Assembly (NCBI GenBank): GCA_026196575.1
Contig: JAPHSX010000039.1
Coordinates: 1 to 58,976 of the forward strand
Source of the DNA: Gammaproteobacteria bacterium
GTDB taxonomy: Bacteria > Pseudomonadota > Gammaproteobacteria > Thiohalomonadales > Thiohalomonadaceae
Reading direction: 5' to 3'
DNA length: 58,976 nt
The notes beneath the pieces were generated by a model. That model ran no database searches and had not been told where the DNA came from. It saw nothing but the letters and a program-made list of their open reading frames with translations. Shown one piece after another: positions 1-58,976 of the stretch (the first letter of the stretch is position 1; each line of letters opens with the position of its first letter). The position numbers and the translations under genes are program-made.

Positions 1-731
1 AGCTTGACCATCTTCAGGTTGGCCTCGGCCGACGTGCCGCCGATGACAATCGCCAGGTGGTAGGGGGGGCAGGCGGCGGTGCCCAGCAGCCGCAACTTGT
101 CGCGCAGGAACTGCATCATCCCTGCGGGGTTGAGTAGCGCCTTGCTCTCCTGGAAGAGGAAGGTCTTGTTGGCCGAGCCGCCCCCCTTGGTGATGAAGAG
201 GAACTGGTAGCTGTCGCCGTCGACCGCCTCGATCTCGATCTGCGCCGGCAGGTTGGTACCGGTGTTGACCTCCTCGTACATGGTGAGGGGGGCGATCTGC
301 GAGTAGCGCAGGTTGTCCTCGGCGTAGCTCTGGAAGATCCCCCTGGAGAGTGCCGCGCGATCCCCCTCGCTCCACACCCGCTGCCCCTTTTTCGCCATCA
401 CGATGGCGGTGCCGGTGTCCTGGCAGCCGGGGAGGATCATGCCGGCGGCGATGTTGGCGTTCTTCAGCAGCTCCAGGGCGACGAAGCGATCGTTGGCGCT
501 CGCCTCAGGGTCATCGAGGATGGCGCGCAGCTGTGCCAGGTGCGAGGCGCGGTAGAGGTGGGAGAGATCCTTTACCGCCTCGGCGGCGAGCAGGGTGAGG
601 GCGTCGGCGCCAACCTTGAGCACGGGCGTGCCGTCGCACTCAGTGACGGAGAGGTGCTCACGGCTCAACAGGCGGTAGCGGGTGGTCTCTTCGCCCAGCG
701 GGCAGGGGTCGGTGTAGCGAAACGGTTTCAT
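1..731 (-). CDS. fum: Class I fumarate hydratase, N-terminal part (runs off the window)
   Basis: Interconverts fumarate and malate with a [4Fe-4S] hydro-lyase centre in the cytoplasm. The visible 243 residues start at the ATG at 731 and stay open to the window edge, so the C-terminal half lies outside. Residues 101-107 read PGCQDTG and residues 220-224 read ACPPY. These are the two cysteine-containing motifs expected in the N-terminal domain of FumA/FumB-type enzymes (C103, C221), with the conserved KGGGSANK loop at 182-189. It is on the same strand as malate dehydrogenase, the Rnf complex and 2-oxoglutarate:ferredoxin oxidoreductase, although the 2.7-kb cyclase fusion sits between it and mdh. 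That grouping suits a TCA or reverse-TCA segment. The missing C-terminus prevents distinguishing FumA-type from related tartrate-dehydratase-type enzymes with full certainty. Confidence 0.93.
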
Positions 732-806
732 GCGAGTGGCCTGTGCAAAAGCGTAGCGGCCAATTATCACCAATCCGTGTTGGCAGGACAATTCCGGTGA
801 GGGTGT

Positions 807-3515
807 TCAGCCCCTGGCCGGGCGATGGCGCAGTGCGTCGAGCGTCTCCCGGTCGTAAATAATTTCGTGGAAATAGCGCCCCGCGACCACCGGGCACTCA
901 GCGACACGGTACGCCGGGTCATAGAGTTTTACCGGTGCCTTGCGAATAATCAGGCTGCTGGTTTTGCCGTTGGCCCCCGGCACCTTGATGGCGAAGAGGG
1001 TACTCTCCTGTTTGTCGGGCAGGGTGTTGAGGATGCGTTTGGGGGTGAGCTCCTTGTGCAGTTGCTCGAAAATTTCGGCCTCGATGAGGATGCCATCGAG
1101 GTTGTAGACCAGATCCTTTTGCGCCTTTTCACCGTGTCCCAGCGCGCGCTCCGAGGGTTGATAGACCTCCACCCGTGTCGGCGGGGCGGCCTGGCGCTCG
1201 CGCCAGTCACGCACGCTCCAGGCACAGGCGGAGAGGCGATCGGCGCGGTTGATGGCGGGGGAGATGGTGATCTTGTGATCGCCATCGAAGAGAAAGCGGG
1301 GAGGCTCGTTGCAATAGGCAATACCGATCCCCAGCTCCAGTTTTGGCAGGCCGTAGCAGAGCAGCTCCCTGTTCTGCCGGGCGACGATGTGCAGGATACC
1401 GGCGGCGAGGGCGCAGGCGCGGCTGGCGATAAGCGGTTGCTGCGCCGTGCCCAGATAATCGTTGAGGATGAGGATGATCGCATCCCCCTCAATAAAGACC
1501 TTCTCCGCACCGAACTGGTCGATCACCTCGTTGATGGGCGAGAAGAAATTGCGGTCGAAGTGGGTCGCCGGATTGAGGGCCAGCTGATTGAGGCGATCCG
1601 TCACCTCGGTGGAGCCGCGCAGGTCGGCCTTGATAATGATATGCGAGCGGATCGCCGTCGGCTCACGCCCCTTTTCGGTGGCGAGGACGAACTCATAGAG
1701 GGTGTAGTTGGCGCGCGAGGTCTGCAGCGTCTTTTCATCCTGCCGCAGTTTGATCTGGCTGGCCGCCCGGTGGAATTTGTAGAGCAGCAACAGGTCGCGG
1801 CGATAGCGCGAGAAGTCGCGGATCAGGGTCGCCAGATGGCGTTGTAGCAGCGCCTCGCCCTCTGTGTTGAGCGCCTCCCAGCGTTGCACCAGCTCATCGC
1901 CATTGATCCCGCGACCGACCATTTCCAGGCGTTGCAATAACTCCTTTTTGTTGCCGCACTCGAGCAGCAGCGTCACCAGGGCGGTGGGACTGATGTCGCT
2001 GCTACTTTTCTGCAGCAGTGGGCGCGCCTCGTGGATTGCGGCCAGCCAGCGGGCGAAGCCGGCCTGGCGCAGACGGGCAATGAGCTGCTTTGCCAGCCGC
2101 CGCTGAAAGTGCAGATGGGTGCGGTAGATGCGGAATTGGCGCCACTCCCTGATGCGGCCTGTTTTTGCGATCTTGTTGCGGGTCCACTGTTGTTCAAGGA
2201 GCAGGAGGGCGTTGGCCGGATGCATCAGCACCGAGGGGCGCGACAGGATCTCGGCGGTGGTGTTGCCGCTATCAAACTCGCGGCTGCCGGGCTCCCAGCC
2301 ACTCTCACGCACATCCTCATCGGCAACCAGGTGCAGATGGTCATGCAGTACGTCATCAAGGGCACGGTCGAGCTGCAGGAAGCTCATGGCGGCGTACTTG
2401 CCATGACCAAACAGCAGGTAGTGCTGGAACTGGATCTGCTCGACATCCGGGGCACCGGAGGTGACCAGCGGCGAGCGCATCAGCTCCATGGCGAAGGAGC
2501 GTTCCTTGCCAAGAAAACCCCTGATCCCCTTCTCCAGATTGGGCAGCTGGTTTTCGACCAGGCCATTGAGCAGCCGCTGGTTAACCGTGGCGATGATCGC
2601 TTCCTGATGGCGAAACAGCTCCTTGACATAGTGGCTGTCCTGGTTGCCGCCCAGGCCGCGCTTGTGATGCTCCTGCACCGTCTCCTTGGTCTTGCGCACC
2701 CGCGCCACAACACAGTTGGTGACCTCGTCGTGGATAAACTTGATGAGCGCAATATAGAACAGGTCGATCCGCTGTGGCTCGCCGCTCGACTTGGCCTTGT
2801 GCAGGGCATCCTGATGCAGCGCAAGGAAAGACTTTTTTAGCGGGGTGAACAGTGTGGCGGGTAGCGGTGACCGTGGCGCCCCCTGCCTGATAGCGGTGAT
2901 TGCGCTGTTGACCAGTTGCTGTACCAGAACAGCGGCCTGCCGACAAAATTCCGCACTGAGGTGGACGTCGATGTGGATATTGTCCACGCCGCGTGGCAGG
3001 GGCGAGAGATCGAGCTTGGCGCCGGTGGCACGCAACAGCGCCACCTTACTGGTGATGCGGACAGCGCCACTCGACAGCACCTGTACAAGCAGTAGCAGGC
3101 CGCCCATCAAGGCGAGGTCGGCAACACCGGTATTGAGGGTGAACACGTTGTAAAGCTGGAGTTCGACGGTGCCCTGGACATGGCCGCGCAACACATAGTC
3201 GAGGGTGTAGGAGAGGAGGCCGCCAGCCGCCAGCTGCAGGCCAAGGATGGTGCGCAGGGTGATGAAGTGGAACAGGGTGTGCCAACGGGCGATGAGCAGC
3301 AGCATGGTAACCATGCCGCCAAGCAGCATCCAGAATGGGCTGTTGAGCAGTGCGGCATTCAGTTGCGCTGCGGTGATGCCGCTGTTCTGCGCCACCACCA
3401 GGGTCATTTCCCCCTTTACCCAATGGATGTTTTCGCTTAGTTGGCTGAGGTGGAGGAGATATTTGCTGAGCTGATCGAGCAGGATAACGGCAACAGAAAT
3501 CCAGATGACTCGCAT
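807..3515 (-). CDS. Fusion of LspA-like membrane domain and class III adenylate/guanylate cyclase
   Basis: The ATG at 3515 is preferred over a GTG at 3542 because GGGGA lies about 10 nt upstream; this gives 902 residues. The N-terminus (about 1-155) is hydrophobic and follows the signal peptidase II pattern: DQLSKYLL near 14, a GG...LD...GHV block near 98-113, and NTGVADLAL near 128-136. In LspA the active site is one Asp after the G-x-V block (VVDF) and one in the FxxAD motif. Here the first is replaced (HVQGT) while the second is kept, so peptidase activity is doubtful. A long helical middle of unknown function (about 160-610) follows. The C-terminal 624-790 region looks like a class III cyclase, with metal-site Asp in KADLRGST and EGDAII and the N...R pair in INRADRL. 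The catalytic-type residues are thus present. It probably makes a cyclic nucleotide at the inner membrane; the input signal is unknown. Confidence 0.78.
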   Translation of the reverse strand: MRVIWISVAVILLDQLSKYLLHLSQLSENIHWVKGEMTLVVAQNSGITAAQLNAALLNSPFWMLLGGMVTMLLLIARWHTLFHFITLRTILGLQLAAGGLLSYTLDYVLRGHVQGTVELQLYNVFTLNTGVADLALMGGLLLLVQVLSSGAVRITSKVALLRATGAKLDLSPLPRGVDNIHIDVHLSAEFCRQAAVLVQQLVNSAITAIRQGAPRSPLPATLFTPLKKSFLALHQDALHKAKSSGEPQRIDLFYIALIKFIHDEVTNCVVARVRKTKETVQEHHKRGLGGNQDSHYVKELFRHQEAIIATVNQRLLNGLVENQLPNLEKGIRGFLGKERSFAMELMRSPLVTSGAPDVEQIQFQHYLLFGHGKYAAMSFLQLDRALDDVLHDHLHLVADEDVRESGWEPGSREFDSGNTTAEILSRPSVLMHPANALLLLEQQWTRNKIAKTGRIREWRQFRIYRTHLHFQRRLAKQLIARLRQAGFARWLAAIHEARPLLQKSSSDISPTALVTLLLECGNKKELLQRLEMVGRGINGDELVQRWEALNTEGEALLQRHLATLIRDFSRYRRDLLLLYKFHRAASQIKLRQDEKTLQTSRANYTLYEFVLATEKGREPTAIRSHIIIKADLRGSTEVTDRLNQLALNPATHFDRNFFSPINEVIDQFGAEKVFIEGDAIILILNDYLGTAQQPLIASRACALAAGILHIVARQNRELLCYGLPKLELGIGIAYCNEPPRFLFDGDHKITISPAINRADRLSACAWSVRDWRERQAAPPTRVEVYQPSERALGHGEKAQKDLVYNLDGILIEAEIFEQLHKELTPKRILNTLPDKQESTLFAIKVPGANGKTSSLIIRKAPVKLYDPAYRVAECPVVAGRYFHEIIYDRETLDALRHRPARG

Positions 3516-3640
3516 GGTGTCAGGTATCCCCGGGTAGATCACGGCGCCGATGGCATAGGCGTTATTTTTGTGTGGATTTTACCTCATCAGGGGCGCCGGA
3601 ACCAGTAACGTGAATGAGGCGGTGGCCGGTTAACAGCGGG

Positions 3641-4576
3641 TTAAATACCGCTGTTGTGGGCGCTGACGATCACCGCGCGGGCGGTTTCGGCCAGTGCCTC
3701 GCGCTCACTCTCGTCGAGAGAGGCCTGCAGCACACGCTCCATGCCGTTGGCACCGATCACCACCGGTACCCCGAGAAAGTAGCCGGTGACGCCGTACTCG
3801 CCCTCGCACAGGGCGGAGCAGGAGATCACCCGCTTCTTGTCCCCCAGATAGGCCTCAATCATCTCCATAATCGAGCCGGCGGAGCTGAAGTAGGCGCTGC
3901 CGTTACCCAGCAGGTTGACGATCTCGGTACCGGCCTCCTTGGTGCGCTGCACGATGGCGTCGATCTGGGCATCGCTCAACAGGTCGGTAATGGCGATGCC
4001 GGCGACGCTGGCGGTGCTCACCAGTGGCACCATGGTGGGGCCGTGGCCACCGATCACCATGCAGGAGACATCCTTCACCGAGAGGCCGGTCTCGGCGGCG
4101 ATAAAGCTCTGGAAGCGGCCGGTATCGAGGGCGCCGGAGAGGCCGACGACGCGGTTTTTGGGCAGACCGGAGACCTTGTGAAAGACATAGGCCATGGTGT
4201 CGACCGGATTGGTGGCGACGATGACGAAGGCGCCGGGGCAGTGGGCCTTAATCTGCCTGGCCACCCCCTGAACGATCTCGATGTTGATCAGTAGCAGATC
4301 CTCGCGCGACATGTTGGGCCTGCGCGGTATCCCGGCGGTGACCACCACCACGTCGGCGTCGCTGATCTCGGCATAGTCGCTGGTGGCGCGCAGCGTCACA
4401 TCGGCATTGATGTGCGGGCGCAGCTGATCGATGTCGAGGGTCTTGCCCCTGACCGGGTTGAGGAATTCGGGCAGATCCACCAGGGTGACATCACCCAGCT
4501 CCCGCTGGGTCGACATGAGGGCGATGATGCCGCCGATCTGCCCGCCGCCGATGACGGCGATCTTCTTTCTTTGCAT
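3641..4576 (-). CDS. mdh: Malate dehydrogenase (LDH-like type)
   Basis: NAD-dependent malate/oxaloacetate interconversion in the cytoplasm; 311 residues, normal for the LDH-like MDH class. The N-terminus has a Rossmann nucleotide loop (IGGGQIGG, residues 9-16) followed by the acidic end of the second strand. The substrate loop IPRRPNMSR carries the arginines that select dicarboxylates, and the catalytic His is in GGHGPTMVP. The gene starts in a TAATG overlap with the stop of the small Cys-rich gene upstream, so it is probably co-transcribed with rnfA. Its position at the end of the kor-rnf run links malate/oxaloacetate turnover to the NADH produced or used by Rnf. About 100 nt separate it from the downstream cyclase fusion, with no clear terminator. 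Confidence 0.95.
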   Translation of the reverse strand: MQRKKIAVIGGGQIGGIIALMSTQRELGDVTLVDLPEFLNPVRGKTLDIDQLRPHINADVTLRATSDYAEISDADVVVVTAGIPRRPNMSREDLLLINIEIVQGVARQIKAHCPGAFVIVATNPVDTMAYVFHKVSGLPKNRVVGLSGALDTGRFQSFIAAETGLSVKDVSCMVIGGHGPTMVPLVSTASVAGIAITDLLSDAQIDAIVQRTKEAGTEIVNLLGNGSAYFSSAGSIMEMIEAYLGDKKRVISCSALCEGEYGVTGYFLGVPVVIGANGMERVLQASLDESEREALAETARAVIVSAHNSGI

Positions 4577-4809
4577 TATTCTTCTCCGGGGGTGCGTTCA
4601 CTGGAGGCCCGCGGCGTGAGTGGCACGCGGCGCTCGCTGGTGGCGCAGGATGAGTCTTTGGAGCTGCCGCCGCAGCTGCCCCCCTGGCAGCCTCCGCAAC
4701 CGGGGCGAAAGTCTCCCTGTTCGGGGTCGGCACGCCTGAGCCAGAGCTGGAATGCGATCCAGACGGCGCAGAGCAGGGTAAAGCCAATGAGTGCCAGTAG
4801 ATGGGTCAT
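4576..4809 (-). CDS. Small Cys-rich single-pass membrane protein (NqrM-like position and pattern)
   Basis: A 77-residue protein with one N-terminal transmembrane helix (about 3-23, rich in Leu/Ala/Trp), then a glycine-cysteine segment (CGGCQGGSCGG near 38-48 and another Cys near 55) and a polar Ser/Arg/Glu tail. The arrangement resembles NqrM-type factors, short membrane proteins with a cysteine cluster proposed to deliver iron to Nqr/Rnf-family pumps. It lies directly after rnfA and overlaps the mdh start codon by one base. Function as a maturation factor for the Fe site between RnfA and RnfE is an inference from the membrane-Cys pattern and the neighbourhood. The protein is too short to assign firmly and could be another FeoB-associated Cys-rich type. 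Confidence 0.6.
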   Translation of the reverse strand: MTHLLALIGFTLLCAVWIAFQLWLRRADPEQGDFRPGCGGCQGGSCGGSSKDSSCATSERRVPLTPRASSERTPGEE

Positions 4810-4842
4810 GAATGCGTTTGGGGTTATGAAGCAGGCGATACC

Positions 4843-5421
4843 TTACGTGGAACTGAACAATCCGGCAAATCCCATGAAGGCCATGGAGAGAATTCCGGCG
4901 ATGATGAGGTTAAAGGCGGTGCCGCGTACCAGCGCCGGCACCTCGCCGATCTCGGTCTCCTCGCGAATTCCCGCCATCAATACCATTGCTAGGGTGAAGC
5001 CGGCACCGGCACCGAGGGCGAAGGTGAGCCCCTCCAGCAGGCCGTAGCCGCGGTTGGTGGCGAAGATCGCCAGGCCGAGGATGGCGCAGTTGGTGGTGAT
5101 GAGCGGCAGAAAGATCCCCAGCGATTGGAACAGGGAGGGGCTCAGCTTTTTGATCGCCATCTCGATGAACTGCACGGTGGAGGCAATGACCACGATAAAG
5201 CTGATGAGGCGCAAATAGGGGGCGTGGGTCAGCACATAGGTGTTGAGCACCCAGGCACAGAGCGCCGTGATCACCAGCACGAAGGTGGTCGCCAGCCCCA
5301 GACGGAACGAGGTCTCCAGCCGCCCCGAGACGCCAAGGAAGGGGCAGAGGCCGAGAAAGTAGGCCAGCACGAAGTTGTTGACCAGCAGCGTTGAGATGAA
5401 GATCCAGAGCAGGTTGTCCAC
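4843..5421 (-). CDS. rnfA: Rnf electron transport complex subunit A
   Basis: Six-helix inner-membrane subunit of the ferredoxin:NAD oxidoreductase (Rnf), homologous to NqrE. The 192 residues match the usual length. The N-terminal FVLAYFLGLCPFLGVS segment carries one of the two half-channel cysteines that, with RnfE, bind the intramembrane iron; the second conserved segment is PLITTNCAILG. It is last of the rnf genes here, after rnfE, whereas the common order begins with rnfA. A 132-nt gap with a perfect 30-bp inverted repeat separates it from rnfE, so its transcript may be processed separately. Downstream, 33 nt away, is the small Cys-rich membrane protein. Confidence 0.95.
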   Translation of the reverse strand: MDNLLWIFISTLLVNNFVLAYFLGLCPFLGVSGRLETSFRLGLATTFVLVITALCAWVLNTYVLTHAPYLRLISFIVVIASTVQFIEMAIKKLSPSLFQSLGIFLPLITTNCAILGLAIFATNRGYGLLEGLTFALGAGAGFTLAMVLMAGIREETEIGEVPALVRGTAFNLIIAGILSMAFMGFAGLFSST

Positions 5422-5439
5422 GATGTCATCACCTCAACT

Positions 5440-5508
5440 GTAGGATGGGCAAAGCGCAGCGTGCCCATCGGCGCCCTTGATGGGCACGCTGCGCTTTGCC
5501 CATCCTAC
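5440..5508. repeat. REP-like perfect inverted repeat between rnfE and rnfA
   Basis: Two 30-nt arms (5440-5469 and 5479-5508) are exact reverse complements around a 9-nt spacer. The arm begins GTAGGATGGGCAAAGCGCAG. Arms of this kind (GGATGGGCAAAGCGCAGCG) recur as interspersed palindromes in many gammaproteobacterial genomes, so this is most likely one copy of a REP/MITE-like family. Inside the rnf transcript it would fold into a very stable hairpin between rnfE and rnfA. Confidence 0.9.
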
Positions 5509-5553
5509 GTTCTGTGGTCCCATTGGCTCGGTGGCCAATCAATTGAATTTCCA

Positions 5554-6210
5554 TTACCGGTTTCCCGCCTGCTGTTCAGCCACCTGGGCCAGAAATTCAC
5601 GCTTGCGCTCGGTGACCCAGTTGAAGATCAGCAGCAGCAGGCCGAGGGTGAGAAAGCCGCCGGGGGGGAGGATCATGATCACCCACGGCTCGAAGTGATC
5701 GCCAAACAGGGCGAGGCCGAAGAGCTTCCCCTCACCGAGGATTTCGCGCACCGAACCGAGGGCAAAGAGGGCAAGCATGAAGCCGCTGGCCATGCCGATG
5801 GCATCCATCAGCGCGAACTTCACGGTATGTTTGGAGGCGAAGGCCTCCTGGCGGCCGAGGATCATGCAGTTGGCGACGATGAGCGGGAGGAAGGCGCCCA
5901 ACTCCTTGTGTGCCGCCGGCAGCAGCGCCAGCAGGGTGTAGTCGGCCACGGTGACGAAGGTGGCGATGATGATCACATAGACCGAGATCCGCACCGGCCT
6001 GGGGATCCACTGGCGCAGTGCGGAGACCAGAAGGCTGGAGCCCACCAGCACGAAGAAGGTGGCCAGCCCCATCACCACGGCGTTAAACGCCGAGTTGGTG
6101 ACGGCCAGCATCGGACACATCCCCAGCACCTGCACGAAGACCGGGTTGTCGCGCCACAGTCCCTTGAGCAGCTCGTCGTAGGCCGTTGGTTTATTTGAGT
6201 GTGTTGCCAT
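5554..6210 (-). CDS. rnfE: Rnf electron transport complex subunit E
   Basis: Inner-membrane subunit homologous to NqrD, inverted-topology partner of RnfA around the intramembrane Fe centre. The 218-residue product has six predicted helices. The LGMCPMLAVTNSA block near 29-41 and PLIVANCMILGRQEAF near 109-124 hold the conserved cysteines. The start overlaps the 3' end of rnfG by 20 nt, consistent with translational coupling. The last about 20 residues are polar (TERKREF...), as expected for a cytoplasmic tail. Confidence 0.95.
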   Translation of the reverse strand: MATHSNKPTAYDELLKGLWRDNPVFVQVLGMCPMLAVTNSAFNAVVMGLATFFVLVGSSLLVSALRQWIPRPVRISVYVIIIATFVTVADYTLLALLPAAHKELGAFLPLIVANCMILGRQEAFASKHTVKFALMDAIGMASGFMLALFALGSVREILGEGKLFGLALFGDHFEPWVIMILPPGGFLTLGLLLLIFNWVTERKREFLAQVAEQQAGNR

Positions 6211-6877
6211 GGTTCACTCTCTCAATCTGTTTCTCAAGGGCAGGTGGCGTGCCAGACAATTTTTCGCCCCAAAAGGCATGTGCCTCGTTCATGATCCGTA
6301 CCACCGCCTTGGAGGAGATGGTGGCCCCGGTGATGGCATCGATCTCGTTCTCCCTGGCCTTGGTGCCCCTCTTTACCGCGATGATCTGCGGCTCCATCAC
6401 CAGGTCGTCGAAGTTGGCGACGAAGGCCGCATCCTTGTAGATCTTGTCGCCAAGACCGGGTGTCTCGCGGGAGTCGAGGATCCACATCCCCACCATCTTG
6501 CGCGCCGCCGGATCATAACCGTAGAGCACGCTGATGGTGTCCTGGAAGCCGGGCCCAGCATTGGCAATGGCGTAGCCGATGAAGCGCCCCTCGGCATCAT
6601 AACCGCCATAGAGGGTGTTCTCATCGTCCCTGGCGTCAGCGGGCAGCACTACCAGCGTCTTGCCATCGAAGCGCAGTTTCTGCATCTGCGTCACCCCCGG
6701 CAGCACGCGGAACACCGCCTCACGCAGCTCGCGCGCCTTGTTCGCGGCGATGGTGTCGAAGGTGGCCAGGTAGATGGTGATGAGGATGAGACCGGAGATG
6801 AAACCGGCAATGCTCAGCGTCGCCACCAGGGTGGCGGAGCCGGGTTCTTTTTCCATCATTGGCAGTTGCGTACTCAT
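6191..6877 (-). CDS. rnfG: Rnf electron transport complex subunit G (covalent FMN)
   Basis: The 228-residue start at 6877 is chosen because its ATG overlaps the rnfD stop as ATGA; a longer reading to 7039 lies wholly inside rnfD in another frame. There is one N-terminal transmembrane helix (about 16-38), and the rest is a periplasmic FMN-binding domain. The flavinylation motif is DAITGATISS at 180-189, so FMN should be attached to T186. RnfG relays electrons on the outer face of the membrane between RnfD and the other subunits. Confidence 0.95.
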   Translation of the reverse strand: MSTQLPMMEKEPGSATLVATLSIAGFISGLILITIYLATFDTIAANKARELREAVFRVLPGVTQMQKLRFDGKTLVVLPADARDDENTLYGGYDAEGRFIGYAIANAGPGFQDTISVLYGYDPAARKMVGMWILDSRETPGLGDKIYKDAAFVANFDDLVMEPQIIAVKRGTKARENEIDAITGATISSKAVVRIMNEAHAFWGEKLSGTPPALEKQIERVNHGNTLK

Positions 6878-7896
6878 TTTGCCACCTTGCCCCTGCCGAA
6901 TACCCGCGGCTGGCTCCAGCGATCGATGAGTGGGGTGGCGGCGTTCATCAGCAGGATGGCGTACATCATCCCCTCGGGGAATCCGCCGAAGACCCTGATC
7001 AGCACAACGAGGAAACCGATGCCGATGGCGAAGAGCCACGTCCCCTTTGGCGTTACCGGCGAGGTGACCGGATCGGTCGCCATAAAGAGTGCCCCCAGCA
7101 ACATGCCGCCGGAGAGGAGGGTGAAGGGGGCCGAGGGGTAGCGCCCGGGGTCTACCCCATAGAGGATGGCGGAGAAGAGGGCGGCGCTAAGGAAGATCCC
7201 CGCCGGAACGCGCCAGTCGAGGCCACGGCGCAGAAGCAGGTAGAGACCGCCCAGCAACAGCAGCAGGGCGCTGGTCTCGCCCAGCGAACCACCGGTGTTG
7301 CCGATAAGCAGATCCCACAGCGGTGTGGCCTGCTGCTCGAACTTCATCTGCCCCAACGGGGTGGCGGCGGAGAGGGCATCGACTGGCGGCGCCTGCATGA
7401 AGGGGGCGGCGAGGTTGCTGACGTGCACGGTGAAAAACTGTGCTGGCCCCTGCTGTACCGTCCAGGTGGTCATGGCGATGGGGAAGGTGGCGAGGAGGAA
7501 GGCGCGCCCCACCAGCGCCGGATTAAATAGGTTGGCCCCGAGGCCGCCCCAGATGAGTTTGCCGATGCCGATCGCCACTACGCCGCCAACAAAGGCCATC
7601 CACAGCGGCAGCGCCGGGGGCAGGGTGAGCCCCAGCAGCAGCCCGGTCAGTGCCGCGCTGTTGTCGCGCAGGGTGACGACGCGCCTCTCCCTCGGGGTGA
7701 AGGCCCACTCGGTCAGCACCGCCCCGGCGATGGCGGCAAGCAGCACCAGCAGCGCGGCCAGGCCGAAGTACCAGAGGGCACCCAGGGTGGCCGGCAACAG
7801 CGCCAGCCAGACGTCGCGCATCGCCGTCGGGGTAGTCAACCCCTGACGCAGTAGCGGGGCCGGTTGCAGCAGCAGTTTGGGTTCGTTTTTCTTCAT
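6874..7896 (-). CDS. rnfD: Rnf electron transport complex subunit D (covalent FMN)
   Basis: NqrB-like inner-membrane subunit of 340 residues with about ten helices. The start at 7896 (MKKNEPKLLL) fits the family; the upstream extension to 7965 would read through the tandem repeats. The likely FMN site is DALSAATPL (T179), a slightly altered form of the usual SGAT motif (second position Ala instead of Gly). RnfD is the main ion-translocation candidate. It is separated from rnfC by about 236 nt filled by 78-bp tandem repeats, unusual inside an rnf operon. Confidence 0.94.
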   Translation of the reverse strand: MKKNEPKLLLQPAPLLRQGLTTPTAMRDVWLALLPATLGALWYFGLAALLVLLAAIAGAVLTEWAFTPRERRVVTLRDNSAALTGLLLGLTLPPALPLWMAFVGGVVAIGIGKLIWGGLGANLFNPALVGRAFLLATFPIAMTTWTVQQGPAQFFTVHVSNLAAPFMQAPPVDALSAATPLGQMKFEQQATPLWDLLIGNTGGSLGETSALLLLLGGLYLLLRRGLDWRVPAGIFLSAALFSAILYGVDPGRYPSAPFTLLSGGMLLGALFMATDPVTSPVTPKGTWLFAIGIGFLVVLIRVFGGFPEGMMYAILLMNAATPLIDRWSQPRVFGRGKVAK

Positions 7897-7913
7897 AAAC
7901 CTGTCATATAGTT

Positions 7914-8129
7914 TTGTGGGAGCGGCGTCTCGCCGCGAAATCGGCCCGAGACGGGCCTTCCACATTCAGTTCGAAATCATCTCATATCGTCTTGTGGGAG
8001 CGGCGTTTCGCCGCGAAATCGGCCCGAGACGGGCCTCCCACATTCAGTTCGAAATCATCTCATATCGTCTTGTGGGAGTGGCGTCTCGCCGCGAAATCGG
8101 CCCGAGACGGGCCTCCCACATTCAGTTCG
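7914..8129. repeat. Tandem repeat, 78-bp unit, about 2.8 copies, each with REP-like dyad
   Basis: Copies begin at 7914, 7992 and 8070 (exact period 78) and differ at only a few bases. The third stops near 8129. Each copy starts TTGTGGGAGCGGCGT and contains nested inverted repeats: TGTGGGAG with CTCCCACA, GCGGCG with CGCCGC, and GGCCCG with CGGGCC. This is the same style as the GTGGGAGCGG REP elements of pseudomonads. The unit is a multiple of three, which creates an artefactual open frame. It fills the rnfC-rnfD gap and would fold into serial hairpins in the transcript. Confidence 0.93.
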
Positions 8130-8132
8130 TAG

Positions 8133-9467
8133 CTATTTTCCACCATGCTGCCGTATATCGTCCTTGGCGGTGCGTATCAACTGCACGATGGGGATGGCGG
8201 AGGGGCAGGCGAAGGTGCAGGCGCCGCACTCCACGCAGTCCATCAGGTGGTAGTCGTCACGCATCTGCTCGTAGAGCCTTGCCCTGCCGAGACGCGCCAG
8301 CCGCGAGGGGTTGAGGAAGTAGGGGCACGCCTCCAGGCAGCGGCCGCAGCGGATGCAGGGGTACTCGCGCGGGCGAGCGGTCTCGCTGGCGGTAAAGGCG
8401 AGGATGCCGGAGGTGCCCTTGAGCACCGGGGCATCGAGGTCGGCGATCGGGGTGCCCATCATCGGCCCGCCCATGATCACCTCGCGGGTCGACCCCTTGA
8501 GGCCGCCGCAGAAGCGCAGCACCTCGCGAATGGGGGTGCCGAGCGGCACGATAAGGTTGGCCGGTTCGGCGATGCCGGGGCCGGCAACGGTGACGACGCG
8601 CTCGATGAGCGGCATACCGGTGTCGAAATAGTCGAATATGGCCACCACGGTGCCGACATTATTGACCGCCACCCCGATGTCACGGGGCAGGGCGCCGGCC
8701 GGCACCTCCCTGTCGTAGGCGGCCTTGATCAGCATCTTCTCTGCCCCTTGAGGGTATTTTACCTCCAGGCCGAGCACCTCGATCGGCCGATCGCCCACAT
8801 GTTGTCTGAGGAGCGCGATGGCCTCGGGCTTGTTCTTCTCCACCCCGATGGTGGCGCGCCGTGCCCCCAGTTTCTGACGTACGATCTCGGTGCCGTGGAT
8901 CACCGCCGCGGGGCGTTCCACCATCAGGCGGTGGTCGGTGGTGAGGTAGGGCTCGCACTCGGCACCGTTGATCAGCAGGTTCTCGATGCTCTGACCCTCG
9001 GGGATGGCGTACTTCACATGGCTGGGAAAGGCGGCCCCCCCCATGCCGACGATCCCCGCCTGCTGCACCTGGGCGATGAACTCCTCGGTGGTGAGGGCCT
9101 GCCAGTCGATGGCGGGCTGTGGCGGCCGCTGCTGGGTGGCGTAGGGGTCGGCCTCGATCTCGATCGCCGGCTTGAAGTTACCGTCGATATAACGGTGCGG
9201 GCCGATGTCACGCACCGTACCGCTGACCGGGGCGTGCAGCGCGGTGGAGACGAAGGCGCCGGGCTCGGCGATGAGCTGGCCGCGCACCACCCGCTCACCG
9301 ACGCTGACCACGGCCCTGGCCGGGGCACCGATATGCTGGCCCAGTGGCAGCACGTAGCGCGCGACGAAAGGGACGCGCTGGATCGGCAGGTCGGCGGTTT
9401 GATCCTTGTGGTGATTGGGATGAACGCCATGATCAAAAGATTTACTAATCAGTGAGATAGAAAACAT
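8133..9467 (-). CDS. rnfC: Rnf electron transport complex subunit C (NADH/FMN, two 4Fe-4S)
   Basis: Peripheral cytoplasmic subunit, 444 residues, starting at the ATG at 9467 (MFSISLISKSFDHGVHP). The longer open frame to 9905 is antisense-type read-through of the neighbouring large gene. The N-terminal part has the SLBB/biotinyl-like fold region, followed by the FMN/NADH domain with GMGGAAFPSHVK and INGAECEPYLTTD. The C-terminus has two 4Fe-4S motifs, CIRCGRCLEACP and CVECGACTFACP. It exchanges electrons with NAD and passes them to or from RnfB. It ends after the second cluster without the long Ala/Lys repeat tail found in E. coli RsxC. It lies only 19 nt after the PFOR-like gene, which separates it from rnfB. 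Confidence 0.95.
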   Translation of the reverse strand: MFSISLISKSFDHGVHPNHHKDQTADLPIQRVPFVARYVLPLGQHIGAPARAVVSVGERVVRGQLIAEPGAFVSTALHAPVSGTVRDIGPHRYIDGNFKPAIEIEADPYATQQRPPQPAIDWQALTTEEFIAQVQQAGIVGMGGAAFPSHVKYAIPEGQSIENLLINGAECEPYLTTDHRLMVERPAAVIHGTEIVRQKLGARRATIGVEKNKPEAIALLRQHVGDRPIEVLGLEVKYPQGAEKMLIKAAYDREVPAGALPRDIGVAVNNVGTVVAIFDYFDTGMPLIERVVTVAGPGIAEPANLIVPLGTPIREVLRFCGGLKGSTREVIMGGPMMGTPIADLDAPVLKGTSGILAFTASETARPREYPCIRCGRCLEACPYFLNPSRLARLGRARLYEQMRDDYHLMDCVECGACTFACPSAIPIVQLIRTAKDDIRQHGGK

Positions 9468-9486
9468 AATTAATGTATTTCCTATC

Positions 9487-12400
9487 TCAGCTCTGGCCGC
9501 TTTTATAGCCGGCGAGTTCCACCAGCCGTGCGGTGATCTGCTCATGGGTGCTGGCGGCCATTCCCGCCTCCAGCTCGCGTAGCTGCTCCTCGTACCCGGC
9601 GCGCAGGGCGTCGAGTTCCGCTTGGTGGGCAGCGGCCAGGTTGGCCTTTGCCTCGGCCTTGACGCGGGCGGTGAAGGGGGTGACCAGTCCGGCCAGCTCC
9701 TGCAGCGTGCGCCAGGCGTGGGCCAGGTTGGCGCTGGCCGTGGCCAGTGCCGGATCGATGCCGAGGCGCTGACTGTTGCCCTCGCTGTCGGTGACGGCGA
9801 GATAGGGGCTCCTGCCGGCGCGTTGCCCATCATCCAGCGCCAGCCAGGCGGTAAGCTCGGTGGGGGCCGGGGCATCGCCCGCCAGCGGTGGCAGGCGCGG
9901 GGCAAAGCGCTGCTGCCCCAGGGCCCAGTGGGCCGGGGTGATGGCCCCCCCCTCCTGCTGATACCAGTCGTCCTTCAGCGCGGGATTGCCCTCCAGGGTG
10001 AGGCGCGAGCCGAAGACCCCCTCGCCCTCGGGCGAGTAACGGAAGAGCGGCTGGCTGCGGCTGAGCAGGGCGCTCTCCGCCTGCTGCAGGGTGGCGGTGG
10101 CGGCAAAGCCGTGGCGCTCGGGACTCGGCGCATAGAGGCTGAGCAGCGCCGGGCCGGTGAAACGCAACGCCTCACGCACCGACTGGCGCAGGTGCCCGGG
10201 GGCGGCGATGGAGCATTGGGCGACGAAGGCCTTGCGCTGCGCCAGGGCCATCATCCCCAGATTGGCGCGGCTGTCGCGCCGGGCGTGGAGGCGGGTGGCG
10301 GTGTTGGCGTCGCCAAGGCCGAGGTCCAGTTCGCCAAGCAGCAGCACCTTTACCGGCAGCTCGCTGTTGAGCAGCCAGGCGAGCTGGGCAAAGCCCTGAC
10401 CGCCCAGACTCTCGTCGTTGCCGATGAGGATGAGTGGCGGGCAGAGCTGGCGCTCCTCGGCGGTGAGGTCGCCCCAGCTGAGGTTATCGAGATCAGAGGC
10501 CTTGGCCCCGGTTTTGGCCTTGGGCTCGAGCAGGGCGCGTGCCTGGCGCAGCAGACGAACCGATGCCACCGCCTCCTGCAACTGCCCCTGCAGTAGGCCG
10601 GCGGCGACCTGTGGGGCGCTGCCGCTCATGTCGATTACGACCGGGGCCTGGAAGGGGTTGTGGGGGAAGGCGCCGGCCCAGGCAGCGGCCGGGCCGGGGG
10701 CAAAGACCAGTCCAAAGCGGGCGCGGCCCAGACCGTGTTCGCCCTTCGACAGCCGCCAGTACAGCTCACCGAGCTGCTGTGCCACCTGCACCAGCTTCCG
10801 CAGCTCGTGGGTATCGACGCCACTCCCCTCGATCGCCTCATCCTGCAGGAAGGCGCCAAGGCCCGCCTCGCGGGTGTGGATCGCCTTCAGCCCGGCGGAG
10901 AGGCGCTCCAGGTCCTCGCTGGGCAGGGCATCGGCGAGGGTGTCGCGGATCTGCTGGTTGATCCCCTGTTGGGCATCACGGATTTCACTGATAAAGCGGT
11001 GCAGCAGCGGCTGCTGCTGGTATTCAGTGGCGGCCAGCAGCTGGCGCACCGCGATCTTCTCGCCCGAGCCCGCCTCGGCCCCGTCGCCACCAGAGAGGGC
11101 GAAGGCGCAGTGGCGTGACAGCATGATCGCCGCCATCGGCCCCACCTCGGGCAGCTTGGCGACGCGCTCGATGGTGCTGGAGTCGGTATCGGGGGTCTGT
11201 TGCCACAGCTGCCACCGGGCGCGTGCCGCGGCGACCCGCTCCGGGCTCTGGGGCTCCATGCTCAGCGCCTCCTCTGCGCAGAGCTCGGCGCAGAGGCCGC
11301 ACGCCTTGCAGGCGTCGGGGTTGATGGCGAGCGAGAGTAGTTCACCGCTCTCCTTTTGCGCCTGCTCCGCCAGGGTAAAGAGCGGGGCGGTGACGCTCAG
11401 GGGTAGCGGGGCCAGCGCCGCCTTGACCTTGATGAAGTCGGCATCGACCGCCTGCTGGCGCTCGGCGGGCAGCGGTGCCTTCTCCCGGAGCCAGTCGTAG
11501 GCCTGCTGCAGCAGCTCGCCGGTGGCAAGACCCGCGGCCTCGCCCTTGCGCGCCATCGTACCGATACGCTGCGCCAGCTTGGAGCCGACCTGACGCAGGG
11601 CGTCGGCGGAGGCGATACGAATGCCGGTATCGATGAGCTTTTTCGGGCTCAGCGCCACCGCGCCGATGGCGCTGTCGGGGCAGTTGCTCCAGCAGTTACC
11701 GCAGCCAGTGCAGTGGTCGGCGTTGAAGAGCGGCAGCGCAGTACGCGAGGGGGTGTGGTCGCAAAAGGTGGCGGAGAGGGGGGGCATGGTGCCGCTCGCC
11801 ATGTTGGGGTCGGCGGTCAGCGCGTCACCGTCACTATTTTTGTATAGCACCCCGACCTCATCCCAGAAGCGCGGCAGGCTGTCATACCCCTCGCGGTCGC
11901 CGCCAAGGTGGCGCACCGCCAGCGGGGCCTCGTCGCTCCAGCCAGAACGGCTTGCCGCAGGGCGTGCCTGCAGGGTATCGGTGTCGATGCGCCGTACCGA
12001 GGCCATCCCCGCCTCGAAGGCGTCGACCCTGGCCTTGCGTTCGGCTTGCGCAAGATGGCTGAAGCTCTCCTCGCGGGCGGTGAGGATGCGGCGGGGTTTG
12101 AGGTCGATGCGCCCCTGCTCCAGCAGCAGAGCGATGAGGGCGCCCAGTTGCGCCTCCTGGAGCTGCGCGGTCTCGACGGTCAAGCCATAGACCGTGATCT
12201 GCTTTTGTTTAATGGCGGCCAGCATATTCGCAGGCAGCTCATCGCCGAGCATCAGCAGGCTACCGTGCTGCGCCAAATTCGACACGGGGTCGATGTTGGG
12301 ATGGTGGGGATCGCCGCTGAGGATGGCGATAGTGGCCATTTTCTCCTCACCGCCATCGAGCAGGGGGGCGGTTGAGTGGCTGAAGCGCGCCACGCGCGCC

Positions 12401-14010
12401 ACGCCCCAACGCTCCCAGCCCAGCGCCGGGCGGCTGCGCACGCTGCCGCCGAGCAGCTGATGGAGGAAGCTGGCGGCCTCGAACGCCAGTCCCTCGCCCG
12501 GCTCGCCGGCAAGGTGGTGGATAGCGACGCTTAATTCATCCTGCCCAGGGGCGGTGTTGTCCTCTGTACTGCGCAGCCCCAGCCCGGCGATCTGCGGGTA
12601 GTGGCGGCGCAGGGTGTCGAGCATCACCTGGCGCTTGGGATGGCTGCTGGCACGGTGGAAATCGAGGCCGAGGTAGCGGCACGGCGCGCCCTTCTCGCCC
12701 ATCTCCCTGACCAGGGCGATAAGGTCTGTGGCGCGCAGCGGCAGGCCGCCGATGCCGTAGATGGCGGAGAGGAGTCGCGGACGTTCACTATCGCCAAGGG
12801 ATACGGAGGCGGCGCGCAGCTCGCGCAACAGCGGGCCGTCGGTGGCGAGCGGGGTGTCGCAGCGCTCCAGCACGGTGACGGCGCGCTTGCCGCGCAGCAG
12901 CTCAATCAGTTGCTCGGCGGGTAGCGGGCGCAACGCGTGCAATCCCACCACCCCGACCTTGAGCTTGTGCTTCCTGCGCAGCTCATCACTCACCGCGATC
13001 GCGGTCTCAATGGCCGCACCCTGGGCCACCAGCAGCAGCTTCGATTTTTCAACCTGATGCCGGGTAACGGCGCTATATGAGCGACCGGTGAGGCGGGCAA
13101 ACTCGGCAAAGGCGGCATCGAGGATTTCAGCGAGGGGCGCGGCGAAGAAGGGGGTCTGGGCCGCCTGGCCGAGGGCGAAGCTCTCGCCCCCCTGCAGGGC
13201 GCCGCTCAGCACAGGCTGGTCCAGATCGTGCCATTTCGGCACCCGGCGGCGCTGCGCGCCGAAGAGCAGCCCTTGTGCGCTGTTGGTGACCTCGATGGTC
13301 TCACCGCTACCGCCGAGGTACTGCTTTGCCAGCCTGGGGGAGGGGAGTTTCACCTCCTGGGCGGCGAGGGCGGTCTGTTCGTTGTCCATCGCGACGATGC
13401 CGGGGATGAGTGAGAGCTCCGCCACGCGGCGGGCGATAAGGGTAAAGTCGACCGCCTGCTGCACATTCATCGCCTGCAGCACGAAGCAGCCGCTCTCGGC
13501 GCTCAGGTGCAGGGCCTGGTGGCCGCTGCCGAGCGCCGCCCCCTGCGAGGCGAGGGCGCGATTGGTGAGGTGGACCACCAGTGGCAGGTGGCGGCCAACA
13601 GCATTGATGAGCAGACCCTGGGCGGCGGCCAGCTGCTGGCCGTCGAGGAAGGCGGTGGCACGCTGACCGCCCAGCGCCAGGCCGATGGCGGCGGCAAGGG
13701 CGCCGTGTCCGCTCTCGGTGTCGAGTTGACCGAGCTGGCCGCCGAACATGTTGCGCAGGTTGCGCTGTTGCTCCGCCCGCCAGGCAGTGTTGGCGCCGTT
13801 GCCGGGAAAGTCCCCACCCAATGCAGCACTGTCGGCGATGGCCGCCTCGGTGATAGCCACCGCGGTGTTGCCGTCGAGCACGGTCTCCACCCCGTCGGGC
13901 AGCTGGCCCGACATCTGCGGGGTGCCGAAGAGGCGGCTGTAGAGTTTGATCGCGGTCTCAGTGAAGTGGGGCATAACGCTGTCGATTCTCGCTTTGCGAT
14001 TCTTCTTCAT
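9487..14010 (-). CDS. Giant PFOR-like iron-sulfur protein with degenerate TPP domain
   Basis: Large cytoplasmic protein of about 1507 residues. Numbers below count from the GTG at 14022; the start taken here is the ATG at 14010 (GGAGG 12 nt upstream), and an ATG at 13974 is possible. Segment order follows pyruvate:ferredoxin oxidoreductase: an alpha domain (about 45-240), a domain II region (320-440), a gamma-like segment (445-680), a ferredoxin region with two 4Fe-4S motifs (C771/774/777/781 and C905/908/911/915) spaced by about 120 residues, and a beta-like region (960-1370) ending in a helical coiled tail. Key beta-domain motifs are altered. The family SGACAGCGE is SGGDGAEAGSGE, the GDGWAYDIG TPP motif is GNDESLGGQG, and the SNTGGQSS part is also lost. 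It is therefore unlikely to do TPP catalysis itself. Lying between rnfB and rnfC, it probably serves as an electron-transfer or docking subunit linking KOR to Rnf (inference). Confidence 0.82.
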   Translation of the reverse strand: MKKNRKARIDSVMPHFTETAIKLYSRLFGTPQMSGQLPDGVETVLDGNTAVAITEAAIADSAALGGDFPGNGANTAWRAEQQRNLRNMFGGQLGQLDTESGHGALAAAIGLALGGQRATAFLDGQQLAAAQGLLINAVGRHLPLVVHLTNRALASQGAALGSGHQALHLSAESGCFVLQAMNVQQAVDFTLIARRVAELSLIPGIVAMDNEQTALAAQEVKLPSPRLAKQYLGGSGETIEVTNSAQGLLFGAQRRRVPKWHDLDQPVLSGALQGGESFALGQAAQTPFFAAPLAEILDAAFAEFARLTGRSYSAVTRHQVEKSKLLLVAQGAAIETAIAVSDELRRKHKLKVGVVGLHALRPLPAEQLIELLRGKRAVTVLERCDTPLATDGPLLRELRAASVSLGDSERPRLLSAIYGIGGLPLRATDLIALVREMGEKGAPCRYLGLDFHRASSHPKRQVMLDTLRRHYPQIAGLGLRSTEDNTAPGQDELSVAIHHLAGEPGEGLAFEAASFLHQLLGGSVRSRPALGWERWGVARVARFSHSTAPLLDGGEEKMATIAILSGDPHHPNIDPVSNLAQHGSLLMLGDELPANMLAAIKQKQITVYGLTVETAQLQEAQLGALIALLLEQGRIDLKPRRILTAREESFSHLAQAERKARVDAFEAGMASVRRIDTDTLQARPAASRSGWSDEAPLAVRHLGGDREGYDSLPRFWDEVGVLYKNSDGDALTADPNMASGTMPPLSATFCDHTPSRTALPLFNADHCTGCGNCWSNCPDSAIGAVALSPKKLIDTGIRIASADALRQVGSKLAQRIGTMARKGEAAGLATGELLQQAYDWLREKAPLPAERQQAVDADFIKVKAALAPLPLSVTAPLFTLAEQAQKESGELLSLAINPDACKACGLCAELCAEEALSMEPQSPERVAAARARWQLWQQTPDTDSSTIERVAKLPEVGPMAAIMLSRHCAFALSGGDGAEAGSGEKIAVRQLLAATEYQQQPLLHRFISEIRDAQQGINQQIRDTLADALPSEDLERLSAGLKAIHTREAGLGAFLQDEAIEGSGVDTHELRKLVQVAQQLGELYWRLSKGEHGLGRARFGLVFAPGPAAAWAGAFPHNPFQAPVVIDMSGSAPQVAAGLLQGQLQEAVASVRLLRQARALLEPKAKTGAKASDLDNLSWGDLTAEERQLCPPLILIGNDESLGGQGFAQLAWLLNSELPVKVLLLGELDLGLGDANTATRLHARRDSRANLGMMALAQRKAFVAQCSIAAPGHLRQSVREALRFTGPALLSLYAPSPERHGFAATATLQQAESALLSRSQPLFRYSPEGEGVFGSRLTLEGNPALKDDWYQQEGGAITPAHWALGQQRFAPRLPPLAGDAPAPTELTAWLALDDGQRAGRSPYLAVTDSEGNSQRLGIDPALATASANLAHAWRTLQELAGLVTPFTARVKAEAKANLAAAHQAELDALRAGYEEQLRELEAGMAASTHEQITARLVELAGYKSGQS

Positions 14011-14818
14011 TAAACTGTCCACCCTCCAGCCACTGGATGGCGCCGGTGGGACAGCGTGCGGTGGCCCGTGGGGTGACCGGCAGCCCCAGCTCGTAGTGGA
14101 TCAGCGGCAGTGCGTTCTTCATCTCGATGAGACCCGGCGCGGCATCGGCGGCGCACTTGGCGCAGCCGTCGCAACCGACCGAGCAGAGCACCGTCACCGA
14201 CTCGCCCGCCAGCGGGTTGTTGCACTGCACATAGAGCTTCTGGCTCAGCGGCAGCAGTTCGAACAGATCCTTGGGGCACGCCTCGACGCAGTCGCCGCAG
14301 GCGGTGCACTTGTCGATAGCCACTACCGGCAGGCCGTCGGCGTTCATCTGAATGGCGTCGAAGTCACAGGCCACCTCGCAGTCGGCCAGCCCCAGGCAGC
14401 CCCAGGAGCACCCCTTGCCGCCGCCGGAGACCACCGCCGCGGCGCGGCACGACTCAAAGCCGTCATACTCGGCGATCTGGAAGGCCTCGGCCTTGCCTCC
14501 GGCACAGCGCAGTCGCGCCACCCGTTTCTCCGTCTCGCCCGCATCGACCCCGAGAAAGTCGGCAATCTCATCGATCTCATCGCTGCTCGCCACGGTGCAC
14601 TGGCTCGGTGGTACCTCACCGCGCACCAGCCGCTGCGCGAAGGGGAGGCATCCCGGCTCGCCACAGGCGCCGCAGTTGCTACCGGGCAGCAGCTCCTCGG
14701 TACGGGCGAGGCGCGGATCCTCCTCGACCCGCAGCAGCCGGTAAGCGACCGCCAGGATGATGCCAAAGAAGAGACCTAACCCTGTCATGATTGCCGGCGC
14801 TGTCAGAAATTCATTCAT
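13958..14818 (-). CDS. rnfB: Rnf electron transport complex subunit B (ferredoxin-like)
   Basis: The ATG at 14818 gives 286 residues; an in-frame GTG at 14836 is the alternative. There is one N-terminal membrane helix (about 10-30), then the Fes domain with NCGACGEPGC. A middle segment holds more cysteines (GCSWGCLGLADC), and the 2x[4Fe-4S] ferredoxin module has CTACGDCVEACP as its clearest motif. A further CDGCAKC cluster is followed by ARCPTGAIQW. RnfB is the entry point for ferredoxin electrons. Its 3' end overlaps the giant PFOR-like gene. Upstream is a 167-nt gap to the 836-residue ferredoxin-tailed protein, so RnfB is bracketed by the two related large proteins instead of standing next to rnfC. 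Confidence 0.94.
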   Translation of the reverse strand: MNEFLTAPAIMTGLGLFFGIILAVAYRLLRVEEDPRLARTEELLPGSNCGACGEPGCLPFAQRLVRGEVPPSQCTVASSDEIDEIADFLGVDAGETEKRVARLRCAGGKAEAFQIAEYDGFESCRAAAVVSGGGKGCSWGCLGLADCEVACDFDAIQMNADGLPVVAIDKCTACGDCVEACPKDLFELLPLSQKLYVQCNNPLAGESVTVLCSVGCDGCAKCAADAAPGLIEMKNALPLIHYELGLPVTPRATARCPTGAIQWLEGGQFNEEESQSENRQRYAPLH

Positions 14819-14836
14819 ATAAATTAGAATTTTCAC

Positions 14837-14969
14837 CGCAAAGGGCGCAAAGGACGCAAAGTAAATCTGAGAATGCTGTAGCGATAGTGGCCTGTGCCTC
14901 TCTTGACAGCGGAATCAGATGCGTCACGTTTCGCCTCATCATCCTTTGTGTCCTTCGCGCCCTTTGCGT
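14837..14969. repeat. Imperfect inverted repeat element (CGCAAAGG type) upstream of rnfB
   Basis: A left arm at 14837-14861, beginning CGCAAAGGGCGCAAAGG, is matched by an imperfect reverse complement at 14944-14969 ending CGCCCTTTGCGT. The arms flank about 80 nt with no recognisable gene. Within each arm the CGCAAAGG/GACGCAAAG units themselves repeat. This style of short element is common between genes of many bacteria and is probably a MITE/REP-like insertion in the operon. Confidence 0.75.
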
Positions 14970-14985
14970 TGAGTGCCCTTCTTCA

Positions 14986-17496
14986 TCAATTGAACTTGGC
15001 CGCACGCTGCTTGAGCTCGTTCAGATTCGGCTCATTGGGATTCCACGGCTGACCGGGGTGGATGCATCGGGAGGGACATATCTCCGCCGCCTCGACCATC
15101 TGCTTGTAGGTGCCGGCACCAAGGTCACCGATCACCGCCATGTTGGAGTCGTTATAGATGAACATCAGCGGGTTGATGGCGAGGCAGTCGTTGCAGCTGG
15201 TGCAGAGGGGGGTGTCGATCCACGGCTCCTCCACCAAAGCCTCTTCTTCCTCCTCGACCACCGTCGGGGCCTCTGCCACAGGGGCTTCAGCGGCGGCCTT
15301 GGCCGGAGCGGCAGCCGCTTTGGCGCTGCTGGCGGTAAAGGTGGGGCGGGGCGCCCCCGCGCTAAAGTCCATGCCAAGTAGTACGTCGGTCAGCTTGCCC
15401 ATCACCTCGCTGGCGGCCTCGCTGCGCACGCGGCTCAGCTCCTCCTCGAACTGCGCCTGCAGCGCGGCCCTTTCGGCGGCGGCACTGGCCTCAAGCTCGG
15501 CGCGGGTGGCGGCCACGGCGTTGTCGACATGCTTGTTGCGCACCCCTGCCATCTCCTGCAGCGTGTGCCAGAAGTTGAGGCGGTCGCGGCAGGCCTGGAT
15601 CAGGGCGCGGGAGATGACCACCCGGTGCAGCACGCCGCCACTGCCCACCGCCCAGACGAAGGGGACGTGCTCATGCACATGCTCCTCGGGCAGTTGCAGG
15701 AACTCGGCCACTGGCACCAGGGCGTCGGAGTCGCACTCGCCGGGGACCACCGCGAAGTGGTGGTGCAGGCGCGGCAGCAGCAGGGCGTAATCGGCGAAGG
15801 TGAAGGCGAGCTCCTGCTCCACGGTGACCCCGCTCTCATCGAGATAGGTGAAGGGGTGCAGCGGCCAGTCGCGTTCGGGCTGCGGGTTGCCGCTGAACTC
15901 CATGCGATCGGCAGAGGCGTCACCGGCGGCGGGGTTGACGCTGAAGGCGGGATGAACCCGCCCCTCCAGCGCGGCGCCAGCCACCAGCCAGGCGTTGAGC
16001 CCCAGATCCTGACCGCTGGGGCGCAGGCCGACATTAATAAGGTGCAGGCTGGTGCGGGTGGCGTCGAGGGCCGCGACGTAGCGCTTGAGCAGATTCTGGT
16101 GGCGTGCCGCCGAGGCCTGGGAAACCACTGCCTGGCGGTGGCTGATGCCGAAGTAGCCCAGTTCGGTGCGGTAGTTCTGGAACGGGTCTTCATCGCGGGC
16201 AGCCGCCGGATTGTTGTGGGCCAGCACGCGCACGAAGATCTGCACCGGGCGACCGGAGCTGAGCAGGCGCGAGAGGGCGGGCATGCCGTCGGTGGCGACG
16301 TGGTTGGCCGACTCCAGGGCGATCACCGCCGGCACCAGCAGCAGCTCCTCGCGGGAGAAGGTCTCCCAGGTGAAGTTGGCGAAGAAGGGGTCGTGGATCG
16401 CCGCATCGTAGATGCCGTGGAGCTCCAGCTCGGCGATGCGCGCCGCGGCGAAGACCCGTGCCAGACGCTCTGCCTCCTCGTCGAACAGTCGGGTGGCGGT
16501 GGAGCAGGGGTCGCCCTCCTCAATCGATTCAAACCCCTCGGTGTGGCTCAGCCACTCCCCCTCCAACGGGCCGTTGTGGATGAAGCGTACCAGGGTGGTG
16601 TTGTGCTGATAGGCCTCCAGGGTGGCCAGCGCCGTCTCGATGCGCGCGCGGCGCGCGGCGGACATGGTGATCGAACCCTGCGAGTGCTGCTTCATCACCC
16701 GGGAGAGGGCGCCGGTATCGAAGAAGCCGGCGGCGCCGCCGATGCTCCCCTGCAGGGTCTCCGGTTTTCTGGAGTCGGCCGATTTGCTCCAGTCCACCTC
16801 AAGCAGGGTCTGAAGCTCGCGGATATGGCCCTTGATCTCGGCGCGAAAGCGGTTGTGGCGCGGGATGACGCGGCTGCGAATGCTGTGGATCAGCAGGTGG
16901 ATCGCCGGGTAGCGGCCGTAGGCGAGGAGGTGGCCGTTGGCGGGGAGGGCCGCCTCCATTTTGGCGATATCTTCTTGCAGCTTGGCGTTGTTTTCCGGGT
17001 CGAGTTTAAGGTGTGCCCGTAGCGCCTCGCCCGCAGCCTTAAGATAGGTGCTGGCGTCGACTGGCCCCTCGGTGTCAAGCAGCCGCTGGCGCAGTTCGCG
17101 CTCCAGCCACGGCAGGTTGTCCTTGAGGATGCGCGCCGACTCCGAGGCGGGGGCAAAGCTGGCCACGCCCTCGCCCAGCACCTCGGCCACCGGCCGGGCC
17201 AGCTGTTCGGGGCTGGGGTTGGCCTCGCTCAGCTCAGCATCGAACAGAAACAGCGGGTAGTCGTAGCGCAGGCGCGAGACATCACGATAGGGTTCGAGCA
17301 GGGCGGGCAAAAAGTCGCCAGCGACACGCTGCACCTGCCCCTGCACGCTCGGATTGCCGAGGTGAAAGTGACGCAGGGTGTGCATGATCTGCTTGGTGGC
17401 ATCGGCGTCCTTGACGGCGGGCGGGATCACCGGGATGGTGCCCGCCGCCGGGGTGGCGCGACTGCTTTTCTTCTTGCTGGCTGAACTGGCTGTCAT
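14986..17496 (-). CDS. Large protein with degenerate PFOR-beta-like half and tethered single-cluster ferredoxin
   Basis: 836 residues, of unknown exact function. Residues about 370-690 can be aligned by eye with residues about 1180-1480 of the giant PFOR-like protein. Matching landmarks are FTWETFSREELLLVPAVIAL with LSWGDLTAEERQLCPPLILI, ELGYFGISHRQAVVSQ with NLGMMALAQRKAFVAQ, and LNFWHTLQEMAG with AHAWRTLQELAG. The two are therefore paralogous over their C-terminal halves. It lacks the TPP motif. After a coiled segment (655-710) comes an Ala/Pro then Glu-rich linker (about 720-760) and a ferredoxin domain with C765, C768, C771 and C807-Pro, plus C811. The flexible linker suggests a mobile electron carrier. 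It follows korB by 35 nt and precedes rnfB, so it probably carries electrons from KOR to Rnf (inference). Confidence 0.8.
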   Translation of the reverse strand: MTASSASKKKSSRATPAAGTIPVIPPAVKDADATKQIMHTLRHFHLGNPSVQGQVQRVAGDFLPALLEPYRDVSRLRYDYPLFLFDAELSEANPSPEQLARPVAEVLGEGVASFAPASESARILKDNLPWLERELRQRLLDTEGPVDASTYLKAAGEALRAHLKLDPENNAKLQEDIAKMEAALPANGHLLAYGRYPAIHLLIHSIRSRVIPRHNRFRAEIKGHIRELQTLLEVDWSKSADSRKPETLQGSIGGAAGFFDTGALSRVMKQHSQGSITMSAARRARIETALATLEAYQHNTTLVRFIHNGPLEGEWLSHTEGFESIEEGDPCSTATRLFDEEAERLARVFAAARIAELELHGIYDAAIHDPFFANFTWETFSREELLLVPAVIALESANHVATDGMPALSRLLSSGRPVQIFVRVLAHNNPAAARDEDPFQNYRTELGYFGISHRQAVVSQASAARHQNLLKRYVAALDATRTSLHLINVGLRPSGQDLGLNAWLVAGAALEGRVHPAFSVNPAAGDASADRMEFSGNPQPERDWPLHPFTYLDESGVTVEQELAFTFADYALLLPRLHHHFAVVPGECDSDALVPVAEFLQLPEEHVHEHVPFVWAVGSGGVLHRVVISRALIQACRDRLNFWHTLQEMAGVRNKHVDNAVAATRAELEASAAAERAALQAQFEEELSRVRSEAASEVMGKLTDVLLGMDFSAGAPRPTFTASSAKAAAAPAKAAAEAPVAEAPTVVEEEEEALVEEPWIDTPLCTSCNDCLAINPLMFIYNDSNMAVIGDLGAGTYKQMVEAAEICPSRCIHPGQPWNPNEPNLNELKQRAAKFN

Positions 17497-17531
17497 GAGG
17501 TCACTTTTGTTGTTCAGTTAAACACAGTGCA

Positions 17532-18485
17532 TCAGATGGCGAAGGCATCCATCGCCTTGTTGATGGCGACGATCTTCTCTTCGTCACTCTTGCCGAGATC
17601 CCGGGCCGAAATATCTTCGTAGACCACGGCATCCGGGTCGTGATAGAGCAGCCCCAGCGGTATGCGCTGCTCATCGCGGGCAAACTTCATCGCCCCCAGC
17701 CAGTCACGTGGGTCGTGCCGCTCCACATCGGAGAAGACGCGCTTTACCGCCTCGTCGAGCAGGATGCCGTTCTCGTGCTCCAGCAGCACGAACTTGTCGG
17801 GGTGCTCCTGCAGCGGTTTGCAGAACTCGTTGGAGAAGACCGGGCAACGCTGCAGGATGCGCACGAAGCTGGTGCCGCGGTGGGCATGGGCCGCCTTGAT
17901 GGTCTGGTAGAGCAGCGGCGGGTTCCAGTCGACCACCTGCGCCACGAAGGAGGCGTTGCTGATCCCCAGGGTGATGGTCAGCGGATTGAGGGCTGGCAGC
18001 GGCGCCCCCCGAGGGTGGGTGTTGGTCTTCATTCCGGTGGGGCTGGTGGGGGAGGTCTGCTTCTTGGTCAGGCCGTAGATGGCGTTATCGAATACCAGCA
18101 CCACCATGTCCATGTTGAGGCGTACAGAGTGGATCCACGGGCCGGCGCCGATGGAGAAGCAGTCACCGTCGCCGGTGGCAACCCAGACATCAAGGTCAGG
18201 ACGGTGCGCCTTGACGCCGTTGGCCAGCGGCAGGGCGCGACCGTGCAGGCCGTGCAGGCCGTAGGTGCCCATGTAGTGGGGCAGGCGGCTGGAGCAGCCG
18301 ATGCCGGAGACGGCGACACTCTTCTCGGGCGGCAGCTGGGCGTCACGCAGCACGCGGTGCACGGTGTTGAGCACCGCAAAGTCGCCGCAACCGGGGCACC
18401 AGCGCGCCTCGCCTCCGGAGTAGTCGCCGAGGGTGAAGTAGCGCTCGAAGACATCGAGTGACCAGTCAGCCTTAATACCAAACAT
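17532..18485 (-). CDS. korB: 2-oxoacid (2-oxoglutarate) : ferredoxin oxidoreductase beta subunit
   Basis: 317 residues, the TPP-binding subunit that decarboxylates (or carboxylates) the 2-oxoacid with ferredoxin and CoA. The proximal 4Fe-4S ligands are CPGCG (C30, C33) and C64 in GIGCSSRLPHY. The TPP/Mg motif is GDGDCFSIG (105-113) with N134-AIYGLTKKQTSPTSP. The HGLHGRALPLANGVK segment is typical of the KorB group. It starts 11 nt downstream of korA and is clearly co-transcribed. KOR is the defining ferredoxin-dependent step of the reductive TCA cycle but also runs oxidatively; direction cannot be read from the sequence. Substrate assignment to 2-oxoglutarate over another 2-oxoacid rests on overall resemblance and on the mdh/fumarase context. 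Confidence 0.93.
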   Translation of the reverse strand: MFGIKADWSLDVFERYFTLGDYSGGEARWCPGCGDFAVLNTVHRVLRDAQLPPEKSVAVSGIGCSSRLPHYMGTYGLHGLHGRALPLANGVKAHRPDLDVWVATGDGDCFSIGAGPWIHSVRLNMDMVVLVFDNAIYGLTKKQTSPTSPTGMKTNTHPRGAPLPALNPLTITLGISNASFVAQVVDWNPPLLYQTIKAAHAHRGTSFVRILQRCPVFSNEFCKPLQEHPDKFVLLEHENGILLDEAVKRVFSDVERHDPRDWLGAMKFARDEQRIPLGLLYHDPDAVVYEDISARDLGKSDEEKIVAINKAMDAFAI

Positions 18486-18496
18486 CGTGATACTCC

Positions 18497-20368
<1,872 letters not shown>

Positions 20369-20478
20369 CTGCTTTCCTATGACACGGCTCTCACGGACAC
20401 GAATTCGAATGCGGCGGTTATTCTACCGCCCCGGCGCCGTGGCGCCTACAGGCTATGAATGAAACAACGCGCAAAGGG

Positions 20479-20507
20479 TTGACTTTATAAGGGACTATTG
20501 TGATAAA
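20479..20507 (+). promoter_or_regulatory. Candidate sigma-70 promoter for the LysR gene
   Basis: TTGACT at 20479-20484 and GATAAA at 20502-20507 are separated by 17 nt, close to the sigma-70 consensus. They lie about 75 nt upstream of the LysR start. The -10 element falls inside the dyad at 20502-20522, consistent with autorepression. Confidence 0.45.
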
Positions 20508-20522
20508 TAACACTTAATTATC
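20502..20522. promoter_or_regulatory. Near-palindromic LysR-type operator candidate
   Basis: A 21-bp AT-rich near-palindrome: GATAA at the left pairs with TTATC at the right, and TAA pairs with TTA inside. It contains two overlapping T-N11-A motifs, the LysR-family signature. It sits in the kor-lysR divergent gap, 134 nt from korA and 62 nt from the LysR start. Assignment is by pattern only. Confidence 0.5.
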
Positions 20523-20583
20523 TTTATGTTTGGTATTTACATATGTATATGATTCTTTGTATTACCCCAGGCAGGGTGGCGCC

Positions 20584-21507
20584 ATGATTCACGCCACCCT
20601 GCAGCAACTGCGCCTGTTCGAGGCGGTGGCCCGTCACAGCAGCTTTACCCGCGCCGCCGAGGAGATCCACCTCTCGCAGCCTGCCGTCTCCATCCAGGTA
20701 AAACGGCTGGAGGAGAACGTGGGGCTGGCGCTCTTTGAACAGGTGGGCAAACGCCTCTCCCTCACCGAGGCGGGGCGCGAGCTCTACGCCGCCAGCAAGG
20801 ATGTGCTGGGGCGCCTGGTCGAGCTGGAGGGGGCGATCGATGCGCTACGCGGCGAGATGGCCGGCACCCTGAGGGTCACGGCGGTGACCTCCGCCAAATA
20901 CTTTCTACCGCACCTGCTCGGCGCCTTTATCCGCCGCTATCCGGGGGTGGAACCCCGGCTCAAGGTGGCCAATCGGGCCCATCTGCTGGAGCGGATCGCC
21001 GACAACGAGGATGACCTCTATGTAATGGGGCAGGTGCCCGCCAATAGCGACGTGCAGGAGGCCCCCTTTCTGGAGAACATCATCGCCATCGTCGCCAGCC
21101 CCAACCACCCGCTGGCGCGCCGACGCAAGGTGACCCTGGCGCAACTGACCGAGGAGCGTTTTCTGGTGCGCGAGTCGGGGTCGGGTAATCGCAAGGTGGT
21201 GGAGGAGTACTTTGCCGAACAGGGGGTACGCATCCACCCCTACATGGAGCTGGGCAGCGCCGAGGCGATCAAGCAGGGGGTGATGGCGGGGCTGGGGATC
21301 TCCGCCCTGTCGCTGCACAACCTGCGCCTGGAGATCGCCGCCGGACAGATCGTGGTGCTCAAGGTGGAGGGGTTTCCGCTGCGCCGGCAGTGGAACGTGG
21401 TCTACCGCAAGGGGAAGCGGCTCTCACCGGCGGCGCTCGGCTTTATTGAATTCCTGCGCAGTGAGGGGCAGCAGCTGGTCAACGAGGCGATGCCGGTGAA
21501 GGTTTGA
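20584..21507 (+). CDS. LysR-family transcriptional regulator, CbbR-like
   Basis: The ATG at 20584 gives 307 residues with GGTGG upstream; the longer reading from 20530 runs through the promoter. The N-terminal winged helix (residues 4-63) has LRLFEAVARHSSFTRAAEEI and LSQPAVSIQVKRLEE, standard for the LysR group and close to CbbR. The effector domain spans about 88-300. Its divergent position next to korA suggests that it controls the kor-rnf-mdh run and responds to a metabolite of carbon fixation. CbbR-type proteins usually sit beside Calvin-cycle genes, and none are in this window. Specific assignment as the regulator of kor is inference from layout and the dyad. Confidence 0.87.
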   Translation: MIHATLQQLRLFEAVARHSSFTRAAEEIHLSQPAVSIQVKRLEENVGLALFEQVGKRLSLTEAGRELYAASKDVLGRLVELEGAIDALRGEMAGTLRVTAVTSAKYFLPHLLGAFIRRYPGVEPRLKVANRAHLLERIADNEDDLYVMGQVPANSDVQEAPFLENIIAIVASPNHPLARRRKVTLAQLTEERFLVRESGSGNRKVVEEYFAEQGVRIHPYMELGSAEAIKQGVMAGLGISALSLHNLRLEIAAGQIVVLKVEGFPLRRQWNVVYRKGKRLSPAALGFIEFLRSEGQQLVNEAMPVKV

Positions 21508-21528
21508 GGTGACCCGAGTGGTGGGCGC

Positions 21529-22530
21529 TCACTCAATTTCCAGCACCAGTTTGCCTTGCATGCCGCCCTGTTCGATACGCCGGTGCGCCTCGGCGGCCTG
21601 TGCCAGGGGGAGGGTGGCGGCAAGGTGAATCTGCAGCTGGCCTGCATCGAGCAGCGCGGCGCAGTGTGTCAGGATTTCGGCCTGCTGGCGCTCGGCCTCG
21701 GCCCAGCCGAGGTACATCGGTGAGAGCATCAGCTCCAGGCTGGTGGTGAGGTTGCGCAGGCGCGCCACCTTCCAGTTGGTGGTGGCCTCGGGCTGCAGCA
21801 GGGTGACCAGATGGCCGTAGGGGCGGGTGGCGGCAAAGCTCTGCTCGAAGATGGCCCCGCCGACGGTGTCGAACACCACATCGACGCCAGTCCCATCGCC
21901 GCTCCACCTCAGCGCCGCCTCGACGAACGATTCGTCGCGGTAGTTGACGACTACATCGGCTCCCAAGGCCTTGACGAAGGCGGCCTTCTCCTCGCTGCCG
22001 ACGGTGGTGAGCACCTCGCAGCCCGCCAGTTTTGCCAGTTGGATGGCTACATGGCCCACGCCACCGGCCCCGGCGTGAATCAATACCTTCTCTCCAGCCT
22101 TGATGGCGGCGCGCCCGTGCAGTGCCTCCCAGGCGGTGATCAGCACCAGCGGTGCGGCGGCGGCGTGGGCAAAGTCGAGGGCGGCGGGCTTACGCGCGAT
22201 GTAACGGGCATCCACCACCGCATACTCGGCGTAGTTGCCCTGCGGTCCGCCGATGCCGCCACGGCAGAAGTAGACCTCGTCGCCGGGGGTAAAGGCGGTC
22301 ACCTCCGGGCCCACGCTCTCGATAACGCCGGCGCCGTCGCACCCCAGTACCGTTGGCATTAACTGCGGATAGTAGCTGCCGCGGGCACGGAGTTTGGTGT
22401 CGATGGGGTTGACGCCAGCCGCCTTGAGACGCACCCGCACCTGGTGGCCGTGTTCGATTTGCGGCAGCGCGATCTCGGCCAGTTGCAATACCTCTGGCCC
22501 GCCACACGTCTTCATCACTATCGCCTTCAT
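21529..22530 (-). CDS. Zinc-independent MDR-family quinone oxidoreductase / alcohol dehydrogenase-like
   Basis: 333 residues with the MDR fold: an N-terminal GroES-like domain (1-125) and a Rossmann domain with AGAGGVGHVAIQLAKLAGC near 153-171. The segment VNPIDTKLRARGSYYPQ and the lack of the zinc-binding Cys-His pattern place it in the quinone oxidoreductase (NADPH) group. Substrate is unknown. It converges with the LysR gene (21 nt apart) and is divergent from the CYTH gene. No operon partner is evident, so its role is likely general detoxification of reactive carbonyls or quinones. Confidence 0.85.
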   Translation of the reverse strand: MKAIVMKTCGGPEVLQLAEIALPQIEHGHQVRVRLKAAGVNPIDTKLRARGSYYPQLMPTVLGCDGAGVIESVGPEVTAFTPGDEVYFCRGGIGGPQGNYAEYAVVDARYIARKPAALDFAHAAAAPLVLITAWEALHGRAAIKAGEKVLIHAGAGGVGHVAIQLAKLAGCEVLTTVGSEEKAAFVKALGADVVVNYRDESFVEAALRWSGDGTGVDVVFDTVGGAIFEQSFAATRPYGHLVTLLQPEATTNWKVARLRNLTTSLELMLSPMYLGWAEAERQQAEILTHCAALLDAGQLQIHLAATLPLAQAAEAHRRIEQGGMQGKLVLEIE

Positions 22531-22631
22531 TGCCTGAAATCCCTGGTTTCTGCTGTTATTCGCTGCATCGGATTTTATAATTGTCGCCCATCCTGAGACA
22601 ATCAGCCTCTCTACGGTAACAGGGCGTCACC

Positions 22632-23108
22632 ATGGCAACGGAAATCGAGCGTAAATTCCTGCTCAGGAACGACAGCTGGCGCGACGGCGCCGATGCCGGC
22701 ACCCGCTTTCGCCAGGGTTACCTCATCGGTAGTGAACGGGCCTCGGTGCGGGTGCGCATCGAGGGGGCGCGCGCCAATCTCAATATCAAGAGCGCCACCC
22801 TGGGTATTCGGCGGCAGGAGTATGAGTACCCGATCCCGCTGGCCGATGCCGAGGCGCTGCTCGACACCCTGTGCGAGCAGCCGCAGATCGAGAAGACCCG
22901 CTACCACGTCCCCTTTGGCAACCATCTGTGGGAGGTGGATGTATTTGCCGGTGCCAATGCGGGGCTGGTGGTGGCCGAGGTGGAGCTGACGGATGAAGAG
23001 GAGGCCTTTGCCCTGCCGCCCTGGGCCGGGGAGGAGGTGTCACACGATACGCGCTACTACAATGTCTGCCTGGTCAAACACCCCTATAGTGAGTGGCGTT
23101 ATGAGTAA
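22632..23108 (+). CDS. CYTH-domain (triphosphate tunnel) protein
   Basis: 158 residues, a compact CYTH/TTM-fold protein. The signature ExExK motif is EIERKF at residues 4-9. Alternating charged residues along the barrel strands (RVRIEG, YEYPI, EKTRYHV, EVEL) fit the triphosphate-binding tunnel. Stand-alone bacterial members hydrolyse inorganic triphosphate or related compounds with Mg or Mn; adenylate cyclase members also exist. It overlaps the next gene by 8 nt, so translation is coupled to the L,D-transpeptidase. The biological substrate is not predictable from sequence. Confidence 0.9.
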   Translation: MATEIERKFLLRNDSWRDGADAGTRFRQGYLIGSERASVRVRIEGARANLNIKSATLGIRRQEYEYPIPLADAEALLDTLCEQPQIEKTRYHVPFGNHLWEVDVFAGANAGLVVAEVELTDEEEAFALPPWAGEEVSHDTRYYNVCLVKHPYSEWRYE

Positions 23109-23604
23109 GACATCGATCGTCGTTAATATCGCCACGCAGCAGTTGCGGCTCTATCAGGGCGGCGAGGTGGTGATGGAGGTGGCGGTCTCCACCGCCCGGA
23201 ACGGCTCCGGCGAGGTGAGTGGCAGCGAGTGTACACCGCGCGGACGGCACCGTATTCGGGCGAAGATCGGCGGCGGTTGTGCGGCCAATACCGTCTTTGT
23301 CGGGCGGCGGCCCACCGGCGAGCTCTTCTCCGAGGCGCTGCGCGCCGAGCAGCCGCAACGCGACTGGATTCTGACCCGTATCCTCTGGCTCTGCGGCATG
23401 GAGCCGGGGCGTAATCGCGGCGGCAATCGCGATACCATGCGCCGCTACATCTATATTCACGGCTGCCCCGACAGTGACCGGATGGGCAGCCCCAGCTCAC
23501 ACGGCTGCGTGAAGATGCGCAATCGCGATATCATTGAGCTATTTGACAGGGTCACGGTGGGCACATTGGTGACCATTCGGGATCGCGAGCCAACTGAGGA
23601 ATAA
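23101..23604 (+). CDS. L,D-transpeptidase family (YkuD) protein
   Basis: 167 residues from the ATG at 23101, which sits inside the end of the CYTH gene. The catalytic motif is HGC at 120-122 with SHGCVKMRNRD at 133-143, so C136 is the likely nucleophile. The YkuD domain spans almost the whole protein. No signal peptide is seen (SKTSIVVNIATQQLRLYQG at the N-terminus), unusual for an enzyme acting on periplasmic peptidoglycan. Export by another route, or a cytoplasmic role, is possible. It neighbours nagZ, which recycles cell-wall sugars. Confidence 0.88.
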   Translation: MSKTSIVVNIATQQLRLYQGGEVVMEVAVSTARNGSGEVSGSECTPRGRHRIRAKIGGGCAANTVFVGRRPTGELFSEALRAEQPQRDWILTRILWLCGMEPGRNRGGNRDTMRRYIYIHGCPDSDRMGSPSSHGCVKMRNRDIIELFDRVTVGTLVTIRDREPTEE

Positions 23605-23611
23605 CAAAACG

Positions 23612-24652
23612 ATGTCGCTGGGGCCGGTGATGCTGGACATCGAGGGGACAACCCTCGATGAGGCGGAGCGGGAGATGTTGCAACACCCGCTGGTGGGTGG
23701 CCTCATCCTCTTCTCGCGCAACTACGAAACCCCGGCGCAGCTCGCCGCCCTGATTGCCGAGTGCCATGCGCTGCGCTCGCCGCCGCTGCTGATCGCGGTG
23801 GATCATGAGGGGGGACGGGTGCAGCGTTTTCGCGAGGGCTTTACCCGCCTGCCGGCGATGCGCCGCTTTGGCGAGATCTATAACCGGGACAAACGCCGTG
23901 CCCGCCAGCTGGCCGAGCAGTGTGGCTGGGTGCTGGCCTCGGAGTTGCGTGCTGTGGGTGTCGACTTCAGTTTTGCCCCGGTGCTGGATCTCGACTACGG
24001 TGTGAGCGGGGTGATCGGCGATCGCGCCTTCCACCGCGATGCACAGGTGGTCGCCGAGTTGGCCAATGCCACCATGCAGGGGATGCAGCGGGCCGGGATG
24101 GCGGCCATTGGCAAACACTTCCCCGGCCATGGTGCGGTGGCGGCCGACTCGCATGCGGCGATCCCCCACGATGGGCGCCGCTACGAGGATATCTTTGCCG
24201 AGGATATCCTCCCCTACGAGCGCATGATGCGCAACGGCATGGCCGGGGTGATGCCAGCCCATGTGATCTACGACAGGGTCGATCCCCATCCCGCCGGTTT
24301 CTCCCCCTTCTGGCTCAAGCAGGTCCTGCGTGAGCGGCTCGGTTTTCAGGGGGTGATCTTCAGCGATGACCTCAACATGGAGGGGGCGAGTGTCGCCGGC
24401 GGCTATGTGGCGCGGGCCGAGGCGGCACTGCAGGCCGGTTGTGACATGGTACTGATCTGCAATAATCGCCAGGCGGCGTTGCAGATCCTTCACGGCCTTG
24501 AGCCGGATCACAATCCGGTGCGCCATGCCCGCCTGGCCCGCCTGCATGGGCGCCACCCGGTGACCTGGGAGGCGCTGCACCACGACAGCGCCTGGCGACA
24601 GGCGGTGAGCGCGATGCGCGAATTGAGTGGCGACACTCTGCCACTATTTTAG
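23612..24652 (+). CDS. nagZ: Beta-N-acetylhexosaminidase
   Basis: 346 residues of glycoside hydrolase family 3, cytoplasmic. It cleaves GlcNAc from anhydro-muropeptides in peptidoglycan recycling. The family signature KHFPGHG is at about 169-175 and is followed by DSH, the flexible loop carrying the catalytic His/Asp pair. The nucleophile Asp is in FSDDLNMEGA. No signal peptide. The start at 23612 is 8 nt from the preceding stop. Together with MTI phosphorylase downstream the grouping resembles that in pseudomonads, where nagZ and the phosphorylase are neighbours. Confidence 0.95.
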   Translation: MSLGPVMLDIEGTTLDEAEREMLQHPLVGGLILFSRNYETPAQLAALIAECHALRSPPLLIAVDHEGGRVQRFREGFTRLPAMRRFGEIYNRDKRRARQLAEQCGWVLASELRAVGVDFSFAPVLDLDYGVSGVIGDRAFHRDAQVVAELANATMQGMQRAGMAAIGKHFPGHGAVAADSHAAIPHDGRRYEDIFAEDILPYERMMRNGMAGVMPAHVIYDRVDPHPAGFSPFWLKQVLRERLGFQGVIFSDDLNMEGASVAGGYVARAEAALQAGCDMVLICNNRQAALQILHGLEPDHNPVRHARLARLHGRHPVTWEALHHDSAWRQAVSAMRELSGDTLPLF

Positions 24653-24662
24653 GGAGTACTGC

Positions 24663-25778
24663 ATGGACCTTGAGAAGATAGTCAACGACCTGCTGCAGGG
24701 TAACCCCACCTCCATCCTGGTGGTGCAGGTGTTTATTGTGGTGTTCGGCACCCTGCTGTTCGACTTGGTGCAAAAGCGGCTGGTGCGGCGCATGCAGGGG
24801 CGTATCGAGGCCACACGAATTCTGTGGGATGACGCCCTCTACTTTGCCCTTCTGCGTCCGCTCTCGGTGCTCATCTGGTTGCTGGGTCTCAGCTTTGCGG
24901 CGGAGATCGTCGGCAGGCAAACCGATGCCGTCATTTTTGAAATAGTGACCCCGGTGCGCCAGATAGGGGTGATTGCCACCGTTACCTGGTTCCTGTTTCG
25001 CTTTATTGAGGCGATGGAGCGCAATACAGTGCTCAAGGCTGAGCGCCAGGGCGAGACCATCGATCGCACCACCGTCGATGCCATCGGTAAACTGCTGCGC
25101 CTCTCGGTGCTTATTACCGCGATTCTGGTGGGAATGCAGGCGATGGGCTTCAGCATCTCGGGTATTCTCACCTTTGGCGGCGTCGGCGGTATCGCCGTCG
25201 GCTTTGCCGCCAAGGACCTGCTCGCCAACTTCTTCGGCGGGCTGATGATCTTTCTTGATCGCCCCTTCGCGGTGGGTGACTGGATCCGCTCTCCTGATCG
25301 CAATATCGAGGGGACGGTGGAGAAGATCGGCTGGCGTCTGACCTCCATCCGCACCTTTGACAAACGCCCGCTCTATGTCCCCAACTCCACCTTTGCCAGC
25401 ATCGCGGTGGAGAACCCCTCGCGTATGAGCCACCGGCGCATCCACGAGACCATCGGCATTCGCTACGCCGATGCCGCCAGGATGGGCCCAATCGTTGCGG
25501 CGGTAAAGGCCATGCTGCAGGAGCACCCGGAGATCGACTCTAGTCAGACGCTAATCGTCAATTTCAACGCCTTTGCCGCATCGTCACTGGACTTCTTTAT
25601 CTATACCTTCACCCGGACCACCAACTGGGTTCAATACCATGAGGTCAAGCAGGATGTGCTGCTCAAGGTGATGGCGATCATCGAACAGCATGGCGCCGAG
25701 GTGGCCTTTCCCACCTCCACCATTCACCTCGCCGGAGCGGTTCCGCCGTGCGAGCCTTCACTACAGGAACAGAGATAG
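24663..25778 (+). CDS. MscS-family mechanosensitive ion channel
   Basis: 371 residues; the start at 24663 follows GGGAG, and the upstream ATG at 24627 lies inside nagZ. Four hydrophobic segments (about 15-33, 55-80, 100-120, 145-165) precede the pore helix. The pore region has TFGGVGGIAVGFAAKDLLANFFGG, the Gly/Ala pattern of MscS TM3. The beta domain has DRPFAVGDWI and YVPNSTFASIAVENPSR. It releases solutes on hypo-osmotic shock. It ends in a one-base junction with hpt, indicating tight operon structure. Confidence 0.92.
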   Translation: MDLEKIVNDLLQGNPTSILVVQVFIVVFGTLLFDLVQKRLVRRMQGRIEATRILWDDALYFALLRPLSVLIWLLGLSFAAEIVGRQTDAVIFEIVTPVRQIGVIATVTWFLFRFIEAMERNTVLKAERQGETIDRTTVDAIGKLLRLSVLITAILVGMQAMGFSISGILTFGGVGGIAVGFAAKDLLANFFGGLMIFLDRPFAVGDWIRSPDRNIEGTVEKIGWRLTSIRTFDKRPLYVPNSTFASIAVENPSRMSHRRIHETIGIRYADAARMGPIVAAVKAMLQEHPEIDSSQTLIVNFNAFAASSLDFFIYTFTRTTNWVQYHEVKQDVLLKVMAIIEQHGAEVAFPTSTIHLAGAVPPCEPSLQEQR

Positions 25779-26327
25779 ATGGTCAGTCCGCAACAGGCAC
25801 AACAGGTGTATGACGAGGCGGAGTGCCTGTTTGAGCGCCGTGAAGTCGAGGCGGCCATTGCGCAGATGGCCAGCGAGATCACCTCACAACTGGCGGACAC
25901 CAATCCGCTGGTGCTGGCGGTGATGAGCGGGGCGCTGATACCGGCGGGCATTTTGTTGAGCCACCTCGATTTTCCGTTGCAGATCGACTACATCCATGCC
26001 AGCCGTTACCGCGGTGAGACCTCGGGTGGTGAGCTGCACTGGCGGGTGCGGCCGCGTTACGAATTGGCGGGGCGCACAGTGCTGATCATCGATGACATTC
26101 TTGATGAGGGGCTAACGCTGCAGGCGATCATCGAGAGCTGCCGGGAGCAGGGCGCCGCCGAGGTTTATAGCGCGGTGCTGGTGAAGAAACTGCACCAGCG
26201 CAACATCGGCATCGAGGCCGACTTTGTCGGGCTTGAGGTCGCGGATCGCTACCTCTTCGGTTATGGCATGGACTACAAAGAGTATCTGCGCAATGCCCCG
26301 GGCATCTTTGCGGTAAAAGAACACTAA
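25779..26327 (+). CDS. hpt: Hypoxanthine(-guanine) phosphoribosyltransferase
   Basis: 182 residues. It converts hypoxanthine (or guanine) and PRPP to the nucleotide. The PRPP-binding motif is VLIIDDILDEGLT near residues 104-116, and the KK...FVGLEV region fits the purine-binding end. It starts directly after the MscS stop codon. Paired with a methylthioinosine phosphorylase it gives a complete salvage route: methylthioinosine to hypoxanthine to IMP. Confidence 0.9.
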   Translation: MVSPQQAQQVYDEAECLFERREVEAAIAQMASEITSQLADTNPLVLAVMSGALIPAGILLSHLDFPLQIDYIHASRYRGETSGGELHWRVRPRYELAGRTVLIIDDILDEGLTLQAIIESCREQGAAEVYSAVLVKKLHQRNIGIEADFVGLEVADRYLFGYGMDYKEYLRNAPGIFAVKEH

Positions 26328-27089
<762 letters not shown>

Positions 27090-27093
27090 AAAG

Positions 27094-27939
27094 TCAGGAC
27101 GACGGGACGGCTGCCACCGGCTTTTGCGTTTCGGGCAATTGATAGGGGGTGACCTGGACAATAATGCCGAACAGTGGGTGGTCGATGTAGTGCACCTCGC
27201 CGCTGCGCATCAGACGGGACTGCTGCTGGCGGAAAAGCTGATAGTTGGGGGCGGCCTCTTGGCTGGTCATCTCTTCGCCGGTCATCTCTTCGCTGGGAGG
27301 CGTGGTGATGTCGTCAGCCATGGCCGGGGGCTGGCCATCTTGCGCCGTGTCGCTGTTCTCCGCGGATGGCGCCAGCGGTTCTTCGCTGATGGCAAACGGT
27401 TGCGTGGCCAGTGGTTCGCGCCATAACAGGTCACTCTCCAGATGGAGGTAGCGCGAGAGGATCAGGCGCAGCGTGCCATCGAATCGGGGGAGTTGCTCAT
27501 CTACGGCATCCCCCTTTGCCTCGCCCACTTTTGGCTCCTCCGTCATCCCCTCATAAATATGCACCGCCACCGCCTGCTCCGCAGCGAGCCCCGGTTGTAA
27601 CCACCCCAGATGGAGTTGCAGCTCTACATCGGTGGCGCTGTCAATACGCTGTGCGACCTGCCCCAGTTGCAACTGCTCCACCGCTAGCCGCGTGAAGGGT
27701 TGTGGCAGCGGCGAGACGGTCGCAGGGGTGAACAACTCCCGGCTCTGCGCCAGCTCTGGCAGGGTGTAGTCGGCCGGCCACAACTCCGACTCCCGGTACT
27801 CGGGGTTGTTCTGCGAAAAGAGGATGATCTCCACCTGATACCAGCGCTCCTCCGGTGCGGCCTGCAACAGGGCGGGAGGGAGCAGCAGTGCAAGGAGGGC
27901 GGGGTGGAGGAGGCGCCTGGCGCGTGCAAGTATCGGCAT
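27094..27939 (-). CDS. csiV: CsiV-family secreted protein
   Basis: 281 residues with an N-terminal signal peptide (about 1-28, cleaved after LLQA-A). The mature start WYQVEIILFSQN with RESELWP matches the CsiV family, periplasmic proteins reported to bind peptidoglycan. The middle is variable and includes a Glu/Ser/Pro-rich stretch (about 195-235). The C-terminus has HYIDHPLFGIIVQVTPY, a conserved feature. It converges with the phosphorylase gene (4-nt gap) and lies just downstream of the response regulator on the same strand. Confidence 0.82.
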   Translation of the reverse strand: MPILARARRLLHPALLALLLPPALLQAAPEERWYQVEIILFSQNNPEYRESELWPADYTLPELAQSRELFTPATVSPLPQPFTRLAVEQLQLGQVAQRIDSATDVELQLHLGWLQPGLAAEQAVAVHIYEGMTEEPKVGEAKGDAVDEQLPRFDGTLRLILSRYLHLESDLLWREPLATQPFAISEEPLAPSAENSDTAQDGQPPAMADDITTPPSEEMTGEEMTSQEAAPNYQLFRQQQSRLMRSGEVHYIDHPLFGIIVQVTPYQLPETQKPVAAVPSS

Positions 27940-27949
27940 GGTGGTCTGT

Positions 27950-28609
27950 TTAATCCAACAGTTCTTTGTGACAAAAATTGCGTTCGACCGCCATCACGGC
28001 GGCCTCGACCCGTGAGTGTACATCCAGCTTGCGCAGGATCGCCTTGACGTGCAGCTTGACGGTGCCATCGGAGATCCCGAGGTTGCGGGCGATGAGTTTA
28101 TTGCTCTGCCCCTCGGCCAGCAGGCAGAGGATCTCCACCTCGCGCGGCGTCAGCTCATCAAACGGTGAACTCTTCGGTTGCTGCTCCTCCATCGCCTCGC
28201 CCTGTACTACCCGCGCCAGCACCGGGGTCAGCTCCGGGGCGACCACGGTCTTGCCGGCCACGATCTCACGCAGCGCGGCCACCAGTTCACTCGGCTCCAT
28301 ATCCTTGAGCAGGTAACCGGAGGCGCCGCTACGCAGACTCTCCACCAGATCCTTCTCCTCGTTACTGGTTGTGAGCATGACGATGAACATCTTCAGCCCC
28401 ACGGTGCGCAGCCCGCTCAGCACCTCCAGACCGCTCATCTCGGGCATCCGCATGTCGAGCAGTACCACGTCTGGCAGCAGCTCGCGCGCCAGCAGGAAAC
28501 CCTCCCGGCCATTACCGGCGGTGGCGATCACCTCGATGCCGTGCCGCTCCAGCAGGGTCTCCAGACCGGAGCGGAAGAGGGTGTGATCGTCGACGAGAAG
28601 TACACGCAT
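27950..28609 (-). CDS. NarL/LuxR-family response regulator
   Basis: 219 residues: a receiver domain with D7, D8, phospho-acceptor D52 (LLDMRMPEMSG) and GYLLKD, followed by a LuxR-type helix-turn-helix (LTPREVEILCLLAEGQSNKL..., about 150-205). It is the cognate regulator of the kinase upstream (19-nt gap). In NarXL systems the pair responds to nitrate or nitrite; here the kinase lacks the sensor for that. DNA targets are unknown; the dsr cluster immediately upstream is one possibility. Confidence 0.93.
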   Translation of the reverse strand: MRVLLVDDHTLFRSGLETLLERHGIEVIATAGNGREGFLLARELLPDVVLLDMRMPEMSGLEVLSGLRTVGLKMFIVMLTTSNEEKDLVESLRSGASGYLLKDMEPSELVAALREIVAGKTVVAPELTPVLARVVQGEAMEEQQPKSSPFDELTPREVEILCLLAEGQSNKLIARNLGISDGTVKLHVKAILRKLDVHSRVEAAVMAVERNFCHKELLD

Positions 28610-28627
28610 GGTGGCTCTGCTGGGTTC

Positions 28628-30268
28628 CTAAATGAGGGCGAAGTGTTGTTGTTGTTTCGGTTCGTCCGAAGGGGCGTTACTGAAGTGTAATTGTACCCGC
28701 GTTCCCTCACCGGGTTCACTCTCTATGCGCAGCTCACCGCCCAGATAGCGGGCGCGTTCCTGCATGATGGCGAGTCCCAGATGCTCACCGGGGTGGCCGC
28801 TGAAGGCGGGCTTCTCCATGCCGATGCCATCATCCTCGATCAACACATGATAGTTCTCGTGTTTGTCGCAGCGCAGCAGCACGCGCACGGTGTGGGCCTT
28901 GCTGTATTTGCGGGTATTGGCCAGTGCCTCCTGAATGATGCGTACCACCTGCATCTCCATGCTGGCCGAAAGGTTGGAGCTGTCCCACTCCTTTTGCAAC
29001 AGGACATGCATGCCGCTTTGCTTGCGAAAATTACTGATCAGATCCTCCAACGCGGCCAGCAGGCCGCGGGAGTTGATGGGGGCGCGGAAATGAGCCAGCA
29101 GCTCACGCAGTTCGGTGTAGGCCTCGTCCAGCCCGCCCTTGATCTGCTGGATATCCTCGTGCGTGACATCAGCACCCTGCTGATCGATCGCCTCATCCAG
29201 CATGCTCACCTGAAAGCGCAGACTGGCGAGGGTCTGCGCCAGCGAGTCATGCAGTTCGTGGGCCAGAGCGTTGCGCTCCTTGATGATGGAGAGGCGCTTC
29301 GCTTCGTCATCGAGATTGGCCTTCTCAATGGCCATGCCGAGGTGGTGGCCGATGCTGGTGAAGAGCGCCTTGATATCCTTGCGTGACTCGCTCTGGGTAC
29401 CCTCGACAAAGAGGTTGTAGACCCCCAGATTTTTCCCCTGATATTGCAACGGCACGGCGATCATCGACAGATCGCTATCATCCAGGATAGGGCGTCCCAA
29501 CATCTTGTCACAGGAGCGCAACTGCTCCTGAAACAGCACCTCGCCCTCAGTCACCGCCTTGCCGCAGAGGCAACGCGCCACCGGCACGAAGCGCTCCTTT
29601 TCGATCACCTCGTCATCAAGGCCGATGCTGGCGACCAGCTCCATCTGCCCATTGCCGCGCAACAGGCGCACGGTGCCGGCACGCGCCTCGACGATATCGC
29701 GCATGGTGTGCAGGAAACGAATCAGCAGATCGTTGAGATCACGCGAGGTGTTGAGGCTGGTGGCGACATCATAGAGTACCTGCAGCGAGTTGGCCTTTTG
29801 TTCGAAACGCTTGGTCTGGCGGCGTACCTCGTCATCCATGTTGCGTGACAGGCTCTGCAGGTAGTCGAGCAGGTTGTTGATGTCCTGCGAGACATCCTTG
29901 AGTTGTCCCATCTCCTGCGGGTGCAGGCGGATCTCCAGATTGCCGTCGCGGATCTCGTCGCTCCAGTGTTTAAGCTCCTCGCCGGGGTGGAGCAGATAGC
30001 GGCGAAAGACAATGGAGATGGTGAACAGCAGGGTGAGACCGAGGAGGATAAGCAGGGTAAATAGCCCGGTCAGCAGGGCGTCATGTTGTGGCAGCTGGTG
30101 TTGCAGGATAAGGCTCAGGCCGAGCAGGGCAAAGGTGGCGCCAATCCCCACCAGCAGATAGCGCAGCCGTTTGCCCGGCACCCCGTTGCCGCTGAGCAGA
30201 AAGAGTTCGGTGAGGTACTCCAGGCCATGCATCAGGCGATTGGCAAGGGGCGAATGTGGTTGACCCAT
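28628..30268 (-). CDS. NarX/NreB-type sensor histidine kinase with GAF domain, no periplasmic sensor
   Basis: 546 residues. Two helices (about 35-57 and 65-90) are separated by only a short polar loop, so the nitrate-binding periplasmic domain of NarX is missing. A HAMP-like segment (90-150) and a GAF domain (about 160-320) follow. The GAF carries CLCG (C233, C235) and C253. The phospho-acceptor is H340 in HELHDSLAQ (HisKA_3), and the ATPase domain begins near 400 (NTRKYSKA, DDGIGM). The cytoplasmic GAF with clustered Cys could sense redox state or bind a cofactor. It is next to the end of the dsr cluster and may link sulfur oxidation to redox conditions (inference). Confidence 0.9.
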   Translation of the reverse strand: MGQPHSPLANRLMHGLEYLTELFLLSGNGVPGKRLRYLLVGIGATFALLGLSLILQHQLPQHDALLTGLFTLLILLGLTLLFTISIVFRRYLLHPGEELKHWSDEIRDGNLEIRLHPQEMGQLKDVSQDINNLLDYLQSLSRNMDDEVRRQTKRFEQKANSLQVLYDVATSLNTSRDLNDLLIRFLHTMRDIVEARAGTVRLLRGNGQMELVASIGLDDEVIEKERFVPVARCLCGKAVTEGEVLFQEQLRSCDKMLGRPILDDSDLSMIAVPLQYQGKNLGVYNLFVEGTQSESRKDIKALFTSIGHHLGMAIEKANLDDEAKRLSIIKERNALAHELHDSLAQTLASLRFQVSMLDEAIDQQGADVTHEDIQQIKGGLDEAYTELRELLAHFRAPINSRGLLAALEDLISNFRKQSGMHVLLQKEWDSSNLSASMEMQVVRIIQEALANTRKYSKAHTVRVLLRCDKHENYHVLIEDDGIGMEKPAFSGHPGEHLGLAIMQERARYLGGELRIESEPGEGTRVQLHFSNAPSDEPKQQQHFALI

Positions 30269-30333
30269 GTGGTAAATCGGTTCCGGCTAAAATAGTGGCC
30301 CTAAACAGAGGCGCGATAATAGCACAGGCTTAT

Positions 30334-30377
30334 CCCTTATGGGGGAGGGGGATGCGCGTCACCCTCCCCCATAAGGG
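30334..30377. terminator. Perfect 16-bp hairpin downstream of dsrR
   Basis: CCCTTATGGGGGAGGG at 30334-30349 is the exact reverse complement of 30362-30377, with a 12-nt loop. No T-run follows on either strand, so it may act as a transcript-end stabiliser rather than a classical terminator. It marks the end of the dsr transcription unit. Confidence 0.75.
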
Positions 30378-30389
30378 TAGAGGCAGTAC

Positions 30390-30752
30390 TCAGGAGCAGC
30401 CGCCACCACCGCAGCCGCCACACCCACCGCCGCCGCTATCACCACCGCCAGGGGGGGTGCAATTACTGTCATTGGGATTGAGGAAGATAAAGTGGAACTG
30501 GCCTGGCTCCATCTCGACGTAGTCGATGGTCGCCCCCTTTAGCAGCGGGCCATACTCACCGCTGAATACCACGGTGACATTGTCAAAGGTGAAGTTCAGA
30601 TCATCATCCTTGACCGAATCAAACCCCATGCCGTAGTGCATGCTGCCGTCCGGGTTCATCCTGGCCGCCAGCCGCAGCACGGGTTCGGTAACGTCGTGTG
30701 CCTTGGCGGCGGTGTGCACCTGGGCGATCGCCGCAGGGGTTAGTGTAATCAT
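30390..30752 (-). CDS. dsrR: DsrR, IscA-like protein of the dsr cluster with Cys-rich tail
   Basis: 120 residues with the HesB/IscA fold (1-105). DsrR lies after dsrN in the classic dsr order and is required for efficient sulfur oxidation in purple sulfur bacteria. As in other DsrR proteins, the first IscA cysteine position (around 32-38, ARMNPDGSMHYG) has none, consistent with no cluster assembly by the usual mode. Unlike published DsrR descriptions, the C-terminus here runs into a Gly-rich tail with clustered cysteines (CGGCGGGGCS, last 10 residues) and an earlier NCTPPGGG. It ends the dsr cluster, before a strong hairpin. Confidence 0.8.
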   Translation of the reverse strand: MITLTPAAIAQVHTAAKAHDVTEPVLRLAARMNPDGSMHYGMGFDSVKDDDLNFTFDNVTVVFSGEYGPLLKGATIDYVEMEPGQFHFIFLNPNDSNCTPPGGGDSGGGGCGGCGGGGCS

Positions 30753-30773
30753 AATGTCACCTGTCGTTGTCGA

Positions 30774-32192
30774 TTAAATAGAGGGGTGTGGCGGTTGGGC
30801 GGCCCTGCGTGCATCACGACATGCCCGCACAAACTGCACAAATCGTTCGGTCCAGCGGTTGTCGCCAACACTGCGCAAATGGACATAGTTGGCCAGCAGG
30901 TTGCGGTAGACGAAACCATCATAACGCCGGTTAATGCCGACTCCCCGGCCCATTTTATAGGCAAATGTAAGGTCGGTGGGTAAATTTTCAAGGCTGGAGT
31001 AGTGGAACTCATGGACGTGCAGCTCGACCCCTGTATTGATTTGGGTACTGATCTGGGGCCATGGCATGGCTGCTGTTTCGCTAATCCGGGCGTAGCCGCG
31101 CCCTACCGGCTTGTCGTGCATGACGCTGTCGCCGGGGATGATCCCCACCATCTGATGGTGCCGCTCGCCCCAGCGCAATGAGCGGCTGAGATACATCAGA
31201 CCGCCACACTCAGCATAGCAGGGGAGATCATCCTCAATCGCCGCCCGAATCGCCGTGTGCAGGGGCCGGTTGGCCTCCAGCGCCGCCATTTGGGTCTCGG
31301 GAAATCCGCCACCGATGAGCAGCCCGTCGATATCTTTCGGTAGCGCTTGATCCTGCAGGGTGTCGAAGGGGATCAGCTGCGCCCCGGCCTGTTGCAGTGC
31401 CTCCAGGTCATCGGGGTAGTAGAAACCGAAGGCGGCATCGCAGGCGTAGGCGATACGCAGATCGGGGGCCCTGACCGGGGCCAGGGGCGGCGAGTCAGAG
31501 GAGGACAGCGAGGCACTGGCCGCCAGTGCACGCAGCGCCGCCAGGTCGACCTGTTGCGCGACCAGATCGGCGATCTGATTCAGCTTGGCATCGACAGCGG
31601 CGGCCTCGTTGCTGGGGATGAGACCGAGGTGGCGCTCGTCGATCGAGAGTCGCGGGTCGCGATGGACGGCACCAAGCACCGGGATGTCGCAATAGTAGGC
31701 AATGACCTCGCGCAGGCGCTGTTCATGCCGGCTTCCCGCCACCTTGTTAAGGATGATGCCGCCCAGCCGCAGCGCCGGGTCGAACTGCTGAAAGCCGAGG
31801 ATCACCGGCACAATGCTGCGTGTCGCCCCCTTGACATCGAGCACCAGTACTACCGGGGTGTCGAGCAGCTTGGCCAGCGCCGCGTTGCTCATGCTGCCCT
31901 TGACATCGAGGCTGTCGAACAGCCCCATATTGCCCTCGATGAGGCTGATCTCGCTGCCGGCGCTGCGTTGGGCAAAGAGGTCAAGCAGCTCCTGGTGCGA
32001 CATGGTGTGAAAGTCGAGGTTATAGCAGGGACGGCCCGCGGCGTGAGTCAGCCACATCGGATCGATGTAGTCTGGCCCCTTTTTGAACGGCTGCACGGTG
32101 ATCCCCTGACGAGCCAGTGCCGTGCAGATCCCCAGGGTGACGGTGGTCTTGCCCGAGGATTTGTGGGCTGCGCTGAAGAGCAGTTGGGCCAT
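30774..32192 (-). CDS. dsrN: DsrN, sirohaem amidating cobyrinic acid a,c-diamide synthase family
   Basis: 472 residues from the ATG at 32192. It is a CbiA-like enzyme that amidates sirohaem for the sulfite reductase. The P-loop-like SAAHKSSGKTTVTLGIC is near residues 6-22, and the GATase class I nucleophile lies in CYAECGGLMYLS near 325-336. The upstream open reading to 32225 adds an unlikely extension. It is separated from dsrP by 162 nt containing a hairpin. A cobalamin biosynthesis role is less likely given the location. Confidence 0.93.
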   Translation of the reverse strand: MAQLLFSAAHKSSGKTTVTLGICTALARQGITVQPFKKGPDYIDPMWLTHAAGRPCYNLDFHTMSHQELLDLFAQRSAGSEISLIEGNMGLFDSLDVKGSMSNAALAKLLDTPVVLVLDVKGATRSIVPVILGFQQFDPALRLGGIILNKVAGSRHEQRLREVIAYYCDIPVLGAVHRDPRLSIDERHLGLIPSNEAAAVDAKLNQIADLVAQQVDLAALRALAASASLSSSDSPPLAPVRAPDLRIAYACDAAFGFYYPDDLEALQQAGAQLIPFDTLQDQALPKDIDGLLIGGGFPETQMAALEANRPLHTAIRAAIEDDLPCYAECGGLMYLSRSLRWGERHHQMVGIIPGDSVMHDKPVGRGYARISETAAMPWPQISTQINTGVELHVHEFHYSSLENLPTDLTFAYKMGRGVGINRRYDGFVYRNLLANYVHLRSVGDNRWTERFVQFVRACRDARRAAQPPHPSI

Positions 32193-32296
32193 TCGTAGTT
32201 TGTGCCTTTGGCGGCAATGTGCCACCTCAACGTATCGGTGAAATTATGCGGCTGGTTTTACACTACGGTCAAACAGGGCAGGGGGCGGATAGCAAA

Positions 32297-32328
32297 ACAC
32301 CGATGCCCCCTCGCGGTGACATCGGTGT
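32297..32328 (-). terminator. Hairpin after dsrP with downstream T-run (attenuator/terminator)
   Basis: ACACCGATG (32297-32305) pairs perfectly with CATCGGTGT (32320-32328). In the direction of dsr transcription (minus) the second arm is followed by TTTTGC. It sits between dsrP and dsrN and probably lowers transcription of dsrN and dsrR relative to the main operon. Confidence 0.6.
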
Positions 32329-32354
32329 CAGAGCCGGATCTCCTTGATACGGCG

Positions 32355-33566
32355 TTACTTGGCGTGGGGATCCACCATCTCGTCACCCAGGTCTTCGGGC
32401 AGGAAGCGCAGGGCCTTGAACGCCACGGTGGTGATCGCCAGGGTCATGGCGACACCCATGAAGCCGAGCAGGGTCTCCCTCAGCGACGGGCTGTAGGCGT
32501 AGGCCTCCGAGTTGACCGCGCCCTCGAAGCTGCTGATCACCTCATAACCGGGGAAGATCGACAACGGGTAGGCCTGACCACCGATAACGATGACATAGAC
32601 CAAGGCAAAGCCGCCAACAATCACCAGCGCCGCCGCCAGGGCCAGGGCACTGCGATTCCTGGCGGTGGCAGGGGCGAAGATCAGGGCCAGCGGTGCAAGG
32701 GTGCCGAGCACCACGAAGCCAAACCAGAACAGGGTAGTGTAGATGCCGCCATCACGCATGATGAAGGCCTCGACACCGTGGTGTTCGGTGGCGTAGAGGT
32801 TGGTCAGATGCTGCACCGCGACAAAGTAGAAGGCACCGGCGATAAAGATCCCCAGCAACTTGGCCAGGCGGTTGAGCACCACATCACCCAGCGGGCGCTC
32901 GGTCCACTTGTAGGTGGCCATCAGTACCAGCATGAAGAAGGCCAGACCGAAGGAGAAGGACATGACGATAAACATTGGCGCCATGATCGCCGCATCGTAA
33001 CCCTGGCGCGCCACCAGGAAACCGAAGATGGAGCCGGTACCGGTGGTGAGGATCAGGCGCCAGACAAAGGCGAGAAAACCGGCTAGCGGGGTGTAGCGGT
33101 TCATCCGCTTCTCCATCATGGTCCAGAGGTAGACCACGACCAGGCCGAGGAAGCCGTTATAGAGCAGGATATTCCAGGTGAAGATCGACTTCGTGTTGAA
33201 GTGTGTCATCGCCACGATCAGCCGATCGGGGCGGCCCAGGTCCAGCACCAGTACCGTCAGGCCACCCAGCAGCAGGGTGATCGCCAGCAGGCCGGAGAGG
33301 GGGGCCAGCGGCTTGTAGAACTTCTTGCCGAATACCGAACCGATGGAGGCGACATTCAGTGCCCCCGAGGCGGCGACGATGAGGAAGATGGCAAAGACGT
33401 GCGGCATGCCCCAGACGATCTGGTTGGTCATGCCGGTAACGTGGTGCCCGTTATGCTCCATCTGGTAGACGGCGCCAAGGCCGATCAGGATGATGGCCCC
33501 CAGCACGCCGAGCACGCCGTAGAAACCGTTGCCGCCCTCAATTTGTGTAAACACAGTTTTTTTCAT
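32355..33566 (-). CDS. dsrP: DsrP, NrfD-family membrane subunit
   Basis: 403 residues with ten or so transmembrane helices, the quinone-interacting membrane protein of the DsrMKJOP complex. N-terminal EGGNGFYGVLGVLGAI and the HHV...QIVWGMPHVFAIFLI block are typical. It probably transfers electrons between the DsrO/DsrJ module and the quinone pool. It is preceded by dsrO with 26 nt and followed by the terminator-like hairpin. The C-terminus (LPEDLGDEMVDPHAK) is cytoplasmic. Confidence 0.94.
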   Translation of the reverse strand: MKKTVFTQIEGGNGFYGVLGVLGAIILIGLGAVYQMEHNGHHVTGMTNQIVWGMPHVFAIFLIVAASGALNVASIGSVFGKKFYKPLAPLSGLLAITLLLGGLTVLVLDLGRPDRLIVAMTHFNTKSIFTWNILLYNGFLGLVVVYLWTMMEKRMNRYTPLAGFLAFVWRLILTTGTGSIFGFLVARQGYDAAIMAPMFIVMSFSFGLAFFMLVLMATYKWTERPLGDVVLNRLAKLLGIFIAGAFYFVAVQHLTNLYATEHHGVEAFIMRDGGIYTTLFWFGFVVLGTLAPLALIFAPATARNRSALALAAALVIVGGFALVYVIVIGGQAYPLSIFPGYEVISSFEGAVNSEAYAYSPSLRETLLGFMGVAMTLAITTVAFKALRFLPEDLGDEMVDPHAK

Positions 33567-33592
33567 GCTTCTCTTTCCGTCTAATCTTACGG

Positions 33593-34360
33593 TTAGATGC
33601 CGCGATAGCGAACACCGGGGTTGAGACCGAGATCCGCACGCACCTGGGTCGTTGCGTGTTTGGCAACTGCCTGGGAAATTTCGCTGTTCGCATCACGTAG
33701 ATCCCCGACGAGGATCGCCTTGTGACCCTCGGCATTACAGGCCTCGGCGCACGCGGTGGTGCCTTCGCCGGCATCCAGCTTGTGGACACAGAGGGTGCAG
33801 GCCTCGACGGTACCCTTGCCACGCGGCGCGTGTTCGCGCTGGTTGTGCAACGCCTCATGGACGAAAGAGCGGGCCTTGTAGGGGCAGGCCATCATGCAGT
33901 AGCGGCAGCCGATACAGATGTGCTTGTCGACCAGCACGATGCCGTCGGCACGCTTCATCGAGGCGCCCGTGGGGCAGACATCGACGCAGGGTGGATTATC
34001 GCAGTGCTGGCACATCATCGGCAGCGACTGCACATGGCCGGTAGCGGTATTGCGCAGCTCAACCTTGCGGATCCATTGCGCCTTCTGCAACGCATTGGAG
34101 TGCACCTCATCCTCGCTCTGCGGTCCCCAGCCATTCTCGTTCTGACAGCCGGTAACGCAGGCGTTACAGTCCGTGGCGCACTTGCTGCTGTCAATCAGCA
34201 TGCCCCAGCGCTGAGTGCTGCTGGCCGGCTCGCTGGCCGGGCGTGCCTCGGCTACGCCATAAAGCATGATCCCGGGCGCCAGCGTGATGCCGGCGGCCAA
34301 TTTGGCGCTGCCGCCGAGAAACTCACGACGCGACTGATCCGTTGGTCTCATCTCGCTCAT
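33593..34360 (-). CDS. dsrO: DsrO, periplasmic ferredoxin-like iron-sulfur protein
   Basis: 255 residues; the ATG at 34360 overlaps the dsrJ stop (ATGA), so the longer reading to 34624 is rejected. The Tat signal SRREFLGG is at 10-17 with a hydrophobic stretch to about 40. Four cluster motifs follow: CATDCNACVTGC, CQHCDNPPCVDVCP, CIGCRYCMMACP and CTLCVHK...CAEACNAE. It is a four-cluster (DMSO reductase B type) electron-transfer subunit exported folded to the periplasm. It partners DsrJ and DsrP. Confidence 0.95.
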   Translation of the reverse strand: MSEMRPTDQSRREFLGGSAKLAAGITLAPGIMLYGVAEARPASEPASSTQRWGMLIDSSKCATDCNACVTGCQNENGWGPQSEDEVHSNALQKAQWIRKVELRNTATGHVQSLPMMCQHCDNPPCVDVCPTGASMKRADGIVLVDKHICIGCRYCMMACPYKARSFVHEALHNQREHAPRGKGTVEACTLCVHKLDAGEGTTACAEACNAEGHKAILVGDLRDANSEISQAVAKHATTQVRADLGLNPGVRYRGI

Positions 34361-34863
34361 TGGATTGCCCCACCTGTTGTATTCTTGGCACCTGCAATCT
34401 TGTTCAGCAGATCGCCGGAATCGAGCTGGTGAACACTTTGCAATGCCTGCATGCCTGGGGTAACCAGCGGATGAAACTGTGCTGATTTCTCCGGCATGGT
34501 GGCGTGACACTCGAAACAGTCGATAGTCACACCGGTGTAGACATGGCAACTCTTGCAGAAATGTTCGCCTTCGGTACGGGCGGACTCGGCGGCATCGGCC
34601 GCCGGAACATGACAGGTGAGGCACTGCTTCAGGCTGTACTGCTTGGTACGAATGCCTTCGCGCAGCGTCTCGTCACGGTGCTTTTTCAGATACTTCATGT
34701 GATCGCGACGCATCACATCGGTATCCTCGACACACTGTTCACCCTTAACGGCCTTGGGGATCTTCGGCCCCACGCCGTTACCTTCGTCGGCAACCGCCGG
34801 CACTGACAGCGTCAGTGCCGTGAGCAGCCCAAGAAGGTGTAGAAGCTTGCTAAGTGGCTTCAT
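34357..34863 (-). CDS. dsrJ: DsrJ, periplasmic triheme cytochrome c
   Basis: 168 residues with an N-terminal Sec signal peptide (about 1-25). Three heme c sites: CLTCH at 81-85, CKSCH at 103-107 and CFECH at 116-120. A non-heme Cys (C44, EQCVED) is the residue proposed as the unusual distal ligand of one heme in DsrJ. It is probably involved in oxidising a sulfur intermediate on the periplasmic side of DsrMKJOP. It overlaps dsrO. Confidence 0.95.
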   Translation of the reverse strand: MKPLSKLLHLLGLLTALTLSVPAVADEGNGVGPKIPKAVKGEQCVEDTDVMRRDHMKYLKKHRDETLREGIRTKQYSLKQCLTCHVPAADAAESARTEGEHFCKSCHVYTGVTIDCFECHATMPEKSAQFHPLVTPGMQALQSVHQLDSGDLLNKIAGAKNTTGGAIQ

Positions 34864-34872
34864 GACGTCCCC

Positions 34873-36864
34873 TTATTCACCCATTCCCATATCGATGTAA
34901 CCGGTGGGGCAGACATCGGCGCAGATATGGCAACCGATGCAGCGGCTGTAGTCGGTGTAGACGTAACGGCCGGTGGTACGATCCTTGGCCGGGGTCTTGT
35001 GCACGGCGTCCTGCGGGCAGTAGACGATGCAGTTGTCGCATTCGAAGCACATGCCGCAGCTCATGCAGCGGTTGGCTTCGCTGACCACATCGTCCTCGCT
35101 CAGCGGAACCAGGCGTTCCTGGAAGTTGCCGATGACGTCCTCGGCGCTAACGGTAATATGATCGCGCTTGTGACGGGGCTCTTGCTTGAAGTGTCCCAGG
35201 AACAGCATGTCGGAGGAGATGATCTCGGCCTTGGAGCGGTCTTCGTAGTTGTGTACCGCGAAATCATTCTCCGAGGTGCCACGAATACCCAGATCGATCT
35301 CCTTGGCAAAGCCTTCCGCCTTAATCACCTCTTCCTTGCTCAGGGTATGGAACTCGGAGGGCATGTGATCGGTTTCACGCAGCTTGGCCAGCAGGTTCCA
35401 GTGGTGCACGTCGACCTTCGGACGCGAGACTGGCTCCTTGTGGTTGAGGTAGTGATCGATGCTATCGGCAGCGATGGAGGCGTGACCGATGGCGGTGGTC
35501 AGCAGGTGCGGACGCACGATGTCACCAATGGCGAAGAAGCCGGGTTTGCCGGGAACCTGGAAGTTCTTGTCGGCATTGGCCAGACCACGGTCGTTGGCAA
35601 AGCCATCCATTCCGGCCCAGTCACCACCCTGGCCGATGGCGGCGACGATGAGCTCGGCATCGATCACATATTCGCTGCCCTCAATCGGGGTCTTACCGTC
35701 GGCCTCCAGTTTCTGCACCTTGAGGCCGGTGGCACGGCCATCGGCACCCTTGATTACCTCTACCGGGGTCAGTTGACCGATGATCTCGACGCCCTCGCGG
35801 GTGGCGTCTTCAATCTCGTACTGCGCCGCCGGCATGTGCTCGATGGCGGAGCGTGACATCAGGGTGACATCGGCGCCCTGACGTGCGGCAGACTCGGCCA
35901 CATCGTGGGCGGTCTGGTTAATGATGATGTGCTCGGGACGATCCTTCTCGTTCTCGACGGTGATCTTGCCGAGGCGACGGGCAACCGAGGCGACGTCGAT
36001 GGAGGTGTCACCACCGCCGATGACGATGACCTTGCCGGTTACGGCCTTCAGGCGGCCTTCGTTGAAGGCGGCGAGGAAGGCGACACCGGTAATGCAGTTC
36101 ATCGCATCGGAACCGGGAACGGGCAGGGCGCGACCGGCCTGGGCACCCATGGCGAAGACCACGGCGTCAAACTCTTTCTCGATGTCGGCCATTGGCACAT
36201 CGACGCCGACCTTGGTCTTGTTCTTGACGGTAACGCCCATGTCGATGATGCGCTTGATCTCGCCATCCATCACATCGCGCGGCATACGGTAGCCGGGAAT
36301 GCCGTAGCGCATCATGCCGCCGAGCTCTTCCTGGGCGTCAAAGATGGTTACCGCGTGGCCCTTCAGGCGCAGCTGGTAGGCGGCGGCCATACCGCCGGGA
36401 CCACCACCGATGATAGCGACCTTTTTGCCGGTGTCGGCGCCGGGGGCGGCCAGCTGGAAGCCCTTCTCCAGGGCCTGGTCACCGATATACTGCTCGACGG
36501 AGTTGATACCAACGAAGTCATCGACCATGTTGCGGTTACAGCCATCCTCACACGGTGCCGGACAGACGCGGCCCATTACCGAGGGGAAGGGGTTGGACAG
36601 GGTGGCACGCTGGAAGGCGTACTCCTGCATGTTCATGTCACCGGTAGGTTTCTCCATGCCGCGCACGATATCGAGCCAGCCACGCACGTCATGCCCAGAG
36701 GGGCAGCTACCCTGACAGGGAGGGGTGCGATGCACATAGGTGGGGCACTTGTGTGACCAGCTTGCCTGGAAGATGTTCTCCGACAGACCGCCCCACTCAT
36801 CATCACCGTCGTTGTAACGGCGGAAGGTATACTCTTGTTTCATGTCGTCGCTAGAAGTTGCCAT
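34873..36864 (-). CDS. dsrL: DsrL, NAD(P)H:acceptor iron-sulfur flavoprotein
   Basis: 663 residues. The N-terminal cysteine cluster (CPTYVHRTPPCQGSCPSGHD, about 39-58) is followed by an FAD site (IGGGPGGMAAAYQL near 152) and a second Rossmann site for NAD(P) (VIGGGDTSIDVASVARRLG near 280). The C-terminus holds two 4Fe-4S motifs, CMSCGMCFECDNC...CP and CIGCHICADVCPTG. It couples NAD(P)H to the sulfite reductase reaction and releases sulfur from perthiolated carrier; it is essential for oxidation of stored sulfur in purple sulfur bacteria. Its presence with dsrEFH argues for the oxidative direction. It is preceded by a 104-nt gap to dsrK. Confidence 0.96.
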   Translation of the reverse strand: MATSSDDMKQEYTFRRYNDGDDEWGGLSENIFQASWSHKCPTYVHRTPPCQGSCPSGHDVRGWLDIVRGMEKPTGDMNMQEYAFQRATLSNPFPSVMGRVCPAPCEDGCNRNMVDDFVGINSVEQYIGDQALEKGFQLAAPGADTGKKVAIIGGGPGGMAAAYQLRLKGHAVTIFDAQEELGGMMRYGIPGYRMPRDVMDGEIKRIIDMGVTVKNKTKVGVDVPMADIEKEFDAVVFAMGAQAGRALPVPGSDAMNCITGVAFLAAFNEGRLKAVTGKVIVIGGGDTSIDVASVARRLGKITVENEKDRPEHIIINQTAHDVAESAARQGADVTLMSRSAIEHMPAAQYEIEDATREGVEIIGQLTPVEVIKGADGRATGLKVQKLEADGKTPIEGSEYVIDAELIVAAIGQGGDWAGMDGFANDRGLANADKNFQVPGKPGFFAIGDIVRPHLLTTAIGHASIAADSIDHYLNHKEPVSRPKVDVHHWNLLAKLRETDHMPSEFHTLSKEEVIKAEGFAKEIDLGIRGTSENDFAVHNYEDRSKAEIISSDMLFLGHFKQEPRHKRDHITVSAEDVIGNFQERLVPLSEDDVVSEANRCMSCGMCFECDNCIVYCPQDAVHKTPAKDRTTGRYVYTDYSRCIGCHICADVCPTGYIDMGMGE

Positions 36865-36968
36865 CTTTTAAACTCTCCTATGCCTCAAAATCTGTCGTTG
36901 TGGTAGCGGCACTGCTTATAGCCGCCTTCCCGTTGTCGGTTATTTCTGCGCCCTTAATTCCTGCGCCC

Positions 36969-38567
36969 TTAATCCTCTTCGGAGGCCTCTGCTTCCTCTT
37001 CCATCAACTCTTTCTCCTGCTCCGAACCGGTCATTACCAGTGCCTCGCCGACCAGCTGATGGGTACTTACCAGCATGCTCATAGGGAAGTTGTAGTAGGG
37101 CAGAACCTTGGCAAACTGTGCCTTGCAAATGGCACAGATCGCCGCCAGGGTGTTCACGCCTTTGTTGTCGCTGACATCCTTTAATGCCTCCATCCGCGGC
37201 AGGGCCCCCTTGACACGGATCTCCATCAGGTCGTCGGTCAACAGGCCGCCGCCGCCGCCACAGCAGTAGGTCTTCTCCTTGATGGAGTCGGGATCCATGT
37301 CGACGTAGTTGTTGCAACACGCCTTGATCACCGCGCGCGGGATGTCGAACTGGCCGCCCGCCCAGTCACCCATGCGTGAGCCACGGGCTACGTTGCAGGA
37401 GTCATGGAAGGTGACCGTGCGATGGTCGTTCTCCGCCTTGTTGAAGCGCAGTTTGCCCTTCTGGATCAGGTCGTAGGTGAACTCGCAGATGTGTGTCGGT
37501 TGCTTGAAACTATGATCAAGCTGTTTTTGCAGCTTCTGCGCATAGACGTCATTCTCATCGGCGCCGGAGCCGATGCCGGCCACGGTATTCCAGAAGGAGT
37601 AGGCAACGCGCCAGGCGTGGCCACACTCGCCGACGATAATGCGCTTGACACCCAGCTCGATGGCGGCATCGCGAATGCGCTCGGCACAGATCTTCATGTT
37701 GCTGTAGGAGCCGATGAACATGGAGAAGTTGGCCGCCTCGGAGGCGTAGGAGCTGAGGGTCCAGCTCACCCCCGCCTCATGGAACACCTTGGCGTAGCCC
37801 ATCAGGCCGTCGATATGCGGCTCGGCAAAGAAATCGGCCGAGGGGGTGATCAACAGGATGTCGGCACCCTTGACATCCAGCGGCAGCCTCACCGGCAGGC
37901 CAGTGTCGTCCTCGATCTCCTCGCCATACTCTGCCAGGGTCGCCTTGAGGGCGGGCTCGGGCAGGCCGAGATTGTTGCCAACCTTCTGCAGCTTGCCGAG
38001 GATCTCGTTGCAGTACTTCTGCCCGAGACCTACATGATCCATGATCTCGCGTGCCGCCATCGAGATCTCCGCAGTGTCGATGCCGTAGGGACAGAACACG
38101 GAACAGCGACGGCACTGCGAACACTGGTGAAAGTAGCTGTACCACTCGTCCAGCACCTCACGGTTCATCTCACGCGCACCAACAATGCCGCCAAGACCAA
38201 ACTTGGAGAGGGTCTTGCCGGCAAAGGTGAAGTAGCGGCGGTAGACGCTACGCATCAGATCCTGGCGAGCCACCGGCATGTTTTTCGGGTCGCTGGTGCC
38301 CTGGAAGTAGTGGCACTTGTCGGTACAGGAGCCGCACTTGACACAGCTGTCCAGATAGACGCGCAGCGAGCGATACTTGCCCAGCAGATCGCCCATTTTA
38401 TCGATCGCCTTCTCCTCCCAGTTGTCGACCAGCTCGCCGGGGAAACCGAGCTGCTCCTGGTGTTCAGGTTTGGCGACGAACGGGCTCAGATGTGCCGTTG
38501 CATTGGGTATCAGTGTATTGGGAACAGCTGGGTATTCCCGGAATTCTGGTGTCTGAAAATCGGCCAC
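36969..38567 (-). CDS. dsrK: DsrK, HdrD-like iron-sulfur catalytic subunit
   Basis: 532 residues, cytoplasmic face of the DsrMKJOP complex. Two ferredoxin motifs are CVKCGSCTDKCHYF near 75-88 and CSQCRRCSVFCPYG near 153-166. A CCG domain includes YCCGGGGGLL near 435-444, the noncubane-cluster type site of heterodisulfide reductases. It likely oxidises or reduces the DsrC trisulfide/disulfide. The C-terminus is an acidic tail (EEEAEASEED). Just past its stop, TGCGCCCTTAAT occurs twice in direct repeat with 3 nt between. Confidence 0.95.
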   Translation of the reverse strand: MADFQTPEFREYPAVPNTLIPNATAHLSPFVAKPEHQEQLGFPGELVDNWEEKAIDKMGDLLGKYRSLRVYLDSCVKCGSCTDKCHYFQGTSDPKNMPVARQDLMRSVYRRYFTFAGKTLSKFGLGGIVGAREMNREVLDEWYSYFHQCSQCRRCSVFCPYGIDTAEISMAAREIMDHVGLGQKYCNEILGKLQKVGNNLGLPEPALKATLAEYGEEIEDDTGLPVRLPLDVKGADILLITPSADFFAEPHIDGLMGYAKVFHEAGVSWTLSSYASEAANFSMFIGSYSNMKICAERIRDAAIELGVKRIIVGECGHAWRVAYSFWNTVAGIGSGADENDVYAQKLQKQLDHSFKQPTHICEFTYDLIQKGKLRFNKAENDHRTVTFHDSCNVARGSRMGDWAGGQFDIPRAVIKACCNNYVDMDPDSIKEKTYCCGGGGGLLTDDLMEIRVKGALPRMEALKDVSDNKGVNTLAAICAICKAQFAKVLPYYNFPMSMLVSTHQLVGEALVMTGSEQEKELMEEEAEASEED

Positions 38568-38606
38568 GCGATTATCCTCAGTTCTTTATTCCAAATTCAC
38601 CTGGAT

Positions 38607-39329
38607 TTACTTTTCCATCTCGGCAGCCCACGGAGCGATGTGTCGCTTCTCACGCGGGTTGTCGACCTGATTGCGTGTTGGGCTGAAGAAGATCCCCGGC
38701 GCATGCAACAACTTGCTGAGCGGGAAGATGATCATCAGGACCGCAACCAGGAACAGGTGCAGCATCAAAACCGGATCGCCGGGCAGAGAGAGTGCGCCCA
38801 GGTTAAACTGCATCATATTCTGGAAGAATACTTTTACCGCTACGATGTCGGTGTGCTTGACAAACTTCATCATCAGGCCGGAGGCGCCGATACCGACCAG
38901 CAGGGCCAGGATAAGGTGATCGGATGGGCCGGTGATGTAACGAATACGCTCAACAAGAATGCGGCGTGCCCACAGCCCAAGCAGACCGGCAACCATGGCA
39001 AAACCGGCATAGATACCGAAGGGCTGCAGGAACTTCAGCAGCGGCCCTACTTCCTGGAAATAACGGCCGTGGCGGATCAGTACCAGCGCCAGACCGACAT
39101 GAAACATATAGCCGAACAGCCAGATCCACTTGTTGGACTTGAACAGGCTTTCGAACAGCACGACCTCGCGGCCAATGCGAAACACCACGCCACCACGGGT
39201 CGTTGGGGCGGGAGTTGTAGGAATTTTGAGCGGTGCGGGGGTAGACCAGTATTGGTAAATCTTGAAACCAACACCACCAACCAGTAGCACAAACGCCACA
39301 TAAAACAGGAGTGCATACAGCACTGACAT
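38607..39329 (-). CDS. dsrM: DsrM, membrane cytochrome b subunit
   Basis: 240 residues with five or six helices, a NarI-like di-heme cytochrome b. Histidines suited as heme ligands lie in GYMFHVGLALVLIRHGRYF and in VLMLHLFLVAVLMIIFPLSKLLHAPG. It links quinone to DsrK. A 40-nt gap separates it from dsrK. The 68-nt gap from dsrC contains a stable palindrome, so it may be less expressed than dsrC. Confidence 0.94.
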   Translation of the reverse strand: MSVLYALLFYVAFVLLVGGVGFKIYQYWSTPAPLKIPTTPAPTTRGGVVFRIGREVVLFESLFKSNKWIWLFGYMFHVGLALVLIRHGRYFQEVGPLLKFLQPFGIYAGFAMVAGLLGLWARRILVERIRYITGPSDHLILALLVGIGASGLMMKFVKHTDIVAVKVFFQNMMQFNLGALSLPGDPVLMLHLFLVAVLMIIFPLSKLLHAPGIFFSPTRNQVDNPREKRHIAPWAAEMEK

Positions 39330-39363
39330 TTATCGACCCTCCGAACTTCGGAATTTATTGAGA

Positions 39364-39386
39364 TGGGGGAGAGCTGCTCTCCCCCA
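39364..39386 (-). terminator. Perfect palindrome downstream of dsrC
   Basis: A 23-nt hairpin with arms TGGGGGAGAGC and GCTCTCCCCCA around one base, 12 nt beyond the dsrC stop. No long T-run follows. It probably protects or terminates part of the transcript, keeping dsrC message abundant over the downstream genes. Confidence 0.72.
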
Positions 39387-39397
39387 ACACAAACAGC

Positions 39398-39733
39398 TTA
39401 GATACAACCGGTCGGCTTGGGCAGACCCGCGATCTTACAGGCCTGCTTGGCAGGACCGTAGGGGAACAGCTCATACAGGTACTTGCTGTTGCCCTTCTCC
39501 TTACCCAGCTTCTTGCCGATAGCCTTGGTGAGAACGCGAACGGCGGGGGCGATTTGATACTCGTCGTAATACTCGCGCAGGAAATCGATAACCTCCCAGT
39601 GAGATTCGGTCATATCAACCTTTTCGCTCTTGGCCAGCTCTTCACCCACTTCACGATTCCACTGTGACAGGTCGATGAGGTATCCCTCTTCGTCTACTTC
39701 GTAGTCTTTACCATTAACGGTCATTGTAGCCAT
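39398..39733 (-). CDS. dsrC: DsrC, sulfur-carrier substrate protein
   Basis: 111 residues. The C-terminal swinging arm has both conserved cysteines, C99 and the penultimate C110 (QACKIAGLPKPTGCI). It receives sulfur from DsrEFH, is presented to DsrAB as a persulfide/trisulfide and is regenerated by DsrMK. It lies between dsrH and dsrM as in the classical order. A cysteine-less paralogue is encoded 6 kb away at 45501. Confidence 0.97.
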   Translation of the reverse strand: MATMTVNGKDYEVDEEGYLIDLSQWNREVGEELAKSEKVDMTESHWEVIDFLREYYDEYQIAPAVRVLTKAIGKKLGKEKGNSKYLYELFPYGPAKQACKIAGLPKPTGCI

Positions 39734-39772
39734 GTTACTTTCTCCTAAATTGAGTTAAAAACGGTTCACTAT

Positions 39773-40078
39773 TTACAGCCATGAATGAACTTTGTCGTTC
39801 TCGGCGGCAAGTTCGACAAAACCGGCATAATCCACCATCTTGATGCCGTCAATCATCTTGTCGGCGACACCACGTGCCTTCACATCGGCACTCAAGGCGT
39901 AAATGGTTACTTTACCCATGGCCGCCTTGACCTTGTCGGCAACCTTGCTGCCTTTCAGGGCACCATAGACACCATCTTCAATCAACAGGACGGCGGCGCC
40001 ATTGCCAACGCAATCCAGACAGGAATCAAGACTGTTGTTGGTGAAGGGTGATTTATTTACAGTATGCAACATTGTCAT
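39773..40078 (-). CDS. dsrH: DsrH, sulfurtransferase subunit (TusB family)
   Basis: 101 residues of the DsrE2F2H2 heterohexamer. It has the TusB-type fold and a Cys at position 20 (DSCLDC), the position known for A. vinosum DsrH; C23 is an additional cysteine here. The trailing WL end is characteristic. It passes sulfur within the hexamer toward DsrC. It follows dsrF by 7 nt. Confidence 0.93.
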   Translation of the reverse strand: MTMLHTVNKSPFTNNSLDSCLDCVGNGAAVLLIEDGVYGALKGSKVADKVKAAMGKVTIYALSADVKARGVADKMIDGIKMVDYAGFVELAAENDKVHSWL

Positions 40079-40085
40079 TTCCCCT

Positions 40086-40493
40086 TTAGAAGCTCAGGAT
40101 CACGTCCTGCTCTTCCATCAGCGCAGCGATCTCTTCACGGCTGACGAGACGGATGGAATCCTTCTCGGCATAATCATCATCTTCATCTTCGTACGTCAGA
40201 TGAATCAGATCGTCCAGGGTCAGGCCGCGCTCTTCCAGAGACTGTTTATCGACATACATCTTGGTGACTTCGTAGTCACCAAGGGCGGAGTAGGTGGGTG
40301 AGAAGTTTTTCATCTCGGCCTCACCGGTGTCCTGACCCTTGGCAATCTGGAATACACCGTCGTCCATAAAGAGCAGTTGTACATCTTGCTCGAAGGCGGC
40401 ACCGATCAGTACCACTTCCAGTGACTCCAGAGCGTAGACAGTGCCGTACGGAGCCTTGCGGTTCACATACAAAAATTTCTTTGTATCACTCAT
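40086..40493 (-). CDS. dsrF: DsrF, sulfurtransferase structural subunit (TusC family)
   Basis: 135 residues, DsrE/F fold, with GAAFEQDVQLLFMDDGVF and the TusC-like N-terminus KFLYVNRKAPYGTVYALES. There is no conserved active-site Cys in the fold, as expected for a structural member of the hexamer. It is located between dsrE and dsrH. Confidence 0.93.
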   Translation of the reverse strand: MSDTKKFLYVNRKAPYGTVYALESLEVVLIGAAFEQDVQLLFMDDGVFQIAKGQDTGEAEMKNFSPTYSALGDYEVTKMYVDKQSLEERGLTLDDLIHLTYEDEDDDYAEKDSIRLVSREEIAALMEEQDVILSF

Positions 40494-40505
40494 CTCATAT
40501 ACCCC

Positions 40506-40898
40506 TTAGTCACCAAACACCACCAGACGATCCGCCTGGATGCCACCCTCGATTAGTTGACCCAGACCGGAGATCCGGAAGCCGGGGGCGAGGTTGTCGG
40601 CGTCTTTACCGTTGCGTTTGGCCTCATCGGCATCGGCAATGCCTCGGCGCTGGGCCGCGGCAACACAGACCACCAGATCGAGATTGTGCTTCTCGGCCAG
40701 CGCACTCCAGCGGTTGACCACATTGCGGTCATCCTGCGGCGGCGAGGTCAGACGGGTCGCGTTGTTCACGCCGTCGTGGTAGAAGAAGACACGGAAGATT
40801 TCGTGTCCCTTCTCCAGCGCCGCCTTGGTGAACTGGTACGCGGTGTCGGAGGCCTGATGCTGATAGGGGCCTTCGTTAATCTGAATAGTAAACTTCAT
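40506..40898 (-). CDS. dsrE: DsrE, sulfurtransferase active subunit (TusD family)
   Basis: 130 residues from the ATG at 40898 (MKFTIQINEG); an ATG three codons earlier is less typical. The active-site cysteine is C78 in LVVCVAAAQRRGI, the equivalent of the functional Cys of A. vinosum DsrE. It donates persulfide sulfur to DsrC. Its presence, with dsrFH, distinguishes sulfur oxidisers from sulfate reducers. Confidence 0.95.
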   Translation of the reverse strand: MKFTIQINEGPYQHQASDTAYQFTKAALEKGHEIFRVFFYHDGVNNATRLTSPPQDDRNVVNRWSALAEKHNLDLVVCVAAAQRRGIADADEAKRNGKDADNLAPGFRISGLGQLIEGGIQADRLVVFGD

Positions 40899-40916
40899 TA
40901 TTCTCAAGGCCTCTTC

Positions 40917-41987
40917 TTAGAAGCGGATGTGAGCAGAAGCGTTCAGATTCACACGACCACCGCGCCAGTTATCGATATGGTACTTGGTGAACGGCAGACC
41001 GGTCTTCTGGAAGAATGAGGGCCAGCCAATACGCTCAACCCAGTCACCCATGCGCTCCCAATCCTTGGCATCTTCCTTGTAAACGGCCAGGATGTTCTTG
41101 ACGGCTGCGGAAACTTCCGGCCAACGCGGCGGGTTGTTGGGCAGGCCGGCGGCAACCAGCTTGTGGAACATCGGCTTGGAGCGGGCATTGGAGTGCTTGC
41201 CGCCAACCCAGATCGCCAGCTTGGAGAACTCGGGATCGTTGATTTGCATCGGCGGACAGGGCGGGAAGCAGGCGCCGCAACAGACACACTTCTTCTCGTC
41301 GATCTCCAGCGAAGGCTTGCCATTCACGACAGCCGGGCGGATAGCCGCAACCGGGCAGCGAGCCACAACGGTGGGGCGCTCACAGGCGTTACCTACCAGC
41401 TCGTGGTTGATCTTCGGCGGCTTGGTGTGCTGGATATTGATGGCGATGTCGCCCTGGCCACCACAGTTGATCTGGCAGCAGGAGGTGGTGATGTGGACGC
41501 GGTTAGGCATGTCCTCTTTGACAAACTCTTCGTGCAGTTCATCCATCAGCGCCTTTACTACGCCAGAGGCGTCGGTGGCGGGGATATCGCAGTGCAGCCA
41601 GCCCTGGGTGTGGGAGATCATGGTAACCGAGGGACCGGTACCACCGACGGGGAAGCCCTCGGCGGTCAATTTCTCGATCAGCGGGTTGACCTTATCTTCA
41701 CTGCTGACCATGAACTCGATGTTGGAGCGCATGGTGAAGCGAACGTGACCTTCAGCCAACTGATCCGCGATATCACACAGCTTACGGATGGTGTAGACGT
41801 CCATCTGGCGCTGGGTGCCGGCACGAACGGTCCAGACCTGGTCGCCGTTCTTGGCAACGTGGCGCAGAACGCCGGGGCGCGGACGGTCGTGGTAACTCCA
41901 CTGGCCGAAATTGGACTTCAGAACAGGGTGCATGTACGGAAACGGATCCGGTACACCACACTCATCAGGCATGCGAGGTGCAGACAT
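40917..41987 (-). CDS. dsrB: Dissimilatory (reverse-type) sulfite reductase beta subunit
   Basis: 356 residues. Sirohaem/4Fe-4S ligands are in SCCQINCGGQGD (near 167-178) and the later NACERP. The ferredoxin domain has CVCCGACFPPCPP near 235-247. It works with DsrA in the cytoplasm to oxidise sulfur bound to DsrC to sulfite. It is 79 nt downstream of dsrA. Confidence 0.97.
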   Translation of the reverse strand: MSAPRMPDECGVPDPFPYMHPVLKSNFGQWSYHDRPRPGVLRHVAKNGDQVWTVRAGTQRQMDVYTIRKLCDIADQLAEGHVRFTMRSNIEFMVSSEDKVNPLIEKLTAEGFPVGGTGPSVTMISHTQGWLHCDIPATDASGVVKALMDELHEEFVKEDMPNRVHITTSCCQINCGGQGDIAINIQHTKPPKINHELVGNACERPTVVARCPVAAIRPAVVNGKPSLEIDEKKCVCCGACFPPCPPMQINDPEFSKLAIWVGGKHSNARSKPMFHKLVAAGLPNNPPRWPEVSAAVKNILAVYKEDAKDWERMGDWVERIGWPSFFQKTGLPFTKYHIDNWRGGRVNLNASAHIRF

Positions 41988-42066
41988 GTTTACCTCCTAC
42001 TTTTCAAAGTTTATTTATTAGTGCGGGATGGAAACCGCTGGTCGCCATCCCGCTGCTACTAATCGA

Positions 42067-43305
42067 TTATGCTTGACGCTCAGCCCACTTGGCGGCTTCT
42101 TCATCCCAGCCGTCCATGCGGACGTAGGAGTTCATGCGCGGCTGGCTGATCATGTTGGGGTCAACCTCGACGCCGATCCCCTCCAGGAAGTTAACCAGGC
42201 CGATACGCTCGATCATCTCACCGGTACGCTCGTGCTCCAGGGCGTTTTCGGCAAAGAAGTCGATCATCTCGCCAGCCAGCTCCTCAATGGCCTCGAAGTC
42301 GTCATCATCCTCCAGCTTCATGAAGGGGACGATCACGGTGCCCATCAGATCGCCGATCTTCAGGGTACGCTTGCCGCCGACGAGGATGCTGGCACCCTTG
42401 TCATCACCGGGTGACAGGGCCTTGTTCATCACGTTGAGGCAGTGCATACAACGCACACAGGCCTTGTTGTCAACGTCGAGGGTGTCGTCGTCGTTGAGGC
42501 TCAGGGCACTGGTCGGGCAGCGGGTGATAACGTTGTCAACAACGTACTTGCGACCCTTGCTGGCAACGAAGGCCTTTACCTCATCCTGATCTACCTTCAT
42601 CGCATCACGCCAGGTGCCGATAATAGCCATGTCGGCACGGTGAATGGAGTTCATGCAGTCATTGGCGCAACCGGATACCTTGAACTTGAACTTGTAGGGC
42701 AGGGCCGGGCGGTGCATGTCGTCGAGGAAGGCATTAACCAGGGTGCGGTGTACGCGCTGCTCGTCGATGCAAGACTGCTCGCAACGGGCGGCACCCACAC
42801 AGCTCATGCCGGTACGCACGGCCGGGCCGGCGCCGCCGAGGTCAAAGCCCATCTCGTTCAGTTCGTCAAAGGCGGGCTGTACATTGGCGGTGGTGCACCC
42901 CTGGAACATGATGTCGCCAGACTGGCCGTGGAAGGCAATCAGGCCAGAACCATACTTTTCCCAGACATCACAGAATTGACGCATGATGTCGGTGGTGTAG
43001 TGGTTGCCGGCAGGCGGCATGATACGCAGGGTGTGGAACTCGGCCGCATCCGGGAAGATCGGCTTGTGGTTGTCATCCATCAGTTCGGTGAAGCGGGGAA
43101 TAACGCCACCGCCGTAACCGATTACGCCAACGGTACCCCCCTTCCAGTAACCTTTTTTGGTCTGGTAAGAGGTTTCCAGCTGACCCAGCAGGTCAACCAT
43201 CATGTCGTTGTCGTTAGCCAGACGCTTGAGGCCGGTAACAAAGCTCGGCCATGGGCCTGCTTCGAGCTGGTCAAGGTTGGGTGTATCGTGCATTTTTTTA
43301 GCCAT
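42067..43305 (-). CDS. dsrA: Dissimilatory (reverse-type) sulfite reductase alpha subunit
   Basis: 412 residues. Coupled sirohaem-[4Fe-4S] motifs are CVGAARCEQSC (near 174-184) and GCANDCMNS (near 216-224). The inserted ferredoxin domain includes CVRCMHCLNVMNK near 290. It is the first gene of the dsr run, and its 5' region of about 0.5 kb carries no convincing gene. Reverse (oxidative) type is inferred from the cluster content (dsrEFH, dsrL), not from residues in DsrA. Confidence 0.97.
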   Translation of the reverse strand: MAKKMHDTPNLDQLEAGPWPSFVTGLKRLANDNDMMVDLLGQLETSYQTKKGYWKGGTVGVIGYGGGVIPRFTELMDDNHKPIFPDAAEFHTLRIMPPAGNHYTTDIMRQFCDVWEKYGSGLIAFHGQSGDIMFQGCTTANVQPAFDELNEMGFDLGGAGPAVRTGMSCVGAARCEQSCIDEQRVHRTLVNAFLDDMHRPALPYKFKFKVSGCANDCMNSIHRADMAIIGTWRDAMKVDQDEVKAFVASKGRKYVVDNVITRCPTSALSLNDDDTLDVDNKACVRCMHCLNVMNKALSPGDDKGASILVGGKRTLKIGDLMGTVIVPFMKLEDDDDFEAIEELAGEMIDFFAENALEHERTGEMIERIGLVNFLEGIGVEVDPNMISQPRMNSYVRMDGWDEEAAKWAERQA

Positions 43306-43817
43306 TACTATTAACTCCCGTCAGACTTATGGGTTGTTGGCCGGCTCTGGTATCGAGCCAGGCCTTCCTAAGGCTGCAGGTACTGCAACAAATCCTGCAT
43401 GGATTGAAGAGGCACAAAGCGCGGCTCTCAATATGGCTCGAAAGTTTAGGAGTTCCTTATGGGCCACAAAACCTTTCTGATGGGGGGGGGGAGGGGGTGG
43501 CACATATCCCCAATGGGATATTCGGGTAAATGGCCACGAACCACACAGTCCCTCTGTCGTTGCCGTTTTCTTTAATATTTTCAGCGGGTTGCAGTCTGCA
43601 TTTGATGCAAGGCAGCGAACATGAACCATGGTTTTCGTCGGTAGGCAAGAAAATTAATATTTGATGATATTCCTCGTATGCGGCGATGGTGGCCGGTGAT
43701 ATGCAACTAACCCCATGTGTTATTATGCCGGCCATCACGTGGGCGAACAGGGCAGCTCTTGAATTACGCCCCGCCAACTCACATATGTTAGTGAATAATT
43801 ATACAGAGTGGCCGCAT
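43306..43817. other. Intergenic region between dsrA and the divergent small ORF
   Basis: About 510 nt with no supported gene. It contains a G10 tract at 43481-43490 followed by GAGGGGG, a TATCCC-CAAT-GGGATA hairpin near 43505-43520, nested dyads around 43589-43610 (TTGCA and TGCAA arms with TGCAT/ATGCA inside), and an AACCATGGTT palindrome near 43624-43633. The region should hold the dsr promoter and operator sites, but no clean -35/-10 pair could be named. Confidence 0.5.
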
Positions 43818-43994
43818 ATGTTGTATCTAAGCGAAGTATTGATTCAAAATCCCGAACTGCAGAATTTTGATGAGCTGATGGAGGTCATCAAGGTGCGTTC
43901 CAAATCGGAGATGTTTTTTCGCATTGATGTCAAACCCCCTTATCCGGATACCCCGGAGAACTGGGAGGATCGACTCGAGGCCGCTTTTACCTAA
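43818..43994 (+). CDS. Small hypothetical protein divergent from dsrA
   Basis: A 58-residue reading (MLYLSEVLIQNPELQNF...) with charged, helix-prone composition. The open frame extends upstream to 43686, so starts at 43785 or 43701 are possible; none has a strong ribosome site. No family recognised. It lies at the front of a plus-strand run that contains the Cas6-like and DsrC-like genes, 52 nt before the next start. The acidic and aromatic C-terminal end (YPDTPENWEDRLEAAF) looks like real protein. Confidence 0.45.
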   Translation: MLYLSEVLIQNPELQNFDELMEVIKVRSKSEMFFRIDVKPPYPDTPENWEDRLEAAFT

Positions 43995-44046
43995 CACACT
44001 ATATATAAGGTAAGGCTTTAGTAACTGATAGTGGCAAGGGGTAGTT

Positions 44047-44754
44047 GTGAAATATTTGGATAGCAATGACAACCTGGGCGATGCCGAGTGTTCCAATGAT
44101 GCAATTCAGTCCAGTGATCTGTTGACGCGCAAGCTGGCCGAACACGAGGCGGTGCTGCAGAGCGCCCGGGGGGCGAAGCGGATAAAACCCCTGCTGGATA
44201 GCGGGTATATCCTGCTCGATCTGGTAGGGCGCAAGCAGGAGGCGTGGGCATTAGCCAGGGAGGCCCTTGAGATCGCACTGGCAGAGGAGAACTGGCTTAG
44301 CGCCGTCGAGGCCTGTGACATCATCTATCAGGCGGAGCAGGAGGATGCGGTGTTGGCGCTGGCGCATGGCATCTGGCTGGGGGTTACCTACCCCATCGAC
44401 CCGGAGCTGAGTGTTGCCATGCTGCAACACCTGGTGGATGAGACCCCTCCCGATTCGGATGGTGCGGCGGTGGCGGCGGCCACCGCCGTCTATATCGTGG
44501 ATCTGCGTGCCGAGGGCACGCAGCGTGACGAGCTGGGGTTTTTCACCAACCAGATGATGGGGGCGGTGGCGCGTCGCCATACCAATGGTGCCTGTGACAC
44601 GCAGGAGCTGTTCGATATCTGGATTCAGCGCCTGGAGCTGAACGATCCCGCCAAGTTCCTCCCACGTTTGTCGAAGATCGTCGACATTCTGGTGCCGCAG
44701 GGGCAGTGGTGGTTTGACCGCGATGCACTGCGTGAGAAGATCCCGGCTCAGTGA
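44047..44754 (+). CDS. Conserved-looking hypothetical protein, helical repeat character
   Basis: 235 residues starting at GTG with GGGG upstream. No signal or membrane segment. Residues 35-120 have TPR-like helical periodicity (LLDSGYILLDLVGRKQEAWALA, here split in two motifs LLDSGYILLDL and GRKQEAWALAREALEIA). The rest is helical with a Trp-rich end (QGQWWFD). No family recognised. It is followed after 10 nt by the Cas6-like gene, so co-transcription is likely and it may be a protein partner of it. Confidence 0.65.
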   Translation: MKYLDSNDNLGDAECSNDAIQSSDLLTRKLAEHEAVLQSARGAKRIKPLLDSGYILLDLVGRKQEAWALAREALEIALAEENWLSAVEACDIIYQAEQEDAVLALAHGIWLGVTYPIDPELSVAMLQHLVDETPPDSDGAAVAAATAVYIVDLRAEGTQRDELGFFTNQMMGAVARRHTNGACDTQELFDIWIQRLELNDPAKFLPRLSKIVDILVPQGQWWFDRDALREKIPAQ

Positions 44755-44764
44755 GGTGACCCCG

Positions 44765-45433
44765 ATGCATTGGCAGGTTGATGAAGATGATGTTGACCAG
44801 TATGTGCTGCCGGATGATGTGGTCGATCTGCAATTCGCTATCGACTGCAAGACGCTGCCGGTGGATCACGCCTACCCCCTTTCGATGGCGATTCAACGCG
44901 CCTTGCCGTGGTTTGCCGAGGATGAAGTTGCGGCGCTGCACCTCATTCACGGCGCCGATTCGGGTAATGGTTGGGAGCGCCCCGAGGGGGCTGACGACCT
45001 TATCTATCTCTCGCGCCGCACCAAACTGACCCTGCGGCTGCCGGCGCAGCGGGTCGACGAGGCCCTGCTTCTTTGCGGCCAGACACTGGATGTGGAGGGC
45101 AGCTTGATCGCTGTGGGCGGGGCGACCCGTCGCCAGCTTAGCGTTACCACCTCACTCTATTCCCGCCATACGGTGGTGGCGCCAGGCGAGGATGAGGATG
45201 CCTTTCTGCGACGCACCATTGGCGAGATGCGCGCTATGGGGCTGCGTTTCGGCAAGGCCCTGTGCGGCAAGGAGCACCGTCTGGGTATCCCGGGGGGGGC
45301 GTTGATCACCCGCAGCCTGCTGATAGCCGATCTCAAATTTGATGACGCGGTTACATTGCAGCAGCGTGGTGTGGGCGCAAAGGCGTACAAGAAACTGGGT
45401 TGTGGCCTGTTCATTGCGCACAAGACTGTTTAA
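44765..45433 (+). CDS. Cas6/Cmx6-like RAMP protein, stand-alone
   Basis: 222 residues resembling proteins annotated as type I-MYXAN Cas6/Cmx6: an N-terminal VVDLQFAIDCKTLPVDHAYPL block, a middle region with HLIHGADSGNGW and LSRRTKLTLRLP, and a C-terminal glycine-rich element with GCGLFIAHK near the end. Cas6 proteins cut CRISPR precursor RNA, but no repeat array and no other cas gene is in the 59-kb window. The gene sits between a hypothetical protein and a DsrC-like gene, in a run divergent from dsrA, which suggests a non-CRISPR RNA role in sulfur metabolism. Family match is from memory of conserved blocks. Confidence 0.68.
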   Translation: MHWQVDEDDVDQYVLPDDVVDLQFAIDCKTLPVDHAYPLSMAIQRALPWFAEDEVAALHLIHGADSGNGWERPEGADDLIYLSRRTKLTLRLPAQRVDEALLLCGQTLDVEGSLIAVGGATRRQLSVTTSLYSRHTVVAPGEDEDAFLRRTIGEMRAMGLRFGKALCGKEHRLGIPGGALITRSLLIADLKFDDAVTLQQRGVGAKAYKKLGCGLFIAHKTV

Positions 45434-45500
45434 AATGCCGCCGATATTTCAGTTTTTAACCAACCAGTAATCAACGTAGATTATAAGTAAGGAGCTACCC

Positions 45501-45839
45501 ATGGGTTATGAAGTAAATGGTACCACCCTCGAAACCAACGAAAAGGGCTATCTGGTTAACCTTGATGAGTGGAATGAAGAGGTCGCCCAAGTGATCGCTG
45601 CCGCGGAAGGCGTTGTGTTGACCGAGAAGTCATGGGATGTGATCAACTTCCTGCGCGATGAGTACATTAATAACAACGGTACCCAGCCCAATGATCGCAA
45701 CATCGTCAAGGCGATGTCCGACAAGTGGGGCGAGAGTGTCAGCAGCAAGGATATCTACAACCTCTTTCCGATGCAGCCCTCCAAACAGGCCGCCAAGATT
45801 GGTGGCCTGCCCGAGAGCCGCCGTAAGGGCGGTTACTAA
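45501..45839 (+). CDS. DsrC/TusE-family protein lacking both redox cysteines (RspA-like)
   Basis: 112 residues starting after a strong AAGGAG site (about 7 nt upstream). The fold matches DsrC (NGTTLETNEKGYLVNLDEWNEE and FLRDEYINNNGTQPNDR). At the DsrC Cys99 position there is Ala (QAAKIGG, A98), and the penultimate residue is Gly; there are no cysteines in the C-terminal arm. Such members of the family have been called RspA and proposed to be regulatory. It cannot carry sulfur as DsrC does. It is followed by a strong rho-independent terminator. Confidence 0.9.
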   Translation: MGYEVNGTTLETNEKGYLVNLDEWNEEVAQVIAAAEGVVLTEKSWDVINFLRDEYINNNGTQPNDRNIVKAMSDKWGESVSSKDIYNLFPMQPSKQAAKIGGLPESRRKGGY

Positions 45840-45865
45840 CAGCCCTGATATTGGTAGTGTTGAGA

Positions 45866-45893
45866 AGGCCCGCGTAGCGGGCCTTTGCTTTTC
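45866..45893 (+). terminator. Rho-independent terminator after the DsrC-like gene
   Basis: AAGGCCCGC (45866-45874) pairs with GCGGGCCTT (45878-45886) around GTA, followed by a T-rich tail. It ends the unit containing the Cas6-like and DsrC-like genes. Confidence 0.9.
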
Positions 45894-45953
45894 GGCAACT
45901 CAACTAGTCATTCATACTCCCACTATCAAAAAATCATAGATGGCCACAGTGCA

Positions 45954-48173
<2,220 letters not shown>

Positions 48174-48191
48174 ACGAGGTAGAGTAAAGAT

Positions 48192-48542
48192 ATGGCGGCA
48201 CCGGCACCGAGACAGGGGATTCTCTCTCTCACCATCAAGGACAAAAGCGCCCTCTATGCGGCCTACATGCCCTTTGTAAAGAATGGCGGCCTCTTTATCC
48301 CCACCACCAAGGTCTATCAGCTGGGCGACGAGGTCTTTATGCTGCTCACCCTGATGGACGAGACCGAAAAGATGCCGGTGGCCGGCAAGATCGTCTGGAT
48401 CACCCCCAAGGGGGCACAGGGCAACCGAGCCTCGGGGATTGGCGTGCAGTTCAGCGAGCAGGATGGTGGCACCGCGCGCGGCAAGATCGAGACCTACCTG
48501 GCCGGCGCCCTGAAGTCCGACCGTCAGACCCACACCATGTAA
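48192..48542 (+). CDS. pilZ: PilZ domain protein
   Basis: 116 residues. This resembles the type IV pilus PilZ that lies between holB and tatD in many gammaproteobacteria. That group often lacks the N-terminal RxxxR c-di-GMP motif, and none is seen here. It has GKIVWITPKGAQGNRASGIG near 76-95. Its role would be in pilus assembly via PilB/FimX-type partners. It is followed by a hairpin with a T-rich tail. Confidence 0.9.
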   Translation: MAAPAPRQGILSLTIKDKSALYAAYMPFVKNGGLFIPTTKVYQLGDEVFMLLTLMDETEKMPVAGKIVWITPKGAQGNRASGIGVQFSEQDGGTARGKIETYLAGALKSDRQTHTM

Positions 48543-48570
48543 TTTACACCCCTATACGAGAGACTCAGGG

Positions 48571-48599
48571 AAGCGGCGTTTCGCCGCTTTCTGCTTTTA
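48571..48599 (+). terminator. Rho-independent terminator between pilZ and tatD
   Basis: AAGCGGCG (48571-48578) pairs with CGCCGCTT (48582-48589) around TTT, followed by TCTGCTTTT. It lies immediately before the tatD start at 48606, so tatD may depend on read-through or its own promoter. Confidence 0.75.
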
Positions 48600-48605
48600 C
48601 TGCAC

Positions 48606-49379
48606 ATGCTTACAGACTCACACTGTCACCTGGATCGCCTGGAGCTCACCCCCTTCGACGGGGAGCTTGCCAATGCGCTGGCCTTTGCCCGGGAGCGCGG
48701 CGTCGAGCGTCTCCTTTGCGTTGCCATCGACATGGAGAATATCCCTGCCGTGCTGGAACTGGCACGGCGCTACCCGCAGGTTTACGCCAGCGTTGGAGTT
48801 CACCCGAACGAGCAGGGGCGCGAGGAGCCCACCGTCGAGCAACTGCTCGAGCTGGCGTCCAACGACAAGGTGATCGCCATCGGTGAGACCGGCCTCGACT
48901 ACTTCCGCAGCGAGGGCGATCTACACTGGCAACACCAGAGATTTCGCACCCACATCGCCGCCGCCAAGGCGTGTAACAAACCGTTGATTATCCACTGTCG
49001 TGAGGCGCGGGAGGATCTGCTGCGGATGCTGGAGGAGGAGGGGGCCGATGCGGTGGGCGGGGTGATGCACTGCTTTGTTGAGGATCTGGCCACCGCCGAG
49101 CGGGCAATGGCACTGGGATTCTATATCTCCTTCTCCGGCATCATCACCTTCAATAGCGCCAGGGAGCTGCGGGCGGTGGCACAGGCGGTGCCTGCCGATA
49201 GATTGCTGGTGGAGACCGATGCCCCCTACCTGGCGCCGGTGCCCTACCGGGGCAAGAGCAACCAGCCGGCCTACGTGCGCGAGGTGGCGGAATATATAGC
49301 GGGGTTACGCGGGGTATCGTACGAGGCGATCGCGCAGCAGACGGGGGAGAACTTCAACACCCTCTTTCGCCTCAACTGA
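48606..49379 (+). CDS. tatD: TatD-family metal-dependent hydrolase
   Basis: 257 residues, TIM-barrel hydrolase. Metal-site DSHCHLD at 3-9, GETGLDYFR near 97-105, and HCREAREDL and ETDAPYLAPVPYRGK near 201-215. Members act as DNases or in RNA quality control. It is close to YcfH/TatD in the tmk-holB context. No Shine-Dalgarno is obvious; the start is the first ATG after the hairpin. Confidence 0.93.
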   Translation: MLTDSHCHLDRLELTPFDGELANALAFARERGVERLLCVAIDMENIPAVLELARRYPQVYASVGVHPNEQGREEPTVEQLLELASNDKVIAIGETGLDYFRSEGDLHWQHQRFRTHIAAAKACNKPLIIHCREAREDLLRMLEEEGADAVGGVMHCFVEDLATAERAMALGFYISFSGIITFNSARELRAVAQAVPADRLLVETDAPYLAPVPYRGKSNQPAYVREVAEYIAGLRGVSYEAIAQQTGENFNTLFRLN

Positions 49380-49389
49380 GACGGTGAAA

Positions 49390-50448
49390 TTAGGCCGTCG
49401 GGCTCTCTTCCTTCTGCAAACTGCGCAGACCACCTTCAAGGACATAGGCGTCATAACCGCGCTCACTAAGCAGGTAGGCCGCCGATGCGCTGCGCCGCCC
49501 CGTATCGCAGTAGACGATATATTTGCGGTCGTGGTCGAGGGTACGGGACTTGAGGCGCAGCAGATAGAGCGGGATATTGCTGCTGCCGGGAATGGCCACG
49601 TTCTTGTGTTCACTCTCCAGGCGTACATCGAGCCACTCCGCCCCCTCGGCAACCATCTTCCTTGCCTTGGCGTAATCGACGGTCTGTAGAACCGGGGCCT
49701 TGAGCAGCTCGACAAAATCGTGTTTTGCCATGCGCATCAGCACGCCGTCGCTCAGCATGGTGACGTTGGCATTGCGCTTGTTGTCGGAGATCAGCGCCTC
49801 CTCGCCAAAACCGGTTCCCGCCTCCAGCTCCGCCAGCTTGATCTCCTTGCCCGATTTGGTGGTGTGGGTAACCACGCAATGCCCCTTCTGGATGAAATAG
49901 TAGTAATCGCCGTCGGTCCCCTGGCGGATAACCACTTCACCCTTACCGACAGGCAGCGACTCCATCCGCATGAAGACCGCCTGAATGTTGCTGGGGGGGA
50001 TGCGATGGAAGATCTCCGAGCGCAACATCATGGTCATCCAGTCACTCTCATCCCCCTCGTTGGCCGCCCCCTCTTCGGCATCCAGGTCCGCGACCATCAT
50101 GCCGGCGTTCTGATCCCAGGTGAGGAGAATATCGAGCATGTCGTTGTCGACACGGAAAAAGTGGCAGTCGCTCTCGGCGATGGCGGTGTAACGGCGCGGC
50201 CGGTGGTGCTCCAGCGGGAAGCGGGTAGGGGCGGTGCCGCCGAGGATGTTCTTCCTGTCACTGCCCTCGCCAAGCAGCAGCAGTTCGCCCGACAACAGGT
50301 AGTAGGAGAAATTGTCGTTATCCCCACGCTTGAACAGCGCCTTGCCCTTGGCCAGGGTCTCGATACGCGTCTTTTGAGCCAGGCTCTGAAGGTTGTCGGA
50401 GGTCAGCTCGTTCAGCGGGACAAATTGTCGAAGTACCTGGTTATTCAC
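49390..50448 (-). CDS. Double cNMP-binding domain plus rhodanese protein
   Basis: 352 residues. Two tandem cyclic-nucleotide-binding folds (about 15-115 and 145-245; the second has FGEEALI) are followed by a rhodanese domain (about 255-345) with the active-site loop CDTGRRS at 314-320. The first CNB domain is shorter and degenerate. Rhodanese moves sulfur from thiosulfate or persulfides. The combination suggests a sulfurtransferase gated by a cyclic nucleotide, a plausible receptor for the cyclase at 807-3515, but this is a guess. It converges with tatD (10-nt gap). The upstream gap to 50598 holds no convincing gene. Confidence 0.9.
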   Translation of the reverse strand: MNNQVLRQFVPLNELTSDNLQSLAQKTRIETLAKGKALFKRGDNDNFSYYLLSGELLLLGEGSDRKNILGGTAPTRFPLEHHRPRRYTAIAESDCHFFRVDNDMLDILLTWDQNAGMMVADLDAEEGAANEGDESDWMTMMLRSEIFHRIPPSNIQAVFMRMESLPVGKGEVVIRQGTDGDYYYFIQKGHCVVTHTTKSGKEIKLAELEAGTGFGEEALISDNKRNANVTMLSDGVLMRMAKHDFVELLKAPVLQTVDYAKARKMVAEGAEWLDVRLESEHKNVAIPGSSNIPLYLLRLKSRTLDHDRKYIVYCDTGRRSASAAYLLSERGYDAYVLEGGLRSLQKEESPTA

Positions 50449-50598
50449 GTATTATCAGGCTCGATTCGGTGAGATAGACGCGGTGCGAGGCGGCATCATA
50501 GCATACCAAACCGAGCGGTTGGCCCTGCCGGGCGCATGTTTTGCGTGCTCTGCCCAGCAGAAAGATAAATCAACCCGTTTCGAAGAAACATACACAAC

Positions 50599-51747
50599 TC
50601 ATTGATAATCGGAGTTTAACAACGACTTTAGGGTATTGAGCGCGGTTTCAAGCTGCGCTCTGTCGGTATAAAAGTGTGGCGCGAAGCGGATACCGCCTGC
50701 GCGGTGGGCACAGAAGATCCCGCGGGCGTGCAGTGCATCAAAAATATTTTTTGCCTCCTGCCCGACGAGGCGAAAGGTGACGATGCCGGCGAAACACTCC
50801 TCGGTGCGCGGCGTAACCAGTACCACGCCTGGGAGTTGCCCCAACGCCTCCATTAGCCAACCGCTGTTGGCCAGAAGCCGCTCCTCCACCGTTGCCATCC
50901 CCACCTCCAGCAACAGTGAGAGACTGGCGCTAAGCGCATGAATGGAAAGCATATTTGGGCTGCCACACTCAAAGCGTCGCGCCGAGCTGGCCGGCTGCCA
51001 CGCGCGCTGCTCAAAGTCACCGATCGCCTCAACCATATGCCAGCCATATTGCGTCAGTTTAAGTACATTGCGCAGCTCGGGGCGGCAGTAGAAAAAGCCC
51101 AGCCCCTCCGGCCCCAGCAGCCACTTATGGCCATCGGCCGCCACAAAATCGGCATGGATCGCCGCCACATCAAACCGCACGGCGCCCACGCTCTGAATCG
51201 CATCGACACAGAAGAGGATCTCACGGTCACGACAAAAGCGGCCAATGCGCTCCAGATCCATGCGCAGCCCGCTGGCGTACTGCACCGAGCTAATGGCCAG
51301 TAGCCGGGTCTTGGTGTCGACCAGTGCAAAGAGCGCATCCTCCGGGGTGGCAGCGCCGTCAAGCTCTGCCTGGCGCAGCTCGACACCTTTTGCCGCCAGC
51401 GACTCCCAGACGATACGGTTGGAGGGAAACTCCTGATTGCTGCTGACAATATTTTCGCCTGCCTGCCACGCAATCCCGGCCGCCACAAAGGAGAGCGCCT
51501 CGGAGGTGTTTTTCACCAGCGCGATGTCATCGGCGGATGGTGCATGAATCAACTCAGCTAGCTGACCGCGCAGCAACGCCTCGGTCCGCAACCAGTCGGG
51601 ATAGTTCCACGAGCCACGCCGCATATTCTCCAGGGCAAAACGACTCACCGCCTCAACGGTACGCCGTGGCCAGGGGGCCACCGCCGCGTGGTTGAGGTGG
51701 ATCAGCCCGGCGTCCAGTGCAAATTCTGATGTGAACGAGCGATTCAT
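50599..51747 (-). CDS. Class V aminotransferase / cysteine desulfurase-like protein
   Basis: 382 residues, PLP-dependent. Schiff-base K208 lies in ADGHKWLLGPEG, and D182 in CVDAIQSVGAV fits the PLP ring-N ligand. The overall pattern is that of the isopenicillin N epimerase-like branch. The region expected for a desulfurase Cys loop (EECFAGIVTFRL near 307-318) has a cysteine, but this loop is short, so activity as a desulfurase is not certain. It stands alone between the rhodanese protein and a gap of 322 nt. Confidence 0.87.
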   Translation of the reverse strand: MNRSFTSEFALDAGLIHLNHAAVAPWPRRTVEAVSRFALENMRRGSWNYPDWLRTEALLRGQLAELIHAPSADDIALVKNTSEALSFVAAGIAWQAGENIVSSNQEFPSNRIVWESLAAKGVELRQAELDGAATPEDALFALVDTKTRLLAISSVQYASGLRMDLERIGRFCRDREILFCVDAIQSVGAVRFDVAAIHADFVAADGHKWLLGPEGLGFFYCRPELRNVLKLTQYGWHMVEAIGDFEQRAWQPASSARRFECGSPNMLSIHALSASLSLLLEVGMATVEERLLANSGWLMEALGQLPGVVLVTPRTEECFAGIVTFRLVGQEAKNIFDALHARGIFCAHRAGGIRFAPHFYTDRAQLETALNTLKSLLNSDYQ

Positions 51748-52069
51748 AATTTATCCAGGCAGAGGGAGCATTTCGACATGATAGCCCAGCCGTGGCAGGA
51801 AGGTCATAGGTGGCTAATGAATGACTGCGTATAATGTATATTATGTCAAGTAGCAGGCAGCTCCCGCTTGAGCCACGTTTAATGGTCTGGTCGGCCAACC
51901 AAGTGGTAGTCGTGCTGCCTGAGTGGAATTTCAACAGCCGGGCTAAACAGATACGGTGGCCACGGGCTTGATGGGCTAAACTTGCGGGGTCGGCGGGTGC
52001 ACGACACAGAGAGCCGCCGGCACCCTGCAATCCTGCTCCTCCGGCACACGACATTCCAAAGGAATAGAG
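51748..52069. other. Intergenic region upstream of the P-type ATPase
   Basis: 322 nt with no supported gene. A perfect TATAAT lies at 51830-51835 within an AT-rich stretch that also has an AATGTATATT near-dyad; no good -35 is seen at the right distance. The rest shows short GC-rich dyads but nothing I can name. It should hold the promoters of both flanking divergent genes. Confidence 0.55.
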
Positions 52070-54796
52070 ATGGATTCACCCCAACAAGTGAGCCAGTGGC
52101 ACGGCATCGTCTACGAGGCGGTGCTCACCGAGCTGAAGAGTGGCGTTAACGGTCTCAGCAGTGATGAGGCGGCGACCCGCCTCACCCATTTTGGTGCCAA
52201 CCGGCTTACCCCGCCGCCGGGGCGCAGTGCGCTGCGCCGTTTTTTGCAGCAGTTTCACAATGTCCTGATCTACGTCCTGCTCGTTACCGGGGTGGTGACG
52301 GCGCTGCTGGGCCACTGGACCGACAGCGGTGTGATCCTGCTGGTGGTGGTGATTAATGCCCTGATCGGCTTCATTCAGGAGGGCAAGGCGGAAAAGGCGA
52401 TGGAGGCGATCAGCCAGATGTTGGCCAACCAGACCCTGGTACGGCGCGATGACCGTGTGGTGACCCTCGATGCCGTGGAGCTGGTGCCGGGGGACATTGT
52501 GGTACTGCAGTCGGGTGATCGGGTGCCGGCCGATCTGCGTCTTGTCCGCAGTCGTGACCTGCGCATCGACGAGGCGCTGCTGACCGGGGAGTCGGTGCCG
52601 GCGGAAAAGGATACGGCCCCTGTCGAGCCCACGGCCAGCGTCGCCGATCGCCATTGCATGGCCTACTCCGGCAGCTTTGTCACCTCCGGCCAGGGCAGTG
52701 GCGTGGTGGTGGCCACCGGTGATGAGACTGAGATCGGGCGCATCAGCGGCCTGCTTGGTGGCATTGAGGTGTTGATGACCCCCCTGCTCCGCCAGATGGC
52801 CGACTTTGCCCTCAAACTGAGTATCGCCATCCTGATCTTTGCGGTTGCCACCTTCCTCTTCGGTCTGCTGGTGCATGACTACACCCCGACCGAGATGTTT
52901 CTTGCCGCAGTCGGACTTGCCGTTGCCGCCATTCCCGAGGGGTTGCCGGCGATCATGACCATCACCCTGGCCATCGGCGTGCAGCGCATGGCGCAGCGCA
53001 ACGCGATCATCCGCCGTCTGCCGGCGGTGGAGACCCTCGGTTCGGTCACCGTGATCTGTTCGGACAAGACCGGCACCCTCACCCGCAACGAAATGACGGT
53101 ACAGACGGTGGCCACCGCCGATGGCCTTTTCGAGGTGAGCGGGGTGGGTTACGACCCGCACGGCGGCTTCACGCTTGATGGCGCGCCGATCAACCCGGAG
53201 GAGTCTCCGCTGCTGCAGGAGATCGCCCGCGGTGGCCTGCTCTGTAACGACGCCAATCTTACCGAACAGGCGGGACAGTGGCAGCTCCATGGCGATCCCA
53301 CCGAAGGGGCACTGCTGACGCTGGGCCTCAAGGCTGGGCTGGAGATGGCGCACCAGCAGCAGGCCTTGCCAAGGAGCGACGTCCTCCCCTTCGCCTCGTC
53401 GCACCGCTTTATGGCGACCCTGCACCATGACCACCACGGCCACGCCTTTATCTATGTCAAGGGGGCGCCGGAGCGGGTATTCGAGATGTGCCGGCTGCAA
53501 CGCGTTCATGGCACCGAGGTGGCACTGGATCGCGCCTACTGGGAGGCCAGGATGGAGCAGATGGCAACACGTGGTCAGCGCCTTATCGCCATCGCCTTCA
53601 AACCGGTCGACGGCAGCCTGGGCGCCCTCAACTATGCCGATGTGGATAACGGCCTCTCACTGCTGGGGGTGGTAGGTATTATCGACCCGCCACGTGAAGA
53701 GGCCACCAGGGCGGTGGCGCTCTGCCGCTCCGCCGGCATTCGGGTAAAGATGATCACCGGTGATCACGAGGCCACCGCCAGGGCCATCGGCGCGCAAATG
53801 GGGATTGGCGATGGCCGTCAGTCGGTGAGCGGCGCCATGCTCGACGAGGCGGATGAGGATACGCTGGGGGCACTGCTGGCCCGATCCGATATCTTCGCCC
53901 GCACCAGTCCGGAGCAGAAACTCCGGCTGGTCGAGGTTCTGCAGTCCGAGGGCGAGGTGGTGGCGATGACCGGCGACGGGGTCAACGACGCCCCCGCCCT
54001 CAAGCGCGCCGATGTCGGCATGGCGATGGGGCAAAAGGGTACCGAGGTCGCCAAGGAGGCGGCAGAGATGGTACTGGCCGATGACAATTTCGCCTCGATT
54101 GTCGATGCGGTGCGCGAGGGGCGCACCGTCTACGACAACCTGAAAAAATCGATTATGTTTATCCTCCCCACCAACGGCGGTGAGGCGGTGACCATAATCG
54201 CCGCCATCACCATGGGGCGCATGTTGCCGATCACCGCCGCGCAGATCCTCTGGGTGAACATGATCACCGCAGTCACCCTGGCGCTGGCCCTGGCCTTCGA
54301 GCCCGCCGAGCCGAACATCATGCAGCGTCGCCCCAGGGGGACGTATGAACCGCTGTTGTCACGCTTTCTGGTCTGGCGCATCGTCTTTGTCTCATTGATC
54401 CTGGCCGGTGGCACCTTCGGCATGTTCCTCTGGCAACGCCTGCACGATGTGGGTATTGACGAGGCGCGGACCATCGCCGTGAATACCCTGGTGATGTTCG
54501 AAATCTTCTATTTGTTCAGCGCCCGTTACCTTATCGCACCTGCGTTGACCCGCGAGGGTCTCCTCGGCAACCGCTACGCGCTCCTGGCCACCGGGCTGCT
54601 GCTCATTATGCAGCTGGCCTTTACCTACGCCCCGCCCATGCAGGCACTGTTTGCCACCACCCCGCTCTCCGCCACCACCTGGTTGACCATTATCGCTGTT
54701 GCCTCGTCAGTGCTCTTTCTGGTGGAGCTGGAGAAGTGGTGGCTGCGCTGGCGCGAGCGCCGTCGTCCCGTGACAGCCGGGAGGGGGCGCAGCTGA
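52070..54796 (+). CDS. Type II-like cation-transporting P-type ATPase
   Basis: 908 residues, ten-helix pump. Phosphorylation site D332 (CSDKTGTLTRNE), actuator TGES at 172-175, hinge TGDGVNDAPAL near 633, and M4 signature AAIPEGLPA near 287-295 as in calcium-type pumps. In M6 the usual acidic residue (NxxTD) is absent: the segment near 730 reads WVNMITAVTLAL. This variant occurs in a bacterial group of uncertain ion choice, so Ca, Na or H cannot be decided. The N-terminus has a soluble cation-ATPase_N domain. tamA follows 21 nt downstream. Confidence 0.93.
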   Translation: MDSPQQVSQWHGIVYEAVLTELKSGVNGLSSDEAATRLTHFGANRLTPPPGRSALRRFLQQFHNVLIYVLLVTGVVTALLGHWTDSGVILLVVVINALIGFIQEGKAEKAMEAISQMLANQTLVRRDDRVVTLDAVELVPGDIVVLQSGDRVPADLRLVRSRDLRIDEALLTGESVPAEKDTAPVEPTASVADRHCMAYSGSFVTSGQGSGVVVATGDETEIGRISGLLGGIEVLMTPLLRQMADFALKLSIAILIFAVATFLFGLLVHDYTPTEMFLAAVGLAVAAIPEGLPAIMTITLAIGVQRMAQRNAIIRRLPAVETLGSVTVICSDKTGTLTRNEMTVQTVATADGLFEVSGVGYDPHGGFTLDGAPINPEESPLLQEIARGGLLCNDANLTEQAGQWQLHGDPTEGALLTLGLKAGLEMAHQQQALPRSDVLPFASSHRFMATLHHDHHGHAFIYVKGAPERVFEMCRLQRVHGTEVALDRAYWEARMEQMATRGQRLIAIAFKPVDGSLGALNYADVDNGLSLLGVVGIIDPPREEATRAVALCRSAGIRVKMITGDHEATARAIGAQMGIGDGRQSVSGAMLDEADEDTLGALLARSDIFARTSPEQKLRLVEVLQSEGEVVAMTGDGVNDAPALKRADVGMAMGQKGTEVAKEAAEMVLADDNFASIVDAVREGRTVYDNLKKSIMFILPTNGGEAVTIIAAITMGRMLPITAAQILWVNMITAVTLALALAFEPAEPNIMQRRPRGTYEPLLSRFLVWRIVFVSLILAGGTFGMFLWQRLHDVGIDEARTIAVNTLVMFEIFYLFSARYLIAPALTREGLLGNRYALLATGLLLIMQLAFTYAPPMQALFATTPLSATTWLTIIAVASSVLFLVELEKWWLRWRERRRPVTAGRGRS

Positions 54797-54816
54797 TCAC
54801 CTCACGCGCGAACACC

Positions 54817-56589
54817 ATGCCGCTGTCCCGTTGCCCTCCTCTCCTTCATCTGCTTGTGGCCGCGATGCTGCTCGGGATGACGCTGTCGGCCGCGGCAGAG
54901 GAGCCGGTTTCAGCACCGCCTGCGGTACAGGTGGTGATCGAGGGAATTGATGGTGCCCTGCTGGAGAATGTGCGGCTGCTGCTCAGTATCGAGCAGCAGC
55001 GTAACAGCCCCGACCTGAGCCCCGCCCGGCTGCGCCGCCTGCATGACAAGGCGCCGGGGGAGATCGCCCTTGCGCTGCAACCCTACGGTTTTTACCGCGC
55101 ACGAATTGATGCCCAACTGCACCAGGAGGCGGACGGCAGCTGGGTGGCGCGCTATGGGGTGGAGCCCGGCACGCCATTACCGCTGCGGCAGGTCGAGGTG
55201 GTGCTGCAAGGGGAGGCCCTGGAGGACGAGGCCTTTGGCGCGCTGCTAAAGGAGAACCCCCTGCGGTCGGGGCAGCCGCTCAACCACCCCCTCTATGAGC
55301 GCTACAAGCGCGAGCTGTTGCGCCTGGCCGAGGAGCGGGGCTATTTCGATGCAGCCTTTAGCAAGCAGACGATTCGCATCGCCTTGCAGCCCTATCACGC
55401 CGACATTACGTTGCAGTTCGATAGCGGCCGACGTTACCGCTTTGGCGCGGTCACCTTCAGCGGCGCGGTGGCGCTGGGGCAGCCGTTGTTGCAGCGCTAC
55501 CTCCCCTTCGCCAGTGGCGAGCCCTACTCCGCCGCGCAGCTTCAGACACTGCAACAGACCTTGAGCCAGAGCGACTATTTTGACCATGTGGAGGTGCGGG
55601 TAGAACGTGAGCAGAAGAGCGATGGCATGGTCCCTATCAGCGTGGCGCTCACCATGCGCCCGCGCAGCAAGTACCGCCTTGGCCTCGGCTACGGCACCGA
55701 CACCGGGCCGCGCACCAGCGCCGGCCTGGAGCGGCGCTACACCAACCGTCGCGGCCACCGTTTTGCCACGGAGTTGATGCTGGCGCAGTTCAAGCAGAGC
55801 GCCGCGGCCAACTACGCCATCCCGCTGGAGAACCCCGTCAGTGATCGCATTGTGCTGCGCAGCGAATACCGTCTCGACCAGACCGGGGATCTCGACAGCC
55901 GGGCAGTGCTGGTCGGCGCCGATGTCGAGCGCGGCAGCGGCCGCTGGCGTCGCAGTTATGGCCTCAATTATCAGCTGGAGGATTTCGAGATTGGCCTGCA
56001 GAGCGGCACCTCACGGCTGCTGATGCCGTCGCTCAGCTGGATGTATGTGGAGAGCGCGCCGCTGCTCTATCTGATTCATGGCAGCCGTACCACCATCGAG
56101 CTGCGTGGTGCCGCCGAGGGGGCGGGGTCGGATACCTCCTTTTTCCAGGCACGCCTGCTGGGAAAATATATCGTGCCGCTGCGCCTCGGCCGCTTCCTGT
56201 TTCGCGGCGAGGCGGGGGCGATCAATACCCGGGAATTCGAGCAGCTTCCCCCCTCCATCCGCTTTTTCGCCGGCGGCGACTACAGCGTGCGGGGCTACGC
56301 CTACAAGTCGCTCGGGCCTGCCGACAGCGCCGGCAACATCGTCGGTGGCCGCTATCTGCTGGTGGGCAGCGCGGAGTATGAGATTGGCCTTGGCGAGAAG
56401 TGGAGTGGCGCCCTCTTTGTCGATGCCGGTGATGCCTTCGACGAGGGAGACACACTGCTGGCCAGGGGCGTCGGCTTCGGCCTGCGGCGCAAGCTGCCGA
56501 TCGGCTGGCTGCGGGTCGATCTTGCCCGTGCCATCAGTCTCGACGGCCAGCCCTGGCGCCTGCACCTGACCATCGGGCCGGATCTGTGA
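54817..56589 (+). CDS. tamA: TamA, outer-membrane Omp85-family assembly factor
   Basis: 590 residues. The ATG at 54817 gives a signal peptide (about 1-28, ...LSAAAEE), whereas the longer frame from 54736 would begin inside the ATPase gene. Three POTRA domains (about 35-275) are followed by a 16-strand barrel with the L6 motif near FAGGDYSVRGYAYKSLGP. It works with TamB to insert or supply outer-membrane components. It ends in a GTGA overlap with tamB. Confidence 0.92.
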   Translation: MPLSRCPPLLHLLVAAMLLGMTLSAAAEEPVSAPPAVQVVIEGIDGALLENVRLLLSIEQQRNSPDLSPARLRRLHDKAPGEIALALQPYGFYRARIDAQLHQEADGSWVARYGVEPGTPLPLRQVEVVLQGEALEDEAFGALLKENPLRSGQPLNHPLYERYKRELLRLAEERGYFDAAFSKQTIRIALQPYHADITLQFDSGRRYRFGAVTFSGAVALGQPLLQRYLPFASGEPYSAAQLQTLQQTLSQSDYFDHVEVRVEREQKSDGMVPISVALTMRPRSKYRLGLGYGTDTGPRTSAGLERRYTNRRGHRFATELMLAQFKQSAAANYAIPLENPVSDRIVLRSEYRLDQTGDLDSRAVLVGADVERGSGRWRRSYGLNYQLEDFEIGLQSGTSRLLMPSLSWMYVESAPLLYLIHGSRTTIELRGAAEGAGSDTSFFQARLLGKYIVPLRLGRFLFRGEAGAINTREFEQLPPSIRFFAGGDYSVRGYAYKSLGPADSAGNIVGGRYLLVGSAEYEIGLGEKWSGALFVDAGDAFDEGDTLLARGVGFGLRRKLPIGWLRVDLARAISLDGQPWRLHLTIGPDL

Positions 56590-58976
56590 GTCGCACCCAT
56601 CGCCGCCTGCTGGCCATTCTGTTGCTGCTCGGCACCCTCGCGGCGGCGAGTGGCCTGGCGCTCTACTCCGAGCGGCTGCCGGGTTGGGGCTTTGCACTGC
56701 TGCAGGAGCAGCTACCGGGAGAGCTGTCGGCAGAGAGGGTAACGGGGCGCCTGGCCGGTCCACTCACCATCCACGGCCTGCGCTACCACAGCGCAACGCT
56801 GAATCTGAGCCTGGCGGAGTTGCACTTCGACTGGCGCCCCGCCGCCCTGCTCTACAACACCTTGCGGATCTCCACCTTGCAGCTGCGGGGGGTGACGATT
56901 GAACTCCCCGCCGCGCAGGAGGATGAGGAGGGCGCCACGGTACCCCTCACCCTGCCGCCGCTCTGGCTGCCATTCGCCCTGGAGCTCGATGCGCTGCGGC
57001 TGGAGCAGCTGGTGCTGGTCCGCCCCGAGAGCGCGCCGCTGAACATCGATTTGGTGACCCTCGCCGCCTCGTTGCGCTGGCACACCCTGGAGCTGCGACC
57101 GCTGCACATTCAAAGCCGTGAGCTGGGGCTGGAGGGCGAGGTCATTGGCAGCGTGGGGCTACGCGACCAGCTGCCAGTCGATCTACAGTTGCAGTGGCGC
57201 TGGCAGCACGCCGGGGCCGGGTCTGGGCCAGCGTCCGAAGCGATAGCGCTTGCGGCAACGGGTACGCTAAGGGGTGATCTGGCCGAGTTGCAACTGCAAC
57301 AGCACCTCTCCTCCCCGGTGGCGGCACGGCTCGACGCCACCTTGTCGTCGCTGCTCACCGCTCCGCAGTGGCGGGCGCGGCTGTCGCTGCCTGCGCTGGA
57401 GTCGGCGCAGCTCGCCCCCCTGTTCCCCTCCGCCGCCTATCCCTTCGCCCTGCGCGATGCCCTGATCGAGGCCGAGGGCGATCTCAACACCATGCGTTTT
57501 GAGGGCGGCCTCCTTGCCACACTGGAGGCCAGCGGCGAGGTGGCGCTGCAACTCGGGGGGAGCGTTGATGTCATCGCCCTCGAGCTGGCCCGGCTGCGAC
57601 TGACCCTCCCCGGCGCCTCGGGGGAGCTTGATGGCCACGGCCGCCTTGCCTTTGCCGATCTCAGCTATCTGTGGCACGGGGTGTGGCAGGGGGTGGGGTG
57701 GCCGCTAAGGGGCGAGCATCAGATAGTGAGTGAGCGCGGCGCGATCACCGTCACCGGTGAGGGGAGCGACTACCGTCTCAGCCTTGATGCCGCCCTGCAG
57801 CCTGCGGGCCTCCCCCCCAGCCGCTGGCGTCTGGCGGCGAGCGGCGACACGCAGGGGATAAATCTGCCGGGGATCCACGCCACCCTGCTCGATGGCGAAC
57901 TGCAGGGCGAGGCGCGGCTCGCCTGGTCACCCGAGGTCGCGTGGCAGGGCCACTTCGCCGCCAGCGGCCTCAATCCGGCGGCGGCGGGGCCGGCGTGGTC
58001 CGCTTGGCCCGGGGCGGTCGCCCTTGCTGGTGACTATCGCGGTACTCTCGGTGGGGGCGCCCCGGCCACCCTGACGCTGGAGGGGGAGCTCACCTCGCTC
58101 GGGGGGACGCTGCGCGAGCGCCCGCTGGGGGGCAGCGGCAGCGGGCGCTGGCACAATGAAGAGCTGACGCTGAGCGCACTACAGCTGAACTGGGGCAGCG
58201 CCAGTACCAAACTGGCCGGGCGCGCCGGCAAGTTGCTTGACCTCAAGGGGGAGCTGGCGGTCGGCGCCTTGGCGGAGCTGTTGCCGCAGGGCAGCGGGGC
58301 GCTGCAGGGTACGGTGGGTGTCAGCGGTGCCAGTACCGCCCCGCAGCTGCGGTTGGCGCTCAACGGCAAGGGGCTCGGCTGGCAGGGGTACCGCACCGAA
58401 CGGGCCACCCTCAAGTCAGCCCTTGACCTTGCCGATGCCACCCCCTCTTCGCTGGAGCTGCGCCTGGAGGGGGTGCAACAGGGGGAGCAGCCGCTGGGCC
58501 TCCTCACCGTGCGCGGCAGCGGCAAGATCGCCAAACACCGCCTCACCCTCTCGCTGGATGATCTCCTGCACCAGCGCGGGGCCGAGGTCGTGCTGGGCGG
58601 TGGCTACAGCGGTGGTGCCAGCGGCAGTTACGGTGACGGGCGCTGGCAGGGGCAGCTGGAGCGGCTGGTGCTGCGTCCCTACGAGGCGTCGAAGTGGCAG
58701 CTGGTTGCCCCGGCCCCGCTGCAGCTCTCGCTACAGCAGGCGCACATCGACTCCCTCTGCCTGCGCGAGCAGGAGGCACAATTCTGCCTTGAAGGGGGGG
58801 GGTGGCAGGCGACAAGCGGGCTGCAGGCGACGCTCGCACTGGAGGCACTGCCGCTCACCCAACTCACCCCCATGCTCCCCCCCCGCCTGAAGGCCACGGG
58901 CAAGCTGGGCGGCACTGCCCAGCTGCAGCTTCAACCCGGTGAGCGGCTGGCGCTCACCGGCGTGATCCTGACCAAG
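56586..58976 (+). CDS. tamB: TamB, translocation and assembly module, N-terminal part (runs off the window)
   Basis: The GTG at 56586 overlaps the tamA stop (GTGA) and opens a frame to the window end, 797 residues visible. The N-terminus MSRTHRRLLAILLLLGTLAAA is a membrane anchor (first part MSRTHRRLLAI basic, then Leu-rich). What follows is a long AsmA/TamB-like beta-helix with many short amphipathic strands and few cysteines. The C-terminal DUF490 region lies beyond the window. Context with tamA makes the call firm. Confidence 0.9.
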   Translation, partial: MSRTHRRLLAILLLLGTLAAASGLALYSERLPGWGFALLQEQLPGELSAERVTGRLAGPLTIHGLRYHSATLNLSLAELHFDWRPAALLYNTLRISTLQLRGVTIELPAAQEDEEGATVPLTLPPLWLPFALELDALRLEQLVLVRPESAPLNIDLVTLAASLRWHTLELRPLHIQSRELGLEGEVIGSVGLRDQLPVDLQLQWRWQHAGAGSGPASEAIALAATGTLRGDLAELQLQQHLSSPVAARLDATLSSLLTAPQWRARLSLPALESAQLAPLFPSAAYPFALRDALIEAEGDLNTMRFEGGLLATLEASGEVALQLGGSVDVIALELARLRLTLPGASGELDGHGRLAFADLSYLWHGVWQGVGWPLRGEHQIVSERGAITVTGEGSDYRLSLDAALQPAGLPPSRWRLAASGDTQGINLPGIHATLLDGELQGEARLAWSPEVAWQGHFAASGLNPAAAGPAWSAWPGAVALAGDYRGTLGGGAPATLTLEGELTSLGGTLRERPLGGSGSGRWHNEELTLSALQLNWGSASTKLAGRAGKLLDLKGELAVGALAELLPQGSGALQGTVGVSGASTAPQLRLALNGKGLGWQGYRTERATLKSALDLADATPSSLELRLEGVQQGEQPLGLLTVRGSGKIAKHRLTLSLDDLLHQRGAEVVLGGGYSGGASGSYGDGRWQGQLERLVLRPYEASKWQLVAPAPLQLSLQQAHIDSLCLREQEAQFCLEGGGWQATSGLQATLALEALPLTQLTPMLPPRLKATGKLGGTAQLQLQPGERLALTGVILTK

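Follow-up and report, generated by a model that had tools for sequence, protein, structure and literature searches.

A protein of the Cas6/Cmx6 family is a CRISPR-independent, near-obligate companion of the oxidative dsr genes in Gammaproteobacteria. The protein family is known; its setting and its sequence signatures are new. Its conserved gene block adjoins dsr, and the protein is near-universal in the Dsr-bearing Gammaproteobacteria sampled and often occurs without CRISPR, which suggests that a part of a CRISPR system has been taken over for sulfur metabolism. The database label "CRISPR-associated Cas6/Cmx6" hides this near-obligate partner of oxidative Dsr, and a Cas6/Cmx6 annotation alone is a poor ground for calling a genome CRISPR-bearing. 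The open-access literature searched yielded no account of this Cas6–dsr link, an absence that carries little weight given that scope; the Cas6 passages of PMC5944118, PMC5728499, PMC7540712 and PMC8889020 concern CRISPR systems.

The gene run divergent from dsrA

The stretch of DNA analysed here (58,976 nt; the window) carries dsrA, B, E, F, H, C, M and K, assigned by homology and order, and shares the usual order of these genes with the rDsr cluster (dsrABEFHCMKLJOPNRS). The dsrA gene is on the minus strand (42067–43305; TIGR02064, 563 bits). Divergent from it is a plus-strand run that comprises, in order, a 58-aa ORF ("orf65", 43818–43994), a 235-aa gene (44047–44754), cas6 (44765–45433; 222 aa from an ATG start, identified by Pfam and NCBIfam profiles) and rspA (45501–45839). 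The first-pass annotation had placed genes for a 235-residue protein, a Cas6-like protein and an RspA-like protein in one plus-strand run, with dsrA divergent and a terminator at the end. These three genes and their arrangement were borne out, but the conserved 58-aa ORF had been overlooked. The run does appear to be closed: 3′ of rspA, folding gives a 10-bp G+C-rich hairpin with a T-rich tail (45864–45886, plus strand; ten pairs, with −21.1 kcal/mol for a 56-nt stretch), a probable terminator that was not listed by a simple terminator pattern scan. No description of the divergent tauD-orf65-cas6-rspA block turned up in the papers searched, and the account of the Allochromatium vinosum dsr cluster in PMC3368242 does not include it.

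From its sequence, the ORF at 44765–45433 can be assigned firmly to the Cas6/Cmx6 family. Its product matches Pfam PF09559 (E 6e-54; 183.3 bits against a cut-off of 26.7), TIGR02807 (110.2 bits against a cut-off of 98.85) and six PADLOC Cas6 models, and has a solved homologue in a type I-B Cas6 (8fcj, E 8e-22). With the type I-MYXAN and I-B Cas6/Cmx6 proteins it shares the profile, His35, Arg91 and the glycine loop. The residues conserved in the window protein are His35, Arg85, Arg91, the glycine loop at 212–214 and Lys220. When 110 dsr-linked Cas6 proteins were aligned, Arg85, Arg91 and Gly214 were each found in 110/110, and Gly212 and Lys220 each in 109/110. His35 was present in 108/110, as well as in all seven CRISPR-linked proteins; the exceptions have Tyr (L163) and, as aligned, Asn (L129). 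By its position, His35 would be the catalytic histidine.

The CRISPR-linked comparison set consisted of seven Cas6 proteins of the same family from cyanobacterial plasmids, and in 6/7 of these plasmid loci cas6 is adjoined by cas3, cas8, cas7 and cas5. Compared with CRISPR Cas6/Cmx6, the dsr-linked proteins mostly keep Arg134 and Gln199, but they are acidic, have invariants of their own, form a separate clade and, in the case of the window, are accompanied by neither an array nor a cas operon. In a tree, a branch with 99% support set the gammaproteobacterial dsr-linked proteins to one side and the CRISPR-linked proteins to another. The peculiar invariants are Arg85 and Lys220, to which the gammaproteobacterial proteins add an insertion with Trp70; these dsr-specific invariants and the insertion (SGNGWxRP) lie outside the positions conserved by CRISPR Cas6. 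The difference in charge is marked, with a median pI of 5.85 and a net charge of −6 for the dsr-linked proteins (pI 5.6 for the window Cas6) against 9.39 and +7 for the CRISPR-linked proteins. A basic character, which is typical although not strictly defining of Cas6/Cmx6, is therefore absent from the window Cas6, and this acidity argues against an ordinary Cas6-like grip on RNA. As judged from the alignments, the active-site pattern of the dsr-linked proteins is under selection whilst the usual basic character has been lost. The data pull in two directions here more than anywhere else, and for this reason our confidence in RNA cutting stays below one half.

A phage origin was rejected, with no match among 50,697 phage records. 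On a Gloeobacter morelensis plasmid (L107), a Cmx6-annotated protein (5974–6765) has no further cas gene annotated nearby and is flanked by genes for a PAPS reductase-family protein, a cupin and hypothetical proteins.

The gene downstream of cas6 encodes an RspA, which we take to be the name for cysteine-less members of the DsrC family. The window RspA shares the profile of the DsrC/TusE/RspA family (PF04358, TIGR03342) across nearly its whole length (E 3e-33; 115 bits against a cut-off of 24.9) and contains zero cysteines. The window also encodes a true DsrC (39398–39733, minus strand) with both C-terminal cysteines. In contrast, both relay cysteines of RspA are replaced, including the penultimate, sulfur-carrying one, the C-terminus is a conserved RKGGY (a GGY end is found in 21/21 aligned RspA rows), and the gene adjoins cas6 rather than lying in the dsr operon. 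The sequence marks the window RspA as a member of the DsrC family that is not a sulfur relay protein: with no cysteine and an RKGGY end, it cannot pass on sulfur in the manner of DsrC.

Amongst the best 80 of at least 486 relatives found with the Cas6 alignment, the gene most consistently upstream of cas6 is the 58-aa ORF (75/80). It encodes a conserved small protein modelled with three helices (AlphaFold pLDDT 92.8), for which we found no Pfam or NCBIfam match and, in a fold search, no meaningful PDB match. The 235-aa gene is present in 52 of the same 80. Its product had no match in family profile searches, Pfam TPR included, whilst its AlphaFold model (pLDDT 92.3) has 11 helices. The best structural match to the model reached Z 14.0 at 4.4 Å over 169 residues, a score to be read with the generally high scores of helical bundles in mind, and TPR-type folds were amongst the best matches. 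As the protein is modelled confidently as all-helical and TPR-like, it is likely to be a scaffold. Like Cas6, the proteins encoded by the rest of the run (orf65, the 235-aa gene and rspA) are acidic. Finally, a TauD-like dioxygenase gene is found in 44 of these best 80 relatives, usually between dsrA and the 58-aa ORF, but is missing from the window. The TauD-like neighbours match the TauD/TfdA profile (PF02668; 2e-25 for L081, 8859–9791, and 1e-17 for L096) but fall well short of the thresholds that NCBIfam sets for its named enzymes.

Co-occurrence of cas6 with dsrA, independently of CRISPR

In an initial search, 26 of 56 relatives proved to have one Cas6 of the family, and tblastn of the flanks recovered the same block in most of them. 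When 84,980 species genomes were then scanned with the Cas6 alignment, at least 486 relatives were confirmed. By name, the best 80 of these at least 486 are gammaproteobacterial sulfur oxidisers or Proteobacteria/Gammaproteobacteria bins; 73 of the 80 have RspA and 66 have dsrA. Co-occurrence was determined in 274 evenly drawn Gammaproteobacteria, with few genomes per family. Cas6 and dsrA were found together in 87 genomes, Cas6 only in 4, dsrA only in 7 and neither in 176 (Fisher p 2e-57, to be taken as a rough guide since the genomes are related). In at least 8 of the 11 exceptions, the contig runs out at the place expected for the partner gene. In all four genomes with Cas6 only, the edge lies upstream of cas6 or tauD, at the expected position of dsrA. 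In four of those with dsrA only (G142, G129, G225 and G089), the contig breaks inside orf65 or no more than ~0.7 kb upstream of dsrA; the other three (G098, G229 and G256) have dsrA as cut fragments.

Where both genes occur, they are less than 8 kb apart in 65/87 genomes (median gap 1.7 kb), on separate contigs in 21/87 and, in G128, on a single contig with 41 kb between them. A survey of dsr genomes for this linkage had been proposed in the first-pass annotation, and its outcome is a strongly conserved association. Since the cas6 block is conserved across dozens of genera, the association is not due to chance. In a phylum-wide draw, 4/4 further Gammaproteobacteria with a more distant dsrA had Cas6 near dsrA, and Cas6 was found in 0/48 dsrA genomes from other classes. 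Three genomes of only 1.0–1.1 Mb have tauD-orf65-cas6-rspA adjoining dsrA, and no Cas1. In L160–L163 the gene order is altered and the partners of cas6 are still together.

In loci that resemble those of alphaproteobacteria (class inferred), tauD and the 58-aa ORF adjoin dsrA in 4/5, and a small ORF, of ~72 aa in two, takes the place of cas6 in 4/5. Since these rDsr loci manage without Cas6, the chemistry itself does not depend on it. Amongst such loci, a cysG-like siroheme synthase gene comes next in three of L150–L153. In loci of the Beggiatoa/Thioploca/Thiomargarita type (L044, L064, L072, L079 and L095), the available stretch carries the orf65-cas6 pair only, with no rspA or dsr.

The array scan, which covered the window, found no CRISPR-like array in its 59 kb, as had been noted at first pass, and an Rfam search of the window gave no match. 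In the window genome, which is 100% complete by its label, we found no Cas1, no DevR/Cas7 and no PF10040 Cas6, whilst a Cas3 search returned solely sub-cut-off helicase matches. Of the two findings that the first-pass annotation had named as counting against it, neither was made: a complete type I CRISPR system lacking its own Cas6 was not found elsewhere in the genome, and linkage to dsr is conserved. More widely, Cas1 is absent from 49/91 Cas6 genomes, the window genome amongst them, and present in 42/91; the association between Cas6 and Cas1 is weak (p 0.06 in the draw of 274). As a separate observation, a 78-nt unit that contains inverted repeats occurs three times in tandem at positions 7892–8125 of the window, an arrangement that is not a CRISPR array.

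Candidate RNA and DNA sites in the dsr cluster

The spacer between dsrC and dsrM (39330–39397, minus strand) contains two hairpins, one of which lies at 39364–39386 (minus strand; spacer z −2.8). In many gammaproteobacteria with Cas6 the pairing is kept whilst the sequence changes freely, and there is no T run. However, the presence of the hairpin does not match that of Cas6. Cas6 occurs without it, with a spacer of 33–43 nt, in the reduced genomes L176 and L177 and in L160 and L163 (betaproteobacteria-like, class inferred), and a strong hairpin occurs without Cas6 in L150, L153 and L154 (alphaproteobacteria-like, class inferred). We therefore rejected the hairpin as a Cas6 substrate; since it does not track Cas6, a role as target is disfavoured. 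This goes against the earlier proposal that Cas6 processes a hairpin after dsrC. The broader proposal, in which Cas6 and a DsrC-fold partner act on sulfur-gene transcripts, fared better in that the dsr link and the cysteine-less DsrC-family neighbour both held, whilst the dsrC hairpin as target did not. The cas6–rspA spacer was also rejected as a structured RNA, as its length and fold vary among genomes (z 0.1 in the window). Across the spacers and regions compared (dsrC–dsrM, cas6–rspA and upstream of dsrA), no conserved RNA hairpin that tracks Cas6 was found.

The region upstream of dsrA contains three conserved boxes: a palindrome, TATCCCnnnnGGGATA (43505–43520), which is a putative operator; a second box, CCCCATnGGnAGGnT (43470–43485, minus strand); and a third of the type CTAAACTT (43442–43459, minus strand), which might be the −10 element of dsrA. 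A pattern scan listed no promoter-like site. In the window the boxes span 43442–43520, and they mostly lie 160–320 bp from dsrA. With at most one mismatch, the palindrome TATCCCnnnnGGGATA is found in 55/99 loci, compared with 1/1,980 shuffled sequences, and it is the sole zero-mismatch site in its own genome. On this sequence evidence it is likely to be a dsr operator. An RNA hairpin was considered for the same palindrome and rejected: wobbles favour the dsrA sense only mildly (28 versus 11, with 32 other mismatches), the site is located 5′ of the presumed dsrA promoter, and the Cas6 genomes L137, L138, L162 and L163 lack it. According to PMC5944118, A. vinosum DsrC binds DNA upstream of dsr, which by analogy makes RspA a candidate binder of TATCCCnnnnGGGATA. 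We regard this as a lead only, as some genomes with RspA lack the palindrome.

Possible roles of the Cas6 block

The explanation that we favour, at slightly less than an even chance, is that a Cas6-fold protein has been domesticated to serve oxidative Dsr and probably acts on RNA together with RspA. In Gammaproteobacteria, a Cas6-family protein would have departed from CRISPR immunity and taken up a permanent place beside the reverse (oxidative) Dsr pathway. Its gene shares one run with those of a small helical protein and of RspA, and often with that of a TauD-like Fe(II)/2-oxoglutarate dioxygenase and, in some lineages, that of a presumed TPR-like scaffold. Cas6 would bind, and probably cut, a specific RNA, and RspA, unable to relay sulfur, might couple this action to the status of Dsr. 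We are a shade more tentative about the fuller form of this idea, namely a near-universal, CRISPR-independent ribonuclease module of gammaproteobacterial sulfur oxidisers, in which the domesticated Cas6 and a DsrC-family sensor would adjust RNA in step with Dsr.

The leading alternative, unlikely but deserving real weight, is that the protein keeps the Cas6 fold and is no longer an RNA enzyme, serving instead as a scaffold or protein-binding subunit that works with RspA, the small helical protein and sometimes the TPR-like protein on dsr transcription or Dsr assembly. The change from basic to acidic charge, shared with the orf65 product, the 235-aa protein and RspA, fits such a role, as do the dsr-specific invariants and the SGNGWxRP insertion outside the positions conserved in CRISPR Cas6, and the operator-like conserved palindrome between the two gene runs. 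However, nearly all sequences retain the histidine of CRISPR Cas6, Arg91 and the glycine loop, which would be unexpected had RNA binding or cleavage been lost everywhere. The block could instead be a tRNA module, in which RspA, as a relative of TusE, and the Cas6-like protein steer or limit tRNA thiolation, or cut tRNA, when Dsr claims the sulfur relay. In Escherichia coli, TusE meets MnmA on tRNA. The kinship of DsrEFH–DsrC with TusBCD–TusE (PMC3397948) and an RspA without relay cysteines are consistent with this, and two Cas6 genes away from dsr lie beside RNA genes, that of L132 (4983–5645) beside rnc/era-like genes and that of L127 (4956–5648) beside an rlmB-like methylase gene, the names being read from sequence. 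These neighbours may be due to chance, however, and there is no direct sign of a tRNA function; we consider it improbable.

More doubtful still is a reading along the lines of the first-pass annotation, that Cas6 cuts hairpins in dsr transcripts, chiefly after dsrC, and so sets transcript ratios. A strong dsrC–dsrM hairpin with pairing kept despite sequence change, and with no T run, in many Cas6 genomes would suit it, as would the promoter reported for dsrC itself and transcript levels above those of dsrA (PMC3368242, PMC3397948); the mismatch between hairpin and Cas6 described above and the unconserved hairpin sequence argue the other way. Close to refuted is a role as a surplus or relict enzyme that processes pre-crRNA for CRISPR arrays in trans. 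Whilst the protein is a Cas6 by profile and 42/91 Cas6 genomes do have Cas1, the other 49, including that of the window, do not, the gene is dsr-linked in most genomes, and the association with Cas1 (p 0.06) does not compare with that with dsrA (p 2e-57).

If the Cas6–Dsr link is functional, the block, which even the smallest genomes of sulfur oxidisers sampled retain, would supply a piece so far missing from a well-studied energy pathway and be a clean case of a CRISPR component moved into housekeeping. Were domestication for action on RNA to be true, it would add an unrecognised layer of control to sulfur lithotrophy and give a Cas6 a housekeeping metabolic role. Both dsr regulation and the role of RspA become testable in a genetic host such as A. 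vinosum, given a confirmed copy of the block there. The window genome itself has eight DsrC-family matches (contigs C27, C31, C46, C52, C59 and C64). A. vinosum has four extra DsrC-family genes, of which Alvin_1508 falls with dsrAB on pyrite whilst the three others rise (PMC11267869).
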